Shown here: positions 1-57,522 of the stretch, piece after piece | How positions within the stretch are numbered: position 1 is the stretch's first letter | How the letters are laid out: every line of letters begins with the position of its first letter | NCBI GenBank assembly: GCA_030531205.1 | Contig: JAUNOC010000009.1 | Coordinates: forward strand, 1-57,522 | Direction of reading: 5' to 3' | Source: Phascolarctobacterium sp. | GTDB taxonomy: Bacteria > Bacillota > Negativicutes > Acidaminococcales > Acidaminococcaceae | Length of the DNA stretch: 57,522 nucleotides | The notes under the pieces: generated by a model | Told to the model about the DNA's origin: nothing | The model's input: only the letters and a program-made list of their open reading frames with translations | Databases searched by the model: none | Position numbers and translations under genes: made by a program

Positions 1-430
1 TTTCATTCAAAACAGCAAAATCTAATTTTTATCGTTACGTAACGTTATGTAAATGTTACGTAACGATAAAATTCAATTTTCACGCTTTTAACTGCGTTTT
101 GTTGAAGAGCGATTTTAGTGATAAAAATGCTTTTAGTGTGAAAAGGACTTTTATTTTCATTCAAAATCATAAAAGTAAAAAGTTTTAATCGCGAGATTTT
201 TCAGAAAAATCTCGCGATTAAAAAAAGATTGTTTCACGATTTTTTTTAGTTTTAAGTGAAAGAATTTTTTTGAAAGTAAAGTGGAGAGTGAAAGTAAAAA
301 TATAAAAGCGTCAGAATGATATCAGACCATAGTTAGTATGATATCATTTTGACGCTGAAGCAAAAAGCAAAACGGAAAATTTTTCTGTGGGTGTTAATTT
401 CACTATGAGATTGAGCGTATAAAAAAATAA
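1..430. repeat. Hairpin array A: conserved scaffold with variable inverted repeats
   Basis: Non-coding AT-rich region with three long inverted repeats: 27-43/55-71 (17 bp perfect), 183-201/205-223 (19 bp perfect, 3-nt loop) and 307-324/339-356 (18 bp with one G-T pair). The spacers between them (about 72-182 and 224-300) match the spacers of array B at 29494-29605 and 29653-29720 closely, but the stem sequences are unrelated to those of B. Positions 351-430 resemble the scaffold at 54863-54960 in array C, with the C hairpin missing. The window starts inside the array, so its left end is not seen. No gene is apparent here. Confidence 0.8.
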
Positions 431-574
431 GATAGCAGAAAGGCCGATCTTGTTTTAGTATTTATCCTGCTACATACAATAAACATGAGTTTTGCTTTTG
501 CAACAAAAAAATCTTCTTTTTGACTCATGCAGTGTGATATAATTAATTTAAACTTAAGAAAGGAGAGGTTTAAT

Positions 575-1357
575 ATGACAGAGAATTTTTGTTTAAGAAA
601 ACTCAAGTATTGTATGGAAAAACATAGTTTCAATGGTATGTCAGATTTTTTTGCAGATAAATGTGAATATTTCTCAACTACATTTGGAACTGTGGCACAG
701 GGAAGGGAAAATGTTCTTAACCGTTTGTCTGAAACAAATAAAAACATTATTGCAGAGGGGAGGAGTGTTTATGCTTATTTAATGAAAATTGCTAGAACAA
801 AAGAAGGAAACATATATGGTGTTGGAAAAGAAGGATTATTGCTTGCATATGATGAAGAGGATAGTTTTGGTTGTGCTTTTTTTATAGAACTGGATAATGA
901 TTGCAAGATAATAAAATTAGTATCTAGTGTTGAGGAATACTCCTTTTCGTTAGAAAAGCACAGAGCATTTGAAACGATTGTGAGTGAAAAAAAAGAAAAG
1001 TTTCAGTTTAGGAATGTAACGGGAACAGAAGTAGATTGGCTGGAATTTTTTGGTTGGTGGTTGGAAAGCGGAAATGTTGATTGTGATTTACTTTATGAGA
1101 CATTTGATGATGACTGCAGGTTAGAGGATACATTTGGCGAACTTAAAAATAGAAAAAAGTATGAAGTTACGAATAGAGAAAAAAAATTTCAAGAATATTT
1201 GGAAACGGTCATGAATATGTTTTACTATTCTGATGCACATATACTTTGGAATAAGAAAAAACCAATATTGAAATATGGGGGAATGACCATAGAGGTTAAA
1301 ATTAGTGTAAATAAGAAACTGAATTATATTAAAGTTATCAGAAATATTGTCGATTAA
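575..1357 (+). CDS. Hypothetical protein, possible NTF2/SnoaL-like fold
   Basis: A 260-residue soluble protein that I do not recognise by name. The start at 575 is chosen for the AAAGGAGAGG ribosome-binding site just upstream; an in-frame ATG at 527 has none and lies upstream of a possible extended -10 (TGATATAAT, 535-543). Residues around 20-50 (FFADKCEYFSTTFGTVAQGR) resemble the start of an NTF2/SnoaL-like domain, and a similar pattern recurs around 175-200 (ETFDDDCRLEDTFGELKNR), so two related domains are possible. Base composition is more AT-rich than the housekeeping genes and it stands alone between repeat-rich intergenic regions, which fits an accessory gene. Function unknown. Confidence 0.6.
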   Translation: MTENFCLRKLKYCMEKHSFNGMSDFFADKCEYFSTTFGTVAQGRENVLNRLSETNKNIIAEGRSVYAYLMKIARTKEGNIYGVGKEGLLLAYDEEDSFGCAFFIELDNDCKIIKLVSSVEEYSFSLEKHRAFETIVSEKKEKFQFRNVTGTEVDWLEFFGWWLESGNVDCDLLYETFDDDCRLEDTFGELKNRKKYEVTNREKKFQEYLETVMNMFYYSDAHILWNKKKPILKYGGMTIEVKISVNKKLNYIKVIRNIVD

Positions 1358-1463
1358 TAGATATGTGGAATACATGAAATGTAAGATTACGTAATGGGGG
1401 TGGAAAGTTATCTAATTTTCCAGCTTTTAATTTTGACTTGACTAAGAGCAAAAGTTTGAATGA

Positions 1464-1517
1464 AGTTAATTACCCAATTTTCTCTTAAAAAAAATGGAGA
1501 AAATTGGATAATTTAGT
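1464..1517. repeat. Isolated long hairpin upstream of yacL
   Basis: Inverted repeat 1464-1484/1497-1517 with three mismatched pairs. The left flank and stem (AAAGTTTGAATGAAG, then AATTACCCAATTTTCTC) are the same family as the perfect 21-bp hairpin at 36197-36248, and the core AATTACCCAATTT is shared with hairpins 29373-29388 and 54688-54703. It could act as a terminator for the gene ending at 1357, although no clean T-tract follows. Confidence 0.6.
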
Positions 1518-1535
1518 GTATTTTTTGCTACACTC

Positions 1536-1564
1536 TTGAAATGCTAAAAAGAAAATACTATAAT
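1536..1564 (+). promoter_or_regulatory. Sigma-70 promoter for yacL
   Basis: TTGAAA at 1536-1541, 17-bp spacer, TATAAT at 1559-1564. Expected transcription start is about 1571, giving a leader of roughly 60 nt before the yacL ribosome-binding site. Confidence 0.6.
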
Positions 1565-1632
1565 ATAATGAACTGTGTGAAGATTTTGAATTTTTTGCTT
1601 CACTAAATTTATTAAGAAAGGAGGAAAAGAGA

Positions 1633-2751
1633 ATGATTAAGAAAATCTTCAGCACCATCATCACTGTGGTTTTTGTTATTACCGGCCTCATAGTCACAGA
1701 TTATTATTTACCTTTTATCACAGAGGCGATGGGCTATGATATGAATAATCCTCAGATTCCTACCGGAAGTTTAATCACCGGTGCTCTGAGTATGTTTTGT
1801 TTTACCTGGATTGGTTTCAAGGTTTCCCCAATTATCAGCGACTGTATTTTAGATTACAGTGAGCGTTGGGCCCAAATGCTGGCAAAAGTGCCTACTAGTG
1901 ATATTTTTGTCATGCTCATGGGGGTGGTTATAGGTTTGATTGTGGGGAATCTTGCCGGCGGGCCGTTTTCCTATTTGCCTGTTTTCGGACCCTATATTCC
2001 TGTTATTATGTCCGTTGTCCTGGCTTTGGTTGGGGCAAAGGTGGCTTTGCGGAAACGTAATGATATTCTTGGCTTCTTTACAAGGGTTCCCAGTATGAGG
2101 GGCAACAGAACTGTGGCAAAGCCAGCGGTTGAGGATGATGTTTCCATAACCAGGTTATACAGCAATAATAAACTTTTGGATACCAGTGTTATTATTGATG
2201 GTCGGGTCATGGATATTCTTGCGGCAGGGTTTCTTGACGGACGGCTGGTTGTGCCTAATTTTGTGCTGGTTGAGTTGCAAAAATTGGCGGATTCCAGCGA
2301 CAGTATGAAACGTGCCAAGGGTCGCCGGGGGCTGGACTTGGTACAGGACTTGCAGAAAAGTTATGCGGAGCAGGTTACTATTATTGATGATGATTATGAG
2401 GATGTGCCTGATGTGGATGCCAAACTTTTGCGGATGGCAAAGGATTATGATGCTATCATTATTACCAACGATTATAATCTTAACAAGTTGGCAGGTATTC
2501 AGGGTATTAGGGTTTTGAATGTGAATGAGTTGGCCAATGCCATTAAACCCGTGGTGATGAGCGGTGAAGAGATGAGGGTGTACCTTATCAAGGAAGGTAA
2601 GGAAGAAAATCAGGCAGTGGCTTATTTGGATGACGGTACTATGATTGTGGTGGAGAATGGTAAGGATTTGATTGGTTCTTCTGTAGATATTGTGGTTAAC
2701 AGTGTCTTGCAAACTATGGCGGGACGGATGATTTTTGCCAGGGTGAAATAG
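1633..2751 (+). CDS. yacL: YacL-family membrane PIN/TRAM domain protein
   Basis: A 372-residue protein with the YacL architecture. Four hydrophobic segments span about residues 5-140. A PIN nuclease-like domain follows from about residue 180 (LLDTSVIIDGRVMDI with the first acidic cluster, later VDAKLLRMA and IITNDYNL). A C-terminal TRAM-type region ends the protein. PIN domains are metal-dependent RNases or relics of them; the biochemical role of YacL is not settled. The start follows a strong GGAGG (1621-1625). Only one base separates the stop from ispF, so the two are co-transcribed. In Bacillus the same gene lies upstream of ispD-ispF-gltX; ispD is absent here. Confidence 0.9.
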   Translation: MIKKIFSTIITVVFVITGLIVTDYYLPFITEAMGYDMNNPQIPTGSLITGALSMFCFTWIGFKVSPIISDCILDYSERWAQMLAKVPTSDIFVMLMGVVIGLIVGNLAGGPFSYLPVFGPYIPVIMSVVLALVGAKVALRKRNDILGFFTRVPSMRGNRTVAKPAVEDDVSITRLYSNNKLLDTSVIIDGRVMDILAAGFLDGRLVVPNFVLVELQKLADSSDSMKRAKGRRGLDLVQDLQKSYAEQVTIIDDDYEDVPDVDAKLLRMAKDYDAIIITNDYNLNKLAGIQGIRVLNVNELANAIKPVVMSGEEMRVYLIKEGKEENQAVAYLDDGTMIVVENGKDLIGSSVDIVVNSVLQTMAGRMIFARVK

Positions 2752-2752
2752 G

Positions 2753-3247
2753 ATGGAAGATTTGGGATGCCCTTTCCGTGTGGGAACGGGCTTTGATGTT
2801 CATAAGTTAGTTTTAGGCCGCAAATTGGTTCTGTGCGGTGTGCATATTCCTTATGCCAAGGGGTTGGAAGGGCACAGTGATGCAGATGTGGCGGTTCATG
2901 CTTTGATGGATGCTCTTTTGGGTGCTTTGGCATTGGGGGATATTGGGCATTTGTTCCCGGACACGGATGCAAAATATAAGGGCATTGACAGTATGCTGCT
3001 TTTGACTGATGTGATGCAGTTGGTGCGTGCTAAGGGGTGGAAAGTTGGCAATGTGGATATTACCATTGCGGCACAGGCACCGAAACTGGCATCTTATATT
3101 TTGGATATGCGTTCAAAACTTGCCCAGACCTTGGGTGTTGCTTTGGATTGTGTAAGTGTGAAGGCAACTACTACGGAGCATTTGGGTTTTGTGGGACGAG
3201 AAGAAGGTATAGCCGCACAGGCGGTGGTGTTGCTACGCAACAATTAA
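2753..3247 (+). CDS. ispF: 2-C-methyl-D-erythritol 2,4-cyclodiphosphate synthase
   Basis: Cyclises CDP-ME 2-phosphate to MEcPP with release of CMP in the non-mevalonate isoprenoid pathway. The 164-residue length is normal for the family. The metal-binding motif DVH (D15, H17), the signature SDADVAVH (residues 42-49, with H49 as third ligand) and the C-terminal KATTTEHLGFVGREEG motif are all present. The start is one base after yacL. ispD, which usually precedes or is fused to ispF, is not here and must lie elsewhere. The gene is followed by a repeat-filled gap before gltX. Confidence 0.96.
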   Translation: MEDLGCPFRVGTGFDVHKLVLGRKLVLCGVHIPYAKGLEGHSDADVAVHALMDALLGALALGDIGHLFPDTDAKYKGIDSMLLLTDVMQLVRAKGWKVGNVDITIAAQAPKLASYILDMRSKLAQTLGVALDCVSVKATTTEHLGFVGREEGIAAQAVVLLRNN

Positions 3248-3270
3248 AAATGAAAAGTTAAAAATGAAAA

Positions 3271-3559
3271 ATTGTGGTAAAAAGTTCCGGTGATTATAAT
3301 CAGGTTTCAGGTGTGAGGAGATATGTGCCCTCTTGGTGAAGAGGGTGGATTGCCTGAAGGAACATAGAAAGGCAAGACGGGTGATTGCTCACTTTGCGTT
3401 GCAGATAAGTTTTCAATCCTCAGTCAGCCACTGATGTTCCTATCGCTGACAGCCCCTTCACCAAGGGGCCAAATCGCTTGTCATTGAACTGACATTTTTA
3501 TCACAGGAACGTAAAACCATAATTGTGAATTACGCATTACGAATTGCGAATTGCGAATT
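3271..3559. repeat. Intergenic repeat cluster between ispF and gltX
   Basis: The gap holds a copy of the TTCCTGTGATTA-type unit (3271-3297, with one change), a terminal-inverted-repeat element (3326-3470), an inverted copy of the first unit (3497-3524) and a low-complexity tract of ATTACGCATTACGAATTGCG type (3529-3559). The two outer units face each other in opposite orientation around the element. No ORF or RNA gene is recognisable. Confidence 0.7.
3326..3470. repeat. Non-autonomous TIR element, copy 1
   Basis: The ends are imperfect inverted repeats: left CCCTCTTGGTGAAGAGGG, right CCCCTTCACCAAGGGG. A second copy at 28597-28729 shares the interior (GGATTGCCT, GGAACATAGAA, GGCAAGACGGGTGATTGCTC, CAATCCTCAGTC) and both ends. 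A right-half copy lies at 55474-55540. With no coding capacity it resembles a MITE or REPIN-type repeat. Confidence 0.7.
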
Positions 3560-3580
3560 ATAAATGTTTTGGAGGGAAAA

Positions 3581-5041
3581 ATGGCAGATGAAATTAGAGT
3601 AAGGTTTGCTCCCAGTCCTACGGGACCGTTCCATATTGGCGGTGCCCGCAGCGCATTGTTCAATTTTTTACTTGCCCGTAAGACAGGCGGTAAGATGATT
3701 TTGCGTATTGAGGATACGGATTTGGAACGGAGCAGCAGGGAGTCCGAGGAGAATATTAAGGCGGCTTTGAAATGGCTGGGGATGGATTGGGATGAAGGTA
3801 TTGATGTGGGCGGCCCCAATGGTCCTTACCGTCAGACAGAGCGTTTGGATATTTACAAAAAGTACACAGAACAACTTTTGGCAGAGGGCAAGGCCTATTA
3901 CTGCTATTGTACGGATGAGGAACTGGAGGCGGAGCGGCAGGCACTTTTGGCCAAGGGTGAGATGCCCCGTTACATGGGCCATTGCCGTAATTTGACTCCT
4001 GAGCAAAGGGCGGAATATGAGAAACAGGGGCGGAAACCTACGGTACGTTTTAAAGTTCCTGCAAATCAGCAGATTGTGGTACATGATTTGGTTCGTGGTG
4101 ATGTTACTTTTGACAGCAATGGTATTGGTGATTTTGTTATTGTGAAGAGTGACGGTATTCCTACCTACAATTATGCGGTGGTTATTGATGACCATCTGAT
4201 GAAGATTAATCATGTTATCCGGGCGGAGGAGCATTTAAGCAATACTCCCCGTCAATGTTTGGTATATGATGCGTTGGGGTTTGAAAAACCGGTCTTTGGT
4301 CATATTTCCCTAATCTTAGGTAAGGACCATACGAAGATGAGTAAGCGGCATGGTGCCACTAGTGTGGACCAATATCGTCAGTTAGGTTATTTGCCTGCTG
4401 GTATCAATAATTTCCTGGCGTTGTTGGGATGGGCTCCCAACAGTGAGCAGGAAATCTTCAGTATGGAAGAATTGATTAAGGAATTCAGTATGGAGCATGT
4501 GGCGAAGAATCCTGCGGTTTTTGATTTGGATAAACTTAATTTCATTAACCAACACTATGTCCGTCAACTGAATGAAGAAGAATTTTTTGAGTTTGCCAAA
4601 CCGCATTTGCAGACGGTGGGTTATCTTAAGGGTACGGAGAATGGTGAACAATTGGACTGGTTGAAAAAAGTGGTTTGGACCAGTCATGAGCATGTTTGTT
4701 ATGGAGCGCAGATTCCGGAATACATCAAGATGTACTTTACGGAGGATGTGGTTATGGAAAATGAAGAAACTGCACAGGTATTAAAAGCGGCTACGGTGCC
4801 TCAGGTTATGCAGTCCTTCATTGAAGAAATTGGCAAAATAGAATTGGACGCTGCCAATGTGAAGGCACTTTTCAAATCCATTCAAAAGTCCACAGGGTTG
4901 AAGGGCAAGGATGTGTTTATGCCGGTGCGGGTGGCTTTAACCGGCAATCAGCACGGGCCTGAACTGGCGGAAATTATCCCCCTGTTCGGTAAAGAAAAAT
5001 GTATTGCAAGAGTGGAAAGGGTATTGAAAAATGGCAATTAA
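3581..5041 (+). CDS. gltX: Glutamate--tRNA ligase
   Basis: Charges tRNA-Glu with glutamate in the cytoplasm; class I synthetase. The HIGH-type motif is FHIGGARS near residue 17 and the KMSKS-type motif is KMSKRHGA in the middle of the protein. The 486-residue length fits the bacterial enzyme. The ATG at 3581 is preferred over an in-frame ATG at 3551 because GGAGGG lies just upstream and the translation then begins MADEIRVRFAPSPTG as in the family. The 3' end overlaps cysS by 11 bp. Confidence 0.97.
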   Translation: MADEIRVRFAPSPTGPFHIGGARSALFNFLLARKTGGKMILRIEDTDLERSSRESEENIKAALKWLGMDWDEGIDVGGPNGPYRQTERLDIYKKYTEQLLAEGKAYYCYCTDEELEAERQALLAKGEMPRYMGHCRNLTPEQRAEYEKQGRKPTVRFKVPANQQIVVHDLVRGDVTFDSNGIGDFVIVKSDGIPTYNYAVVIDDHLMKINHVIRAEEHLSNTPRQCLVYDALGFEKPVFGHISLILGKDHTKMSKRHGATSVDQYRQLGYLPAGINNFLALLGWAPNSEQEIFSMEELIKEFSMEHVAKNPAVFDLDKLNFINQHYVRQLNEEEFFEFAKPHLQTVGYLKGTENGEQLDWLKKVVWTSHEHVCYGAQIPEYIKMYFTEDVVMENEETAQVLKAATVPQVMQSFIEEIGKIELDAANVKALFKSIQKSTGLKGKDVFMPVRVALTGNQHGPELAEIIPLFGKEKCIARVERVLKNGN

Positions 5042-6479
5042 GGTCTATAACACTTTGACGAAAAAGAAAGAGGAGTTTGTTCCCATTAATCCCAGTGAGG
5101 CGAGAATTTATGTGTGCGGCGTAACTCCTTATAATCACCCCCATGTAGGCAATGCCCGTCCTTTTGTGACTTGGGATGTTATCCGGCGTTTTTTGGAGCA
5201 TGAGGGATATGATGTTACCCATGTTCAGAATTTCACGGATGTGGATGATAAGATTATCAACACAGCCAACAAGGAAGGTGTGCAGTGGTTTGATATTTGC
5301 AACCGCTACATAGACAGTTATTACGAGGTTATGGATAAACTCAATGTACGCCGGGCTCATGTCTATCCGAGGGTCAGCGAACATATTGAGGATATTATTG
5401 GTACGGTGGCAAAACTGATTGAGAACAAACACGCTTATGTGGTTGATGGGGATGTGTATTACAGCGTGGAAAGTTTTGCTCGTTACGGCGAACTGAGCAG
5501 CAGAAATTTGGAAGATATGCAGGCAGGGGCAAGAGTTGACGTGGATGAAAGAAAGAAACATCCTATGGATTTTGCTCTGTGGAAAGCGGCTAAACCGGAT
5601 GAACCAAGTTGGGATTCTCCCTGGGGAAAAGGTCGTCCTGGCTGGCATATTGAGTGCAGTACCATGAGTATGAAATATTTGGGTGAGCAGTTTGATTTTC
5701 ATGGTGGCGGCTCTGATTTGATTTTCCCTCATCATGAAAACGAGATTGCCCAAAGCGAGGGCTGCACTTTGAAACATCCTTTTGTACGTTATTGGTTGCA
5801 TAATGGATTTATTACTGTGAATGAAGAGAAGATGTCAAAATCCTTGGGGAATTTCTTTATGGTCATTGATATTTTGAAGAATTTTGACCCGGAAACATTG
5901 CGGTTTTTCATTGTGGAAACCCATTACCGTTCTCCTTTGGACTTCAGCGATGCCCGTTTGAATGAGGCCAAAAAATCTTTGTCACGTCTTCGTAATGCTA
6001 AGGAAGTTTTGGGTGAACTGGTGTTGAAGATGAGTTCCGGCCCAACCCAACGGAGTTTGGCTTTGCGTAAGGAAGTGGCAGAACTTAGAGAAAAATTTAT
6101 GGAAGCCATGCGGGATGATTTCAATACCGCTTTGGCTATCAGTTATATGTTTGAACTTGCCAAGAAGGTAAATGCGTATAAGGCAGAGATTGGCGAGGGC
6201 AAGCCGGACGGTAAATTGGTTGACCAAATGCAAAAGGTGTTTGCTGAAATGTGTTCCATCATTGGCATATTGGAAAACAAAGAAGGTGTAGCGGATAAAA
6301 CTGCGGAACCTAAGGAAAGTGACCCTGAGGCGGCGGAGATTGAAGCGGCAATCGCTAAACGGGCAGAGGCAAAGAAAAATAAGGACTACAAATTGGCGGA
6401 CCAAATCCGTGCTGAACTGGCGGCCAAGGGAATTATTTTGCAAGATACTCCACAGGGAGTTAAGTGGACAAGAGAATGA
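5031..6479 (+). CDS. cysS: Cysteine--tRNA ligase
   Basis: Charges tRNA-Cys; class I synthetase of 482 residues. Near the N terminus are the zinc/active-site region CGVTPYNHPHVGNARP and later HIECSTMSMKYLG and HHENE, which complete the zinc site. KMSKS is present as EKMSKSLGN. The C-terminal region is the usual helical anticodon-binding part. The start overlaps the end of gltX and the stop overlaps the mrnC start as ATGA, so gltX-cysS-mrnC are translationally coupled. cysE, which sits between gltX and cysS in Bacillus, is missing. Confidence 0.97.
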   Translation: MAIKVYNTLTKKKEEFVPINPSEARIYVCGVTPYNHPHVGNARPFVTWDVIRRFLEHEGYDVTHVQNFTDVDDKIINTANKEGVQWFDICNRYIDSYYEVMDKLNVRRAHVYPRVSEHIEDIIGTVAKLIENKHAYVVDGDVYYSVESFARYGELSSRNLEDMQAGARVDVDERKKHPMDFALWKAAKPDEPSWDSPWGKGRPGWHIECSTMSMKYLGEQFDFHGGGSDLIFPHHENEIAQSEGCTLKHPFVRYWLHNGFITVNEEKMSKSLGNFFMVIDILKNFDPETLRFFIVETHYRSPLDFSDARLNEAKKSLSRLRNAKEVLGELVLKMSSGPTQRSLALRKEVAELREKFMEAMRDDFNTALAISYMFELAKKVNAYKAEIGEGKPDGKLVDQMQKVFAEMCSIIGILENKEGVADKTAEPKESDPEAAEIEAAIAKRAEAKKNKDYKLADQIRAELAAKGIILQDTPQGVKWTRE

Positions 6480-6943
6480 AGTTTGAGCAATACCAAAAGT
6501 TAAAGGCACTTGCCATTAGCCGTTGTGCTGATGAGGGCAAGGAATATCCTGACCCGAAGGGCATGAATCCCATTGTGCTTGCTTATATTGGTGACATTGT
6601 GTTCAGTACTTATGTGCGGTTGCGGATTTTGCCAAATTCTTCCCAGGTACGGGTGTTGCACGATTTAAGTGCCAAGATGGTGAGTGCAGTTTGCCAGGCC
6701 AAGGCCATGAGGGCTTTGGCTGGAGAACTGATGGAAGAAGAAACAGGGGTATATCACAGGGGACGTAACGCCAAAAGCATGGTGCCGAAAAGTGCTTCGG
6801 TGCAGGAATATCGTGAGGCAACTGCTTTTGAGGCATTGATTGGTTATTTATTTTTAAGCGATATGCAGGACAGATGCGAAGAACTGATGGAGAAGGCGTT
6901 TCAGACAATAATTACGCATTGCGAATTGCGTATTACGCATTAA
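6476..6943 (+). CDS. mrnC: Mini-ribonuclease 3
   Basis: RNase III-fold endonuclease without a double-stranded RNA-binding domain, acting in 23S rRNA maturation in Firmicutes. The RNase III motif is NPIVLAYIGDIVFSTYVR with the catalytic aspartate, and EAFEALIGYLFL carries the second acidic site. ATG 6476 is chosen because it overlaps the cysS stop as ATGA; an in-frame GTG at 6464 is the alternative. The last ten residues (ITHCELRITH) are encoded by an ATTACGCATTGCGAATTGCG tract, the same low-complexity repeat found at 3529-3559, so the C-terminus appears to be repeat-derived. Confidence 0.92.
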   Translation: MKFEQYQKLKALAISRCADEGKEYPDPKGMNPIVLAYIGDIVFSTYVRLRILPNSSQVRVLHDLSAKMVSAVCQAKAMRALAGELMEEETGVYHRGRNAKSMVPKSASVQEYREATAFEALIGYLFLSDMQDRCEELMEKAFQTIITHCELRITH

Positions 6944-6963
6944 TTTGAAAGGGAGTGAAGAAG

Positions 6964-7656
6964 ATGGAAGTGAAATTACTCAGACATACTCCGGAGCCGG
7001 ATAAGACCGTTGCCATGAGCGCACGGCTTTGTTACAGCCCGATAGGTGCGGCGGAACTGGAAGAAAAGATGTCAGATGAGCAGGCGGTTAAACTGGTTCA
7101 TAAATTGGTCAGTATGGGGCATTTTTCCCCTATTGAGCATGTTACTTTTACTTTTGCCATTGAGGGGGTAAGTCGTGTTCTAACACATCAGTTGGTACGT
7201 CATCGCATTGCTTCTTATTCCCAACAGAGCCAACGCTATGTTGCGGAGCATAATTTTGAAAACATTATGCCTCCTTCCATTGCGGCGAAACCGGAGGCCA
7301 AGGCAAAGTTTGAAAAATTGATGGTGGATATTCAAAACTTGTACAATGAATTTACAGACATGGGGATTGCCAATGAGGATGCCCGTTATGTGCTGCCCAA
7401 CGCGGCAGAAACAAAAATTGTTTGTACTTTCAATGCCCGCAGTTTGATGAATTTCTTCAGCTTGCGCTGTTGTGCAAGAGCACAATGGGAAATCCGTGCT
7501 TTGGCAAATAAAATGCTGGAAGAATGTAAAAAGGTTGCTCCTATTCTTTTTGAAAACGCAGGACCAACCTGTGTATCTCAAAGGGTATGCCATGAAGGCG
7601 CTATGAGTTGCGGCAGGTTGGCAAAATTATTGGAACAGGATAAGTTGAAAAAATAA
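6964..7656 (+). CDS. thyX: Flavin-dependent thymidylate synthase
   Basis: Makes dTMP from dUMP using methylene-THF and reduced FAD, in place of ThyA. The ThyX signature [14 protein letters not shown] (RHR plus downstream Ser) is visible near residue 78, and the length of 230 residues is normal. ATG 6964 has AAAGGGAG at a good distance; an in-frame GTG at 6955 overlaps that site. It lies between mrnC and rlmB, which are neighbours in most Firmicutes, so thyX looks inserted into the conserved order. Its stop abuts the rlmB start codon. Confidence 0.95.
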
Positions 7657-8385
7657 TTGGATTTGATTTACGGACGTAATGCGGTGCTGGAAGCGCTGCG
7701 GAGCGGTCACAATATCAATAAAATATTTGTGCAGGAAAGTGCCAAGCCTGGCGGTATCAGTGAAATTCTTGCTTTAGCAAAGGCAAAGCACTTGGTGGTG
7801 GAAACTCTTACTTTGGATAAATTAGATAAATTGACAGAGGGGGCCCGTCATCAGGGAGTGGCGGCGGCAGTGGCGCCAATTGAGTTTGCCACATTGGCGG
7901 ATGTTTTCAAGAAAGCGGCACAGCGGCAGGAAGAGCCATTTTTGCTTATTTTGGATGAATTGCAGGACCCGCAAAATGTGGGGGCGCTTATCCGTACAGC
8001 GGACGCGGCAGGAGTACATGGCGTACTTATTCCCAAGCGGCACAGTTGCCCGTTGAACGCAACGGTGGCAAAAATTTCTGCCGGAGCGGTGGAATATATG
8101 AAGGTGGTGCAGATAGGTAATATCAGCCAGACCATTGAAGAATTGCAGCAAAAATATAATTGCTGGGTGGTAGGTGCGGATATGGACGGTACCTGTTATA
8201 GCGAAACGGATTTGAAAGGGCCTATCGCTTTAGTTATTGGAGCAGAAGGGAAGGGATTAGGCCGTTTGGTAAAGGAACGCTGTGATGCGGTGGTGTCATT
8301 ACCTATGAAGGGTGGCGTGAACAGTTTGAATGCTTCAGCCGCAGGTGCGATTTTGATGTATGAAGTGGTGCGTCAGCGTGGATGA
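7657..8385 (+). CDS. rlmB: 23S rRNA 2'-O-methyltransferase, SpoU/TrmH family (RlmB-like)
   Basis: SAM-dependent 2'-O-ribose methyltransferase of the SPOUT class. An N-terminal substrate-binding domain (DLIYGRNAVLEAL) is followed by the SpoU motifs DPQNVGALIRTADAAG, GAEGKGL and NSLNASAAGAILMYE that form the knot. Length 242. The start is a TTG immediately after the thyX TAA, so translation is probably by termination-reinitiation. Whether the target is G2251 of 23S rRNA or another site cannot be told from sequence alone. Confidence 0.92.
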   Translation: MDLIYGRNAVLEALRSGHNINKIFVQESAKPGGISEILALAKAKHLVVETLTLDKLDKLTEGARHQGVAAAVAPIEFATLADVFKKAAQRQEEPFLLILDELQDPQNVGALIRTADAAGVHGVLIPKRHSCPLNATVAKISAGAVEYMKVVQIGNISQTIEELQQKYNCWVVGADMDGTCYSETDLKGPIALVIGAEGKGLGRLVKERCDAVVSLPMKGGVNSLNASAAGAILMYEVVRQRG

Positions 8386-8953
8386 AAATGAATTAATCAC
8401 TCTTGCTCAAGATGGAGGGAATCCCAAACAAGTTTGGGCACAGGAAGAACTTCTAAATAAATACCGCAGTATGGTTAAGGTCAAGGCAAGAAGTTATTAT
8501 CTGGTCGGAGCCAGTACGGAAGATGTAATGCAGGAAGGCATGATTGGGTTATTTCAGGCCATTTGCATTTATAAACCTGATAAGGGAGCAAGTTTTGCTA
8601 CATTTGCCAATCTTTGTGTAAAACGGAAAATTCTGCAGGCAATCAATTTGGCGAACAGGGATAAACATAAGGCATTGAATTTAGCAGAATCATTGGACGA
8701 TAAAAATAATGAAAATCTGATGGCTAAAGTTGAGGCATTTAATGTTGAAATCAGTCCGGAAGAAAAATTGATCGGCAAAGAAGAAAGTGCAACATTTTTA
8801 GAGAGATTACAAAAAAGTTTAACTAAAATGGAAAAGGAAGTTTTAACACTTTATCTGCAAGGTTTAAGTTATGCAGAAATAGCGCAGAAACTTGTTTTGC
8901 AGGAAAAGTCCGTAGATAATGCTATTCAAAGGATTCGTAAGAAAATTCAATAA
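8378..8953 (+). CDS. sigH: RNA polymerase sigma factor, SigH-like
   Basis: A sigma-70 family factor of about 190 residues. Region 2 contains EDVMQEGMIGLFQAI, region 4 ends with LSYAEIAQKLVLQEKSVDNAIQRIRKKI, a helix-turn-helix. Gene order (rlmB then sigma factor) matches the place of sigH in Bacillus, where yacP lies between; yacP is absent. The GTG at 8378 gives the family-like start VDENELI; ATG 8360 is also in frame, and both lie inside rlmB. In Bacillus this factor directs competence and early sporulation; the role here is inferred only. secE, nusG and rplKAJL, which usually follow, are not here. Confidence 0.85.
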   Translation: MDENELITLAQDGGNPKQVWAQEELLNKYRSMVKVKARSYYLVGASTEDVMQEGMIGLFQAICIYKPDKGASFATFANLCVKRKILQAINLANRDKHKALNLAESLDDKNNENLMAKVEAFNVEISPEEKLIGKEESATFLERLQKSLTKMEKEVLTLYLQGLSYAEIAQKLVLQEKSVDNAIQRIRKKIQ

Positions 8954-8970
8954 ATTAGTGGGGATGATGA

Positions 8971-10068
8971 ATGATGGGAAAAGAACAAAAAACTTTTGCG
9001 GTGCTTACCGGTGGCGGTGACTGCCCCGGGTTGAACGCGGTTATCCGTGGGGCTGCTAAAACTCTTTTAAACCATAATTGCAAAGTTTATGGTGTGTTGG
9101 ATGGTTTCAATGGTTTGGTTCATGGAAAATTTTGGGAGTTGAATTATGCCAACTTGTCAGGGGTTTTGCCCCGGGGCGGTACGATTTTAGGTACTACCAA
9201 CAGGGATAATCCCTTCCATATGGCTGTGCAAAAGGATGGCAAGTTAGAGTTTTGCGATATGCGGGACAAGGTGTTGGCAAATCTGCAAAAGTATAATATT
9301 GAAGCGTTGATAGATATTGGTGGTGACGGCACGCTTGCCATTGGTGCCAAGTTGGCACGGGAATGTGGTGTTAAAGTAGTTGGCTGCCCCAAGACCATTG
9401 ACAATGATATTATTGGAACGGAACGTACTTTTGGTTTTGATACAGCGGTGGCAATGGCAATGGATGCGGTTGACCGTTTGCATACCACAGCAGAAAGCCA
9501 TCACCGGGTTATGGTGTTGGAAGTTATGGGGCGTTACGCAGGCTGGATCGCCCTTTATTGTGGAATTGCGGGTGGCGCGGATGCTATCCTGATTCCTGAA
9601 ATTCCGTACAATATAGAAAGTGTTGCCCAAAAAATTAATCAACGCAGGGCGGACGGTAAGCAGTTCAGTATTGTGGTTGTGGCAGAAGGGGCGAAACCAG
9701 TCGGAGGTACAATTAGTGTCAGCAGGGTGGTAAAGGACAGTTTTGAGCCATTGCGTTTGGGTGGCGCAGGTAATAAGGTGGCTGAAGATTTAGAAAAAAT
9801 TACAGGAGTGGAATGCCGTTGTACGGTGCTTGGCTACTTGCAAAGAGGTGGCAGTCCGACTGCTTTTGACAGAATGCTTTCTACCCGTTATGGTGTGGCG
9901 GCAGCAGAGGCATGTTTAAGAGGGGAATACAATGTTATGATGTCTTTGCAAAATGATAAAATAGTTCCTGTAGATTTACAAATTGCCGGCAGCGGTTCAC
10001 GCAATGTGCCTTTGGACAGTGAGTTAATCCGTACAGGCAGACAGATCGGTATTTCGTTTGGTGATTAA
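8971..10068 (+). CDS. pfkA: 6-phosphofructokinase, group III (mixed-substrate type)
   Basis: Phosphorylates fructose 6-phosphate in glycolysis. The N terminus has GGGDCPGLNAVIRG. The donor site reads GGDGTLAIG (glycine, as in ATP enzymes, at the position homologous to E. coli 104), while the next motif is PKTIDND with lysine at the position homologous to 124, as in PPi enzymes. This combination belongs to the mixed-substrate PFK group, so donor preference is uncertain, with ATP favoured. Length is 365. Two tandem ATGs (8971, 8974) follow a GGGGATG tract. Confidence 0.93.
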   Translation: MMGKEQKTFAVLTGGGDCPGLNAVIRGAAKTLLNHNCKVYGVLDGFNGLVHGKFWELNYANLSGVLPRGGTILGTTNRDNPFHMAVQKDGKLEFCDMRDKVLANLQKYNIEALIDIGGDGTLAIGAKLARECGVKVVGCPKTIDNDIIGTERTFGFDTAVAMAMDAVDRLHTTAESHHRVMVLEVMGRYAGWIALYCGIAGGADAILIPEIPYNIESVAQKINQRRADGKQFSIVVVAEGAKPVGGTISVSRVVKDSFEPLRLGGAGNKVAEDLEKITGVECRCTVLGYLQRGGSPTAFDRMLSTRYGVAAAEACLRGEYNVMMSLQNDKIVPVDLQIAGSGSRNVPLDSELIRTGRQIGISFGD

Positions 10069-10070
10069 AA

Positions 10071-10871
10071 ATAGATTATCAGAGTTTAGTAGCCATTGCT
10101 GTGGCAGTGGTGGAAGGTTTAACTGAATTTTTGCCCGTCAGCAGCACGGGACATATGATTATTGCAGGGGAAATGATTGGCTTTGAAGGTGCAGTGGTGG
10201 ATGTGTTTGAGGTTTTCATCCAGTTCGGGGCCATTCTCTCCGTGCTTTTTATTTATGGAGAGCGTTTTCAAAAGTTCTTTACGGCGGACGGTTGGCGGTA
10301 CGACAAGGGGTTTTCAGCTTGGCATGTGCTGGCAGGTTGTGTTCCTTGTATGGGTATTGCTTTTTTGCTTTACAGAGCAATTAAGGAGTTATTGTTCAAT
10401 CCGTTTACAGTAGCCATTGGTTTAGTTCTCGGTGCATTGTTGCTGATGTTGGCAGAGCATTGGGCAAAGGGCAGGGAATTGCAGGATGATTTGGATAAAA
10501 TGACTTTGCGTCAGGCCTTTTGCATTGGGGCATTTCAGATTTTTTCTTTGTGGCCCGGCTTCAGCCGCAGTGGCAGTACCATTGCAGGGGGAATGTTGGT
10601 CGGACTTAGTCGCCGTGTCAGTGCGGCCTATACATTCATTATGGCAGTGCCGGTGATGTTTGCCGCATCCATGTATGATTTGTACAAGAACTACGCTCTG
10701 CTCAGTATGAATGATTTCAAAACATTGGCTATCGGTTTTGTGGTGGCAGGAATTGTTGCCTACCTTTCTATTTTTTGGTTTGTACGCTTTGTGGGAAAAA
10801 ATAAACTTACAATTTTTGCGTGGTACCGTATAGCGTTGGCGGCTTTTACGGTGTACTATTTTTATCTTTAA
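10071..10871 (+). CDS. uppP: Undecaprenyl-diphosphatase, start codon probably AUA
   Basis: Integral membrane BacA/UppP phosphatase that regenerates undecaprenyl phosphate for cell-wall synthesis. Motifs are VEGLTEFLPVSSTGH and PGFSRSGST; about eight hydrophobic segments follow. The first ordinary start in frame is GTG 10101, but it leaves only three residues before the VEGLTEFL motif, whereas family members have about 12-14. The frame is open upstream to a TGA at 10062 and reads IDYQSLVAIAVAVVEG from an ATA at 10071, a good fit to the usual M-D-x-x-x-x start, with GGTGAT at 10060-10065. I place the start there; 10101 is the conservative choice. Confidence 0.85.
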   Translation: MDYQSLVAIAVAVVEGLTEFLPVSSTGHMIIAGEMIGFEGAVVDVFEVFIQFGAILSVLFIYGERFQKFFTADGWRYDKGFSAWHVLAGCVPCMGIAFLLYRAIKELLFNPFTVAIGLVLGALLLMLAEHWAKGRELQDDLDKMTLRQAFCIGAFQIFSLWPGFSRSGSTIAGGMLVGLSRRVSAAYTFIMAVPVMFAASMYDLYKNYALLSMNDFKTLAIGFVVAGIVAYLSIFWFVRFVGKNKLTIFAWYRIALAAFTVYYFYL

Positions 10872-10892
10872 TAGAAAATTTTTTCATCTAAC

Positions 10893-10922
10893 TTAATTTT
10901 GTTATTGACATAACAAAGTTAA
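10893..10922. promoter_or_regulatory. Inverted repeat overlapping the tRNA-Thr promoter
   Basis: Arms 10893-10905 and 10910-10922 are complementary over 13 bp with one mismatch, around a 4-nt loop. The dyad covers the -35 box of the tRNA-Thr promoter. It may be an operator or a weak terminator for uppP; there is no T-tract, which favours neither strongly. Confidence 0.4.
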
Positions 10923-10933
10923 GAATATATAAT
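10905..10933 (+). promoter_or_regulatory. Sigma-70 promoter for tRNA-Thr
   Basis: TTGACA 10905-10910, 17-bp spacer, TATAAT 10928-10933: a consensus promoter ending 10 bases before the tRNA. Confidence 0.8.
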
Positions 10934-10943
10934 ATGCAAGTGT

Positions 10944-11019
10944 GCTAGGCTAGCTCAATCGGTAGAGCAACTGATTTGTAATCAGTAGGTTGCGGGTTCA
11001 AGTCCTGTGCCTAGCTCCA
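10944..11019 (+). tRNA. tRNA-Thr(TGT)
   Basis: A 76-nt cloverleaf. Acceptor GCTAGGC pairs with GCCTAGC, followed by discriminator T and encoded CCA. The anticodon arm is ACTGA-TTTGTAA-TCAGT, giving anticodon TGT. Its 3' part is the attachment site of the mobile element downstream, which restores the full tRNA sequence on integration. Confidence 0.95.
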
Positions 11020-11024
11020 TTTTT
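10975..11024 (+). repeat. Attachment site repeat at tRNA-Thr (att, proximal)
   Basis: A 50-bp sequence from the anticodon loop to the end of the tRNA and 5 T residues, repeated perfectly at 19909-19958. It is the core duplicated by site-specific integration. Confidence 0.9.
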
Positions 11025-11045
11025 GAGACACCTTCATAAAAATGA

Positions 11046-11068
11046 AGTAATCAATAAAGCAATCACAA
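11046..11068 (+). repeat. Candidate integrase arm-type site, left
   Basis: AGTAATCAATAAAGCAATCA and three further bases; a 22/23 match lies at 19759-19781 near the other end. Internally it is two AGTAATCA-like units. Position near both termini of the element suggests binding by integrase or excisionase. Confidence 0.5.
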
Positions 11069-11070
11069 CA

Positions 11071-11110
11071 AAAAAAGAAGTCCGATTTTTAACCGGGCTT
11101 CTTTTTTTTT
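11071..11110. terminator. Bidirectional terminator between tRNA-Thr and the repressor gene
   Basis: AAAAAAGAAGTCCG (11071-11084) pairs with CGGGCTTCTTTTTT (11094-11107), with A and T tracts on either side, so it can stop transcription from both the tRNA and the - strand repressor gene. Confidence 0.75.
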
Positions 11111-11112
11111 GT

Positions 11113-11589
11113 TTACTTAAATAATGATTCTACATATTTTAATAGCCGTTTCTCATACTCATGTTTTAGTTGTTGTTTTAATTCGTAAGATTTTAGTAGT
11201 AATTCTTCTTTATCAACATAGCATTCAGCATCATCTGTAGTTCGATGTAACCAACAGGAACAATCCGAATATTTTGATTCTTCCATGTCTGGAGGTGAAC
11301 CTAAATTTTCAATATTAGCTTTTGCAATAATATTGTCAATTTCAGACCATTCTTTCTCATAATATTCTGGGCGAGAACATAAATCATACAATTCTAAAAG
11401 GTGTACATCTAAACAATCAGATATGTTATGTAATAGGTAATAGGAAGGTGTTCGTGTACCGGCTTCAATTTTTTGAATTAAAGTTAAGGATACACCAAGT
11501 AACGCTGCAAGTTGTGGTTGTGTGTAATTATGTGCTATTCTTGCTTTCCGTATTTGGATAGCCCAATCAGGTTTTTTGTTCTTTTTCAT
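11113..11589 (-). CDS. XRE-family HTH repressor of the mobile element
   Basis: A 158-residue protein with an N-terminal helix-turn-helix of the Cro/C1 type (residues about 10-65: IRKARIAHNYTQPQLAALLG, then VSLTLIQKIEAGTRTPS). The rest is acidic and helical with no recognised domain. It is divergent from the integration/mobilization genes across a region with two palindromic operators, so it is most likely the regulator keeping the element silent. Ribosome-binding site is weak. Confidence 0.85.
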   Translation of the reverse strand: MKKNKKPDWAIQIRKARIAHNYTQPQLAALLGVSLTLIQKIEAGTRTPSYYLLHNISDCLDVHLLELYDLCSRPEYYEKEWSEIDNIIAKANIENLGSPPDMEESKYSDCSCWLHRTTDDAECYVDKEELLLKSYELKQQLKHEYEKRLLKYVESLFK

Positions 11590-11642
11590 TTTCTTTTACC
11601 ATTTTTATTTTACCACATTTAAGAAAAATTTGAAAGTTATTC

Positions 11643-11671
11643 TTGACACGTACAATGTACTGTGATATTAT
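11643..11671 (+). promoter_or_regulatory. Rightward promoter of the mobile element
   Basis: TTGACA 11643-11648, 17-bp spacer, TATTAT 11666-11671. The operator arms cover the -35 box and flank the -10 box, so repressor binding would exclude RNA polymerase. AAAGGAG and the ATG at 11708 follow. Confidence 0.75.
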
Positions 11672-11690
11672 AAACAGTACATTGTACGTG
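11647..11690. promoter_or_regulatory. Paired palindromic operator for the XRE repressor
   Basis: Perfect 16-bp inverted repeat: CACGTACAATGTACTG (11647-11662), 12-nt spacer, CAGTACATTGTACGTG (11675-11690). Each arm itself contains the palindrome GTACA-N-TGTAC, so there are two complete operator sites in mirror orientation around the -10 box. Confidence 0.8.
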
Positions 11691-11707
11691 AAAGGAGATT
11701 TTGAAAA

Positions 11708-11971
11708 ATGTTAGAAAATCAAAAATCTGTTAGGAAGAAAACCATTTATTCTATTGATGAGGCACTGGATGTTCTCTATCAAAATCAAGTTGCAAGGCAA
11801 ACTTTTGTCCGTCAAATGCAAACGGAGTGTTGGCCGACCGTGATGGTAATGAAAAGGATTTTTATCCCGGCAAAATTCATTGAGGGCAAACTGGCACAAA
11901 TGGAAGCGTTGGCGGATGCGGCACTTCAAGCAGAGGTGAAAGCAAGTGCTGCAACTATGGTTGGGGGATAA
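11708..11971 (+). CDS. Small basic protein, excisionase-like
   Basis: An 87-residue protein, first gene under the element's rightward promoter. The middle (YSIDEALDVLYQNQVARQTF, then FIPAKFIEGKLAQME) has the look of a short DNA-binding helix pair followed by a wing, as in excisionases and MerR-like adaptors, but no diagnostic motif is present. The stop overlaps the GGGGGATAA used as ribosome-binding site by the next gene. The call as Xis rests mainly on position and size. Confidence 0.5.
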   Translation: MLENQKSVRKKTIYSIDEALDVLYQNQVARQTFVRQMQTECWPTVMVMKRIFIPAKFIEGKLAQMEALADAALQAEVKASAATMVGG

Positions 11972-11975
11972 TATA

Positions 11976-12758
11976 ATGGCTAAAAATGGGAAGTATTATT
12001 GGATGCGACTAAAAGAAAATTTTTACGATACAGAAGAAATGATTGCAATCGAAAGTATGCCGGATGGAATTATTTTTTCAAATATTCTTTTGAAACTTTA
12101 TTTACACAGCCTAAAATATAACGGCAGACTTATGCTGAACAATGCTATTCCTATGGATTTGCCTACATTAGCGTCTATAACTAGACAAAGCCAATCGATG
12201 ATAGAGAGAGCATTGGGTGAATTTCAAAGACGTGGGTTAATCGAAATTTTACATAATGGAGCAATATATATGCTTGATATCCAAAATTACATTGGCAAAT
12301 CTTCTGACGAAGCTGACCGTATCCGTGCATACCAGCGGGGAATTAAAGAAGAAAAATTACAAATTTCAACAGAAAGTAGAAATCTCGTAGATTTCTACGA
12401 GATTTCTACGACAGAGATTAGAGATATAGATATTAGAGATATAGATAGCAGCAGTAACATAAGCATACAAGGGAACTTAAATAGTTCTATCAAAGATAGT
12501 AGTAGTACGCGTAATTTACCAGTTGTAGCGAAAGAAATTATGAAAATGTATGGACTTTCTGAGGATGAAATTTTGGAAGCATCACTTAAGGCGGAATCAA
12601 ATCCCAAAACTGCTGCTGCTGCAAATTTAGCTAATCGGGGAAAAAGAATATTGGCTAATTTTGAACGTGCTTTGTCTGCATTTAATAATAAAGCAATAAA
12701 ATCGCCGAAAAATTATATTTACAAATGCGTTGAGAATAATTGGCAATTAAAAAATTAA
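11976..12758 (+). CDS. Phage replisome organizer-like (DnaD-related) protein
   Basis: The 260-residue protein begins with the pattern YYWMRLKENFYDTEEMIAIE, then ILLKLYLHSLKYNGRLMLN and a winged-helix-like segment (LASITRQSQSMIERALGEFQ, then RRGLIEIL) typical of the N-terminal domain of phage replisome organizers. A low-complexity serine/isoleucine linker (IRDIDIRDIDSSSNIS) separates it from a helical C-terminus with NFERALSAF and KSPKNYIYKCVENNW, as in DnaD-type proteins. Start at 11976 has GGGGGAT upstream. It probably recruits host helicase to copy the excised element. Confidence 0.75.
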   Translation: MAKNGKYYWMRLKENFYDTEEMIAIESMPDGIIFSNILLKLYLHSLKYNGRLMLNNAIPMDLPTLASITRQSQSMIERALGEFQRRGLIEILHNGAIYMLDIQNYIGKSSDEADRIRAYQRGIKEEKLQISTESRNLVDFYEISTTEIRDIDIRDIDSSSNISIQGNLNSSIKDSSSTRNLPVVAKEIMKMYGLSEDEILEASLKAESNPKTAAAANLANRGKRILANFERALSAFNNKAIKSPKNYIYKCVENNWQLKN

Positions 12759-12785
12759 ATTTAGATTATTTTTGTAGAGGAAAAA

Positions 12786-14048
12786 ATGTCACACAGTAGA
12801 AGAGATGCCGGAACAGGCAGTTACAGTTATTCAGAAAACAAAATAACAGGAGAAGGTCGCTGGGCGTGGTCTTTGAGTTATACAGATATTGACGGCAACA
12901 GGAAAAGAATTCAATTCACTGCGAAAAGCAAAAAGCAATTACAGGAAAGGGTGGAGCGGTTTTTGCAGGAGCGGAAAGATAAACTCACCCCTTGGGAAAA
13001 CTTAACCCTCAACCAATGGATAAACCGGTGGCTTCCCACTCAAAAGGATACCGTCAAAATAAAAACTTACGAGTATTACGAGTATATGTGCAGAAAACAT
13101 CTCTCAACAAGCCCGTTAGGTCATATGCAGTTGAAAAAAATAACATCCAATCACATTCAAATGTGGCTAAATTCGCTTCTAACGGTTAAAAAGTCCTTGG
13201 GGGATACTCTGCTATCCCCCGGAACTGTAAATTCAATTAGGCGGGCTCTGAACCTTGTTTTAGACGGAGCGGTTAAACAAGGTTTGTTAGGATTACGTCC
13301 GCAAAGCAAACCTGTAAAGCAAGAAAAAACAAAACCGTTACAGATAACACCTGAGGAAATGCGTGCTTTTTTAGCATTGGCAGAAACACAGGATTATTGG
13401 AATATTGATGTGGATGCCAGCAAAAAACAGAAACAGGCGGTAATGATACCAGAGAATTACAGACCGCAAAACACCATCGCTCATGTGTACATGTACAGTT
13501 GCTACAAAACCGCTGTTTATTTTGCGTTGCATACTTTGTGCCGCAAGGGTGAAATTGTGGGTGCTAGATGGCAAGACATTGACATGGATGCAAAGACATT
13601 TACTGTTGTGCAGAATATCGTTTATGCATCACACGGAATAACAGTTGGCAGTCCTAAAACAGGACAGTACAGAAAAATTTTATTGTCTGATTCAATGATT
13701 GAACGCTTGAAAGATTGGAAAAAGCAGCAGCAGCAATACATTGAAGAAGTTGGCGATTTGTTCGCCGATGACAATGATTTGATTTTTACATCCCATACTG
13801 GCGGTGTTGTAAATGATCGTTTATTTCGGTTGTTTTGGGATAAGCTGACAATAGCGGCAGGATTGAAGATACGCTTTCATGATTTGCGACACATAGGGGC
13901 GGCGACAATGCTGTCCAATGGTGTACCAATCAAAGCAGTACAGGAGCGGGGCGGATGGATAACTACAAGTGTCTTGCTTGATACGTATGCTTACTGCATC
14001 CCCGGATTACAACAAGCATGTGTAGATGTTTTGGACAAAAATTTTTGA
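12786..14048 (+). CDS. int: Tyrosine site-specific recombinase (integrase)
   Basis: A 420-residue Tn916/phage-type integrase. The N-terminal arm-binding region (about 1-60: WAWSLSYTDIDGNRKRIQF) precedes a SAM-like core-binding domain (about 70-170) and the catalytic domain. Catalytic residues visible: Arg in LCRKGEIVGARW, HDLRH box in KIRFHDLRHIGAATM, and nucleophile Tyr in LLDTYAYCI near the C-terminus. It would recombine the tRNA-Thr 3' end with the element. Unusually it lies in the middle of the element rather than next to an att site. Confidence 0.95.
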   Translation: MSHSRRDAGTGSYSYSENKITGEGRWAWSLSYTDIDGNRKRIQFTAKSKKQLQERVERFLQERKDKLTPWENLTLNQWINRWLPTQKDTVKIKTYEYYEYMCRKHLSTSPLGHMQLKKITSNHIQMWLNSLLTVKKSLGDTLLSPGTVNSIRRALNLVLDGAVKQGLLGLRPQSKPVKQEKTKPLQITPEEMRAFLALAETQDYWNIDVDASKKQKQAVMIPENYRPQNTIAHVYMYSCYKTAVYFALHTLCRKGEIVGARWQDIDMDAKTFTVVQNIVYASHGITVGSPKTGQYRKILLSDSMIERLKDWKKQQQQYIEEVGDLFADDNDLIFTSHTGGVVNDRLFRLFWDKLTIAAGLKIRFHDLRHIGAATMLSNGVPIKAVQERGGWITTSVLLDTYAYCIPGLQQACVDVLDKNF

Positions 14049-14082
14049 GAGAAATAATGCGTAGAGGAAAGGAAAAAGAAAA

Positions 14083-14460
14083 ATGAATGATGTAAAAATT
14101 GAAAATATGGAACATGCAAAAGAGGTTATGAACACGCTCAAAGAAAAATTGAAAAATGCTAAAAGTGCCATTGAAAAGAAAGACATCAGATTAGCCATTG
14201 TTGATGTAAAGCAAAAAATGCTTTCGTTGGAAAAGAAACAACTCGCCAACGAAAAAAAGATAATGGAACAGAAAGTAAAAAAATTAAATTCTGCTATGGC
14301 TCGCAAGTGCAGAAATCACGGTTTGATTTGTATTGCGTTGGGTGTTCTTTATCAACAACACAAAATAAATGAGTTTGAAAAAATTTGTTTCGGTGGCAAT
14401 TCTGCTGTTGAGGAATTTGCAAAAATTAATTTTGGCTATGCAAAAGGTGAAACAAAATAA
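14083..14460 (+). CDS. Coiled-coil protein upstream of the relaxase
   Basis: A 125-residue, strongly basic protein; residues about 5-75 are heptad-like (AKEVMNTLKEKLKNAKSAIE) and predicted coiled coil. Then a short cysteine-containing stretch (MARKCRNHGLICIALGVLY). I do not recognise the family. Position just upstream of oriT and mobA suggests a mobilization accessory role (MobC-like), by context only. Confidence 0.5.
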   Translation: MNDVKIENMEHAKEVMNTLKEKLKNAKSAIEKKDIRLAIVDVKQKMLSLEKKQLANEKKIMEQKVKKLNSAMARKCRNHGLICIALGVLYQQHKINEFEKICFGGNSAVEEFAKINFGYAKGETK

Positions 14461-14503
14461 CGTGATATATTTATCGCGTGAAAGTAAAATCTCTTGATTA
14501 CGG

Positions 14504-14527
14504 GGCGAATACGAAGTCGCCTTTTTT
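14504..14527 (+). terminator. Terminator before oriT
   Basis: GGCGA (14504-14508) pairs with TCGCC (14517-14521), followed by TTTTTT. It would end the transcript of the coiled-coil gene. Confidence 0.5.
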
Positions 14528-14568
14528 AATAAAATCAGTTTTTGTTGTTTTATAGTCCGTTGTATAAC

Positions 14569-14616
14569 GGCGCAACTATACACTACACTTCGTGTAGTGC
14601 GTTGCGCCCTACGGGG
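14569..14616 (+). other. oriT: Origin of transfer (oriT), IncQ/pGO1-like
   Basis: Nested inverted repeats: outer GGCGCAAC (14569-14576)/GTTGCGCC (14601-14608) and inner CACTACAC (14581-14588)/GTGTAGTG (14592-14599). The following TTGCGCCCTACGGGG closely resembles the nick region (TGCGCCCTTACGGG) recalled from MobQ-family plasmids such as pGO1. It lies 10 bases upstream of the relaxase start, where such sites normally lie. Confidence 0.8.
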
Positions 14617-14625
14617 TCAATTATT

Positions 14626-16047
14626 ATGGCAATAGCATATTTACAACTGAAAATAGTAAGCAGAGGTAATGCTAAACAAAATAGAAATTGTGTTGGTGCT
14701 TCAGCATACAATAGCAGAGAAAAGATGTATAGCATTGATAATGGACACACTTATAATTACAGTTATAAGTCCGCTGATATTGAAAACAAGAATGTACTTT
14801 TGCCTGAATACGCACCGAAAATTTACAAAGACAGACAAACACTTTGGCAGGCAGTTGAAAAAGTAGAAACATCTTCAAAAGCACAGCTGGCAAGGAAAAT
14901 TATTTTAGCACTGCCTTGGAATATTACAGCTGAAGAACGCAAACAACTTGTTGAAAATTTTTGTAAAAAAGCATTTGTTAAAAATGGTATGTGCGTTGAT
15001 TATGCAATCCATAAACCTGACAAAGGAAATAAAAATTACCATGTCCATATTATGTTGACAATGCGAAGTATTGACGAACATGGACAATGGCTTTCCAAAA
15101 AAAGACGAGTTGCTGTTTTAGATAAAAATGGTAATAAAATTGAAATTGATAAATCTAAAAATAGAACTGACAGAAATAAATATGTCACTAAAACTGTTAA
15201 AACAAATGATTGGGATAATCCTAAAAATTTAGAAAAATGGCGGAACTTGGCAGAGCAGGAAATCAATAAATATTTGCCGAAGGAAAATCAAATATCAATG
15301 AAAAGTTATCAAAGACAAGGACTTGATAAACTTGCACAAGTCCACGAGGGGTATTCTCAAAATAGCCCCAAAAAAGAACTCAATGAAAAAATAAAACTTA
15401 TAAATTCCGTAAATCAAGATATTGATAATGAACTAAAAACTTGGAAAGCCGCTGAAATTAAAATTCAAAATGAAAAAATTACAGAAAATGAAAATAACTG
15501 GCTTTCTAAGAGCCCCACAGACGAGCGAAAAGACACCGGCACGATGTCTGATACCCACGAAAAATCACAAGTTCCACAGGCAAAGCAAGAGACAAAAGAA
15601 AAGCAGGATACCGCCCATAAACAGAAACCTGACAAATGGGAACTGCACAAACAATATAACAATGTAACAGAAAAATTAAAACAACTTGCTGAGAAAAAAG
15701 AACAGCTAATCAAAGAAGCCAAAGAAGCGGGAAAGAAAAAGTGTTTTTGGCAAAAAGAGAAAGTAGTATTCAACTGTTATTTGTTGGAGCATGGCTATAA
15801 AGATTTGAAAAAAGAAATACAGGAACTGGAAAAACAACAAGCCGAATTGGACAAAAAGATTTGGGGCGACCGTCAAATCGCAGAACAGCAACTGCAGAAA
15901 AAAGAAAATGTAGCTGAACATTTGAAAGAGCAAATAAAAACCGTGCAGAAGAAGAAGCCAAAAGCAAAATTAGTAAAATCTGAACGCCAAATAAAAAAAG
16001 AGAAGGAAAGAATTTGTGGTAAAGACGGATGGAGGATGCAACGTTAG
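14626..16047 (+). CDS. mobA: MobA/MobL-family relaxase
   Basis: A 473-residue MobQ relaxase that nicks oriT and pilots the strand. The N terminus (AIAYLQLKIVSRGN, ASAYNSRE) carries the presumed catalytic tyrosine, and the metal-binding histidine motif is KNYHVHIMLTMR. The C-terminal 200 residues are lysine- and glutamine-rich coiled coil with no primase or helicase domain visible. ATG 14626 is used; an upstream in-frame ATG (14542) would read through oriT and does not look coding. Confidence 0.92.
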   Translation: MAIAYLQLKIVSRGNAKQNRNCVGASAYNSREKMYSIDNGHTYNYSYKSADIENKNVLLPEYAPKIYKDRQTLWQAVEKVETSSKAQLARKIILALPWNITAEERKQLVENFCKKAFVKNGMCVDYAIHKPDKGNKNYHVHIMLTMRSIDEHGQWLSKKRRVAVLDKNGNKIEIDKSKNRTDRNKYVTKTVKTNDWDNPKNLEKWRNLAEQEINKYLPKENQISMKSYQRQGLDKLAQVHEGYSQNSPKKELNEKIKLINSVNQDIDNELKTWKAAEIKIQNEKITENENNWLSKSPTDERKDTGTMSDTHEKSQVPQAKQETKEKQDTAHKQKPDKWELHKQYNNVTEKLKQLAEKKEQLIKEAKEAGKKKCFWQKEKVVFNCYLLEHGYKDLKKEIQELEKQQAELDKKIWGDRQIAEQQLQKKENVAEHLKEQIKTVQKKKPKAKLVKSERQIKKEKERICGKDGWRMQR

Positions 16048-16098
16048 AGTTGATAATTATTTATCTAAACGGTATAATTTATTAGGGGAGTGAAAAAA

Positions 16099-16287
16099 AT
16101 GACTAAAAAACAAACTAAAGAAATACCTCAAATTGGTATTACAGATTATGTTGCCGAAAAACTTGTTCACATTTTTTTACAGCAATGCCGTGACCCTAAA
16201 TTTCAGGAAGAATACCGGCAATGGCGAAAAGAAAAAGGACTTCCGGACAAACCCTTATTTGTAAAGAAGAACAAAAATGACCAATGA
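16099..16287 (+). CDS. Small hypothetical protein upstream of an MNT transferase
   Basis: A 62-residue charged protein (ITDYVAEKLVHIFLQQCRDP, then EYRQWRKEKGLPDKPLF). ATG 16099 follows GGGGAG; GTG 16090 in frame overlaps that site. It overlaps the next gene by 11 bp, so it is coupled to the nucleotidyltransferase and could be its partner. No known family recognised. Confidence 0.55.
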   Translation: MTKKQTKEIPQIGITDYVAEKLVHIFLQQCRDPKFQEEYRQWRKEKGLPDKPLFVKKNKNDQ

Positions 16288-16615
16288 AATTATAAAAAAG
16301 ACCGTTCAAGAATTTACAAATCAAGCATTAAAAAAAATTCCTAAAGAAATAACTGCAATTTACTTATTTGGTTCTTGTGCAAGAGGGGATTATGATAATG
16401 AATCTGATATTGATGTTTTGGTTGTAATTGACTCATCAAAAAAATCTCTAAGAAATTTTAAAGATAAATTACTTGATATAGCCAGTGATATTGGCTTAGA
16501 AAATAATGTTTTTTTATCACTGACAATAAGTGATAAAAAAGAATGGGAAAAATACAAAGATTTTTCGTTGTTATACAAAAACATACTTTCTGAAGGGGTA
16601 CAATATTATGGATAA
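16277..16615 (+). CDS. Nucleotidyltransferase domain protein (MNT type), first copy
   Basis: A 112-residue minimal nucleotidyltransferase. The motif LFGSCARGDYDNESDIDVLV contains the GS and paired aspartates (D-x-D) that bind metal and NTP. MNT proteins often act as antitoxins that AMPylate a HEPN ribonuclease; no HEPN partner with an RxxxxH motif is seen nearby. Its partners here are the 62-residue protein upstream and the 175-residue unknown protein downstream. Confidence 0.85.
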   Translation: MTNEIIKKTVQEFTNQALKKIPKEITAIYLFGSCARGDYDNESDIDVLVVIDSSKKSLRNFKDKLLDIASDIGLENNVFLSLTISDKKEWEKYKDFSLLYKNILSEGVQYYG

Positions 16616-16728
16616 TTAATTTTAATTTTGATATAGTCACTATAAAAAAATTAAACTTTGCGAGGGTAAAAAAATGTAATTTGCTGGTTTGTTAATAAAT
16701 TGATTGTTCGAAGGAACGACAACATATT

Positions 16729-17256
16729 ATGGAATACATAACTGGAATGTATGCTCTAAATATGAATTCGCCTGATTTGGAAACTTGTGGAGATTGGCAT
16801 TGGGGAGCATTAAATTGGCAAAAACTTCATATTGAAAACACGAATAGTAATATTTTTGGGGAATATGGAATAAACAAAGCAAGACCTGTTCCGGAACATC
16901 CAAATAACAAATATCCTATTGCTAACCATATCAGAGCGTGCCTTGATTTAATGTTGGAAAGTAGATTCCCTTGCGTACAAGGAATGCGGGAGAATTTTAT
17001 TTGTAATGACAATTATAATGAACTTATCTTTGAAAAAGTTTATATGATGCGTAATTTGCCAATTTGGTATGAAGTAAATGATTTTATGTGGAGAGAGTAC
17101 AAATTGGATTGGCTTAGATATGTCGCTATTGTAAGAAAAAAATATTTTCGCAAAAAACAATATTGTGTTGTGCTTAAACAGTGTAAAAAACATTATTTTC
17201 ATACATATAAGATTCACATAAACGAGCGGTATTTTTATCCATTAAGATTTTTTTGA
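16729..17256 (+). CDS. Conserved hypothetical protein with TCGDWH-type motif
   Basis: A 175-residue soluble protein. The N terminus ITGMYALNMNSPDLETCGDW followed by H, and a central ANHIRACLDLMLESRFPCVQ segment, look like a conserved family I associate with mobile elements of Firmicutes and Bacteroidetes, without known function. It sits between two MNT nucleotidyltransferases. AAGGAA upstream is a modest ribosome-binding site. The histidine/aspartate/tryptophan-rich start could be catalytic, but this is a guess. Confidence 0.6.
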   Translation: MEYITGMYALNMNSPDLETCGDWHWGALNWQKLHIENTNSNIFGEYGINKARPVPEHPNNKYPIANHIRACLDLMLESRFPCVQGMRENFICNDNYNELIFEKVYMMRNLPIWYEVNDFMWREYKLDWLRYVAIVRKKYFRKKQYCVVLKQCKKHYFHTYKIHINERYFYPLRFF

Positions 17257-17283
17257 ATAAACAAATCCATAACAGGTGATAAG

Positions 17284-17646
17284 ATGAAAGAGATAGCAGA
17301 ATTTGATACAATAAAAAAGTTATCTGATATTATTGCAAAGGCCGTTAGACCGTTGCAAATTTACTTGTTTGGTTCTTTTGCAAAAGGACAGCAAAACAAT
17401 CATAGCGATTACGATTTTTTTCTTGTAGTTGACAATAAAGCAAATACGGACGATGTATATTTTACCGCAAGTGAAGCATTGTGGGGAAAACGTAATCGTC
17501 CGGTTGATATTTTAGTTAGCACTAAAAAGAAATTTGAATATTATAAGCAAGATAATTTTAGAGTAGAAAGTGATGTTGTGAGGGATGGTGTGTTATTGTA
17601 TGAAAGAGAAAATGGGGTGGGTAAAAAATGTTCAAAGTTGAATTAG
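17284..17646 (+). CDS. Nucleotidyltransferase domain protein (MNT type), second copy
   Basis: A 120-residue minimal nucleotidyltransferase with LFGSFAKGQQNNHSDYDFFL: GS followed by D-Y-D. It is only distantly similar to the copy at 16277. The stop lies inside the next gene (19-bp overlap), so the two are coupled. A decayed copy of its first ~50 bases lies at 18664-18715. Confidence 0.85.
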   Translation: MKEIAEFDTIKKLSDIIAKAVRPLQIYLFGSFAKGQQNNHSDYDFFLVVDNKANTDDVYFTASEALWGKRNRPVDILVSTKKKFEYYKQDNFRVESDVVRDGVLLYERENGVGKKCSKLN

Positions 17647-17915
17647 AATTTGATAAAACTTTACCAAAAGAAACTGTCAACAGTATGTGTGAACAAGTTG
17701 ACGAAATTTTTGCCGAGGAAGGTATTCCTTGTGCTGAAAGTTCTTTTGGAAAAAGAAAATATGAAGATATTGTTGACAAAGTAACATTAGGAAATGTCGG
17801 CATTTTGCTCCATAGAATTAAGCAGAATACAAATGTAAGTAAAGCACTTTCAAAAGCTATTGGCATTTTTGAAAATGAAACAGCGGATTTACTGACCGAC
17901 TACATAAAAGGATAG
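17628..17915 (+). CDS. Small hypothetical protein coupled to the second MNT
   Basis: A 95-residue acidic protein (VELEFDKTLPKETVNSMCEQ, then VDEIFAEEGIPCAE). It overlaps the upstream nucleotidyltransferase by 19 bp, an arrangement typical of paired components. No known domain recognised. Confidence 0.6.
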   Translation: MFKVELEFDKTLPKETVNSMCEQVDEIFAEEGIPCAESSFGKRKYEDIVDKVTLGNVGILLHRIKQNTNVSKALSKAIGIFENETADLLTDYIKG

Positions 17916-17945
17916 TATTATAATAAAAGCGACAAGGATGAATAG

Positions 17946-18632
17946 ATGATATATGTTACTGGGGATATACATGGGGATATTAGCCGTATAAATGTTAAGA
18001 GATTTCGTTATCATTGGGGCGAAAATGATTTTGTTATCATTGCCGGAGATTGCGGCTTGTTATGGGATAACAAACCTACACCGAAAGAATTAAGTTTATA
18101 TAATTGGTTGGCGAATCAGCAGTTCACCACATTATTTGTTGATGGCAACCACGAAAATTTTACAAGAATTAAAGCACTGCCAGTTGTGGATTATATGAGT
18201 GGAAAAGCACATAAAATCAATGATAAATTTTATCATTTAATGCGTGGGGAAGTTTATACCATTCAAGATAAAAAGATATTTACTTTTGGCGGGGGTACTT
18301 CTATTGACAAAGATTTACGGACTTCGTTTATATCATGGTGGCCGGACGAAGTATTTAATGAAGAAGAAAAACAAAATGCCTATAACAATCTTGAAAAAGT
18401 AAATTATGAAGTTGATTATGTGATTACTCACTCAGGTCCTAAAAGCGTAATGCCCGATTTTCCGTTACACATGAAGATTTATAAAAAACCTTGTCCTGTT
18501 GAGAAATTTCTTGATGAACTTTATAAAAAAATAAAATTTAAATATTGGTTTTTCGGTCATTATCATTATAATTGTGACGATGAACCGGCTAAATGTTATA
18601 TGCTTTATACCCAAATTAAAACATTGGAATAA
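17946..18632 (+). CDS. Metallophosphoesterase
   Basis: A 228-residue calcineurin-like phosphoesterase with all motifs: GDIHGD at residues 6-11, GDCG near 37, GNHEN near 67, ITHSGPKS near 160 and GHYHYN near 205. These bind two metals for phosphate ester hydrolysis. The substrate is unknown; proximity to two nucleotidyltransferases suggests possible reversal of a nucleotidyl modification, which is inference only. Confidence 0.88.
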   Translation: MIYVTGDIHGDISRINVKRFRYHWGENDFVIIAGDCGLLWDNKPTPKELSLYNWLANQQFTTLFVDGNHENFTRIKALPVVDYMSGKAHKINDKFYHLMRGEVYTIQDKKIFTFGGGTSIDKDLRTSFISWWPDEVFNEEEKQNAYNNLEKVNYEVDYVITHSGPKSVMPDFPLHMKIYKKPCPVEKFLDELYKKIKFKYWFFGHYHYNCDDEPAKCYMLYTQIKTLE

Positions 18633-18663
18633 TTCCAATGTTGCTGGTAAAACAATAAGTTAT

Positions 18664-18715
18664 TAACAGGTGTTAAGACGAAAGAGATAACAGAATTTGA
18701 TAAAATAAAAAGGTA
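18664..18715 (+). pseudogene. Decayed duplicate of the MNT gene start
   Basis: The text AACAGGTGTTAAGACGAAAG and the next ~30 bases match 17269-17325 (AACAGGTGATAAGATGAAAG...) at most positions, with the ATG changed to ACG and the frame lost. It is a remnant of a duplication of the second nucleotidyltransferase gene. Confidence 0.6.
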
Positions 18716-18734
18716 ATTTGAAAGGAGAAATAAA

Positions 18735-19034
18735 ATGGCAACTTTAGAGGAAAAAAATGAAATTGCTCAAATTGTGAAATTTACATTAGAAGAAAAAGAA
18801 GAAATGCTTAAAATTGCAAATTCAGGGGAAAAAGTTTTAGAGTTATTACAAGAAGTTGGTTATACAGAAAAAGAGGCAAAAAATTGGTATAGTTATCATT
18901 CAAACATAAAGGTGGTTTGGATAGCGAATATAATTTTAAAACTGAAAGAATATGGTAAATTGCCGAAAAATAAGTCGGTAAAAGATGTTTATGAGAATAT
19001 TTATTCTGAATTGGATTCGCCGGGATTTATGTAG
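18735..19034 (+). CDS. Hypothetical protein
   Basis: A 99-residue helical protein (LEEKEEMLKIANSGEKVLEL, then LQEVGYTEKEAKNWYSYHSN). A GAAAGGAG ribosome-binding site precedes the ATG. No family recognised; located in the cargo part of the mobile element just upstream of relBE. Confidence 0.5.
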   Translation: MATLEEKNEIAQIVKFTLEEKEEMLKIANSGEKVLELLQEVGYTEKEAKNWYSYHSNIKVVWIANIILKLKEYGKLPKNKSVKDVYENIYSELDSPGFM

Positions 19035-19043
19035 TTTGAGATG

Positions 19044-19072
19044 TTGACTTTGTTGTATTGATGTGTTACAAT
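19044..19072 (+). promoter_or_regulatory. Promoter of the RelBE operon
   Basis: TTGACT 19044-19049, 17-bp spacer, TACAAT 19067-19072. The expected start of transcription (~19079) lies downstream of the in-frame ATG at 19071, which therefore cannot be the antitoxin start. Confidence 0.65.
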
Positions 19073-19094
19073 GTCACACAAGGAAGGTGATAGT

Positions 19095-19316
19095 ATGACT
19101 TGTTCGGTAAGGATGACAGAAAGTGAAAAGGCGATGGCACTTAAATATGCTGATTTTCATGGTATATCATTATCTCAGGCATTCAGGGAAGCACTGATGG
19201 AACGGATAGAGGATGAACTGGATGCCAAAGCAGGGGATGAGGCATGGGAAGAGTTTATTAAAAGTGGGGAGAAAGCACGTCCTATAGAAGAGTTGTGGAA
19301 AGAGTTGGGGTTATGA
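19095..19316 (+). CDS. relB: RelB-family antitoxin (ribbon-helix-helix)
   Basis: A 73-residue antitoxin. The N terminus (CSVRMTESEKAMALKYADFH, then GISLSQAFREALMERIEDEL) is a ribbon-helix-helix DNA-binding domain, and the acidic C-terminus (AWEEFIKSGEKARPIEELWK) would wrap the toxin. ATG 19095 is chosen because AAGGAAGGTG precedes it and the promoter -10 box covers the earlier ATG. Its last bases overlap the toxin start as ATGA. Confidence 0.85.
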   Translation: MTCSVRMTESEKAMALKYADFHGISLSQAFREALMERIEDELDAKAGDEAWEEFIKSGEKARPIEELWKELGL

Positions 19317-19582
19317 AAAAATACCAAATTCTTACAACACCGAAGTTTGACAAAGCAATAAAAAAACTTGATTTGGTTACTCGTGCGACTATAAAAAAGT
19401 GGATTGATAATAATCTTGTGAATACTACAAATCCACGTCTTCACGGCAAAGCGTTGAGAGGAGATTTGGCAGGAAAATGGCGGTATAGAGTGGGCAAATA
19501 TCGTTTAATTGCTACTATTCAAGACAATAAACTAATTATTCTCATGCTTTCCGTTGGCATTCGTAATGAAGTATATAAGTGA
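19313..19582 (+). CDS. relE: RelE/ParE-family toxin
   Basis: An 89-residue RelE-fold mRNA interferase candidate: YQILTTPKFDKAIKKLD at the start, then LRGDLAGKWRYRVGKYRLIA and a hydrophobic final strand. Basic residues needed for RNA cleavage are present. It overlaps relB by 4 bp and appears intact. Confidence 0.85.
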   Translation: MKKYQILTTPKFDKAIKKLDLVTRATIKKWIDNNLVNTTNPRLHGKALRGDLAGKWRYRVGKYRLIATIQDNKLIILMLSVGIRNEVYK

Positions 19583-19587
19583 AAAAA

Positions 19588-19755
19588 ATGAAGGTAAAAA
19601 TGAATAAGCACATTGGCAAAGATGCACTAAAATTTATAGATAGTTTATTAACACCGAAAGAAATTGCAAAAAGCAATCTTCGGGTTGCTCTCATTGGAAA
19701 ACTTATTAAAGACAGACAGGAAAAAGTGTACATTCAAACGGAAAGTAAATTTTGA
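19588..19755 (+). pseudogene. Truncated HTH antitoxin remnant (HigA-like)
   Basis: A 55-codon ORF five bases after relE. Residues KHIGKDALKFIDSLLTPKEI and SNLRVALIGKLIKDRQEK match the N-terminal part of XRE-type antitoxins that usually continue with GISQ-type helix-turn-helix sequence; here the frame goes to VYIQTESKF and stops. It looks like the front of a second antitoxin gene cut off by recombination next to the element's end. Confidence 0.55.
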
Positions 19756-19758
19756 TAT

Positions 19759-19781
19759 AGTAATCAATAAAGTAATCACAA
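19759..19781 (+). repeat. Candidate integrase arm-type site, right
   Basis: AGTAATCAATAAAGTAATCA plus CAA, a 22/23 match to 11046-11068. It lies about 150 bp inside the right att repeat; the 19756-19908 stretch holds nothing else recognised. Confidence 0.5.
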
Positions 19782-19908
19782 TAAAATTACAAAAAATTTT
19801 GTTGTGATGTGTGTCCATCCGTGGTAAAATAACTAAAAAATTGGACATATTTTGAACGTAATTTATAAAAATTTTTTTAGTAGTGAAAACTTGATTTTTA
19901 TTACTTTT

Positions 19909-19958
19909 TTTGTAATCAGTAGGTTGCGGGTTCAAGTCCTGTGCCTAGCTCCATTTTT
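19909..19958 (+). repeat. Attachment site repeat, distal (displaced tRNA-Thr 3' end)
   Basis: A perfect 50-bp copy of 10975-11024. It contains only the 3' part of the tRNA and is not a functional tRNA gene. It marks the right end of the mobile element, 20 bp before ung. Confidence 0.92.
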
Positions 19959-19978
19959 TTTTGCAAAAGAGGATTATT

Positions 19979-20644
19979 ATGGAAGTTCGGATAGAAGAAT
20001 CGTGGCGAAACATACTTCAACCACAATTTGACAGTCCCTATTTTGAAATGCTGGCAAATTATGTGCGTCAGGCATATCAAAACAGCATTGTCTATCCGCC
20101 TGCGGGAAGAATTTTTGAGGCGTTTAACCGTACCCCTTTTGACAAAGTCAAAGTTGTAATATTAGGTCAAGACCCATATCATGAACCGGGACAGGCACAC
20201 GGACTTTCTTTCTCGGTGAAACCGGGTGTGCAAGTGCCGCCGTCATTGGTAAATATCTATCGGGAATTGAGCGAAGAATATCAAGTAAATTATTTGGTAC
20301 GCAATGGGGATTTGTCTCATTGGGCAGACCAAGGTGTGTTGTTGCTCAATGCCACACTCACGGTACAGGCAGGACGGGCATGCAGTCATCAGGGTAAAGG
20401 TTGGGAAACCTTTACGGATGCGGTTATCAAAAGCATCTCGCAAGAAAGGGAGCATGTGGTTTTCCTGCTTTGGGGAAATTACGCCCGTCAGAAAAAAACT
20501 TTGATAGACAGCACTAAACATTTGGTGTTGGAAGCACCGCATCCGTCTCCGTTGTCGGCTTTTAGAGGATTCATTGGATGTGGGCATTTCAAAAAGGCAA
20601 ATGAATATCTCCAACAATATGGAATTACACCGATAAAGTGGTGA
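19979..20644 (+). CDS. ung: Uracil-DNA glycosylase
   Basis: Removes uracil from DNA in base excision repair. A family 1 enzyme of 221 residues with the water-activating motif GQDPYHEPGQAHGLSFS and the C-terminal HPSPLSA loop. ATG 19979 follows AAAGAGGA; an in-frame ATG at 19961 lies within the att T-tract. Integration of the mobile element separated this gene from tRNA-Thr. Confidence 0.97.
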   Translation: MEVRIEESWRNILQPQFDSPYFEMLANYVRQAYQNSIVYPPAGRIFEAFNRTPFDKVKVVILGQDPYHEPGQAHGLSFSVKPGVQVPPSLVNIYRELSEEYQVNYLVRNGDLSHWADQGVLLLNATLTVQAGRACSHQGKGWETFTDAVIKSISQEREHVVFLLWGNYARQKKTLIDSTKHLVLEAPHPSPLSAFRGFIGCGHFKKANEYLQQYGITPIKW

Positions 20645-20678
20645 GATTTTCAGATCGTTGCAAAATAAAAATAAATTG

Positions 20679-20707
20679 TTGACAAATTAGAAGTAAATCA
20701 TTATAAT
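20679..20707 (+). promoter_or_regulatory. Promoter of the tRNA-Asn/tRNA-Val unit
   Basis: TTGACA 20679-20684, 17-bp spacer, TATAAT 20702-20707: consensus on both boxes. Confidence 0.8.
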
Positions 20708-20736
20708 ATGTTGCATATCCTTTAAGGGACACACAC

Positions 20737-20812
20737 TCCCCGATAGCTCAGTCGGTAGAGCACCTGACTGTTAATCAGGCTGTCGCTGGTTCGAGCCCGG
20801 CTCGGGGAGCCA
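20737..20812 (+). tRNA. tRNA-Asn(GTT)
   Basis: A 76-nt cloverleaf. Acceptor TCCCCGA/TCGGGGA, discriminator G, encoded CCA; anticodon arm CCTGA-CTGTTAA-TCAGG gives anticodon GTT. Confidence 0.95.
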
Positions 20813-20815
20813 CAC

Positions 20816-20891
20816 GGGCGCTTAGCTCAGCTGGGAGAGCACCTGCCCTACAAGCAGGGTGTCAGCGGTTCGATCCCGTTAGCGCCCACCA
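20816..20891 (+). tRNA. tRNA-Val(TAC)
   Basis: A 76-nt cloverleaf. Acceptor GGGCGCT/AGCGCCC, discriminator A, encoded CCA; anticodon arm CCTGC-CCTACAA-GCAGG gives anticodon TAC. Three bases after tRNA-Asn, so one transcript. Confidence 0.95.
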
Positions 20892-20892
20892 C

Positions 20893-20930
20893 AAAAAACT
20901 CTTAATCTTGCAAAAGGTTGAGAGTTTTTT
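20893..20930 (+). terminator. Terminator after the tRNA pair
   Basis: AAAAAACTCTTAATCT pairs with AGGTTGAGAGTTTTTT including two G-T pairs, ending in a T-tract. Confidence 0.8.
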
Positions 20931-20939
20931 CTTATCTGA

Positions 20940-20968
20940 TTGGCAGAGGAACAAAGATGTGTTATAAT
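20940..20968 (+). promoter_or_regulatory. Promoter of the DUF805 gene
   Basis: TTGGCA 20940-20945, 17-bp spacer, TATAAT 20963-20968, followed by GGAGGGGAG at 20990-20998 and the ATG at 21001. Confidence 0.6.
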
Positions 20969-21000
20969 AACAGAAAATTTAGGATATTCGGAGGGGAGAA

Positions 21001-21537
21001 ATGAAGATTTGCAAAAAATGTAATTTGACCTTTGAAGATGAGATGCAGTTCTGCTCCAAGTGTGGGGGCAATTTGGAAGAACAGGTTTTAGAGGCAGAAC
21101 CGGTGGAAAATATGCCAGAGGAAAACCATGGACAAGGTTTTGAAATCGGCGGAAAACAGGAATTGTGGTCATGGGAATTTTGGTTAAGCCCCAATGGTCG
21201 CCGCAACAGAAAGCCATATATTTTGTACAATATTGCGGTATGGCTTTTGGGCGGGGTAATTGCTTTATTGACCGCAGTACCATTGGTCGGTTGGGCATTT
21301 GGGGTGTTGCTGTTTTATGCTAACTGTATCAATGTTATTAAGCGCTTGCATGATGTGGATATGAGTGGTTGGTGGGCAGTGGTGCCGGCGGTGGCTTCCG
21401 TAGGATTTTTGGCTATGGGAAGTTTGATTATTGGAACTATTGCTTTCTTTGTTAATGTTTTCTTATGGGTTTATCTCATTTTCAAGAAGGGGACAGAAGG
21501 GGAGAATAAATATGGTTCTGACCCATTAGAAATATAA
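21001..21537 (+). CDS. DUF805 membrane protein with N-terminal zinc ribbon
   Basis: A 178-residue protein. Residues 1-25 form a zinc ribbon (CKKCNLTFEDEMQFCSKCG). After an acidic linker comes a DUF805-type membrane domain beginning FWLSPNGRRNRKPYILYNIA with three to four hydrophobic helices and the RLHDVDMSGWWA motif of the family. Function of DUF805 proteins is not established. Single-gene unit between two terminators. Confidence 0.85.
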   Translation: MKICKKCNLTFEDEMQFCSKCGGNLEEQVLEAEPVENMPEENHGQGFEIGGKQELWSWEFWLSPNGRRNRKPYILYNIAVWLLGGVIALLTAVPLVGWAFGVLLFYANCINVIKRLHDVDMSGWWAVVPAVASVGFLAMGSLIIGTIAFFVNVFLWVYLIFKKGTEGENKYGSDPLEI

Positions 21538-21552
21538 AAAGAAATAAAATGC

Positions 21553-21581
21553 TTGCAAATTCTTTCAAAATTGCATATAAT
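21553..21581 (+). promoter_or_regulatory. Promoter of the orphan antitoxin gene
   Basis: TTGCAA 21553-21558, 17-bp spacer, TATAAT 21576-21581; GAAGGTG and the ATG at 21604 follow. Confidence 0.6.
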
Positions 21582-21603
21582 GACTACGAAAGAAGGTGAA
21601 AAT

Positions 21604-21870
21604 ATGACTACAATCAGTTTAAGATTTGACGATAGTGAAAAAATAAGATTAGACGAACTCTGTTCGGAAATGGGCATCAATTTAACTACGCTGTTTATGA
21701 TTTATGCCAAAAAGGTAATTCGTGACCGTAAAATACCTTTCGCAGTTGAAGCAAATCCAGATCCATTTTATTCCGCAGAAAATATGGCACATCTTCAGCG
21801 TTCCGTTGAGCAGATTAATTCCGGCAAAGTCGTTGAAACTACATTGAAAAAATTAGAGGCGGCTTTATGA
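21604..21870 (+). CDS. RelB/DinJ-family antitoxin, orphan
   Basis: An 88-residue antitoxin. The N-terminal ribbon-helix-helix reads TTISLRFDDSEKIRLDELCS then EMGINLTTLFMIYAKKVIRD; the C-terminal acidic part is MAHLQRSVEQINSGKVVETT. The stop overlaps an ATG (21867) as ATGA, the usual junction with a toxin gene, but that reading frame ends after eight codons (MSYLYCIL). The toxin has been lost. Confidence 0.85.
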   Translation: MTTISLRFDDSEKIRLDELCSEMGINLTTLFMIYAKKVIRDRKIPFAVEANPDPFYSAENMAHLQRSVEQINSGKVVETTLKKLEAAL

Positions 21871-21893
21871 GTTATTTATATTGCATCCTGTAA
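21867..21893 (+). pseudogene. Vestigial toxin start
   Basis: ATG overlapping the antitoxin stop, translating to MSYLYCIL and a stop. Its position and the ATGA coupling suggest the very start of a deleted RelE/YafQ-type toxin gene. Confidence 0.4.
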
Positions 21894-21929
21894 AAATCAC
21901 TATGACGATAAATAGTAAAAATCATTCTG

Positions 21930-21963
21930 AAAAAGTGCCATCCTGACGGATGGCATTTTTATA
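21930..21963 (+). terminator. Terminator before holA
   Basis: TGCCATCC (21936-21943), TGAC loop, GGATGGCA (21948-21955), preceded by A residues and followed by TTTTT. Confidence 0.85.
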
Positions 21964-21972
21964 TTTATTTTC

Positions 21973-22001
21973 TTAACTATTATTAAATAATATGCTATAA
22001 T
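21973..22001 (+). promoter_or_regulatory. holA promoter, nearly leaderless transcript
   Basis: TTAACT 21973-21978, 17-bp spacer, TATAAT 21996-22001. Only eight bases separate the -10 box from the ATG at 22010, so the mRNA would begin at or within a few bases of the start codon. No ribosome-binding site is visible. Confidence 0.6.
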
Positions 22002-22009
22002 ACATAATT

Positions 22010-23083
22010 ATGGAATTTGCACCGCAAGAATTTTTAAATAAATTAAAACATGGTCTGGAACTGCCAAGGTTAGTTGCCGTGGTGGGGGAAGAAATTTATT
22101 TTCGTCAAAAAGTAATGAACGCTCTGACGGAAATGGTGTTTGACGGCGTGGAGCAGTCCGACAGGGAAATTCACCGCTTTGAGAGTGATACGGATTTTCA
22201 GGCAGTGGAACAGGCGGTGAACAGTTATCCTTTTTTTTGCGGCAAGAGTTTAGTTGTTATTGCGGATGAGAAGTTGTTTGAGGTAAAAGGCAAAAGTTCG
22301 GAAGATGGCTTGGCGAAACGCTTGGAGCCGTATCTGCAATTAGTGGAAAATTTGCCTGAGTACTGCACCTTTGTTTTCAACGTTCCCAAGTTTAACAAAC
22401 TATTGAAGTTATATAAATACATTCGTGACAACGGGGCGGCGGTTATAGGTGAGCCCATAAGGTCTGATAAGTTGTCGCCGTGGTTGCGTGAATGTGCGGA
22501 GTCATATGGTGGCAGTTTTGATGGCACAGGTATTCGTCAGATTATGGAATATCTTGCTCCTACAAATTTTGCTCCCCTGTCTTTGCTGGAGCGGGAAATT
22601 GAAAAACTGAAATTATTGCGTGGAACAGAAAATCCTTGGACGGATAAGGATGTGGAGCAGGTGTTCAGTGATTTGCCGGAGTTAGGTGCCTTTAAGTTGG
22701 CAGATGCGGTAACGAGCCGTCAGCTGGAAAATGCTTTGCGTTTTTTGCGGGTAGAGCAAAAGCGTCCGAACTCTGAATCCGTAGCCATAACGGGAATGCT
22801 CCGCTACAAATTACGTATGATTATCAGGGTTATGGAATATGCCGCAGCGGGATTGAGTTTGAAACGGATGGAAGAACGGTTCACAGATATAAAAAATCCC
22901 TCGTGGCAATTACGGCAGGCGGCATTGGTCAAGGGATTTGATATGGAAAAACTGATGTGGGCCTATCGGGAACTGGGTCAGGTGGACAGGACAGCAAGAA
23001 CTTTGGGATGGTCAAAGGAAAGATGCTTTGACAGGATTGAAGAAATTATTGTGGGGCTTTTGACAAAAAGCAGTTATAATTAA
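22010..23083 (+). CDS. holA: DNA polymerase III subunit delta
   Basis: Clamp-loader subunit that opens the beta sliding clamp. The 357-residue protein has the family start (FLNKLKHGLELPRLVAVVGE, then EIYFRQKVMNAL), the GEPIRSDKLSPWLRECAESY-type central region, and a helical C-terminal domain (AITGMLRYKLRMIIRVMEYA). The start agrees with family N-termini, although it lacks a Shine-Dalgarno sequence. glnA follows after 14 bp and is probably co-transcribed. Confidence 0.92.
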   Translation: MEFAPQEFLNKLKHGLELPRLVAVVGEEIYFRQKVMNALTEMVFDGVEQSDREIHRFESDTDFQAVEQAVNSYPFFCGKSLVVIADEKLFEVKGKSSEDGLAKRLEPYLQLVENLPEYCTFVFNVPKFNKLLKLYKYIRDNGAAVIGEPIRSDKLSPWLRECAESYGGSFDGTGIRQIMEYLAPTNFAPLSLLEREIEKLKLLRGTENPWTDKDVEQVFSDLPELGAFKLADAVTSRQLENALRFLRVEQKRPNSESVAITGMLRYKLRMIIRVMEYAAAGLSLKRMEERFTDIKNPSWQLRQAALVKGFDMEKLMWAYRELGQVDRTARTLGWSKERCFDRIEEIIVGLLTKSSYN

Positions 23084-23097
23084 CAGGGAGGATTATT

Positions 23098-24999
23098 ATG
23101 GCTGATTATGGAACATTGTATGTGGTAAGGCCGGAGGATGAGAACAGCGTTTCTCTGAAAAAGATTTTGCAGCGTCATCCTGAGGTACAGTTTGTTTCCT
23201 TTATGGGCGTGGATTTTGCCGGCAATGATACGGACGAGAAGATACCCATTAAAGAATTTGTAGATAATTTTGAAACCATGTGTAATGGGTGTGCCGCACA
23301 GACGGACGGCAGCAGCGTTGTGTTGCCGGGAATCGCCACGCTGAATGATGCCCGGGTGGATTTGAAAATGGACACAACCGTGAACTGGTATGTGGACTAC
23401 AATTACGAGCATTTTGATGAGAAACTGCAAAAGAATGTGGGAACTTTGCGTATTCCCTGTTATTTGGTACATAACGGCAAACATGTGTGCAGCCGTTCCA
23501 TTTTGGCAGATACTTTGGCTTATGTGAATAAAGAAATTATGGGGCTGTTGAAAAAATATCCCCACATCCCCGGGCTGGAACATTTGAAGAAATCTGCTGA
23601 TGTAAAAGAATTGGTATTTACCTGTGCTACGGAATTGGAATTTTGGGTAAAGACACCGGGTGAGGATGCGCCGGTGGAGGTTTTGAGTTCCAGCCAGATT
23701 ATGCAGGAACAATATTGGCAGAGAACCCGTGGCAGTGTACGTACCGCATTAGAACAGTGCATAGAGATGATGCAAAATTACGGCTTGGAGCCGGAAATGG
23801 GTCACAAGGAATGTGGCGGCGTTAAAGGTCAGCTGACTGCGGACGGACATATGACCCACATTATGGAGCAGTTGGAGATTGACTGGAAATATAATGTGGG
23901 AGTACAGACCGCCGATAACGAAATTCTGGTGCGGAACATTGTTAAAGAAACCTTCCGCAAGAATGGTTTGGATGTTACTTTTGAAGCAAAACCCATTCCC
24001 GGGGTGGCAGGCAGCGGTGAACATACCCATGTTGGCATTGGAGCAAAATTGAACAATGGCAAGTATGTTAATCTGTTTGCTCCGGCGGACATGAAAAAAG
24101 ATTTCCTGTCCGTATTGGGGTATGGCGCCTTGATGGGACTTTTGAAAAATTATGAGGTGATTAATCCATTTATTTCTTGTACCACGGATGCTTTCAACCG
24201 TTTGCAACCCGGCTTTGAAGCCCCCGTATGTGTGAATACAAGTTTGGGCCTGGCACCGGATAATCCCAGCCGTAACAGAACAATTTTAGTGGGGCTGGTA
24301 CGGGATGTGGAAAATCCCATGGCCACCCGTTTTGAAATGCGTTCACCGAATCCTTTTACGAACACCTATATTGCGATTGCTACATTCTATTTGGCAATGC
24401 TGGATGGTATGAAAGCGGCTCTGGGCAGTGGTAAGGGCTTGAAGGAACTGGAAAAGGAAATCAGCAAGAAGGCGGGAGAAAAAGGTTTCTATTTGGAGCA
24501 GGAACGTCAGTACAGGACTGAGGCAGATGTATTTGAAGATTTCAGTCAGGAAGAACGGGACAAACTTTTTGGCAAGCCGCCGGCAACCGTGTGGGAAAAT
24601 TTACAGGCATTGAAAAAATATCCGGCAAAACGGAAAGTGCTGAATGCAGGTAATGTTTTATTAGACAAGTATATTGATTCTTTCTGTGAGGGAGCATTGA
24701 TACGTTGGAAGACGGAACTGGTAATGCAATATTTACCGGAATATGTTTCCAAGATTAAGAAATTGAGGGAATTGCCAAACGGCAACAGCGTGGATAAAAA
24801 GAACTGGGCGAAGGTGAACAAACTGCGTCAGGAGTTGGCAAAGGACGGAGCAGGCAAACCTTGTCTGTTCACCCAAATCAAGAGTGCAATGGGGAAAGAA
24901 AATTATGCGAAGGCATCTGCCTTGCAGATTGTTATCCAGCATAACATGGAAGAAGTACAGGCATTGTATCACGACTATTGTTTAAATATAATTGATTAA
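23098..24999 (+). CDS. glnA: Glutamine synthetase, long variant
   Basis: ATP-dependent synthesis of glutamine from glutamate and ammonia. The 633-residue chain is longer than standard GSI (~470). Catalytic elements are recognisable: TELEFWV (metal-binding Glu), [12 protein letters not shown] (the region equivalent to the second Glu), [15 protein letters not shown] (ammonium/glutamate site His), NPSRNRT (Arg) and [20 protein letters not shown]. The C-terminal ~170 residues are helical and extra. The GGGAGG ribosome-binding site is good. pheS follows after 10 bp, an unusual neighbour. Regulation cannot be seen from the sequence. Confidence 0.88.
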
Positions 25000-25009
25000 G
25001 GAGAGGGAA

Positions 25010-26035
25010 ATGAAAGAAGAACTGGAAGCGTTGAAAAAGCAGGCCCTGCAAGAGTTGGCGAATGTGGATTCTTTGGAACTTTTGCGGGACTTGAAAGTTA
25101 AGTACTTGGGCAAGAAGGGACCCATGACGGAAATCTTGCGTGGCATGGGCAAACTGCTTGCGGAGGAAAGACCTAAAATCGGTCAAATTGTCAATGATAT
25201 TAAAACAGAATTGCAAACTGTCATTGACGAGAAAACTGCCCTGTTGGAGCAGAAGGCCTTGGAATTCAAACTGGCTAATGAGAAGGTGGATATAACTCTG
25301 CCGGGTCGCCATCCTAAGGACGGGCATTTGCATCCTGTAACCTTGACACTGAGGGAAATGAAAAAGATTTTTATGCGTATGGGCTTTGATGTTATGGAAG
25401 GGCCGGAGATTGAAAATGACTATTTCAATTTTGAGGCATTGAATCTTCCCAAAGACCATCCGGCAAGAGATATGCAGGATACCTTTTACATCACGAATGA
25501 GTATTTGTTGCGTACCCAGACCAGTCCCATTCAGGCAAGAACTATGCAGGCCAATGAACCCAACACACCTATTCGTATGATTGCTCCGGGAACGGTGTAC
25601 CGTTGTGACTATGATGCCACCCATTCCCCCATGTTCCATCAGGTAGAAGGTTTGGTTATTGACAAGAACATCAGTTTGGCGGATTTGAAGGGAACTTTGG
25701 AATTATTCTTGAAAGAGATTTTCGGCAGCAGCGTGAAAGTGCGGCTGCGTCCCAGTTATTTCCCCTTTACGGAGCCCTCAGTTGAGGCGGATATTTCCTG
25801 TGTAATCTGTGGCGGTAAAGGTTGCCGGGTGTGCAAGAACAGCGGTTGGCTGGAAATTTTGGGCAGCGGCATGGTACATCCCAATGTGCTTCGCATGAGC
25901 GGCTATGACCCCAACAAGATGAGCGGTTTTGCCTTTGGTATGGGTGTTGAGCGTATCGCCATGCTGAAATATGGTATTGATGATTTGCGTTTGTTCTTTG
26001 AAAATGATTTGCGGTTCGTCCGCCAATTCAGATAA
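25010..26035 (+). CDS. pheS: Phenylalanine--tRNA ligase subunit alpha
   Basis: Catalytic subunit of the (alpha-beta)2 class II enzyme. After an N-terminal coiled coil (about 1-85) come the class II motifs: motif 2 region [18 protein letters not shown] and motif 3 [18 protein letters not shown]. Length 341. ATG 25010 has AAGGAGAGGG just upstream; ATG 24992 in frame lies within glnA. No T-box leader is present, and the gene is expected to be read from the holA/glnA transcript. Confidence 0.97.
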
Positions 26036-26049
26036 GGGGGTGTGACAAA

Positions 26050-28497
26050 ATGTTAGCAAGTTTAGAATGGTTAAAACAATATGTTGATATTGATATCCCC
26101 ACAGATGAGTTGGTGGATAAAATTACCCGTGCGGGTTTGGAAGTGGAAACTGTTACCAATTTAGGCGCAGGGATTAGCGGTGTGCTGACGGGAAGGGTAA
26201 CGGAGATTTACCGTCATCCCGATTCTGACCATTTGTGGGTCTGCATGATGGACTATGGTCAGGGCATTGTCCAAATTTTGACCGGCGCTCAAAATGTTCA
26301 TCAAAATGACATTGTACCTGTGGCAACGGTTGGCGCAGTGTTGCCGCCCAGCGGACATAACCCTGAAGGACTGAAGTTGAAAAAAGCAAAAATGCGTGGT
26401 CTGGATTCTTTCGGTATGCTTTGCAGTGCGGATGAATTGGGGATTGATGCAAAATTGTTGTTGCCGGAGGAACGGAACGGCATTTATATTCTTCCACCTG
26501 ATACACCCATCGGCTTGGATGTGCGGGAAGTGTTGGGCTTGAATGATACCGTGATTGACATTGACTTAACAAGCAACAGGGCGGACTGTTTCAGCATTAT
26601 CGGTTTGGCAAGGGAAATTGCCTGCATTACAGGCGGAAAATTGAAAATGCCGGAAATGCAGGTGGCAGAAAAAGCAGGGGGCAACTTGCAGGAACTGGCA
26701 AAGATTAAAATTGAAGCAAGGGATTTGTGTCCCCGTTTTGCAGTCAGAATGTTGAAAAACATTAAGATTGGCCCCAGTCCTGATTGGATGAAAAAGCGTT
26801 TGCGTGCCTGCGGTATGCGTCCCATCAGCAATGTGGTGGATGTAACCAACTATGTAATGTTGGAACTGGGACAGCCCATGCATGCTTACGATTACGACAA
26901 GGTTGAAGGCCACACCTTGATTGTCCGCCGTGGTGCTGAGGGTGAAAAACTGGTCACTTTGGACGAAAAGGAACGGGATTTGACCAATGATATGATTACC
27001 ATCGGCGATGCCAAGAGGGCAGTAGGACTCGGCGGAGTTATGGGCGGTTTGGATACAGAAGTTACAGACAAGACCGCAAATGTGCTTTTGGAAGCAGCAA
27101 GTTTCAATGGTGCCAGCATCCGCCGTACCAGTCGTTCCTTGGGTTTGCGTAGCGAAGCAAGTGGCCGCTTTGAGCGTGGTGTTGACACAGTACTGCCCCA
27201 CAATGCTTTGAACCGTGCGGCTTATCTTTTGGAGCAGATGGGTGCTTGTGAAACCGTACAGGGGATTGTGGAAGATTACCCCGATGCAGTGGATGCCAAA
27301 GTGATTACAGTCACCCCGGCGGAAATTTCCGGCAGAATCGGTATGGAAATTTCCGGTGAGGAAATGGTAAGAATTCTCAGGGCTTTGCAGTTTCAAGTGG
27401 AAGAAAAAGGCAAGGCGTTGGTAATCACCGTTCCCAGTTGGCGTGGGGATGTGGCAGAGGCAGCGGACATTAGTGAGGAAATTGCCCGTATTCACGGACT
27501 TGACCATATTGAAAGTCATTATCCGGCTTTGTCTATGGCGGAAGGAAAACAGTCCGTGTTAGAAGATGTACGGGACAAGATTCAAGATTATATGGTGGCT
27601 GCAGGTCTTGACGAAGTTATGACCTATAGTTTTGTGAACGAGAATATTTTTGACAAATTGCAGTTGGCAAAAGACGATGTACGGCGCAAGACCATTGCTT
27701 TGATGAATCCTATTACGGACGATTTCAAAGTAATGCGTACCATGCTTTTCCCCAGTTTGCTTAATTCTGCGGGCTACAATTTGGCACGTCAGGCAGACAG
27801 GGTGGGTATCTTTGAAGTGGCAAGAACCTATTTACCGAAAGATTTGCCGTTGAAAGATTTTCCTGTGGAACCCATGATTCTGTCTGTGGTATTGTCAGGT
27901 AATTGCAATGATGTTAGTTGGTGTAACCGTTGCAGCAATGTGGATTTCTACGATATCAAGGGTATTGTGGAAGGTCTGTTTGAGCATTTGGGGGTAACGG
28001 ATTACACATTGGATTATTGCCAGGAAAAATTTATGCACCCTGGCAAGAGTTGCGTAATTACCTTCAAGGATAAGGTTATCGGGTATTTTGGAGAATTACA
28101 TCCGACAGTAAGCCAAAACTTTGATTTGCCGGAAGACAGTTATATTTTGGAATTGGTGGTAGAACCATTGGTGAACGCCACCATGCAAATTCCCCAATAT
28201 GAACATATGCCGAAGTTCCCGGGAATGCAAAGGGATATTTCCGTATTGGTGCCGGAAAATGTCAGCAATGCGGAACTTGACGGGGTAATCCGCAAGTATG
28301 GCGGTGAGTTGCTTCAAGATGTGGTTTGCTTTGACGTATTCAAGAGTGAAAAAATTGGGGCGGACAAAAAGTCCATTGCCTTCAAGTTATATTATCAGGC
28401 AGCAGACAGAACTTTGACCGATGCGGAAGTGGATGAGTCCATGAAGAACATTGTGGCAAAGGTTGCTGAAGAATATCAGGGGAAACTTAGGGATTAG
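26050..28497 (+). CDS. pheT: Phenylalanine--tRNA ligase subunit beta
   Basis: An 815-residue beta subunit with full domain order: N-terminal tRNA-binding OB fold (about 40-155, GRVTEIYRHPDSDHLWVCMM), B3/B4 editing domain (about 210-380), B5 domain (about 400-475), inactive synthetase-like core, and C-terminal ferredoxin-like anticodon-binding domain (about 720-815, YEHMPKFPGMQRDISVLVPE). Separated from pheS by 14 bp with GGGGGTG as ribosome-binding site. Confidence 0.97.
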   Translation: MLASLEWLKQYVDIDIPTDELVDKITRAGLEVETVTNLGAGISGVLTGRVTEIYRHPDSDHLWVCMMDYGQGIVQILTGAQNVHQNDIVPVATVGAVLPPSGHNPEGLKLKKAKMRGLDSFGMLCSADELGIDAKLLLPEERNGIYILPPDTPIGLDVREVLGLNDTVIDIDLTSNRADCFSIIGLAREIACITGGKLKMPEMQVAEKAGGNLQELAKIKIEARDLCPRFAVRMLKNIKIGPSPDWMKKRLRACGMRPISNVVDVTNYVMLELGQPMHAYDYDKVEGHTLIVRRGAEGEKLVTLDEKERDLTNDMITIGDAKRAVGLGGVMGGLDTEVTDKTANVLLEAASFNGASIRRTSRSLGLRSEASGRFERGVDTVLPHNALNRAAYLLEQMGACETVQGIVEDYPDAVDAKVITVTPAEISGRIGMEISGEEMVRILRALQFQVEEKGKALVITVPSWRGDVAEAADISEEIARIHGLDHIESHYPALSMAEGKQSVLEDVRDKIQDYMVAAGLDEVMTYSFVNENIFDKLQLAKDDVRRKTIALMNPITDDFKVMRTMLFPSLLNSAGYNLARQADRVGIFEVARTYLPKDLPLKDFPVEPMILSVVLSGNCNDVSWCNRCSNVDFYDIKGIVEGLFEHLGVTDYTLDYCQEKFMHPGKSCVITFKDKVIGYFGELHPTVSQNFDLPEDSYILELVVEPLVNATMQIPQYEHMPKFPGMQRDISVLVPENVSNAELDGVIRKYGGELLQDVVCFDVFKSEKIGADKKSIAFKLYYQAADRTLTDAEVDESMKNIVAKVAEEYQGKLRD

Positions 28498-28871
28498 GTT
28501 TCAGGGAATATAATGCGTAATGCGGAATTCGCAATGCGGAATTATGGTAAAATGTTCCTGTGATTATAGTAGAAAAGTTAGATGTAAGCGAAAGTTTGCC
28601 CTCTTGGTGAAGAGGGTGGATTGCCTAAAGGAACATAGAAGGGCAAGACGGGTGATTGCTCACTGCGAAGTTCTCAATCCTCAGTCGCAACCACGTTCCT
28701 AAAAGCGACAGCCCCTTCACCAAGGGGCCTTAGGTTGGCAGAGTGCGAAAGTAACCCTCTCCCTGGGGAGAGGGGCAGGGGTGTGGGGAAACATACGATA
28801 GCAGTAAGTAAGCCCCCACATTACTGATTTTAAGTTTTTAATTTTAATTTATTTTGAAAGGAGAAGGAAAA
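28498..28871. repeat. Repeat-filled gap after pheT
   Basis: Contains an ATGCGTAATGCGGAATTCGC-type low-complexity tract, a TTCCTGTGATTA unit (28540-28566), the second TIR element (28597-28729) and a palindromic stretch CCCTCTCCCTGGGGAGAGGG (28755-28774). The last 20 bases are the DUF1858 ribosome-binding region. No RNA gene seen. Confidence 0.7.
28597..28729. repeat. Non-autonomous TIR element, copy 2
   Basis: Same ends and interior as 3326-3470: CCCTCTTGGTGAAGAGGG at the left, CCCCTTCACCAAGGGG at the right, GGATTGCCT, GGCAAGACGGGTGATTGCTC and CAATCCTCAGTC inside. The right half also matches 55474-55540. Confidence 0.75.
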
Positions 28872-29066
28872 ATGATTACAAAGGATACGGGGATTATTGA
28901 GGCGGTGCAGGAGCATCCGGAAATTTTGGAAGTGTTTGCAGAATTTGGTTTGGGCTGTGTTGGCTGTATGGCTTCTCATTTTGAAACCATTGGTCAGGGC
29001 GCAGGGGCTCATGGTATTGATGTGGATGCTTTCATCAAGGCCTGCAATGAGAAGTTAAAAAAATAA
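28872..29066 (+). CDS. DUF1858 (hybrid-cluster-associated disulfide) protein
   Basis: A 64-residue protein of the DUF1858 family. GIIEAVQEHPEILEVFAEFG is followed by the CVGC redox-active cysteine pair (GLGCVGCMASHFETIGQGA). Such proteins are often encoded near hybrid-cluster or redox enzymes; none is nearby here. The AAAGGAGAAGG ribosome-binding site points to ATG 28872 rather than an upstream in-frame codon at 28854. Confidence 0.9.
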   Translation: MITKDTGIIEAVQEHPEILEVFAEFGLGCVGCMASHFETIGQGAGAHGIDVDAFIKACNEKLKK

Positions 29067-29116
29067 TGCCTAATGTAGGAATAAATGTCAAATAATCAAA
29101 GAGCAAAGACCAAATT

Positions 29117-29757
29117 TTGAAAAATATTTTGTATGTAACCTACTTTTTGCTATTTTTGTGACTCCTTTTATATATAGGAAGACATAATGCGTAATTTGCA
29201 ATGCGTAATTATGGTAAGATGTTCCTGTGATTAAAACTTTTATTCCTTTGTCGCAGGCAGGGAAATACCTGAATTTTCTGAGGGAAATTCAGGTATTTCC
29301 CCAGTTTAGAATTTTACCGGACTTTTTCTCTTTGTTGTTGCAAGTCGGGAAATTGGGTAATTATCCAAGGGAAATTACCCAATTTCCCTGTTTTTATTTT
29401 TGTTTAGCTTTTTACTCATCGTTGAAAAGCATTCAAAACAGCAAAATCTCATTTCTAAAATGGCGACATTTTGATATAAAATGTCGCCATTTTGAAATTC
29501 ACTTTTCACGATTTTAACTGTGTTTTGTTGAAGAGTAATTTTAGTGATGAAAATGCTTTTGCTGTGAAGAAAACTTTTATTTTTGTTCAAAATCATAAAA
29601 GTTAAAATTTCCACTGTCGACATTATCGCTGAAAATGTCGACAGTGGAAATTTATTGTTTCACGATTTTTTCATTTTTGGATGAGAGAATTTTTTTGAAA
29701 TGAAAGTGAAGAGTGGAAATAAAAACGCTTGCGATTGGGTTTCGTAAGCGTTTTTAT
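29117..29757. repeat. Hairpin array B
   Basis: Five inverted repeats: 29260-29276/29285-29301 (17 bp perfect), 29347-29362/29373-29388 (16 bp perfect), 29457-29472/29478-29493 (16 bp perfect), 29606-29624/29634-29652 (19 bp perfect), 29721-29730/29746-29755 (10 bp). The left part (29117-29410, including the first two hairpins) aligns with array C at 54429-54715. The right part aligns with array A, but with different stems. A TTCCTGTGATTA unit is at 29208-29234. The last hairpin overlaps the stop codon of the XRE gene. An ORF at 29227-29517 crosses three of the hairpins and is not considered real. Confidence 0.85.
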
Positions 29758-30062
29758 TCTGTTAAATCTTCAATGACGGCGGCGATGTTATCAAACTTTC
29801 TACTACTTAAATTCTCTAATCGTTTTATTATATTTCGCATTCGTTCCGGTTTAGCAATAGACGTGTTAAAAAATTCTGCGGGTGTAATTTTGAAGTAATC
29901 ACAGATAAACAAGAATGTGGACATGGAAGGCATGGCTTTGCCGAGTTCAATGCGGTTGATGTAACTTGGGTTTTGCCCTAATGATAAACTCATATCTCTT
30001 GCTGAAACACCTTTTTGTGTTCTTAATTCATTTAAGCGTTTTCTAAAATCTTCTTCAAACAT
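29754..30062 (-). CDS. XRE-family transcriptional regulator
   Basis: A 102-residue regulator. The N-terminal helix-turn-helix (FRKRLNELRTQKGVSARDMS, then LSLGQNPSYINRIELGKAMP) is followed by FLFICDYFKITPAEFFN, typical of short XRE proteins. The start at 30062 is chosen for GGAGGT seven bases upstream; an in-frame ATG at 30083 is less well placed. Divergent from the membrane-protein operon at 30211 and likely its regulator. Confidence 0.85.
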   Translation of the reverse strand: MFEEDFRKRLNELRTQKGVSARDMSLSLGQNPSYINRIELGKAMPSMSTFLFICDYFKITPAEFFNTSIAKPERMRNIIKRLENLSSRKFDNIAAVIEDLTE

Positions 30063-30131
30063 ATAAATTACCTCCATAAACATTATATGTTGTTTGTCTA
30101 AATGTTTAGAGCATTCTTTGTCTTATATATC

Positions 30132-30160
30132 TTGATTTAAGATAAAAAATACGTTATAAT
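30132..30160 (+). promoter_or_regulatory. Promoter of the membrane/TPR operon
   Basis: TTGATT 30132-30137, 17-bp spacer, TATAAT 30155-30160. A short dyad TCTT-N4-AAGA type (TCTTGATTTAAGA) covers the -35 region and may bind the divergent XRE protein. Second TATAAT at 30186-30191. Confidence 0.55.
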
Positions 30161-30210
30161 TACACAAATAAGATATTAAATACACTATAATATTTTGGAG
30201 GAGGTTTGCT

Positions 30211-30852
30211 ATGGAAATAATAATTTGGTTTATTGGTTGTGGTGCTGTGGCATATTTTGCTAAAGAACGAGGCAGAAATCCTGTTCTTTGGGGATTGGCA
30301 TCTTTAGTTGGTAGTCCTTTGTTGGTAGGCGTAGTTCTTGCGTGTCAAAGGGATGAAAAAATGCAAACAGAAATAGTTAAAACTCAAATGGAAACACAGC
30401 AAGTTAAGGAACGTGTTGCTATGAACGAGGCGAATGTAAGTGCCCGCTTTGAAAGTATTGGAGCCAGTATTCAAGGATTGAAATCTGGTTTGAACAAAGT
30501 GTTGATTGGCAGTACATCACAGCAGAAAGTTGAAAGTTTGCCAATGCCAAATAATCGTTTTAAGAGTGATACGTTTGATAGCGAGCAGGGCGGTATAGAC
30601 ATTGAAACTCTTGTGAAAACTCATAGGGGTGACTTTACGAGCAAAACGCAACACAATACTTTTGCTATGGATAATGAAGATTATAAAAAGTGTCCGGTTT
30701 GCGGTGAACAGGTAAAAAAAGAGGCGGTCAAATGTCGGTTTTGCGGTGCTGAATTAGAGGTAGTAAAGATGGTAGAATGCCCATTTTGTAAAGAGTTAAT
30801 TAGGTCAGATGCTGTCAAGTGCAAATATTGTCGTAGCGATATTTCCAAGTAA
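30211..30852 (+). CDS. Membrane protein with two C-terminal zinc ribbons
   Basis: A 213-residue protein. Two hydrophobic stretches at about residues 2-16 and 25-44 anchor it; the next segment is coiled coil (about 48-100). A disordered linker leads to two zinc ribbons near the end: CPVCGEQVKKEAVKCRFCG and CPFCKELIRSDAVKCKYC. Zinc-ribbon/membrane proteins of this sort are common but of unknown function. It opens a five-gene unit with strong GGAGGAGG ribosome-binding site. Confidence 0.7.
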   Translation: MEIIIWFIGCGAVAYFAKERGRNPVLWGLASLVGSPLLVGVVLACQRDEKMQTEIVKTQMETQQVKERVAMNEANVSARFESIGASIQGLKSGLNKVLIGSTSQQKVESLPMPNNRFKSDTFDSEQGGIDIETLVKTHRGDFTSKTQHNTFAMDNEDYKKCPVCGEQVKKEAVKCRFCGAELEVVKMVECPFCKELIRSDAVKCKYCRSDISK

Positions 30853-30884
30853 TGTATTGATTATGTTGAGAGGAGGTATTTGCT

Positions 30885-31574
30885 GTGAGTTTTTTTGATT
30901 TTGTAACAAGTCAGTTTGCTGATAATATATTAACTTTGTCGGGGGAGATTATAATAACACCTAAGACAACATCTGATAAGGATGAAATTGCCGAGTTTGA
31001 TATGGCCGTATTAAACAGGAAACTTGACGAGATAAGACATAAGTTTGGCTTTTTACGAATAAATGTTATTCACGGGTTGCTGGAAATTAATGTTAAATTT
31101 TTTTGTAGTAATGCAAGAATTAATCAAGGGAATTTTTTGGAAGAATATAACGAATATCTGAAAAATGTTGTAATGGATATTTTGCAAAATAATAAACTGT
31201 TTGTCAGGGTAAATGTTTTTGGAAAATTTGAGACGCTTAAAAAGATTAGTGAATACAGATATTTGAACAAAGGTAAAGATGTCAGATTTGCAATCACTGA
31301 TGAAATATATAAAGGCAGTTCGGCAAAATTTATGCGACCCATATTTTATTTTATTGTTTTGCTGATTGTTGTTTGCAGTTATTTTGGGTATCAAGGATAC
31401 CAATATTTTTTTGCTGATAAGAATAAAGCAAAAGTTGAGCAAAACGATGCTAATGATGCTAATGTTGAGAAAAAGAAAGAAAATGAACCTGAACTTAAAG
31501 AAAAGGATAAGGAGGTTAAAGAAAAGGATAAAGAGATTATGGAAAAGGAGATACCACCCGCCAATAAAATGTGA
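30885..31574 (+). CDS. Single-pass membrane protein with charged C-terminal repeat
   Basis: A 229-residue protein starting with GTG after AGAGGAGG. Residues 1-145 are soluble with no recognised family; a membrane helix lies at about 150-170 (IFYFIVLLIVVCSYFGYQGY). The tail carries a lysine/glutamate repeat (KEKDKEVKEKDKEIMEKE). Second gene of the operon; function unknown. Confidence 0.6.
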   Translation: MSFFDFVTSQFADNILTLSGEIIITPKTTSDKDEIAEFDMAVLNRKLDEIRHKFGFLRINVIHGLLEINVKFFCSNARINQGNFLEEYNEYLKNVVMDILQNNKLFVRVNVFGKFETLKKISEYRYLNKGKDVRFAITDEIYKGSSAKFMRPIFYFIVLLIVVCSYFGYQGYQYFFADKNKAKVEQNDANDANVEKKKENEPELKEKDKEVKEKDKEIMEKEIPPANKM

Positions 31575-31637
31575 AAAGGTATTGCCGGAAGTCAGGAAAA
31601 TAATTATTGTAAGTAACTAAATTTGAGAGGTATTAAA

Positions 31638-32381
31638 GTGGCAAAATTAGAGAACATATTAGAATATATAGACGACTCAATTATGAAACGTGCTTTCCTT
31701 TTTCTTGAAGAAGGGGATTGGGTCAAAGCAAATGCTTATTTGGAAGAAATACTGAATGAAAATCCCGAAAATGGTTTGGCGTATCTTGGAAAATTGATGA
31801 TAGACACGCAGGCACATACTTGTGTTGAACTGATGGATTTGGCAAGCCCGTTTGATGAAAACCTGAATTACAAAAGATGTATTCGTTATGCAGACGGAGA
31901 AATTGCGGAGGAATTAAAAGGATATAATGCCTATATTAAAGAGCGTAACGTAATTGTAGGAAATGCGACTGCTTACAATGAGGCATTAAAACTTATGAAT
32001 AATGCCAAAAGCGAGGAGGACTATAACAGGGCAGCAGCAATATTTGAAAAGTTAGGTAATTATGAAAATGCATTACAGTTGATAAAAGAATGTTTTGATG
32101 GGAAAGTGCGTATGAAGTTTGAACATGCTGAAGGTATGTTTAATTCTGCTTATACAGAGCAAGATTTTTATGAAGCGTTTAAAGCATATAAAGAGGTTTC
32201 CGATTATTATGATGTTAAGGATAAATTAGAAAAATGCATTCAAGGAGCAGAACAGGCAAAACAGGCATATTTAAGAATAGTACAAAAAAAAGAAAAGGCA
32301 TTGAATTTTGTTGGAATAGCAATAATTGGAACTGCAGCGATAATAGCTGTGGGTGCAATTATATTTGGAATAATGTTCTAG
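31638..32381 (+). CDS. TPR-like protein with C-terminal membrane anchor
   Basis: A 247-residue protein. Helical repeats of tetratricopeptide type (RAFLFLEEGDWVKANAYLEE, then YNRAAAIFEKLGNYENALQL) fill residues 15-195; the C-terminus is one membrane helix (VGIAIIGTAAIIAVGAIIFG). GTG 31638 is the start by comparison with the next gene, which begins at the same point with ATG. The following gene is a close paralogue over its first ~200 residues, a recent tandem duplication. Confidence 0.7.
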   Translation: MAKLENILEYIDDSIMKRAFLFLEEGDWVKANAYLEEILNENPENGLAYLGKLMIDTQAHTCVELMDLASPFDENLNYKRCIRYADGEIAEELKGYNAYIKERNVIVGNATAYNEALKLMNNAKSEEDYNRAAAIFEKLGNYENALQLIKECFDGKVRMKFEHAEGMFNSAYTEQDFYEAFKAYKEVSDYYDVKDKLEKCIQGAEQAKQAYLRIVQKKEKALNFVGIAIIGTAAIIAVGAIIFGIMF

Positions 32382-32391
32382 AGGTATTAAA

Positions 32392-34116
32392 ATGAAAAAA
32401 TTGGAGCAGATATTAGAATATATAGACGACTCAATTTTGAAACGGGCGTTTCTTTTTCTTGAAGAAGGGGATTGGGTCAAGGCAAATGCTTATTTGGAAG
32501 AAGTACTAAACCAAAACCCTGAAAATGGTTTGGCGTATCTTGGAAAATTGATGATAGATACACAGGCACATACTTGTGTTGAACTGATGGATTTGGCAAG
32601 CCCGTTTGAGGAAAATCTGAATTACAAAAGATGTATTCGTTATGTAGAAGAAGAAATTGCAGAGGAATTAAAAGGGTACAATGTTTATATTAAAGAACGT
32701 AATGTTATTGTAGGAAATGCGGCTGCTTACAATGAGGCATTAAAACTTATGAATAATGCCAAAAGTGAGGAGGACTATAACAGGGCATCAGCAATATTTG
32801 AAAAGTTAGGTAATTATGAAAATGCAGCACAGTTGGTAAAAGAATGTTTGGATGGAAAAATGCGTATAAAGTTTGGACTTGCTGAAGGTCTATTTAATTC
32901 TGCTTATACAGAGCAAGATTTTTATGAAGCGGCTAAAGCGTATGAAGAAGTTTCCGATTATTATGATGTTGAGGATAAAATAGAAAAATGCAATCAAAGG
33001 GCAGAAGAGGCAAAACAGGCATATTTAACAATAGTAGAGAACCGTAAAAGAATTTTAAAATTAATTCAAAAAGTTATAATAGGTGTTATCGCATTGGTAA
33101 TTATGATATTCTCAGCAAAGTATGTCTATAATAATTTTTTAAGATACACATCTTTAGAACAAGCAAAGGTTGGGGATTTTGTTAAGTTTGGCAAGAACTC
33201 TCGCCATGGAATTGCTTGGAAAATTTATGAGGTACAAGGGTCAAAAAGATTACTGATATCCGAAGATGAAATTGGGGAGACAGAAATAGAATGGCGTAAT
33301 AATGTTTCAAGTTGGGAAACTTCTTCATTACGTCAGTGGTTAAATAACAATTTTTTTGTTGTTGCTTTTAATAAAAGTGAAAAAAAGCTTATTAAGCTGA
33401 CAAATTTAGAGAAGAACGTCAATGGTGAATACAATTATGATGTTAGTGATTTGCTGTTTCTTTTGAGTGTTGAAGAGGTAGAAAAATATTTTAAAAATGA
33501 TTCTCAAAGAAGATGGGACATGAACAGTGACGGGAAAAAATTTGTTAATTGGATGACACGTACGCCATGTAATTTAAAAAAGTGTTTTGTGTCTGTGTGT
33601 GATAATGGTTCATTTGATATGAGGGGGATTAATCATGGGAAAGCATGTCCTGTCCGTGTTGCACTTTGGGCGGATGTGAAATCTACTGATAGTAGTGACA
33701 TAGAGTTGTATCTCCAAAAGGAGAATGAGAGAAAAGAAAAAATACGTTTGGAAAAGGAAAGAATAGCAGAAGAAAAACGCAAAGCAGAAGAGGAAGAAAG
33801 ATTAAGAATAGCGGAAGAAAAACGCAAAGCGGAAGAGGCGGAAAGAGAAAGGTTAAAAATTGAGGAAGAGAAACGCAAAGCGGAAGAAGCGGAAAGATTA
33901 AGAATAGCGGAAGAAAAACGTGCTAATAAAGAAAAACGTATAAACGAAATAAAAAAAGAAATTGAACTACAACGAATGGTAGAAAAAAGTTTTCTAAGGA
34001 AAACAGCAGATAAGACAAGTAAAGATTATCAGGTTAATCTCAGAGCGTTAAATTACACTAGAGGATATATATACAAACTGGAGTATAAACTTGCTAAGAT
34101 TATGGCTGAAAAGTGA
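32392..34116 (+). CDS. TPR-like membrane protein with DUF6273-type domain
   Basis: A 574-residue protein. Residues 1-210 duplicate the previous gene (TPR-like repeats). A membrane helix follows (VIIGVIALVIMIFSAKYVYN, about 225-245). Next comes a domain with AKVGDFVKFGKN, IAWKIYEVQGSKRLLISEDE and SSWETSSLRQWLNNNFF, the pattern of DUF6273, seen in extracytoplasmic or surface proteins. Last, a coiled coil of repeated EEKRKAEEAER units and a basic tail. Domain order suggests the N-terminal repeats and the C-terminal domain are on opposite sides of the membrane. Confidence 0.7.
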   Translation: MKKLEQILEYIDDSILKRAFLFLEEGDWVKANAYLEEVLNQNPENGLAYLGKLMIDTQAHTCVELMDLASPFEENLNYKRCIRYVEEEIAEELKGYNVYIKERNVIVGNAAAYNEALKLMNNAKSEEDYNRASAIFEKLGNYENAAQLVKECLDGKMRIKFGLAEGLFNSAYTEQDFYEAAKAYEEVSDYYDVEDKIEKCNQRAEEAKQAYLTIVENRKRILKLIQKVIIGVIALVIMIFSAKYVYNNFLRYTSLEQAKVGDFVKFGKNSRHGIAWKIYEVQGSKRLLISEDEIGETEIEWRNNVSSWETSSLRQWLNNNFFVVAFNKSEKKLIKLTNLEKNVNGEYNYDVSDLLFLLSVEEVEKYFKNDSQRRWDMNSDGKKFVNWMTRTPCNLKKCFVSVCDNGSFDMRGINHGKACPVRVALWADVKSTDSSDIELYLQKENERKEKIRLEKERIAEEKRKAEEEERLRIAEEKRKAEEAERERLKIEEEKRKAEEAERLRIAEEKRANKEKRINEIKKEIELQRMVEKSFLRKTADKTSKDYQVNLRALNYTRGYIYKLEYKLAKIMAEK

Positions 34117-34886
34117 ATAGCAATGAAAGAGAAAAAATAATGAAAGGTTTTAATCGTGAAAGTGTCGCTTTAATTTTACTGGTAGCGATAATATATCTTC
34201 TTGATGGTCATTGTAGTGATTTTAATATGGCTATTAATTTTTTAGTTGTATGTGGTACTTTAGCCACAGTATGGGTAATGTATAAAAATTTATGCGAATT
34301 GAAGAGGCAGTTTAAAGGAAGTGATAAACCTGTAGTTGTAGTAGATAATGTGAAATTATATGGAGATGAACTTACAATTAATGATACTACAGGACTGACA
34401 AGACCGTATAAGTTTACAATAAAATTTACGTTGAATAATTTTGGAGATGCTACTGCATTTAATATTTTTGTTCAAGATGCAAAGATAGTGGTAAATAAAG
34501 AGATAAATATAGATGTTCTCGATTGGAAAAATAATTGTTTCTCTTCGATTGGCAAAGGGATGGAAAAGATAATGTATAAAACATTGGAATTAGATATAGC
34601 ACAACAAATTTGTGATTATACAAGTTACAATAATGAAGACAATCCTATATTGTATATAGAACTGTATTATAGAAACTTAAATGAACAATGGTTTAAGAAT
34701 ATTCAAGAATTTGAGTTAAAAGAAGTGTGGCGAGTTTTGAATAATGGAGTAAAACGCTTTGGAGGGGAAGGAATAGCATTAACTGATGTTCAGGACTTTT
34801 CATTTTATATAGTTGAACATAATAGTAGGAAAACTGGAAATAGAACTGTTAATTATTCAGAAGTAGAGGAGAAAATTAAAAGTTAG
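34113..34886 (+). CDS. Membrane protein with soluble C-terminal domain
   Basis: A 257-residue protein, last of the operon. Two hydrophobic segments at about 16-32 and 37-58 (SVALILLVAIIYLLDG; FLVVCGTLATVWVMY) precede a soluble domain of about 190 residues rich in beta structure. GTG 34113 overlaps the previous stop (GTGA); ATG 34140 is an alternative start. No family recognised. Confidence 0.6.
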   Translation: MNSNEREKIMKGFNRESVALILLVAIIYLLDGHCSDFNMAINFLVVCGTLATVWVMYKNLCELKRQFKGSDKPVVVVDNVKLYGDELTINDTTGLTRPYKFTIKFTLNNFGDATAFNIFVQDAKIVVNKEINIDVLDWKNNCFSSIGKGMEKIMYKTLELDIAQQICDYTSYNNEDNPILYIELYYRNLNEQWFKNIQEFELKEVWRVLNNGVKRFGGEGIALTDVQDFSFYIVEHNSRKTGNRTVNYSEVEEKIKS

Positions 34887-35470
34887 ACAAGTTATTTTTA
34901 TCGTGTAGTTGATTTGGAGTAGGTTGAGTTTGAAATTGTGCCAAGTTTTCCCACACCCAAATGAAATTGGAAATTAAAAATTAGAAATGTGAAATGAAGG
35001 TAAGATGTTCCGATGTTTATAACAGGGAAGTTCGCATAGTGCGAAAGAAGAAAGGACGATAAGAGAAGAACATACGGGCAGGTTTGAAACCCGCCCCTAC
35101 GGAGGAAGTTGTAGGTTAGAAATTTATGAATGCTTCGCATAATGCAAAAACACCCGTCTGCCCCTGTGTTCCTGTGGGCAGCCACTCTCTTTAGAAAGAG
35201 GGAAAAGAAGTTCGCATCAAGCGGACTTTTTTCTAATCAAAGGAACTTATTACCATATTAAGATTTTAACTTTTAACTACGCCTATATCTATACAAGACG
35301 AAAAAAGATGGTGAATTGTTGACTGAGCAAGAAAATATTTTTGATGATGTAGTTTGCTGTATTTGCGGTTTTGCTTGGTTGAGTTTGCAGTAGTGCCAAG
35401 TTTCCCCACACCCTTTAATTCCCTCTCCCCAAGGAGAGGGTTAGTCCATATCTGAACGAAAAATATTGTT
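34887..35470. repeat. Repeat-filled gap after the membrane operon
   Basis: Contains a degenerate TTCCTGTGATTA unit (about 34995-35022), the GGTTGAGTTTG-AGTGCCAAGTTT-CCCACACCC motif twice (34921-34962 and 35376-35412), GCATCAAGCGGACTTTT (35213-35229) which recurs at 55548-55564, an inverted TAATCAAAGGAACTTATTAC unit (35234-35253) and CCCTCTCCCCAAGGAGAGGG (35422-35441). Small ORFs here look spurious. Nothing else seen. Confidence 0.6.
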
Positions 35471-35473
35471 TGT

Positions 35474-35517
35474 ATTATGTCTAATGTATTTACAATAGAC
35501 ATAATATGTGTTATAAT
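35474..35517 (+). promoter_or_regulatory. Operator/promoter of the DinJ-YafQ operon
   Basis: Perfect 10-bp inverted repeat ATTATGTCTA (35474-35483)/TAGACATAAT (35496-35505) overlaps a promoter with TTTACA 35489-35494, 17-bp spacer and TATAAT 35512-35517. This fits autorepression by a ribbon-helix-helix antitoxin. Confidence 0.65.
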
Positions 35518-35543
35518 AGTTTCCGGTTAGGAGGTAAGAGTAT

Positions 35544-35843
35544 ATGGCAAATGCAATGAGTACCACTATGACTATTCGTATGGATAGTCAGGTAAAAAAT
35601 GATGCCCAAAAAATTTTTCATAAATTGGGAATGGATATGACTACGGCAATAAATATTTTTTTGCGTAAAGCGATTGCCCGTAAAGGACTTCCTTTTGACG
35701 TATGCTTGGAAGAGCCGAACGAGGAAACACTTGAGGCGATGGCGGAGGCGATGGAAATTGCCAAGCATCCTGAAAATTATAAGTCCTATGAGTCATTCAG
35801 CGATTTGGTACATGAATTAAAAGTTGCGGAGAATGAAGAATGA
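35544..35843 (+). CDS. dinJ: RelB/DinJ-family antitoxin
   Basis: A 99-residue antitoxin. The ribbon-helix-helix is TTMTIRMDSQVKNDAQKIFH then KLGMDMTTAINIFLRKAIAR, with GLPFDV at the end of the domain as in DinJ. AGGAGG lies nine bases upstream. Its stop overlaps the toxin ATG (ATGA). Confidence 0.9.
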   Translation: MANAMSTTMTIRMDSQVKNDAQKIFHKLGMDMTTAINIFLRKAIARKGLPFDVCLEEPNEETLEAMAEAMEIAKHPENYKSYESFSDLVHELKVAENEE

Positions 35844-36121
35844 AATTACGGGTTGTAACAACTGTAAAATTTAATCGTGATTTACGTAATTTGTTGAAAT
35901 GTGGTTTCAAAGATATTAGAAAACTTGATAAGGTAGTTGAGATGATTGCTAATGGTGAAAAATTATCATACAGGTATAAAGACCATTTGCTGAAAGGGAA
36001 TTATGCCGGTTTTCGTGAGTGTCATATAGAGCCGGATTGGTTGTTGATATATAAGATTGAAAGGTAATATTTGATATTGACTTTGGTTAGGACAGGACAA
36101 CATAGTAATTTATTCAAGTAG
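35840..36121 (+). pseudogene. yafQ: YafQ-family toxin with in-frame premature stop
   Basis: The open frame reads 75 residues (MKLRVVTTVKFNRDLRNLLK to EPDWLLIYKIER) and hits TAA at 36065. In the same frame after the stop, YLILTLVRTGQHSNLFK follows to TAG at 36119, which is exactly the missing end of YafQ, including the RTG-HS-LF motif carrying the catalytic histidine. With the stop read through, the total length is 93 codons, matching the ~92-residue family. So the toxin is inactivated by one nonsense codon (or awaits suppression). Confidence 0.85.
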
Positions 36122-36149
36122 TAAGGGGGATAAATAATGAACAATTAGT

Positions 36150-36176
36150 AATTATGGTAAGATGTTCCTGTGATTA
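36150..36176 (+). repeat. TTCCTGTGATTA-type dispersed unit
   Basis: ATTATGGTAAGATGTTCCTG followed by TGATTA. Similar copies lie at 3271, 28540, 29208, 54260 and 54523, and inverted copies at 3497 and 55571. All are intergenic. Confidence 0.7.
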
Positions 36177-36196
36177 TATGATGAAAGTTTGAATGA

Positions 36197-36248
36197 AGTA
36201 AATTGCCCAATTTTCTCCATTTTTTAAGAGAAAATTGGGCAATTTACT
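36197..36248. repeat. Perfect 21-bp hairpin upstream of rpoB
   Basis: AGTAAATTGCCCAATTTTCT-C (36197-36217) pairs perfectly with 36228-36248 around a 10-nt loop. Same family as 1464-1517, with changes that keep or improve pairing. A run of G residues follows (36255-36263). Confidence 0.75.
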
Positions 36249-36374
36249 ATGTTGGGGGGGGGGGAATGGGGAAATATAGGGCGTAAGGCATGGGGGATTA
36301 GTAATGAGTACTTGTGGTAGGATGTTTCGGTTATTGAAGTTCTTATGATTCGTAAAAAATATTTAAAATATTGC

Positions 36375-36403
36375 TTGACAAGGTTTTCTTATTTTAATAT
36401 AAT
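36375..36403 (+). promoter_or_regulatory. Consensus promoter of rpoBC
   Basis: TTGACA 36375-36380, 17-bp spacer, TATAAT 36398-36403: perfect on both boxes. It would start transcription near 36410, giving a ~175-nt leader before rpoB. Confidence 0.85.
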
Positions 36404-36409
36404 ATCCAA

Positions 36410-36584
36410 GCATCATTTTTTGGTGTAAATAAAAATATTTAAAAAATTGCGCTGTGTCAGTGGTTGATCAGTGCATTTTCCTCTAAATGAGAAAGGTTAA
36501 TGTGCAGTGGCTGACAAGTGAATTAAGGGTTCTCTGTCTTTAGAATCCTTTTTTATTTTTTTTAGCCACGGAAAGGAGTTTTGC
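36410..36584 (+). promoter_or_regulatory. rpoB leader with possible attenuator
   Basis: The leader contains two imperfect direct repeats (36458-36477 and 36505-36524; 16 of 20 bases equal; CAGTGGTTGA/CAGTGGCTGA cores). An intrinsic terminator-like hairpin follows: AAGGGTTCT 36525-36533 with AGAATCCTT 36542-36550, then TTTTATTTTTTTT. The terminator lies before the GGAG and ATG of rpoB, so transcription must pass it. It may set RNA polymerase levels by attenuation; no ligand or antiterminator is identified. Confidence 0.6.
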
Positions 36585-39500
36585 ATGTTTAAACCTGTGA
36601 AGGTGGGTGACCGTACCCGTTACAGTTACGGCAGAATCAAAGAGGTGTGGGAGATGCCCCATCTCATTGATATCCAAAAGAAATCCTACAATTGGTTTTT
36701 GGAGAAAGGTCTGCGGGATATTTTTGCAGATGTAAGTCCCATTAGAGATTTCAGCGGCAGTTTGGAACTTTATTTGGATGATTTTTCTTTGGCAAAACCG
36801 GCAAGGGGCGTGGAGGAGTGTAAGGACAGAAATGAAACTTATGCTGCCAAGATGACGATAAAAGTACGCCTGAAACATGTTGATACCGGGGTTATGACGG
36901 AAAAGAACATTTATATGGGCGAGTTTCCGTTGATGACTGACACCGGTACATTTGTTATCAATGGTGCGGAGCGTGTTATTGTCAGTCAGTTGGTGCGTAG
37001 TCCTGGTGTGTATTATGGCATAGAACAAGATCCCAGCGGTAAGATTAACTATGACACCACAATTATTCCTAATCGTGGTGCGTGGATTGAATTTGAGAGT
37101 GATACTAATGGTATTATTTACGCCCGTTTGGACAGAAACCGTCGTTTCCCTGTAACCACTTTGTTAAGAGTGTTAGGCATGGAAACTGATGAACAGATTT
37201 TGGCAGTTTTCGGAGACGATGCTCGTATTAAGGCAACTTGCGAGAAAGATGTTCGCAAAGATGCTGAAGGCAATATAGAAAAGATTGCCAGCAGGGAAGC
37301 AGCTCTTTTGGAAATTTATGCCCGTTTGCGTCCTGGCGACCCGGCTACGGTGGACAGCGCCAATGATTTGATTTCTAAAATGATGAATGACCCGCACCGC
37401 TATGATTTGGCAGATGTGGGCCGTTACAAACTGAACAAGAAACTGGGTTGGGAAGGTCGTTTGAAAAATGTAACTTTGGCAGAGAACCTGGTTGATCACA
37501 AATCCGGTGAAGTGCTTGCCCGCAAGGGAACTTTTTTGGACAGGGATGCTTTGGCGAAATTGAAAGCGAAAGAGCCGTTCACGGAATTGGGTACTGATTA
37601 TGCTATGGTTGAAGGACATAAAGGGCCTGTAAAGGTTATGTTCACAACCGGTGTTCCTGAATCCAAACGTACAATTATGCCGGAAGATGTAATTGTGGCA
37701 TTAAATTATTTTCTCAACGTTATGGACGGCTACTGTGGTAAGGATGATATAGACCACCTTGGCAACCGTCGTGTCCGCTGTGTGGGTGAACTTTTACAAA
37801 ATCAGTTCCGTATCGGTTTTGCCCGTATGGAAAGGGTTGTACGTGAGCGTATGAGTATCCAGGATGCGGAAAGTGTTACTCCTGATGCCTTGATTAATAT
37901 TCGTCCTGTGGCTGCTGCTATCAAAGAGTTTTTTGCATCCAGCCAGTTGAGTCAATTTATGGATCAGAACAATCCTTTGGCTGAATTGACACATAAACGC
38001 CGTTTGTCTGCATTGGGACCTGGCGGGTTGAGCCGTGAACGTGCCGGTTACGAAGTCCGCGACGTACATAACAGTCACTATGGCAGAATGTGCCCTATTG
38101 AAACACCTGAAGGTCCTAATATCGGTTTGATTGGTTCTTTGTCCACTTATGCCATTATCAACAAATATGGTTTTATGGAAACACCTTACCGTAAGGTTGA
38201 TAAGAGCAGAAGAAAGGCAACGGAAGATGTGCAATATATGACTGCGGATGAGGAAGATAATTATATTGTTGCACAGGCGAATGAACCGTTGAATGATAAG
38301 GGCGTATTCCAAAATGAGCGTGTTACGGCACGGCGTAAGGATGATGTCTTGAGTCTGCCGCCTGATGAAGTTGATTACATGGACGTTAGCCCTAAACAGG
38401 TTGTATCCATCGCTACGGCACTTATTCCGTTCTTGGAGAACGATGATGCAAACCGTGCTTTGATGGGTGCCAATATGCAACGTCAAGCAGTTCCTCTTTT
38501 GATTACACAAGCTCCTGTGGTTGGTACAGGTATGGAATATAAGGTTGCTTCTGACTCCGGTGTCTGTGTTTTAGCTAAACGTGCGGGTACGGTTATCAAA
38601 GTTGTAGGTGATGAAATCCGTATTAAGCCGGATAATGGTGGTGAGACCGACGTTTATCCTTTGCTCAAATTCCGCCGTTCCAATCAGGGGACTTGTATTA
38701 ACCAACAGCCAATCGTGAATAAGGATGAGCATGTAGAGGCCAACCAAATTATTGCTGACGGCCCGGCAACGGACCACGGCGAGTTGGCTTTGGGGCACAA
38801 TGTTATTGTAGCATATATGCCTTGGGAAGGTTATAACTACGAAGATGCTGTGCTGCTGAATGAAGATTTGGTTAAGCGGGATATTTTTACTTCTGTACAC
38901 ATTGAGGAATATGAATGTGAAGCCATTGATACAAAACTTGGCAAGGAAGAAATTACCCGTGAAATTCCTAACGTAGGTGATGAAGCCGTTAAGGATTTGG
39001 ACGAAAATGGTATTATTCGTATTGGTGCAGAAGTAAGACCTGGTGATATTTTGGTCGGTAAAGTTGCACCTAAAGGTGAAACTGAACTGACAGCGGAAGA
39101 ACGTTTGCTACGTGCCATTTTCGGTGAAAAGGCAAGGGAAGTGCGGGACAGTTCTTTGCGTGTTCCTCATGGTGAGGCAGGTATCGTAGTTGATGTGAAG
39201 GTCTTCAGCCGGGAAAATAAGGACGATATGAAACCTGGTGTCAACACTATTGTCCGTGTGCATATTGCTCAAAAACGTAAGATTTCCGAAGGCGATAAGA
39301 TGGCAGGCCGTCACGGTAACAAGGGTGTAGTATCACGTGTTATGGCACGTGAAGATATGCCTTTCCTGCCCACTGGCGAACCTGTTGATATTGTGCTCAA
39401 TCCTTTGGGCGTTCCGAGCCGTATGAACATTGGACAAATTTTGGAAAACCATTTGGGCTGGGCGGCACGTTCTTTGGGAATGCAGATTGAGAAGCAGTTG

Positions 39501-40373
39501 GCAGAATTAGAAAGCCACGGTAATGTGGACGCTAACAATGTTTTGAACATTCCGGTAATGAAAGAATTGCGGAAATATGGTTATGATGCTAAAGAATATG
39601 GTGTTCCGGAAACGGTAGAAATCAGTAAATTTGGTAAGGAAAGTATCCGTGCCGTACAAGTGGCAGTTCCCGTATTTGATGGTGCTAAAGAAGATGATAT
39701 TGCTACCGCTTTGGAAGTGGCGAATGTCAATGAAACCGCTAAGACCGTGTTGTACGATGGTCGTACCGGTGAACCCTTTGATAATCCGGTAACAGTTGGT
39801 TTGACCTATATGCTTAAACTTCATCATTTGGTTGATGATAAGATTCATGCCCGCTCCATTGGACCATACAGTATGGTTACGCAACAACCTTTGGGCGGCA
39901 AGGCACAATTTGGCGGACAAAGGTTCGGCGAAATGGAAGTTTGGGCATTGGAAGCATATGGTGCAGCTTACACTTTGCAGGAAATCTTAACTGTTAAGTC
40001 CGATGATAGGGTTGGTCGTGTTAAGGCCTATGAATCAATTGTTAAGGGCGAGAACGTTCCCAATCCAGGTATTCCTGAATCTTTCCGTGTCCTGGTCAAA
40101 GAATTGCAAGCCATTGCTCTAGATATCAAAGTGTTGGGCGAAGATGGGGAAGAAATCAGTATGGAACAGAAGGATGAAGACAGACCACGCCGTAGGCGTT
40201 TTGCCAGTCCAAATCAAATTGCCAAAGAAAATGCGGCAACAGCAGAATTGGATGGCAGAGAAATGACTGAGGAAGAAATGGGATTTGTTGAGCAGTATCA
40301 GAATGATTTTAATGAAGATAAGATTAGCGAGGCGGGTTTCTCTGTAATTGATAGTGATGAGGAAGGGGAGTGA
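36585..40373 (+). CDS. rpoB: DNA-directed RNA polymerase subunit beta
   Basis: A 1262-residue beta subunit. Recognisable parts include the fork and rifampicin-binding region ([20 protein letters not shown] then [17 protein letters not shown]), the active-site-proximal [15 protein letters not shown], and the C-terminal clamp. The last ~60 residues are a charged tail with [12 protein letters not shown]. It is not preceded by rplL, rplJ, rplA or rplK as is usual. The stop overlaps the start region of rpoC. Confidence 0.99.
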
Positions 40374-40378
40374 GACAA

Positions 40379-43300
40379 GTGATAGATGCAAATAATTTCG
40401 CTTCTATGCGTATAGGTCTGGCATCTCCTGAGACCATTCGTAAATGGTCCCGTGGTGAAGTTACCAAACCGGAAACAATTAACTACCGTACCCAAAAACC
40501 TGAACGGGATGGCTTGTTCTGTGAAAAGATTTTTGGACCAACCAAAGATTGGGAATGTCATTGCGGTAAATATAAGAGAATCCGCTATAAAGGCATTGTC
40601 TGCGAAAAATGCGGTGTTGAGGTAACCAAGAAGGACGTACGCCGTGAGCGTATGGGGCATATTGAATTGGCTGCTCCTGTAAGCCATATTTGGTATTTCA
40701 AAGGTATTCCCAGCCGCATGGGTTTGATCTTGGATATTAGTCCTAAAGAGTTAGAAAAAGTATTATACTTTGTTAGTTACATTGTACTTGATCCCAAGGA
40801 TACTGCTAAACAGGATCCTGAAGGTAAGGGTTTGGAAAAATTACAACTTTTGACTGATGCTGAATATGCCGAAGCTTTGGAAAAATACGGCACAGACAGT
40901 TTTGAAGCAGGCATGGGTGCTGAGGCCATTCAAAAATTGTTGAGAGAAATTGATTTGGAAAAACTCAGCCAGGAATTGCGTGAAGAATTAAAAGATGCCA
41001 CTGGTCAAAAGAAGGCAAGGGCGGTTCGCCGTTTGGAGGCATGTGAGTCCTTCCGTTTGTCAGGCAATCGTCCTGAATGGATGATTTTAACCATATTGCC
41101 GGTAATTCCTCCTGATTTGCGTCCTATGGTTCCTTTGGATGGGGGCCGTTATGCAACAAGTGATTTGAACGATTTGTACCGCCGTGTAATTAACCGCAAC
41201 AATCGTTTGAAACGTTTGTTGGAATTACGTTCTCCTAATATCATGATTCGTAATGAAAAGCGTATGCTGCAGGAAGCGGTAGATGCTTTGATTGATAATG
41301 GTCGTCGTGGCCGTGCAGTAACAGGGCCTAACAACCGTGAATTGAAATCTTTGAGTGATATGCTCAAAGGTAAGCAGGGACGTTTCCGTCAGAATTTGTT
41401 AGGCAAGCGTGTTGACTATTCCGGTCGTTCTGTTATCGTGGTTGGCCCTGAACTGAAGATGCATCAGTGCGGTTTGCCTAAGGAAATGGCTTTGGAACTT
41501 TTCAAACCATTTGTAATGAAACGTTTGATTACTGCCGGTAAAGCAGGAAATATCAAAAGTGCAAAACGTATGGTGGAACGTGCCACAAATGATGTATGGG
41601 ATGTTTTGGAAGAAGTTATTAAAGAGCATCCTGTTCTGTTGAACCGTGCTCCGACTTTGCACCGTTTAGGTATCCAAGCGTTTGAACCGATTCTTTCTGA
41701 AGGTCGTGCCATAAAATTGCATCCATTGGTATGTACCGCATTTAATGCGGACTTTGATGGTGACCAAATGGCAGTGCATCTTCCGTTGAGTGTGGAAGCG
41801 CAGGCAGAAGCACGTATGTTAATGCTCTCTGTAAATAATATTCTGGCTCCAAAAGAGGGCAAGCCAATCGCCGTACCTACACAAGATATGGTTTTGGGGG
41901 CATATTATATGACCATTTTGCGTGAAGATGGTAAAGGCGAGGGCTTTGGCGCAGGCAAGATGTTCTGTAGCCGTGATGAGGCAGAATTGGCTTATTACAA
42001 CCATCAAGTTGGCTTGCAGGCACCGATCAAAGTTTACATTCCTAAATGTGATATTGACAATGCTCTTTCTGCTAAAGATGCGAAAGAAAGCACGAACAAG
42101 ACATTAGTATTGGTAGATACAAGTATTGGTAATCTTATCTACAATTATGCTTTGCCCACCAAGATGCGTTATTTCCAAAAGATCGATGGTGGCTGGAAAC
42201 TTGTTCATTTGATTGATAAGAAGGAACTTGGTAAATTAGTCGGGAAGGCACACAAATTATATGGTAATTTGGGAACTGCGGAAGTTTTGGATATTGTTAA
42301 GAAAATGGGTTATGACTATGCTTGTAAGGCGGGAATTTCCATTGCTACCAGTGATATTAAAGTGCCGGACGATAAAAAGAAGATTTTGGATGATACAGAG
42401 AAAAATGTTGATAAGGTTACCCAACTTTACCGTCGTGGCCTGTTGACCAATCAGGAACGCTACGAAAAATCCATTGATTTGTGGGAAAAAGCAAAGGATG
42501 CAGTTACCGAGTCACTTTTAAAACACACTATGAATCAGTTTAACAGTGTGAATATGATGGCAACATCCGGTGCCCGTGGTAATGCGCAGCAAATGGCACA
42601 ATTAGCCGGTATGGTAGGTTTGAAGCAAGATACATCCAGCCGGACCATTGAGCGTCCTGTAAAAGCAAACTTCCGTGAGGGTTTGACGATTTTGGAATAC
42701 TTTATTTCCAGTCACGGTGCACGTAAGGGCTTGACGGATACCGCATTGCGTACTGCAAACTCCGGCTATCTGACCCGTCGTTTGGTTGATGTGGCTCAGG
42801 ATGTAATTATCCGTGAAGATGATTGTGATGTAGAAATTTTTGATATTAACAAAGAATATGCAGCTGTTGTCCGTCAGGGGTTAGGCATGAGTATGGACAA
42901 GATTAAGCAAAAATACATTGGACGTACTACCGCCAAAACTATGGTTAATGACAAAGGCGAAATTATCTATGAGGGTGACGTGGAAATTACTTCTGAAAAC
43001 TTTGATAAATTTGTAGCCGCTGGTGCAGAAACTCTTGTTTTGACTGTGCCTGACAGTGACGAAACAGAGGAAGTTACCATTAGTGTTAAACATGCCAATG
43101 TGGTTGACAAATTAAAGGAAGTAATTGCCGAAAGATTTTTGCGTGACAGCAGTGTTAAGAATGAATTTGCTGCTCCGGTTGTTGACAGAAATGGTACAGT
43201 GGTTATTTCTGCCGGTACTAAATTTACAATGGCTGCAGTAGATAAAATTTTGGCAGATGGTTCCATTGATGAATTTAGTGTGCGTCATAATGATGTTTCT

Positions 43301-44404
43301 GGTGTTGAAATTGAGGCCATTGTGAAGAGGGATGCAGGTGAGGAACGTCTTATTGAAACTTTGGAAGACCGTATCATTGGCCGGTATTTGGCAGAAAGAA
43401 TCGAAGGTAAGAGCAAAAAGGTCTATGAGATTAACACCTACATCACTGATGAAATCGCAGATGATATTTGTGCAAAACATACCAAAGTAAAGATTCGCAG
43501 TGTTTTGAGTTGCAAATCCAAATTTGGTGTTTGCCGTAAATGCTATGGTAAGAATCTGGCAACCGGTAATGTGGTTGATGTTGGCGAAGCAGTTGGTATT
43601 ATTGCGGCTCAATCCATCGGTGAACCTGGTACCCAATTAACCATGCGTACATTCCATACGGGTGGTGTTGCCGGTGCAGAAGATATTACCCAAGGTTTGC
43701 CCCGTGTAGAAGAAATTTTTGAAGCACGTAAACCGAAATCACATGGTATTATTGCCGAAAATGCCGGCAAGGTACATATCGTGGATGATGAAAAAGGTCG
43801 TAAAATTTTGGTTGGCAAAAAGGGTGAGGAAGAAACATACGATATTTCCTACACAGCTAAAGTTTTGGTTGAGGATGGAGAGACAGTTAAGAAGGGCGAC
43901 AGATTGATTGCCGGAACTCTTGACCCGCATGATGTTTTGCGTATTAATGGTGCCAAAGCTGCCCAAGATTATCTTGTTGGCGAAGTTGTCAGTGAATATC
44001 ATTCCCAAGGCGTTGATATTAATTCCAAGCATATTGAAGTAATTGTACGTCAAATGATGCGCAAGGTGCGTGTGGAAGATTGCGGAGATACGGATTTGTT
44101 GCCGGGTACGGATGTAGAAATTACCGATTTTGCTGAGATTAATAAGAATGCAGAGTTGAATGGCAAAACACCGGCAACCGGCAGAGAAATTTTGTTGGGG
44201 ATTACCAAAGCATCTTTGGCTACAGAGTCCTTCTTGAGTGCCGCATCCTTCCAAGAAACTACAAGAGTATTGACGGGAGCTGCTATTCAAGGAAAGGTAG
44301 ATAATTTGGTTGGCGTAAAAGAAAACGTTATTATCGGTAAACTGATTCCGGCAGGTACTGGCCTTGCACATTACCGCAATATAGATGTCGTTAAAAATGA
44401 ATAA
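40379..44404 (+). CDS. rpoC: DNA-directed RNA polymerase subunit beta'
   Basis: A 1341-residue beta' subunit. The N-terminal zinc site is [20 protein letters not shown], the catalytic magnesium loop is [16 protein letters not shown], and the second zinc site contains [13 protein letters not shown]. The GTG at 40379 is chosen because the protein then begins [17 protein letters not shown], as in the family, with GGGGAG eight bases upstream; GTG 40370 is in frame too. rpsL-rpsG-fusA, the usual followers, are absent; plsX follows after 6 bp. Confidence 0.99.
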
Positions 44405-44410
44405 AAAATT

Positions 44411-45433
44411 ATGAAAATTGCTGTGGATGTTATGGGAACCGATTATGGTATTGCAGAACTGGTAAAAGGAACTGTCAATGCTGTAAAACAATTCGCCTGT
44501 GATATGATTTTGGTGGGTGATGCCGCTAAAATACAAACAGAATTGGATAAATTAGGCGCTCATAGCGACAAAATACAAATTCAAAATACCACTCAAGTTA
44601 TTGAGATGGATGAACATCCGGCTCAGGCGGTACGCCAAAAGAAGGATGCCAGTATTGTGGTGGCCGCGAAAATGCTTCGCAATGTGGAATGTGATGCAGT
44701 GGTTTGCGCCGGTTCCACAGGTGCAGCCATGACTGCAGCAACATTGGTAACAGGGCGTTCCAAAGGTGTTGAGCGTCCTGCCATTGCTTTGACTATTCCG
44801 GGAATGGGAAATGGTACAGTGTTGGTTGATGTGGGGGCTAATGTTGACGCCAAACCGCATCAGTTGGTACAAAGTGCAATCATGGGTAGTGTTTATGCCG
44901 AAAAGATTTTGCATATTTTGCAACCAAAGGTTGGTCTTTTGAATATTGGTAGTGAGGAAACTAAAGGTAATGAACAGACCTTGGCGACTTTTCCTCTTTT
45001 GAAGTTCTGTCGGCAACTAAACTTTATGGGGAATGTGGAAGGCAAGGACATTGCGGCAGGCACTGCGGATGTAGTGGTTTGTGACGGGTTTGTAGGTAAC
45101 ACGGTTTTGAAATTCGGTGAGGGTTTGGCAAAAACTATTTTTGCTTTGCTGAAAGAATCCGTAATCTCCAGCGGTGTTTCTACAAAAATTGGTGCTATGC
45201 TGATGAAACCGGCTTTGGAAAAATTGCGTAGCCGGATGGATCCTAACAAATACGGGGGAGCATTACTTTTAGGAATTAAAGCACCATTTGTAATTTGTCA
45301 CGGCAACAGCAAGGCCTATGCCATTACCAATGCTATCGGCACAACCATTGAGTTTGTAAAAAATAATGTTTGTAACGAAATCTCCGCAAGGATTGAGAGT
45401 TATAATAAGGATTTAATGGCAGGTAATTTATGA
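44411..45433 (+). CDS. plsX: Phosphate acyltransferase PlsX
   Basis: Converts acyl-ACP to acyl-phosphate for phospholipid synthesis by PlsY. The 340-residue protein begins KIAVDVMGTDYGIAELVKG and contains VVCAGSTGAAMTAA and VVCDGFVGNTVLKFGEG, hallmarks of PlsX. It starts six bases after rpoC, joining the lipid cluster to the RNA polymerase operon, and overlaps fabD by 4 bp. fapR and rpmF, its common neighbours, are absent. Confidence 0.96.
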   Translation: MKIAVDVMGTDYGIAELVKGTVNAVKQFACDMILVGDAAKIQTELDKLGAHSDKIQIQNTTQVIEMDEHPAQAVRQKKDASIVVAAKMLRNVECDAVVCAGSTGAAMTAATLVTGRSKGVERPAIALTIPGMGNGTVLVDVGANVDAKPHQLVQSAIMGSVYAEKILHILQPKVGLLNIGSEETKGNEQTLATFPLLKFCRQLNFMGNVEGKDIAAGTADVVVCDGFVGNTVLKFGEGLAKTIFALLKESVISSGVSTKIGAMLMKPALEKLRSRMDPNKYGGALLLGIKAPFVICHGNSKAYAITNAIGTTIEFVKNNVCNEISARIESYNKDLMAGNL

Positions 45434-46368
45434 AAACAGCGTTTATTTTTCCTGGTCAGGGTTCCCAGTATGTGGGCATGATGAGGGAATTATTTGATGA
45501 TTATATTGTTGCCAGAAATGTTTTTCACGCGGCTGATGCGGCTTTGGATATGCCATTGCTAAATATGATTATGTACGGACCTGAGGAAAGTTTGCAACTT
45601 ACCTGCAATACCCAGCCGGCACTTTTGGCTTCCAGTATTGCCAGTGCTGCGGTATTGCGTCAGCATGGTATTCAGGCAGATGTTGTGGCAGGACATAGTT
45701 TGGGCGAATACAGCGCTTTGGTGTATGCCGGTGCAGTAAGTTTTGAAGATGCTTTGATAGGTGTGCGTTATCGGGGTACATTTATGCAGGAAGCAGTCCC
45801 CGTTGGTCAAGGAGCTATGGCGGCGATTATTGGGGCGGATGTAAGCGGTGTAGTTGACATTTGTGCGACAATTACAGAGAAACTGGATACGGTAGAGGCA
45901 GTTAATTTTAATTGTCCGAAACAGGTAGTAATTGCAGGTAAGAGCGAAGCGGTTAATGCGGTTATTAAAGAAGTTAAGCAACAAAAAATTGGTAAGGCCG
46001 TGCTGTTGCCTGTTTCTGCACCTTTCCATTCCAGTTTGATGGAGCCGGCGGCAGAACGTTTGAAAACCGTTTTGAAAAATACCGAATTTAGAGATGCACG
46101 TATTCCTTTGTATTCCAATGTAACTGCAAAACCGGTAACGAAGGCAGTTACTATTAAGCGGATGTTGGTTAAACAAGCGGCTTCTCCAGTTTTGTGGGAG
46201 CAGGCAGTACGGAATATGATTAAAGATGGGGTTGATACTTTTGTTGAAGTTGGCCCCGGCCATACTTTGAGCAATTTTGTGAAAAAGATAGATGATTCAG
46301 TACAAGTTTTGCAGGCAGGGGACAGAGAAGGTTTGCAAAACACTTTGAAAGTTTTAAAAGGTGCGTAA
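45430..46368 (+). CDS. fabD: Malonyl-CoA-ACP transacylase
   Basis: Transfers malonyl from CoA to ACP. The 312-residue enzyme shows the oxyanion motif FPGQGSQYVGM, the nucleophile GHSLGEYSAL (Ser near residue 90) and the catalytic His in APFHSSLM. fabH, often between plsX and fabD, is missing here. Confidence 0.97.
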   Translation: MKTAFIFPGQGSQYVGMMRELFDDYIVARNVFHAADAALDMPLLNMIMYGPEESLQLTCNTQPALLASSIASAAVLRQHGIQADVVAGHSLGEYSALVYAGAVSFEDALIGVRYRGTFMQEAVPVGQGAMAAIIGADVSGVVDICATITEKLDTVEAVNFNCPKQVVIAGKSEAVNAVIKEVKQQKIGKAVLLPVSAPFHSSLMEPAAERLKTVLKNTEFRDARIPLYSNVTAKPVTKAVTIKRMLVKQAASPVLWEQAVRNMIKDGVDTFVEVGPGHTLSNFVKKIDDSVQVLQAGDREGLQNTLKVLKGA

Positions 46369-46369
46369 A

Positions 46370-47119
46370 ATGAGATTAGCAAACAAAGTGGCATTAGTTA
46401 CAGGAGCCAGTCAGGGCATTGGTGCAGCCATTGCTTTGAAACTGGCGGCAGAGGGAGCCAATATTGCCATTAACTATGTGGGCGAGGCAAATTTGGCGGC
46501 AGCCCAAAAGGTACAAGCAGAAATTCAAAAATTAGGAAGAAAAGCAGTTGTAGTTGATGCCAATGTTGCTGATTTCAATCAGGCCACAGCAATGGTGGAT
46601 ACGACTGTTGCGGAATTAGGCCGCATTGATATTCTGGTAAACAATGCCGGTATCAACCGGGATAATCTGCTTATCCGTATGAAGGAAGAAGATTGGGATG
46701 CGGTGTTGAATGTAAATTTGAAAGGTGTTTTCAACAGTACCAAGGCCGCAGTAAAATATATGATGAAACAACGCTATGGCAGGATTATTTCCATCAGCAG
46801 TGTTGTTGGCGTGGCAGGTAATGCAGGTCAGGTGAATTATGCTGCTGCCAAAGCCGGTATTATTGGTCTGACCAAATCTGTGGCAAAAGAAGTTGCTAGC
46901 CGCAATATTACGGCAAATGCCATTGCACCGGGCTTTATCCGTACTCCAATGACGGATAAATTACCTGAGGAAGCAGTGAAAAATGCGATGAACTCTATAC
47001 CTTTGGGGCGTATGGGGGAAGCAGAAGACATTGCCAAAGCGGTGGTGTTTTTGGCCAGTGAAGATGCGGACTATATTACAGGTCAAACTTTACATGTTGA
47101 CGGCGGCATGTTAATGTAG
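46370..47119 (+). CDS. fabG: 3-oxoacyl-ACP reductase
   Basis: NADPH-dependent short-chain dehydrogenase of 249 residues. The cofactor loop is TGASQGIG, the active-site tetrad includes NNAG, Ser in ISSVVG and YAAAK. The ATG at 46370 is chosen over an in-frame GTG at 46361 because the protein then starts right at the first beta strand with AAGGTG upstream. Confidence 0.96.
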
Positions 47120-47159
47120 TATGATAGTAAAAAAATAAGAAAGTTTTTTGGAGGTAAAA

Positions 47160-47393
47160 ATGGATACATTTGAAAGAGTAAGAAAGATTACCTGTGAGCA
47201 GTTGACGGTGGAAGAAGATGCAGTAAAAATGGAAGCGGCTTTCATTGACGATTTGGGTGCTGATTCTTTGGATATCGTGGAATTGATTATGGCTTTTGAA
47301 GAGGAATTTGACCTTGAGATTCCTGATGAAAAGGCAGAAAAGATCCGTACTGTGGGTGACGCAGTAAAGATGCTTGACGAAGAACTTAAATAA
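47160..47393 (+). CDS. acpP: Acyl carrier protein
   Basis: A 77-residue acidic carrier. The serine in [18 protein letters not shown] receives the phosphopantetheine arm. ATG 47160 follows TTGGAGG. The protein is the substrate shuttle for FabD, FabG and FabF encoded on either side. Confidence 0.98.
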
Positions 47394-47402
47394 GTTTTTT
47401 AA

Positions 47403-48653
47403 GTGGACAAAAGAAGAGTAGTTGTCACGGGTGTTGGTCCTGTAACTCCCATTGGTATCGGCAAGGAAAAGTTTTGGAATAATTTGCTTGCCGGTGTTTC
47501 GGGAATTGGGCCTATCACTCTTTTTGATACTACGGATTTTAATGTAAAAATTGCCGGCGAAGTCAGGGATTTTGATTTCGTTAATTTTGGCGACAAAAAA
47601 GAGGGACGCCGTATGGACAGGGTGGCCCAGTTTGCCGTTGCTGCGGCTAAACTGGCCATTGAGGATGCGGGTATTGATTTTACCAAAGAGAATCCTTACC
47701 GTATCGGTGTATGCGTGGGCAGCGGAGTGGGCGGTCTTGGAACTTTTACCGAGCAGACGGTTAAGTATAAGGAAAAGGGACCCCGTTTTGTGAGCCCTCT
47801 TTTCATTCCTATGCTGATTGGCAATATGTGCAGCGGTGAGATCGCCATTACCTTTGGTCTGAAAGGAATCAATACTTGTATTCAAACAGCTTGTGCAACA
47901 GGCAGTCACAGTATTGGGGATGCGTTCCGTGCCATTCTTTGTGGTGATGCGGATGTAATGTTGGCAGGCGGTTCCGAGGCGGCAGTGGGACCTATGGCGG
48001 TGGCCGGGTTCAGTAATATGAAGGCATTGAGTACCCGCAACGACGAACCCCAGAAAGCATCCAGACCCTTTGAAAAAAACAGGGATGGCTTTGTGCTTGG
48101 TGAAGGTGCGGGGGTGCTGGTTTTGGAAGAGCTGGAACATGCTCAAAAGCGTGGTGCCAAGATTTATGCAGAACTTGTTGGCTATGGTGCAAATTGCGAT
48201 GCGTATCACATAACTGCTCCTGACCCGGAGGGAATACCTGCGGCAGAATGTTTCAAAATGGCATTGAAAGACGGTGGCCTGAAACCTGAAGATGTTGATT
48301 ACATCAATGCTCACGGCACTTCTACTTCTTTGAATGATAAAAGTGAAACCATGGCCATTAAAGCGGTGTTTGGCGAGTATGCCAGAAAATTGGCAGTGAG
48401 CAGTATTAAGTCCATGATTGGACATCTTTTGGGGGCAGCAGGCGGTGTGGAAGCCATCTCAACGGTGTTGACCATTGCGGAAGGAAAAGTTCCTGCCACC
48501 ATCAATTACGAAACGCCGGATACAGAAAATGGTCTGGATTTGGATTATGTTCCCAATGTGGCGAGAACTATGGAAGTGCGGGTGGCACTTAGCAATAATT
48601 TGGGCTTCGGCGGGCACAATGCCTGCCTGGCATTCAAAAAATTTGAACAATGA
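47403..48653 (+). CDS. fabF: 3-oxoacyl-ACP synthase II
   Basis: Elongating condensing enzyme of 416 residues. Catalytic Cys in [10 protein letters not shown], His in [11 protein letters not shown] and His in [11 protein letters not shown] form the Cys-His-His triad. The start is GTG, nine bases after the acpP stop, with no clear Shine-Dalgarno sequence in the T-rich gap, so translation may depend on coupling to acpP. rnc overlaps by 4 bp. Confidence 0.97.
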
Positions 48654-49354
48654 ATAACAATGAAAACAGAACCGGGATTTTGCAGAATTTTGCGCAGAAT
48701 CTCGGTTTGCAATTTAATAATCCGGAACTTTTGCAAATTGCTTTGACTCACCCAAGTTTCGGTCACGAAAAAAAGCAGAAGCATAACCAGCGATTAGAGT
48801 TTTTAGGTGATGCGGTTTTGGATGTGGTGATAAGCGATTATCTTTTCCACATGGATGATTTGGATGAGGGACAACTTACCAAAATCCGTGCCAATTTTGT
48901 TCAGGAAAAATCCTTGGCATATTATGCAAAAAAAATTGGCATTGGGGAGGTACTGCTTTTAGGCAGGGGGGCGGAAAAGGATAAGGACCGGCTCCGGCCT
49001 GCGGTGTTGGCGGATGCATTGGAGGCACTTATTGGTGCCATTTATAAAGACAGGGGACTTATGGCGGTAAAGGATTTTGTCATCCGTCAAATGGGCAGTG
49101 AATTGGATAAGGCCATGCAGAATCATGAAGTTAAGGAAAACTACAAGACCCTTTTGCAGGAGGATATCCAAAAAACACAGATGTTAAATGTGTTATATAA
49201 AGTCATAGGACGCAGGGGACCTCAGCACCAGCCCATTTTCACAGTTGCTGTTTATATAGATGGCAAGGAAAGCGGCACGGGGGAAGGCAAGAGCCGCAGG
49301 GAGGCGGAACAGGCAGCGGCAAAAATGGCCTATAAAGCAAGATTGAAAAAATAA
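48650..49354 (+). CDS. rnc: Ribonuclease III
   Basis: Double-strand-specific endoribonuclease of 234 residues. The signature is [20 protein letters not shown] (catalytic Glu/Asp), with [16 protein letters not shown] as second site, and a C-terminal dsRNA-binding domain (about 160-234). It overlaps fabF as ATGA and ends the fatty-acid operon; a strong terminator follows. smc and ftsY, common next genes, are absent. Confidence 0.97.
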
Positions 49355-49401
49355 AGCACTTTTGTCCATTGTATAAGGACAAAAGTGCTTGTTTGTTTTT
49401 A
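49354..49401 (+). terminator. Terminator after rnc
   Basis: AAGCACTTTTGTCC (49354-49367) pairs perfectly with GGACAAAAGTGCTT (49377-49390), followed by GTTTGTTTTTATT. Confidence 0.9.
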
Positions 49402-49417
49402 TTACAAATGATACAAT
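49389..49417 (+). promoter_or_regulatory. Possible livK promoter
   Basis: TTGTTT 49389-49394, 17-bp spacer, TACAAT 49412-49417, overlapping the end of the rnc terminator. A small CCCC/GGGG hairpin lies in the leader (about 49433-49445). Confidence 0.45.
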
Positions 49418-49466
49418 ACACAAAGTTCATTTCCCCCTGACGGGGTAGTTAAGAGAGGAGAGAAAA

Positions 49467-50609
49467 ATGAAAGCAAAAAAGATTTTAACTGCATTGTTGG
49501 CAGGTGCCTGCCTGTTTGGTATGAGTGCAGTTACAAGTTCTGTTGTTAAAGCAGAAGAAGTGATTAAAGTAGGTGTGTTCCTGCCTTTGACCGGCGATAA
49601 TGCAGCCGGCGGCGAACTGGAACTCCGTGGTGTTAAGTTGGCTAACGAAGTTCATCCGAAAGTATTGGGCAAGAAAATTGTTTTGGTAGTTCAGGATAAT
49701 AAGTCCGATAAGGCAGAAGCGGCTAACGTAGTTGCCCGTCTGATTGAAAAGGACAAGGTTTGTGCAATTCTCGGTTCCTACGGTTCTTCCCTGTCCATGG
49801 CAGCGGGCAATATTGTTAAGGACAATAAGATTCCTGCCATTGGTACATCCTGCACCAATCCGCAAGTTACTAAGGGTAATGACTATTATTTCCGTGCTTG
49901 CTTCATTGACCCGTTCCAAGGCACAGTTATGGCAAACTATATTAAGAAGAATGGTCACAAGAAAGTGGCTGTCATTCAAGAAGTTTCCAACGATTACAGT
50001 GTAGGTCTTGCTAAATTCTTTATGGATGCTTACAAAGGCATGGGCGGCAAGATTTTGGACGTTGCCAATTATCAGACAGGGGACAAGGACTTTACCGCTA
50101 TTTTGACAAACGTAAAAGCAAAGAATCCGGACGCAATTTATGCTCCCGGCAACTTTACTGAAAGCGCATTGCTGATTGCCCAAGCACATCAGTTGGGTTT
50201 GAAAGTTCCTTTCTACGGCGGTGACACTTGGGAAACTGCTGACTTCCTGGAAGTTGGCGGTGAAGATGTGGAAGGCGCTATGCTTACCACAGCGTTTGGC
50301 CGTGAAATGGCAAGTACTAAGGAAGCAAAAGATTTCCTGGCTATTTTTGCAAAACAATTCCCAAATGAAGAACCTTCCGCTTTGACTGCTTTGGCCTATG
50401 ATGCTTATATGCTGGCTTACTATGGCATTGAAAAAGCAGGCAGCGCTGACCCTGTGGCTATCCGTAATGCCATTGCGGCAAACAAAAATTTGCCTTTGGT
50501 AACAGGCAATACCACTCTTAATGCAGATGGCGACCCTGTGAAAGGTGCAGTTATTAAGACCGTTAAGAAGGGCAAATTCGTTTATGTTGATTTTGTTCAA
50601 CCTAAATAA
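49467..50609 (+). CDS. livK: Branched-chain amino acid ABC transporter, substrate-binding protein
   Basis: Periplasmic Leu/Ile/Val-type binding protein of 380 residues. The N-terminal signal peptide (KKILTALLAGACLFGMSAVT, then cleavage near VVKA-EE) exports it; a lipobox is not convincing. The mature part begins VIKVGVFLPLTGDNAAGG and has the two-lobe type I fold with LGSYGSSLSMAAGNIVKDNK. Exact ligand cannot be told. GAGAGGAGAG precedes the ATG. Confidence 0.93.
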   Translation: MKAKKILTALLAGACLFGMSAVTSSVVKAEEVIKVGVFLPLTGDNAAGGELELRGVKLANEVHPKVLGKKIVLVVQDNKSDKAEAANVVARLIEKDKVCAILGSYGSSLSMAAGNIVKDNKIPAIGTSCTNPQVTKGNDYYFRACFIDPFQGTVMANYIKKNGHKKVAVIQEVSNDYSVGLAKFFMDAYKGMGGKILDVANYQTGDKDFTAILTNVKAKNPDAIYAPGNFTESALLIAQAHQLGLKVPFYGGDTWETADFLEVGGEDVEGAMLTTAFGREMASTKEAKDFLAIFAKQFPNEEPSALTALAYDAYMLAYYGIEKAGSADPVAIRNAIAANKNLPLVTGNTTLNADGDPVKGAVIKTVKKGKFVYVDFVQPK

Positions 50610-50622
50610 CTAAGTATTTACC

Positions 50623-50660
50623 TGTGCTCCCTTGCTTAAAAGGTGAGGGAGCACATTTTA
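50623..50660 (+). terminator. Partial terminator between livK and livH
   Basis: TGTGCTCCCT (50623-50632) pairs with AGGGAGCACA (50646-50655), then TTTTATT. Such a site between the binding protein and permease genes would give more binding protein than membrane components. Confidence 0.65.
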
Positions 50661-50679
50661 TTGAAGTCCGGAGTTTAGT

Positions 50680-51609
50680 ATGGATTTTGCAACTTTGTTT
50701 CAAGCATTCAATGATATGACTTTTGTCAGTTTTTGCCAGCACATGGTGAACGGCATTTCTTTGGGCAGTTTGTATGCCCTGATTGCCATAGGTTACACCA
50801 TGGTATATGGCATTCTGCTGATGATTAATTTTGCGCACGCCGACATTGTAATGATGGCGTGTTATTTTGCTTTTTTCGGAATCAGGATTTTTCATATTCC
50901 CTGGTTCATTACTTTGATAGGGGTTATTGTGGCAACAGCCATTTTAGGTGTAGTGATTGAGCGTTGTGCTTACCGTCCCTTGAGGGATGCGCCTAAAAAT
51001 TCTGTGCTGATTTCTGCCATCGGTGCCTCTTTTTTGTTAGAAAATTTTGCCAACTACGCTTTTGGTGGCAGACCCTTGCGTTTCCCCAAGATAAGTTTGT
51101 TGGCACAGAATATAAATATCGGTGATGTGCGGACTCAGGTTATCTGTCTGATTATCCCGGTGGTGCTGGTGGTGTGCCTGGCAGTGCTGCTCCACATCAT
51201 TAACCACACCAAGACAGGTATGGCCATGCGGGCGGTGTCCAAAGATTACGAAATTGCCCGTGTTATGGGCGTGAATATTGATAACATTATTTCCATTACC
51301 TTTGTTATCGGTTCATCCCTGGCGGCCATCGGTGCTTTCATGTGGGGTATCCGTTACCCCGGTATTACGCCATATTTGGGAGTTATGCCCGGTCTGAAAT
51401 GCTTTATTGCGGCGGTTGTGGGCGGTATCGGTAATATTAAAGGTGCGGTTATCGGTGGCTTCATATTGGGACTGGGGGAAGTGCTTATTGTAGCTTTCTT
51501 CCCGGCACTCAGCGGTTACCGTGATGCCTTTGCCTTTATTGTGTTGATTGTTATTTTGTTCTACAAGCCCACAGGGCTTTTGGGGACGAAGACGACGGAG
51601 AAGGTGTGA
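50680..51609 (+). CDS. livH: Branched-chain amino acid ABC transporter permease LivH
   Basis: A 309-residue inner-membrane permease with about eight hydrophobic segments. MVNGISLGSLYALIAIGYTM at the start and the motif AVVGGIGNIKGAVIGGFILG near the C-terminus mark the LivH family. It pairs with LivM; the livM start follows after 2 bp. Confidence 0.95.
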   Translation: MDFATLFQAFNDMTFVSFCQHMVNGISLGSLYALIAIGYTMVYGILLMINFAHADIVMMACYFAFFGIRIFHIPWFITLIGVIVATAILGVVIERCAYRPLRDAPKNSVLISAIGASFLLENFANYAFGGRPLRFPKISLLAQNINIGDVRTQVICLIIPVVLVVCLAVLLHIINHTKTGMAMRAVSKDYEIARVMGVNIDNIISITFVIGSSLAAIGAFMWGIRYPGITPYLGVMPGLKCFIAAVVGGIGNIKGAVIGGFILGLGEVLIVAFFPALSGYRDAFAFIVLIVILFYKPTGLLGTKTTEKV

Positions 51610-51611
51610 TT

Positions 51612-52676
51612 ATGAAGAAACAAAATTATTTATTTACAGCCATTGCCGTTACAGTTCTTTTCTTCGCCGCCTGCTATGCCCAGTACGGATTGGATGCTTA
51701 TTTGCGCCGGGTGGCAAACCTTTGTATGATTTATGCCATCATCGGTTTAAGTTTGCAAATTGTTAACGGCTTTTGCGGTCAGTTCAGTTTAGGTCAGGCG
51801 GGTTTTATGGCTATCGGCGCTTATACTGTCGGTATCTTTACCGTGCCTGTGGAACTCAGGGCTAACGTATTCTACGCAGTACCCATGAATCCATTGATTG
51901 CAGATATTCAAATGCCGGTGTGGCTGGCATTGATTGTGGGAGGTTTGCTGGCTGCTTTTGTGGCGTTCTTAATCGGGTTCCCCGTGCTTCGGCTGCATGG
52001 TGATTATCTGGCCATTGCCACTTTGGGCTTTTCGGAAATTATCCGTATTGTTATCACCAACGCCCAAAGTTTTACCAATGGTGCTTTGGGAATTAAGGAT
52101 ATTCCGCCCTTGAACGATGCCCGCTATATTTTCGTGGTTTGTGCTCTGACTTATATTTTTGTTACTGCCCTAATCAACTCCTCTTACGGCAGGGCTTTCA
52201 AGGCCATCCGTGAGGATGAGATTGCAGCAGAGGCCATGGGTATTGATTTGTTCAGGCACAAATGTATGGCCTTTATGTTCAGTGCCTTTTTTGCAGGTGT
52301 GGGCGGCGGTCTGTACGGTGCTTTGCTGGGGACGGTTGACCCTAAGAACTTCCTTTTCACTTTGACCTATAACTTTGTGTTGATTATTGTGTTAGGCGGT
52401 ATGGGGTCTATTACCGGCTCTATGTTGGGTGCGATTTTGGTAACCGGTGGTTTGGAATTTTTGCGTGTCTTTGACGAACCATTGGAATTCTTTGGTATGG
52501 CAATACCATTTTTCCGTCCGGGCTTCAGAATGGTTATTTTCAGCGTACTTCTGATGGTATGTGTACTGTTCTGGCGTAAAGGCATTATGGGAACAGAAGA
52601 ATTTACATGGGATAAATTCAAAAAATTTGTAAAAAATCCTGTAGGATATTGGAAGGGGGAGGCGCATCATGGCTGA
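51612..52676 (+). CDS. livM: Branched-chain amino acid ABC transporter permease LivM
   Basis: A 354-residue permease. LSLQIVNGFCGQFSLGQAGF and DYLAIATLGFSEIIRIV are characteristic, as is the cytoplasmic coupling loop region RAFKAIREDEIAAEAMGID. The start at 51612 is preferred over the GTG at 51606 inside the livH stop. It overlaps livG by 8 bp. Confidence 0.95.
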   Translation: MKKQNYLFTAIAVTVLFFAACYAQYGLDAYLRRVANLCMIYAIIGLSLQIVNGFCGQFSLGQAGFMAIGAYTVGIFTVPVELRANVFYAVPMNPLIADIQMPVWLALIVGGLLAAFVAFLIGFPVLRLHGDYLAIATLGFSEIIRIVITNAQSFTNGALGIKDIPPLNDARYIFVVCALTYIFVTALINSSYGRAFKAIREDEIAAEAMGIDLFRHKCMAFMFSAFFAGVGGGLYGALLGTVDPKNFLFTLTYNFVLIIVLGGMGSITGSMLGAILVTGGLEFLRVFDEPLEFFGMAIPFFRPGFRMVIFSVLLMVCVLFWRKGIMGTEEFTWDKFKKFVKNPVGYWKGEAHHG

Positions 52677-53481
52677 TAAATATGCAAATCCCATTATTTT
52701 GAAAACGAATAACATCACCATGCGTTTCGGTGGCGTGGTGGCAGTAAGCAATCTTAATCTAGAAATTCATCAGGGGGAAATAGTGGCTCTGATTGGCCCT
52801 AATGGTGCTGGAAAAACTACGGCCTTTAATATGATTACCGGTGTCTATACACCAACCGAAGGCAATATTTATTTTAATCCGGAAGGGTATCGTGGGCATA
52901 ACATGGTGATTACAGGAAAGAAGCCCAGCGAAATTGCCAAATTAGGCATTGCCCGCACATTTCAAAACATTCGTCTGTTCAAAGATTTGAGCGTGTACGA
53001 AAATGTTATGATTGCCAAGCATTTGCGTTTGGAATCAGATGTTTTCAGTGCGGCATTACATTTGCATTGGTATAATGCTGAACAACGCAAGGCAGAGAAA
53101 CAGGTAGAAAAACTGCTGAAAGAAGTTGGTTTGTGGGATTTAAGGGATGAAAAGGCATCCAGTTTGCCTTATGGCGAGCAACGTCGTCTGGAAATTGTGC
53201 GTGCTATGGCAACAGAACCGGTACTGTTAATTTTGGACGAACCGGCAGCAGGTATGAATCCCAAGGAAACAGAAGAACTGACACAATTTATTCGTCAAAT
53301 TCGGGATAAATATAATCTGACGGTCTTTTTGATTGAACACCACATGGATTTGGTTATGTCCATTGCGGAAAAGATATATGTGCTGGACTTTGGTGAGGAA
53401 ATCGCCAGAGGTACGCCACAGGAAATTCAAAATAACAAACGGGTAATTGAGGCGTACTTGGGGGTGGAAGAAAATGCTTAA
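52669..53481 (+). CDS. livG: Branched-chain amino acid ABC transporter ATP-binding protein LivG
   Basis: A 270-residue ATPase. Walker A GPNGAGKTTAFN, signature LPYGEQRRLEIVRA, Walker B VLLILDEPAAGMNPKE and H-loop EHHMDLVM are all intact. It forms a heterodimer with LivF to power the LivHM channel. The next gene begins inside its end. Confidence 0.96.
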   Translation: MADKYANPIILKTNNITMRFGGVVAVSNLNLEIHQGEIVALIGPNGAGKTTAFNMITGVYTPTEGNIYFNPEGYRGHNMVITGKKPSEIAKLGIARTFQNIRLFKDLSVYENVMIAKHLRLESDVFSAALHLHWYNAEQRKAEKQVEKLLKEVGLWDLRDEKASSLPYGEQRRLEIVRAMATEPVLLILDEPAAGMNPKETEELTQFIRQIRDKYNLTVFLIEHHMDLVMSIAEKIYVLDFGEEIARGTPQEIQNNKRVIEAYLGVEENA

Positions 53482-54190
53482 GATAGACAATTTGGTAGTT
53501 TCTTACGGTGGCATTGAGGCATTAAAAGGTGTGTCATTGCAAGTGCCGGAAGGAAAAATTGTTACCCTGATTGGGGCGAATGGTGCGGGCAAGTCCACTC
53601 TGTTGCGTTCCATAATCGGTCTGGTGAAGGCGGGTAGCGGTTCGGTTACTTATGATGATGTTGAACTTTTAGGGCTTAATTCTCAAAAAATAGTGGAAAA
53701 AGGCATTACTTTGGTGCCGGAGGGCAGACGGGTTTTCCCCAATTTGACTGTGGCGGAAAATTTACAGATTGGTGCTTATATGCGGAACGACAAACAGGGC
53801 ATCGCAGAGGATATGAAAAAGGTCTATGATTTGTTCCCCCGTCTGGAGGAGCGTTCCTGGCAGATGGCAGGAACGCTTTCCGGCGGTGAGCAGCAGATGT
53901 TGGCGGTAGGGCGTGCCTTGATGAGCAGACCGAAACTGATGATGATGGACGAGCCGTCATTGGGGTTGGCTCCGTTGGTAATCAAGGATATTTTTAGTAT
54001 TATTGAACGGATAAATAAGCAGGGGGTAACTATTCTTTTAATTGAGCAGAATGCCAATATGGCATTGAAAGTTGCGGACTTGGCTTATGTTTTGGAAACT
54101 GGAAGAATTACCATGACGGGTACGGGTAAGGAACTTTTGGAAAACCCGGACGTAAAGGCGGCTTATTTAGGGACGAGTAAGAAAAAGTAG
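53474..54190 (+). CDS. livF: Branched-chain amino acid ABC transporter ATP-binding protein LivF
   Basis: A 238-residue ATPase with Walker A GANGAGKSTLLR, signature LSGGEQQMLAVGRAL and Walker B LMMMDEPSLGLAP. ATG 53474 overlaps livG by 8 bp; upstream in-frame codons lie within livG. It ends the liv operon. Confidence 0.96.
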   Translation: MLKIDNLVVSYGGIEALKGVSLQVPEGKIVTLIGANGAGKSTLLRSIIGLVKAGSGSVTYDDVELLGLNSQKIVEKGITLVPEGRRVFPNLTVAENLQIGAYMRNDKQGIAEDMKKVYDLFPRLEERSWQMAGTLSGGEQQMLAVGRALMSRPKLMMMDEPSLGLAPLVIKDIFSIIERINKQGVTILLIEQNANMALKVADLAYVLETGRITMTGTGKELLENPDVKAAYLGTSKKK

Positions 54191-54428
54191 GGTGAAGGAT
54201 GGGAATAATGCGTAATGCGTAATCTAATTAAGAATTAAGAATGCAGAATTGAGAATGAATGTAAAATGTTCCTGTGATTAAATTTTAGGTTTCAGAAAAG
54301 TTAGCAGAGTGCGAACTCTTGCGTCCCCTTGCGAGGGGAAGAGAGCCGATAAGGGAGCGTGGAGCGGCGAAGGGGTAGTTTGCGGTAGCAAGTTAGGTTG
54401 ATACTTTTAAGTTAGAAGTTATAAATTA
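54191..54428. repeat. Repeat-rich gap after livF
   Basis: An ATGCGTAATGCGTAATCTAA-type tract, a TTCCTGTGATTA unit (54260-54280), GCAGAGTGCGAA (54304-54315, also at 28739-28750) and GC-rich palindromic stretches. No gene seen. No clear T-tracted terminator for the liv operon was found. Confidence 0.55.
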
Positions 54429-55071
54429 TTTGAAAAAATATTTTATCTGTAACCTACTTTTTACAGTTTTTGGGACTCCTTTTATATATAGGGGCAGATA
54501 AAATTAGTAATGAGTAATTAGTAATTGTGGTAAAAAGTTCCCGTGATTAAACTTTCATTCCTTTGTCGCAGATAGGGAAATACCTGAATTTTCCGAGGGA
54601 AATGCAGGTATTTCCCCAGTTTAGAATTTTGCCGGACTTTTTCTCTTCGTTGTCACAAGTCGGGAAATTGGGTAATTTTCTTTGGGAAATTACCCAATTT
54701 CCCTGTTTTTATTTTCCTTTCGCTTTTCACTCAGCGTTAAAAAGCGTTTGGAACGACAAAATCTCATTTATAATCTTACGTAAGATGTGCTTAATCTTAC
54801 GTAAGATTATAAATCGCTTTTCATGCTTTTAACTGCGTTTTTATGACGAGTTAGAATAAAAAAGCGTCAAAAAGTAAAACTGGAAAAATTTTCCGTGAGT
54901 GTCAATCTCATATTGAGATTGTTCTAATCTCAATATGAGATTGGACGTTAAAAAAATTAATTAGCACGTAAGTGCTAATTTTGTTTTCTGATTGAAATCA
55001 TAAAAATTATTTTGTGGCGAAGGACGAAGGTGAAATCTTATATAAGAGTTGGTGAGGTCTTATATAAGATT
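54429..55071. repeat. Hairpin array C
   Basis: Inverted repeats: 54575-54591/54600-54616 (17 bp, one mismatch), 54662-54677/54688-54703 (16 bp perfect), 54766-54786/54794-54814 (21 bp perfect), 54903-54920/54926-54943 (18 bp perfect), 54959-54967/54972-54980 (9 bp), 55034-55047/55058-55071 (14 bp perfect). The left part aligns with array B; the third stem is at the same place as the third of B and the first of A, but its sequence is unrelated. Several arms are themselves palindromes, e.g. ATCTTACGTAAGAT and AATCTTATATAAGATT. A TTCCTGTGATTA-type unit lies at 54523-54550. Confidence 0.85.
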
Positions 55072-55107
55072 GAGCTTATGCCGAAAGAAAAATCGGCAAA
55101 AAAATTC

Positions 55108-55643
55108 AAAATGTGAAGTTCTCAATCCTCAGTCAGACCTTATGTTCCTATTGATACTTCCCATCCTACGCACTCTCTAAGTTCCAAGGCGTGCTCCGGC
55201 TCGAAAGCATAACATGCTTTCTCAACCCCTTCTCCAAGGGACCTTATTAGTTTCATCCTCATTATATATAATAGACATGAGATTTGATTTTATAACTAAA
55301 AACCAAAATATTTTTCAAAATACCCTCATTATATAATAGACATGAGTTTTGATTTTGCAACCAAATAAGGATAAAAATTAATATTATTTATCGGCTTTTG
55401 CTTGTAAAGATTATAAAATTGTATTAAAATATTTAATGAAAAGTTGTATATAAAATATAATTGTGAATTATAGTGCAAAGTTCTCAATTCCCAGTCGCAA
55501 CCACGTTCCTAAAAGCGACAGCCCCTTCACCAAGGGGCCTCAAGTTTGCATCAAGCGGACTTTTATGGTTTAATCAAAGGAATTTTTTACCATAATTTCT
55601 CATTACTAATTACTAATTGCTAATTAAATTTTGGAGGTGTATT
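55108..55643. repeat. Mixed intergenic repeats upstream of the autotransporter
   Basis: A diverged right part of the TIR element (about 55115-55243), two tandem copies of a unit reading CTCATTATATA and AATAGACATGAG (55258-55301, 55324-55366; also near 470-505), the TIR element right half (55474-55540), GCATCAAGCGGACTTTT (55548-55564) and an inverted TAATCAAAGGAA unit (55571-55597). TTGGAGGTG for the next gene ends the region. No RNA gene recognised. Confidence 0.6.
55474..55540. repeat. TIR element, right-half copy
   Basis: Matches 28663-28730 almost base for base (AGTCGCAACCACGTTCCTAA, GCGACAGCCCCTTCACCAAG). The left end is missing. Confidence 0.7.
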
Positions 55644-57522
55644 ATGAAATTCAAAGCAAAATCTATGTTGGCGATGGCGGTGCTGTTGAGCGTGATGTCT
55701 GTGGGGACAATGGCGGAGGCGGAATGGCGTTATAAGGTAGATGACGGGGTGGAACAAATTTGGGACGGTTCAAGTGATTTAATAGGTAGTAGCAATAAAC
55801 TGGAAGTTTGGTCATCAACTGGCAGTGATCTTTCAGGTAAATTTATTTGTGGTAGTTATGATGGACATAGCAAAACAGTTATTTTTAAAAGTGGTTTGGT
55901 TAGTAGTGTTTATGGCGGTAAAACCAACGCAAGTATCGTAGTGGGAAATACAGTTAACATCAGTGGCGGTTATGTTGGTGTTGGGGTCTACGGTGGTTAT
56001 TGCGACAATAATTGTGATGCAATAGGAAATACAGTTATTATCAGTAATGGTACACTTACAGGGGATGTCTATGGCGGTTATAGTTTTTTAGGTGGCCAAG
56101 TATATGGGAATAAGGTTATCATTTCCGGCGGTAATTTAAGTGATGCAAAAGTATATGGTGGTAATGGTCTCAGTTTCAGTAACGATAATACTCTACAAAT
56201 TGAAAATTCAGTTACTGTTAACAAAATAGGTAACTTTGAAAACATCAGTTTTGTTTTGCCAAGCATTTCTGGTGATAAAACGTTGTTGAGCTTAACCAAT
56301 GCATTTTCTATGACAGGTGAAAACGTACGTGTTAATTTGGGTTACAATACGAACAGTACTTTGAACAGTTATAATGTTACTTTAGCAAATAATGTCAGCG
56401 GGGCTTTTGATGTAACCTATTACGATAAAGACGGTGCAGGGTATGTGGAAGAATTTAGTATAGCGTCAGCAGGGGATTTGAAAATTGGCGAGGGAACAAA
56501 AATGCGTGTGGGGTATGATTTGACAACGGACGCAGGGGAACTTTTAGGCAAGCAGGATACGCTTTATGTGGATAGTGGTATAAAACTCACATTTGCAAGT
56601 GGGACTTTGGAAAAAAATATTGCAGGTACTGGCACAACAGAGTTTAATAATACAGTCAGTGTGGCAAATGATGTTAATTTGGGAACGTCAACCAACAACG
56701 TGAACGACACGCTTGATGTTTTGGAACACATAACCACTGGCAATATTAATTTCAAAAATGGCAGTACCTTAAAAGTTGATGGTACAAAAATAATTAGTGC
56801 TGCGGCAATTACAGGGATTACATCTGCTACAGTAGAAAGTGGGGCAAAACTTTATGTTAGCAATGCGGAAAAAGACACACCATATAAAATTCTTTCAGGT
56901 AGTGGTATCAATGTCAGTGGTTGGCAGACGGATGTGGAAATGGATGACGTTTTTAGGGCGATTTATGGTTTGGTTGCAGATACAGATAATATTACAAACA
57001 ATAGTAACGAATTTACTATTCAATTTAAGATGGATCCATCCGTTTTTGATAAATTGGATATTCCTAATGTATTTGTTCATAAGCCAATGGGTAGTACATT
57101 ACAAAAATTTGTTGAGAATATTTCATTGTCAAACCCTTACAAATCCGCCACAGTAATCAACACTATGGCAAATATGAATTCCCTTGCCAATGTGCAACAA
57201 GGAACACAGGCAGTTATGACAATGGCAACGGATGCCTTGCAGACGAACATTGGCACGGGGGCAAGACCTTTATTAGGGCATAGGGCGGAAGGCGTAGGGC
57301 GTAATTCAGGTGTCAGGGGTCAGGTTTCAGGTGTCAGGAAGGTTAGTGCAAATGACAAGGACAGAGCGGCTATAGAAACGGTGGAGCAGGGGAAGAGGGA
57401 TGAGGTTATGCCGGTGATGGTGGAGAATGAAGAACAGAAATATGATAAAACCGTATGGGCAAACTATATTCACAGCAAAAAGACCATTGACGGACTGAAA
57501 ACAGGACGTTTAACCCAAAACA
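55644..57522 (+). CDS. Autotransporter (type V) outer-membrane protein, 3' end beyond window
   Basis: At least 626 codons, open to the window end. TTGGAGGTG precedes ATG 55644. A signal peptide (FKAKSMLAMAVLLSVMSVGT, cleavage near AEA) is followed by a glycine-rich passenger with repeated VYGG and GNTV-I-SGG units at about residues 90-180 (SVYGGKTNASIVVGNTVNIS; DVYGGYS; KVYGGNG), as in beta-helical adhesins. Residues about 480-540 form the junction, then a repeat-like linker (EGVGRNSGVRGQVSGVRKVS). The segment KTVWANYIHSKKTIDGLKTG looks like the first strand of the beta-barrel. Its presence implies an outer membrane. Confidence 0.82.
   Translation, partial: MKFKAKSMLAMAVLLSVMSVGTMAEAEWRYKVDDGVEQIWDGSSDLIGSSNKLEVWSSTGSDLSGKFICGSYDGHSKTVIFKSGLVSSVYGGKTNASIVVGNTVNISGGYVGVGVYGGYCDNNCDAIGNTVIISNGTLTGDVYGGYSFLGGQVYGNKVIISGGNLSDAKVYGGNGLSFSNDNTLQIENSVTVNKIGNFENISFVLPSISGDKTLLSLTNAFSMTGENVRVNLGYNTNSTLNSYNVTLANNVSGAFDVTYYDKDGAGYVEEFSIASAGDLKIGEGTKMRVGYDLTTDAGELLGKQDTLYVDSGIKLTFASGTLEKNIAGTGTTEFNNTVSVANDVNLGTSTNNVNDTLDVLEHITTGNINFKNGSTLKVDGTKIISAAAITGITSATVESGAKLYVSNAEKDTPYKILSGSGINVSGWQTDVEMDDVFRAIYGLVADTDNITNNSNEFTIQFKMDPSVFDKLDIPNVFVHKPMGSTLQKFVENISLSNPYKSATVINTMANMNSLANVQQGTQAVMTMATDALQTNIGTGARPLLGHRAEGVGRNSGVRGQVSGVRKVSANDKDRAAIETVEQGKRDEVMPVMVENEEQKYDKTVWANYIHSKKTIDGLKTGRLTQN

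Follow-up and report, generated by a model that had tools for sequence, protein, structure and literature searches.

Neisserial intergenic mosaic elements (NIME) are arrays that combine repeated-spacer (RS) units with dRS3 palindromes of the form ATTCCC(N8)GGGAAT; these palindromes are targets for integration of the Nf1 prophage and are thought to promote recombination (PMC3898611). REP/BIME sequences are extragenic pairs of oppositely oriented palindromes and are known targets of insertion sequences (PMC1525189, PMC2817692). At the level of mutation, template switching between inverted repeats leads to homogenised arms and inverted spacers (PMC8604942, PMC8794818), and near-palindromic sites are known as insertion hot spots of IS30 (PMC9333248).

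The stretch of DNA analysed here, referred to as the window, comprises 57,522 nucleotides and belongs to a genome (G000) of 1,330,714 bases in 15 contigs. Its three arrays, A, B and C, and every stem quoted for them in a preliminary description were recovered from the sequence. A genome-wide search with array B, the tail of array C and array A placed the number of array loci, and thus the recurrences of the AT-rich scaffold, at about 33 (loci are given below as contig and position). Most sites lie inside long contigs, so that contig-end artefacts are not their cause. The arrays are intergenic, about 200-900 bp in length, and composed of AT-rich spacer families and palindromes. Their units follow a colinear order across loci, H1-H2-H3-H4-(H5)-X-Y-Z, individual loci being sub-runs of this common order with deletions between related units. 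In the window, the following features were assigned:

27..71, + strand: array A, H3, GTTACGTAAC allele
183..223, + strand: array A, H4, TCGCGA allele
307..356, + strand: array A, position X, AATGATATCA allele (other allele, ATTATATACACTT)
29117..29256, + strand: array B, 5' scaffold S0, including a dispersed repeat of about 50 bp
29260..29301, + strand: array B, hairpin H1, GGGAAATACCTGAATTT...AAATTCAGGTATTTCCC, found at the same position at C2, C8, C10 and C1:54575
29302..29346, + strand: array B, spacer S1, 98-100% identical in the closest copies
29347..29388, + strand: array B, hairpin H2, allele GGGTAATT, followed by a T-rich tract; the sole site of this array that the scan marked as terminator-like
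29389..29456, + strand: array B, spacer S2
29457..29493, + strand: array B, H3 double palindrome, allele TGGCGACA (AAAATGGCGACATTTT-gatat-AAAATGTCGCCATTTT), centres 21 bp apart
29494..29604, + strand: array B, spacer S3, of which about 110 bp are in common with array A, 87% to A
29605..29653, + strand: array B, H4 double palindrome, allele TGTCGACA, left arm re-templated from the right arm
29654..29717, + strand: array B, spacer S4
29718..29758, + strand: array B, hairpin H5, AAAACGCTTGCGA...TCGTAAGCGTTTT, with related hairpins in congeners too
54575..54616, + strand: array C, H1
54662..54703, + strand: array C, H2
54766..54814, + strand: array C, H3, TTACGTAA allele
54903..54943, + strand: array C, position Y, AATCTCATATTGAGATT allele, centres about 22 bp apart
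55034..55071, + strand: array C, position Z, AATCTTATATAAGATT allele, centres about 22 bp apart

The other allele of H2, TAGTCATT, occurs at C2, C8:42695, C10:28422 and C10:97708. The spacer common to arrays A and B, previously described as close to identical over about 110 bp, is in fact 87% identical over about 103 bp. The repeat of about 50 bp within S0 (GTAAGATGTTCCTGTGATTAAAACTT type, window 29185-29236 and many further loci) is scattered through each of the genus's three genomes, independently of the arrays.

As an intergenic mosaic repeat, the arrays behave like NIME and REP/BIME, but they lack a defining feature of each and belong to neither class. They resemble NIME in being intergenic arrays of spacer families and short palindromes with a variable part, and with about 200-900 bp of repeated spacers and palindromes they fall within the definition of a NIME array (200-2700 bp). 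However, dRS3 elements are single 20-bp units with constant ends and a variable 8-bp centre, whereas the palindromes here are double and two turns apart, their flanking symmetric bases varying while the central CG (H3/H4) stays; neither the dRS3 palindrome nor its constant ends were found among the unit lists. With REP/BIME the arrays share their extragenic location and paired inverted palindromes, but a REP class has one consensus, whereas here many cores occur at one scaffold position. REPs also go with Y1 (RAYT) transposases, for which a search with PF01797 in the window's own genome gave no match, the controls being positive; we regard the REP/RAYT reading as weak. In that structure outlasts sequence, the arrays also recall integron attC sites, which are recombination sites recognised by structure, with R''/R' boxes and an integron integrase. 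When contigs of viruses and genomes (G000 left out) were scanned with the scaffold pattern, chance-level matches only were returned, and the literature searched for such a repeat contained nothing matching beyond NIME and REP. The part that appears to be new within the reach of these searches is an exchangeable, phased double-palindrome cassette with a repertoire common to two species.

For the analysis of the stems, sites were cut out by their flanking spacers alone, which avoids the selection of hairpins by their hairpins. With the stems thus ignored, a palindromic repeat of differing sequence was present at 18/18 H3 and 13/14 H4 sites, mostly inverted and in a few cases direct; the outcome that would have refuted the preliminary description, scaffold matches lacking inverted repeats at the stem positions, was therefore not obtained. 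Pairing of each arm with its own partner was 0.93 (H3) and 0.94 (H4), compared to 0.42 and 0.40 with partners permuted among copies and to maxima of 0.63 and 0.74 in 2000 permutations; the units in this comparison were pre-selected as hairpins, and the unbiased figure is the scaffold-defined site count. Copies with near-identical flanks and different cassettes were found in G000 and in a second species, in agreement with the proposal that whole palindromes are swapped, presumably by recombination as considered below. Between C10:97708 and array B, flank identity at H2 is 0.96 and cassette identity 0.75; between the H3 sites at C6:26227 and C13:152240, both adjoined by a RelB-type antitoxin gene, the flanks are 89% and the cassettes 55% identical. 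Averaged over all H3 pairs, flanks (0.70) and cassettes (0.71) do not differ, because many pairs have the same allele and distant flanks have diverged, and the excess of flank over cassette identity is confined to close pairs (29/300 at H3, 27/45 at H4, 4/28 at H2, none at X).

The alleles themselves are not unrelated to their counterparts, as had been stated, but draw their cores from a limited, common repertoire. At H3 and H4 the arms are built on T-NN-CG-NN-A with variable NN (alleles TTACGTAA, TGACGTCA, TCACGTGA, TAACGTTA, TGTCGACA, TGGCGACA and TCTCGCGA), and the centres at X, Y and Z are of AT type (GATATC, CATATG, TTATATAA). Each arm is itself near-palindromic, which hairpin pairing alone does not require. 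Of the 33 distinct units with such centres in G000, 26 have their arm centres 21-22 bp apart, whatever their sequence; in G002 the centres are 20-22 bp apart in 19/21 units. Hairpins with shuffled arms yielded 0.8 of 78 units at 21-22 bp on average, with a maximum of 4 in 200 trials, as compared to the 26 observed. This distance equals two turns of B-DNA. The arms are direct rather than inverted repeats at C12:90047, C14:30289 and C14:31006, the copies at C8:20146 and C6:110956 have a single palindrome, and one copy in G002 (C108) has three, 20 bp apart; the palindrome, and not the hairpin, may therefore be the unit. With palindromic arms phased two turns apart, the pairs of operator-like sites proposed in the preliminary description are the best functional reading. 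The occurrence of several cores per position argues against a single sequence reader, and the TGGCGACA allele, in which the hairpin is perfect and each arm's own symmetry is broken, fits a constraint on the hairpin better than an operator. The constant centre spacing could in part be inherited from a common ancestral unit.

In some units, one of the two cores shows a change from CG to TG/CA (GACATC/GACGTC and GTTGAC/GTCGAC; G002:C145 near 5400, L043 near 1500), as would be expected if the central C were methylated and deaminating. Within the window (1-57522), observed/expected ratios are low for GATC (0.18), CGCG (0.18), CTAG (0.30), AGCT (0.33) and TCGA (0.34), a strong tetranucleotide avoidance that resembles genomes with several restriction systems. 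TCGCGA does not occur in about 200 kb of coding sequence, where just 0.8 occurrences are expected. A restriction-site link of the cores was considered and rejected: CGCG and TCGA are avoided, but so are GATC, CTAG and AGCT, which are not cores.

Traces of how stems change are preserved in two forms. The H4 units of C6:26057, C12:71228 and C13:152376 combine the left arm aaaagtaaaaagtttcgg, as in other copies, with a mismatched right arm, GTGGAAATTT; H4 of array B has the same right arm GTGGAAATTT and spacer, with the left arm rewritten to AAATTTCCAC, the exact complement of the right arm. The stem AAAATGGCGACATTTT encloses the spacer gatat at C1:29457 and C10:149487, and its reverse complement, atatc, at C9:25317, C10:97818 and C11:29481. 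Both the rewritten arm and the identical stems with inverted spacers bear out the suggestion that one arm templates the other, and both are the known footprints of quasi-palindrome correction by template switching, in which arms are homogenised and spacers inverted (PMC8604942, PMC8794818). They also support a purely mutational account, in which the hairpins have no function, template switching perfects quasi-palindromes, recombination among copies spreads them, and symmetry is a by-product of replication. This account is further helped by the stems' imperfection: self-complementarity, formerly taken to be perfect throughout, is perfect in 42 of the 78 distinct hairpins and imperfect in 36. 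Quasi-palindrome correction explains the upkeep of symmetry, but not the conservation of cores and spacing across loci and species. At H3 and H4 the central CG and the T/A at ±4 are kept, the spacing is fixed at about two turns, and the core repertoire is common to species with mostly different scaffolds; a neutral process predicts no conservation of core, repertoire or spacing unless all were inherited, which counts against it. We consider the mutational account doubtful, though a serious contender. Transfer of whole cassettes between loci, which the H2 and H3 swaps need, would be gene conversion between spacers, as suggested by mosaic copies in one genome.

Core-pattern pairs with AT-rich borders numbered 51 in G000 (control 10) and 48 in G002 (control 14), which belongs to the same genus but is another species; the sister species G001 had 3 (control 3), and the assemblies of G001 and G002 are fragmented, often broken at array repeats. 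A comparison of 59 genomes of the family showed a clear excess of TNACGTNA pairs in this genus only, and double cores show no excess outside it. In G002 the scaffold, ACAAAAATGCGTTC-(41 bp)-CTTTGACTTTT, is near-invariant; its inserts are all exactly 41 bp long and come in five versions (TCACGTGA, TTACGTAA, TGTCGCCA, TAACGTTA and TCGCGCGA), which are of the same kinds as in G000. In their alignment 99.2% of cells pair, compared to 37-46% with slid partners, and 9/18 pairs change on both sides, with 24 double-changed cells, 0 one-sided changes and no G-U intermediates; 0/500 shuffles scored as high for covariation, although with just seven distinct rows, several of them related, these counts are not independent events. 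The spacers of G002 and G000 mostly do not match, bar some stretches of 33-60 bp; longer matches proved to be an insertion sequence. The exchange of one shared palindrome set in both species favours interchangeable DNA sites that proteins recognise over RNA hairpins.

An RNA-level role, as 3'-UTR hairpins (terminators, mRNA stabilisers or RNase III sites) with selection on pairing only, would account for the strict covariation, for the terminator-like H2 and for the location of the arrays, which lie 3' of a same-strand gene in 28/31 cases. This last figure may reflect a general bias of the genome, as neighbouring genes in the array stretches are co-directional in 160/180 pairs. In the region of array B, 1 terminator-like site (H2) was found vs 0.8 expected, and the scan for GC-rich stems with a T run gave no match at its H3 and H4. 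Searches of the window against Rfam 15 at gathering score returned tRNAs only, with no array match, and at a loose threshold only generic, sub-threshold hairpins were added. Among the mismatches in the stems, G.T (13) is not in excess over A.C (16). RNA hairpins moreover do not need the palindromic arms, and some copies are in direct orientation. Thus the RNA structures envisaged earlier retain little support, with neither an Rfam match nor a G-U bias nor one-sided intermediates, and we hold this reading to be unlikely.

The genes upstream of the arrays were searched for a common function and none was seen; a position 3' of co-directional genes of unrelated functions is odd for operators. The start of a Cas9 gene (HNH_4, Cas9_a, RuvC_III; L130:4569-7001, G000:C14:32068-34500) lies directly 3' of two tandem arrays. 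Two DUF559 genes (L109:3645-4046 and L125:2547-2948), 86% identical, are each located directly upstream of an array, with differing array stems, and two RelB-family antitoxin genes (L106:2628-2921 and L129:3256-3588), 83% identical, each directly downstream of one; the latter pair points to a segmental duplication that included the array. A small minus-strand gene of HTH type (XRE/Cro; window 29754-30083) abuts array B, and a locus in G002 (L036) has a similar layout of hairpin, H5 and apparent XRE-type gene. The pheT-DUF1858-plsX junction of G001 has neither an XRE/Cro-type HTH gene nor an array.

An IS30-family element of 1092 bp, encoding a 328-aa protein with matches to HTH_38 and rve (the latter below its cut-off), is inserted at approximately C10:74319-75410 exactly in the loop of a hairpin of the TGGCGACA allele, with a 3-bp GAT duplication. 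Seven copies with a readable left end were found in G000 and G002, of which one lies in, and four lie 14-18 bp from, a double-palindrome hairpin. The 94 listed hairpins, each taken with margins of 20 bp, cover an estimated < 1% of the genome, which places 5/7 copies far above chance. The exceptions, C12:66202 in another repeat and a copy in G002 (C86) apparently in a gene, count against the cassettes as landing sites. The reading frame is intact in the copy at C10:74330-75313 and broken (split matches, stop) at L111:3262-4350 (G000:C6:236261 onwards) and C12:66202. The insertions show recognition of the hairpin sites at the level of DNA. This agrees with the near-palindromic targets of IS30 (PMC9333248) in that the element enters or neighbours such palindromes; the 3-bp duplication lies within the 2-3 bp typical of IS30-family hot spots. 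Such targeting need not be the purpose of the sites, because insertion sequences also target REPs (PMC1525189). What distinguishes the palindromes described here is that they form a dispersed allelic series within a repeat scaffold. We know of no IS30 hot spots organised in this manner.

The same insertions could be taken to mean that the arrays move as non-autonomous elements, with an IS30-like or other transposase recognising the hairpins and spreading the arrays. At two orthologous junctions in G001, 3' of pheT-DUF1858 and of a LivF-like ABC transporter gene, no array is present (PheT and ABC assignments by Pfam, other junction gene names by sequence and neighbours), so that the arrays there were either gained in this lineage or lost in G001; also, the one sister genome without detected IS30 is poor in core pairs. 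However, no common array ends, such as the fixed ends of a MITE, are seen in the module lists, the copies being variable sub-runs of one order, and no Y1/RAYT transposase accompanies them. As the insertion sequence lies inside the hairpin, the hairpin is its target and not the end of an element. We judge the spread of the arrays by such a transposase very unlikely. The idea of a mobile repeat that regenerates its hairpins is borne out by half: the two empty junctions are in its favour, but no mobility enzyme could be tied to the arrays.

In our estimate there is about an even chance that we are dealing with intergenic mosaic repeats, specific to this lineage, whose double operator-like cassettes are exchangeable and putatively recognised as DNA. 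In this reading an array consists of AT-rich spacer modules alternating with exchangeable cassettes of about 37-50 bp, and each cassette is a double dyad of two near-identical palindromes of about 16 bp, mutually reverse-complementary, with centres 21-22 bp apart. Homologous recombination (gene conversion) via the near-identical spacers may move cassettes between loci, whose cassettes are seen to differ where flanks are alike. Fold-back template switching during replication would restore their symmetry, in line with the arm rewriting and spacer flips observed. The cassettes would be kept because putative dimeric DNA-binding proteins recognise the paired sites on one face of the helix; core class and spacing are in fact kept, and the cores recur in the second species. 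For IS30-family transposases the cassettes would serve as landing sites, much as near-palindromic hot spots do for IS30.

A more far-reaching version, which we consider rather unlikely, is that the genus keeps its own library of about eight double operator cassettes as interchangeable parts, with a putative cognate DNA-binding protein for each, and that loci switch partner by swapping a cassette of about 41 bp via conserved spacers. If true, protein-DNA specificity would be exchanged outside genes by a modular system of cassettes. From a two-turn spacing that stays fixed while the cores change, one would predict a protein family whose site specificity can change. The arrays are a clear example from nature of paired DNA arms that change jointly, without one-sided intermediates, in one genome and in a sister species. 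They raise the testable questions of whether covariation without a mismatch stage arises by cassette exchange or by template switching, and of whether apparent RNA covariation in repeats may be a DNA-level effect that misleads the discovery of RNA structures.
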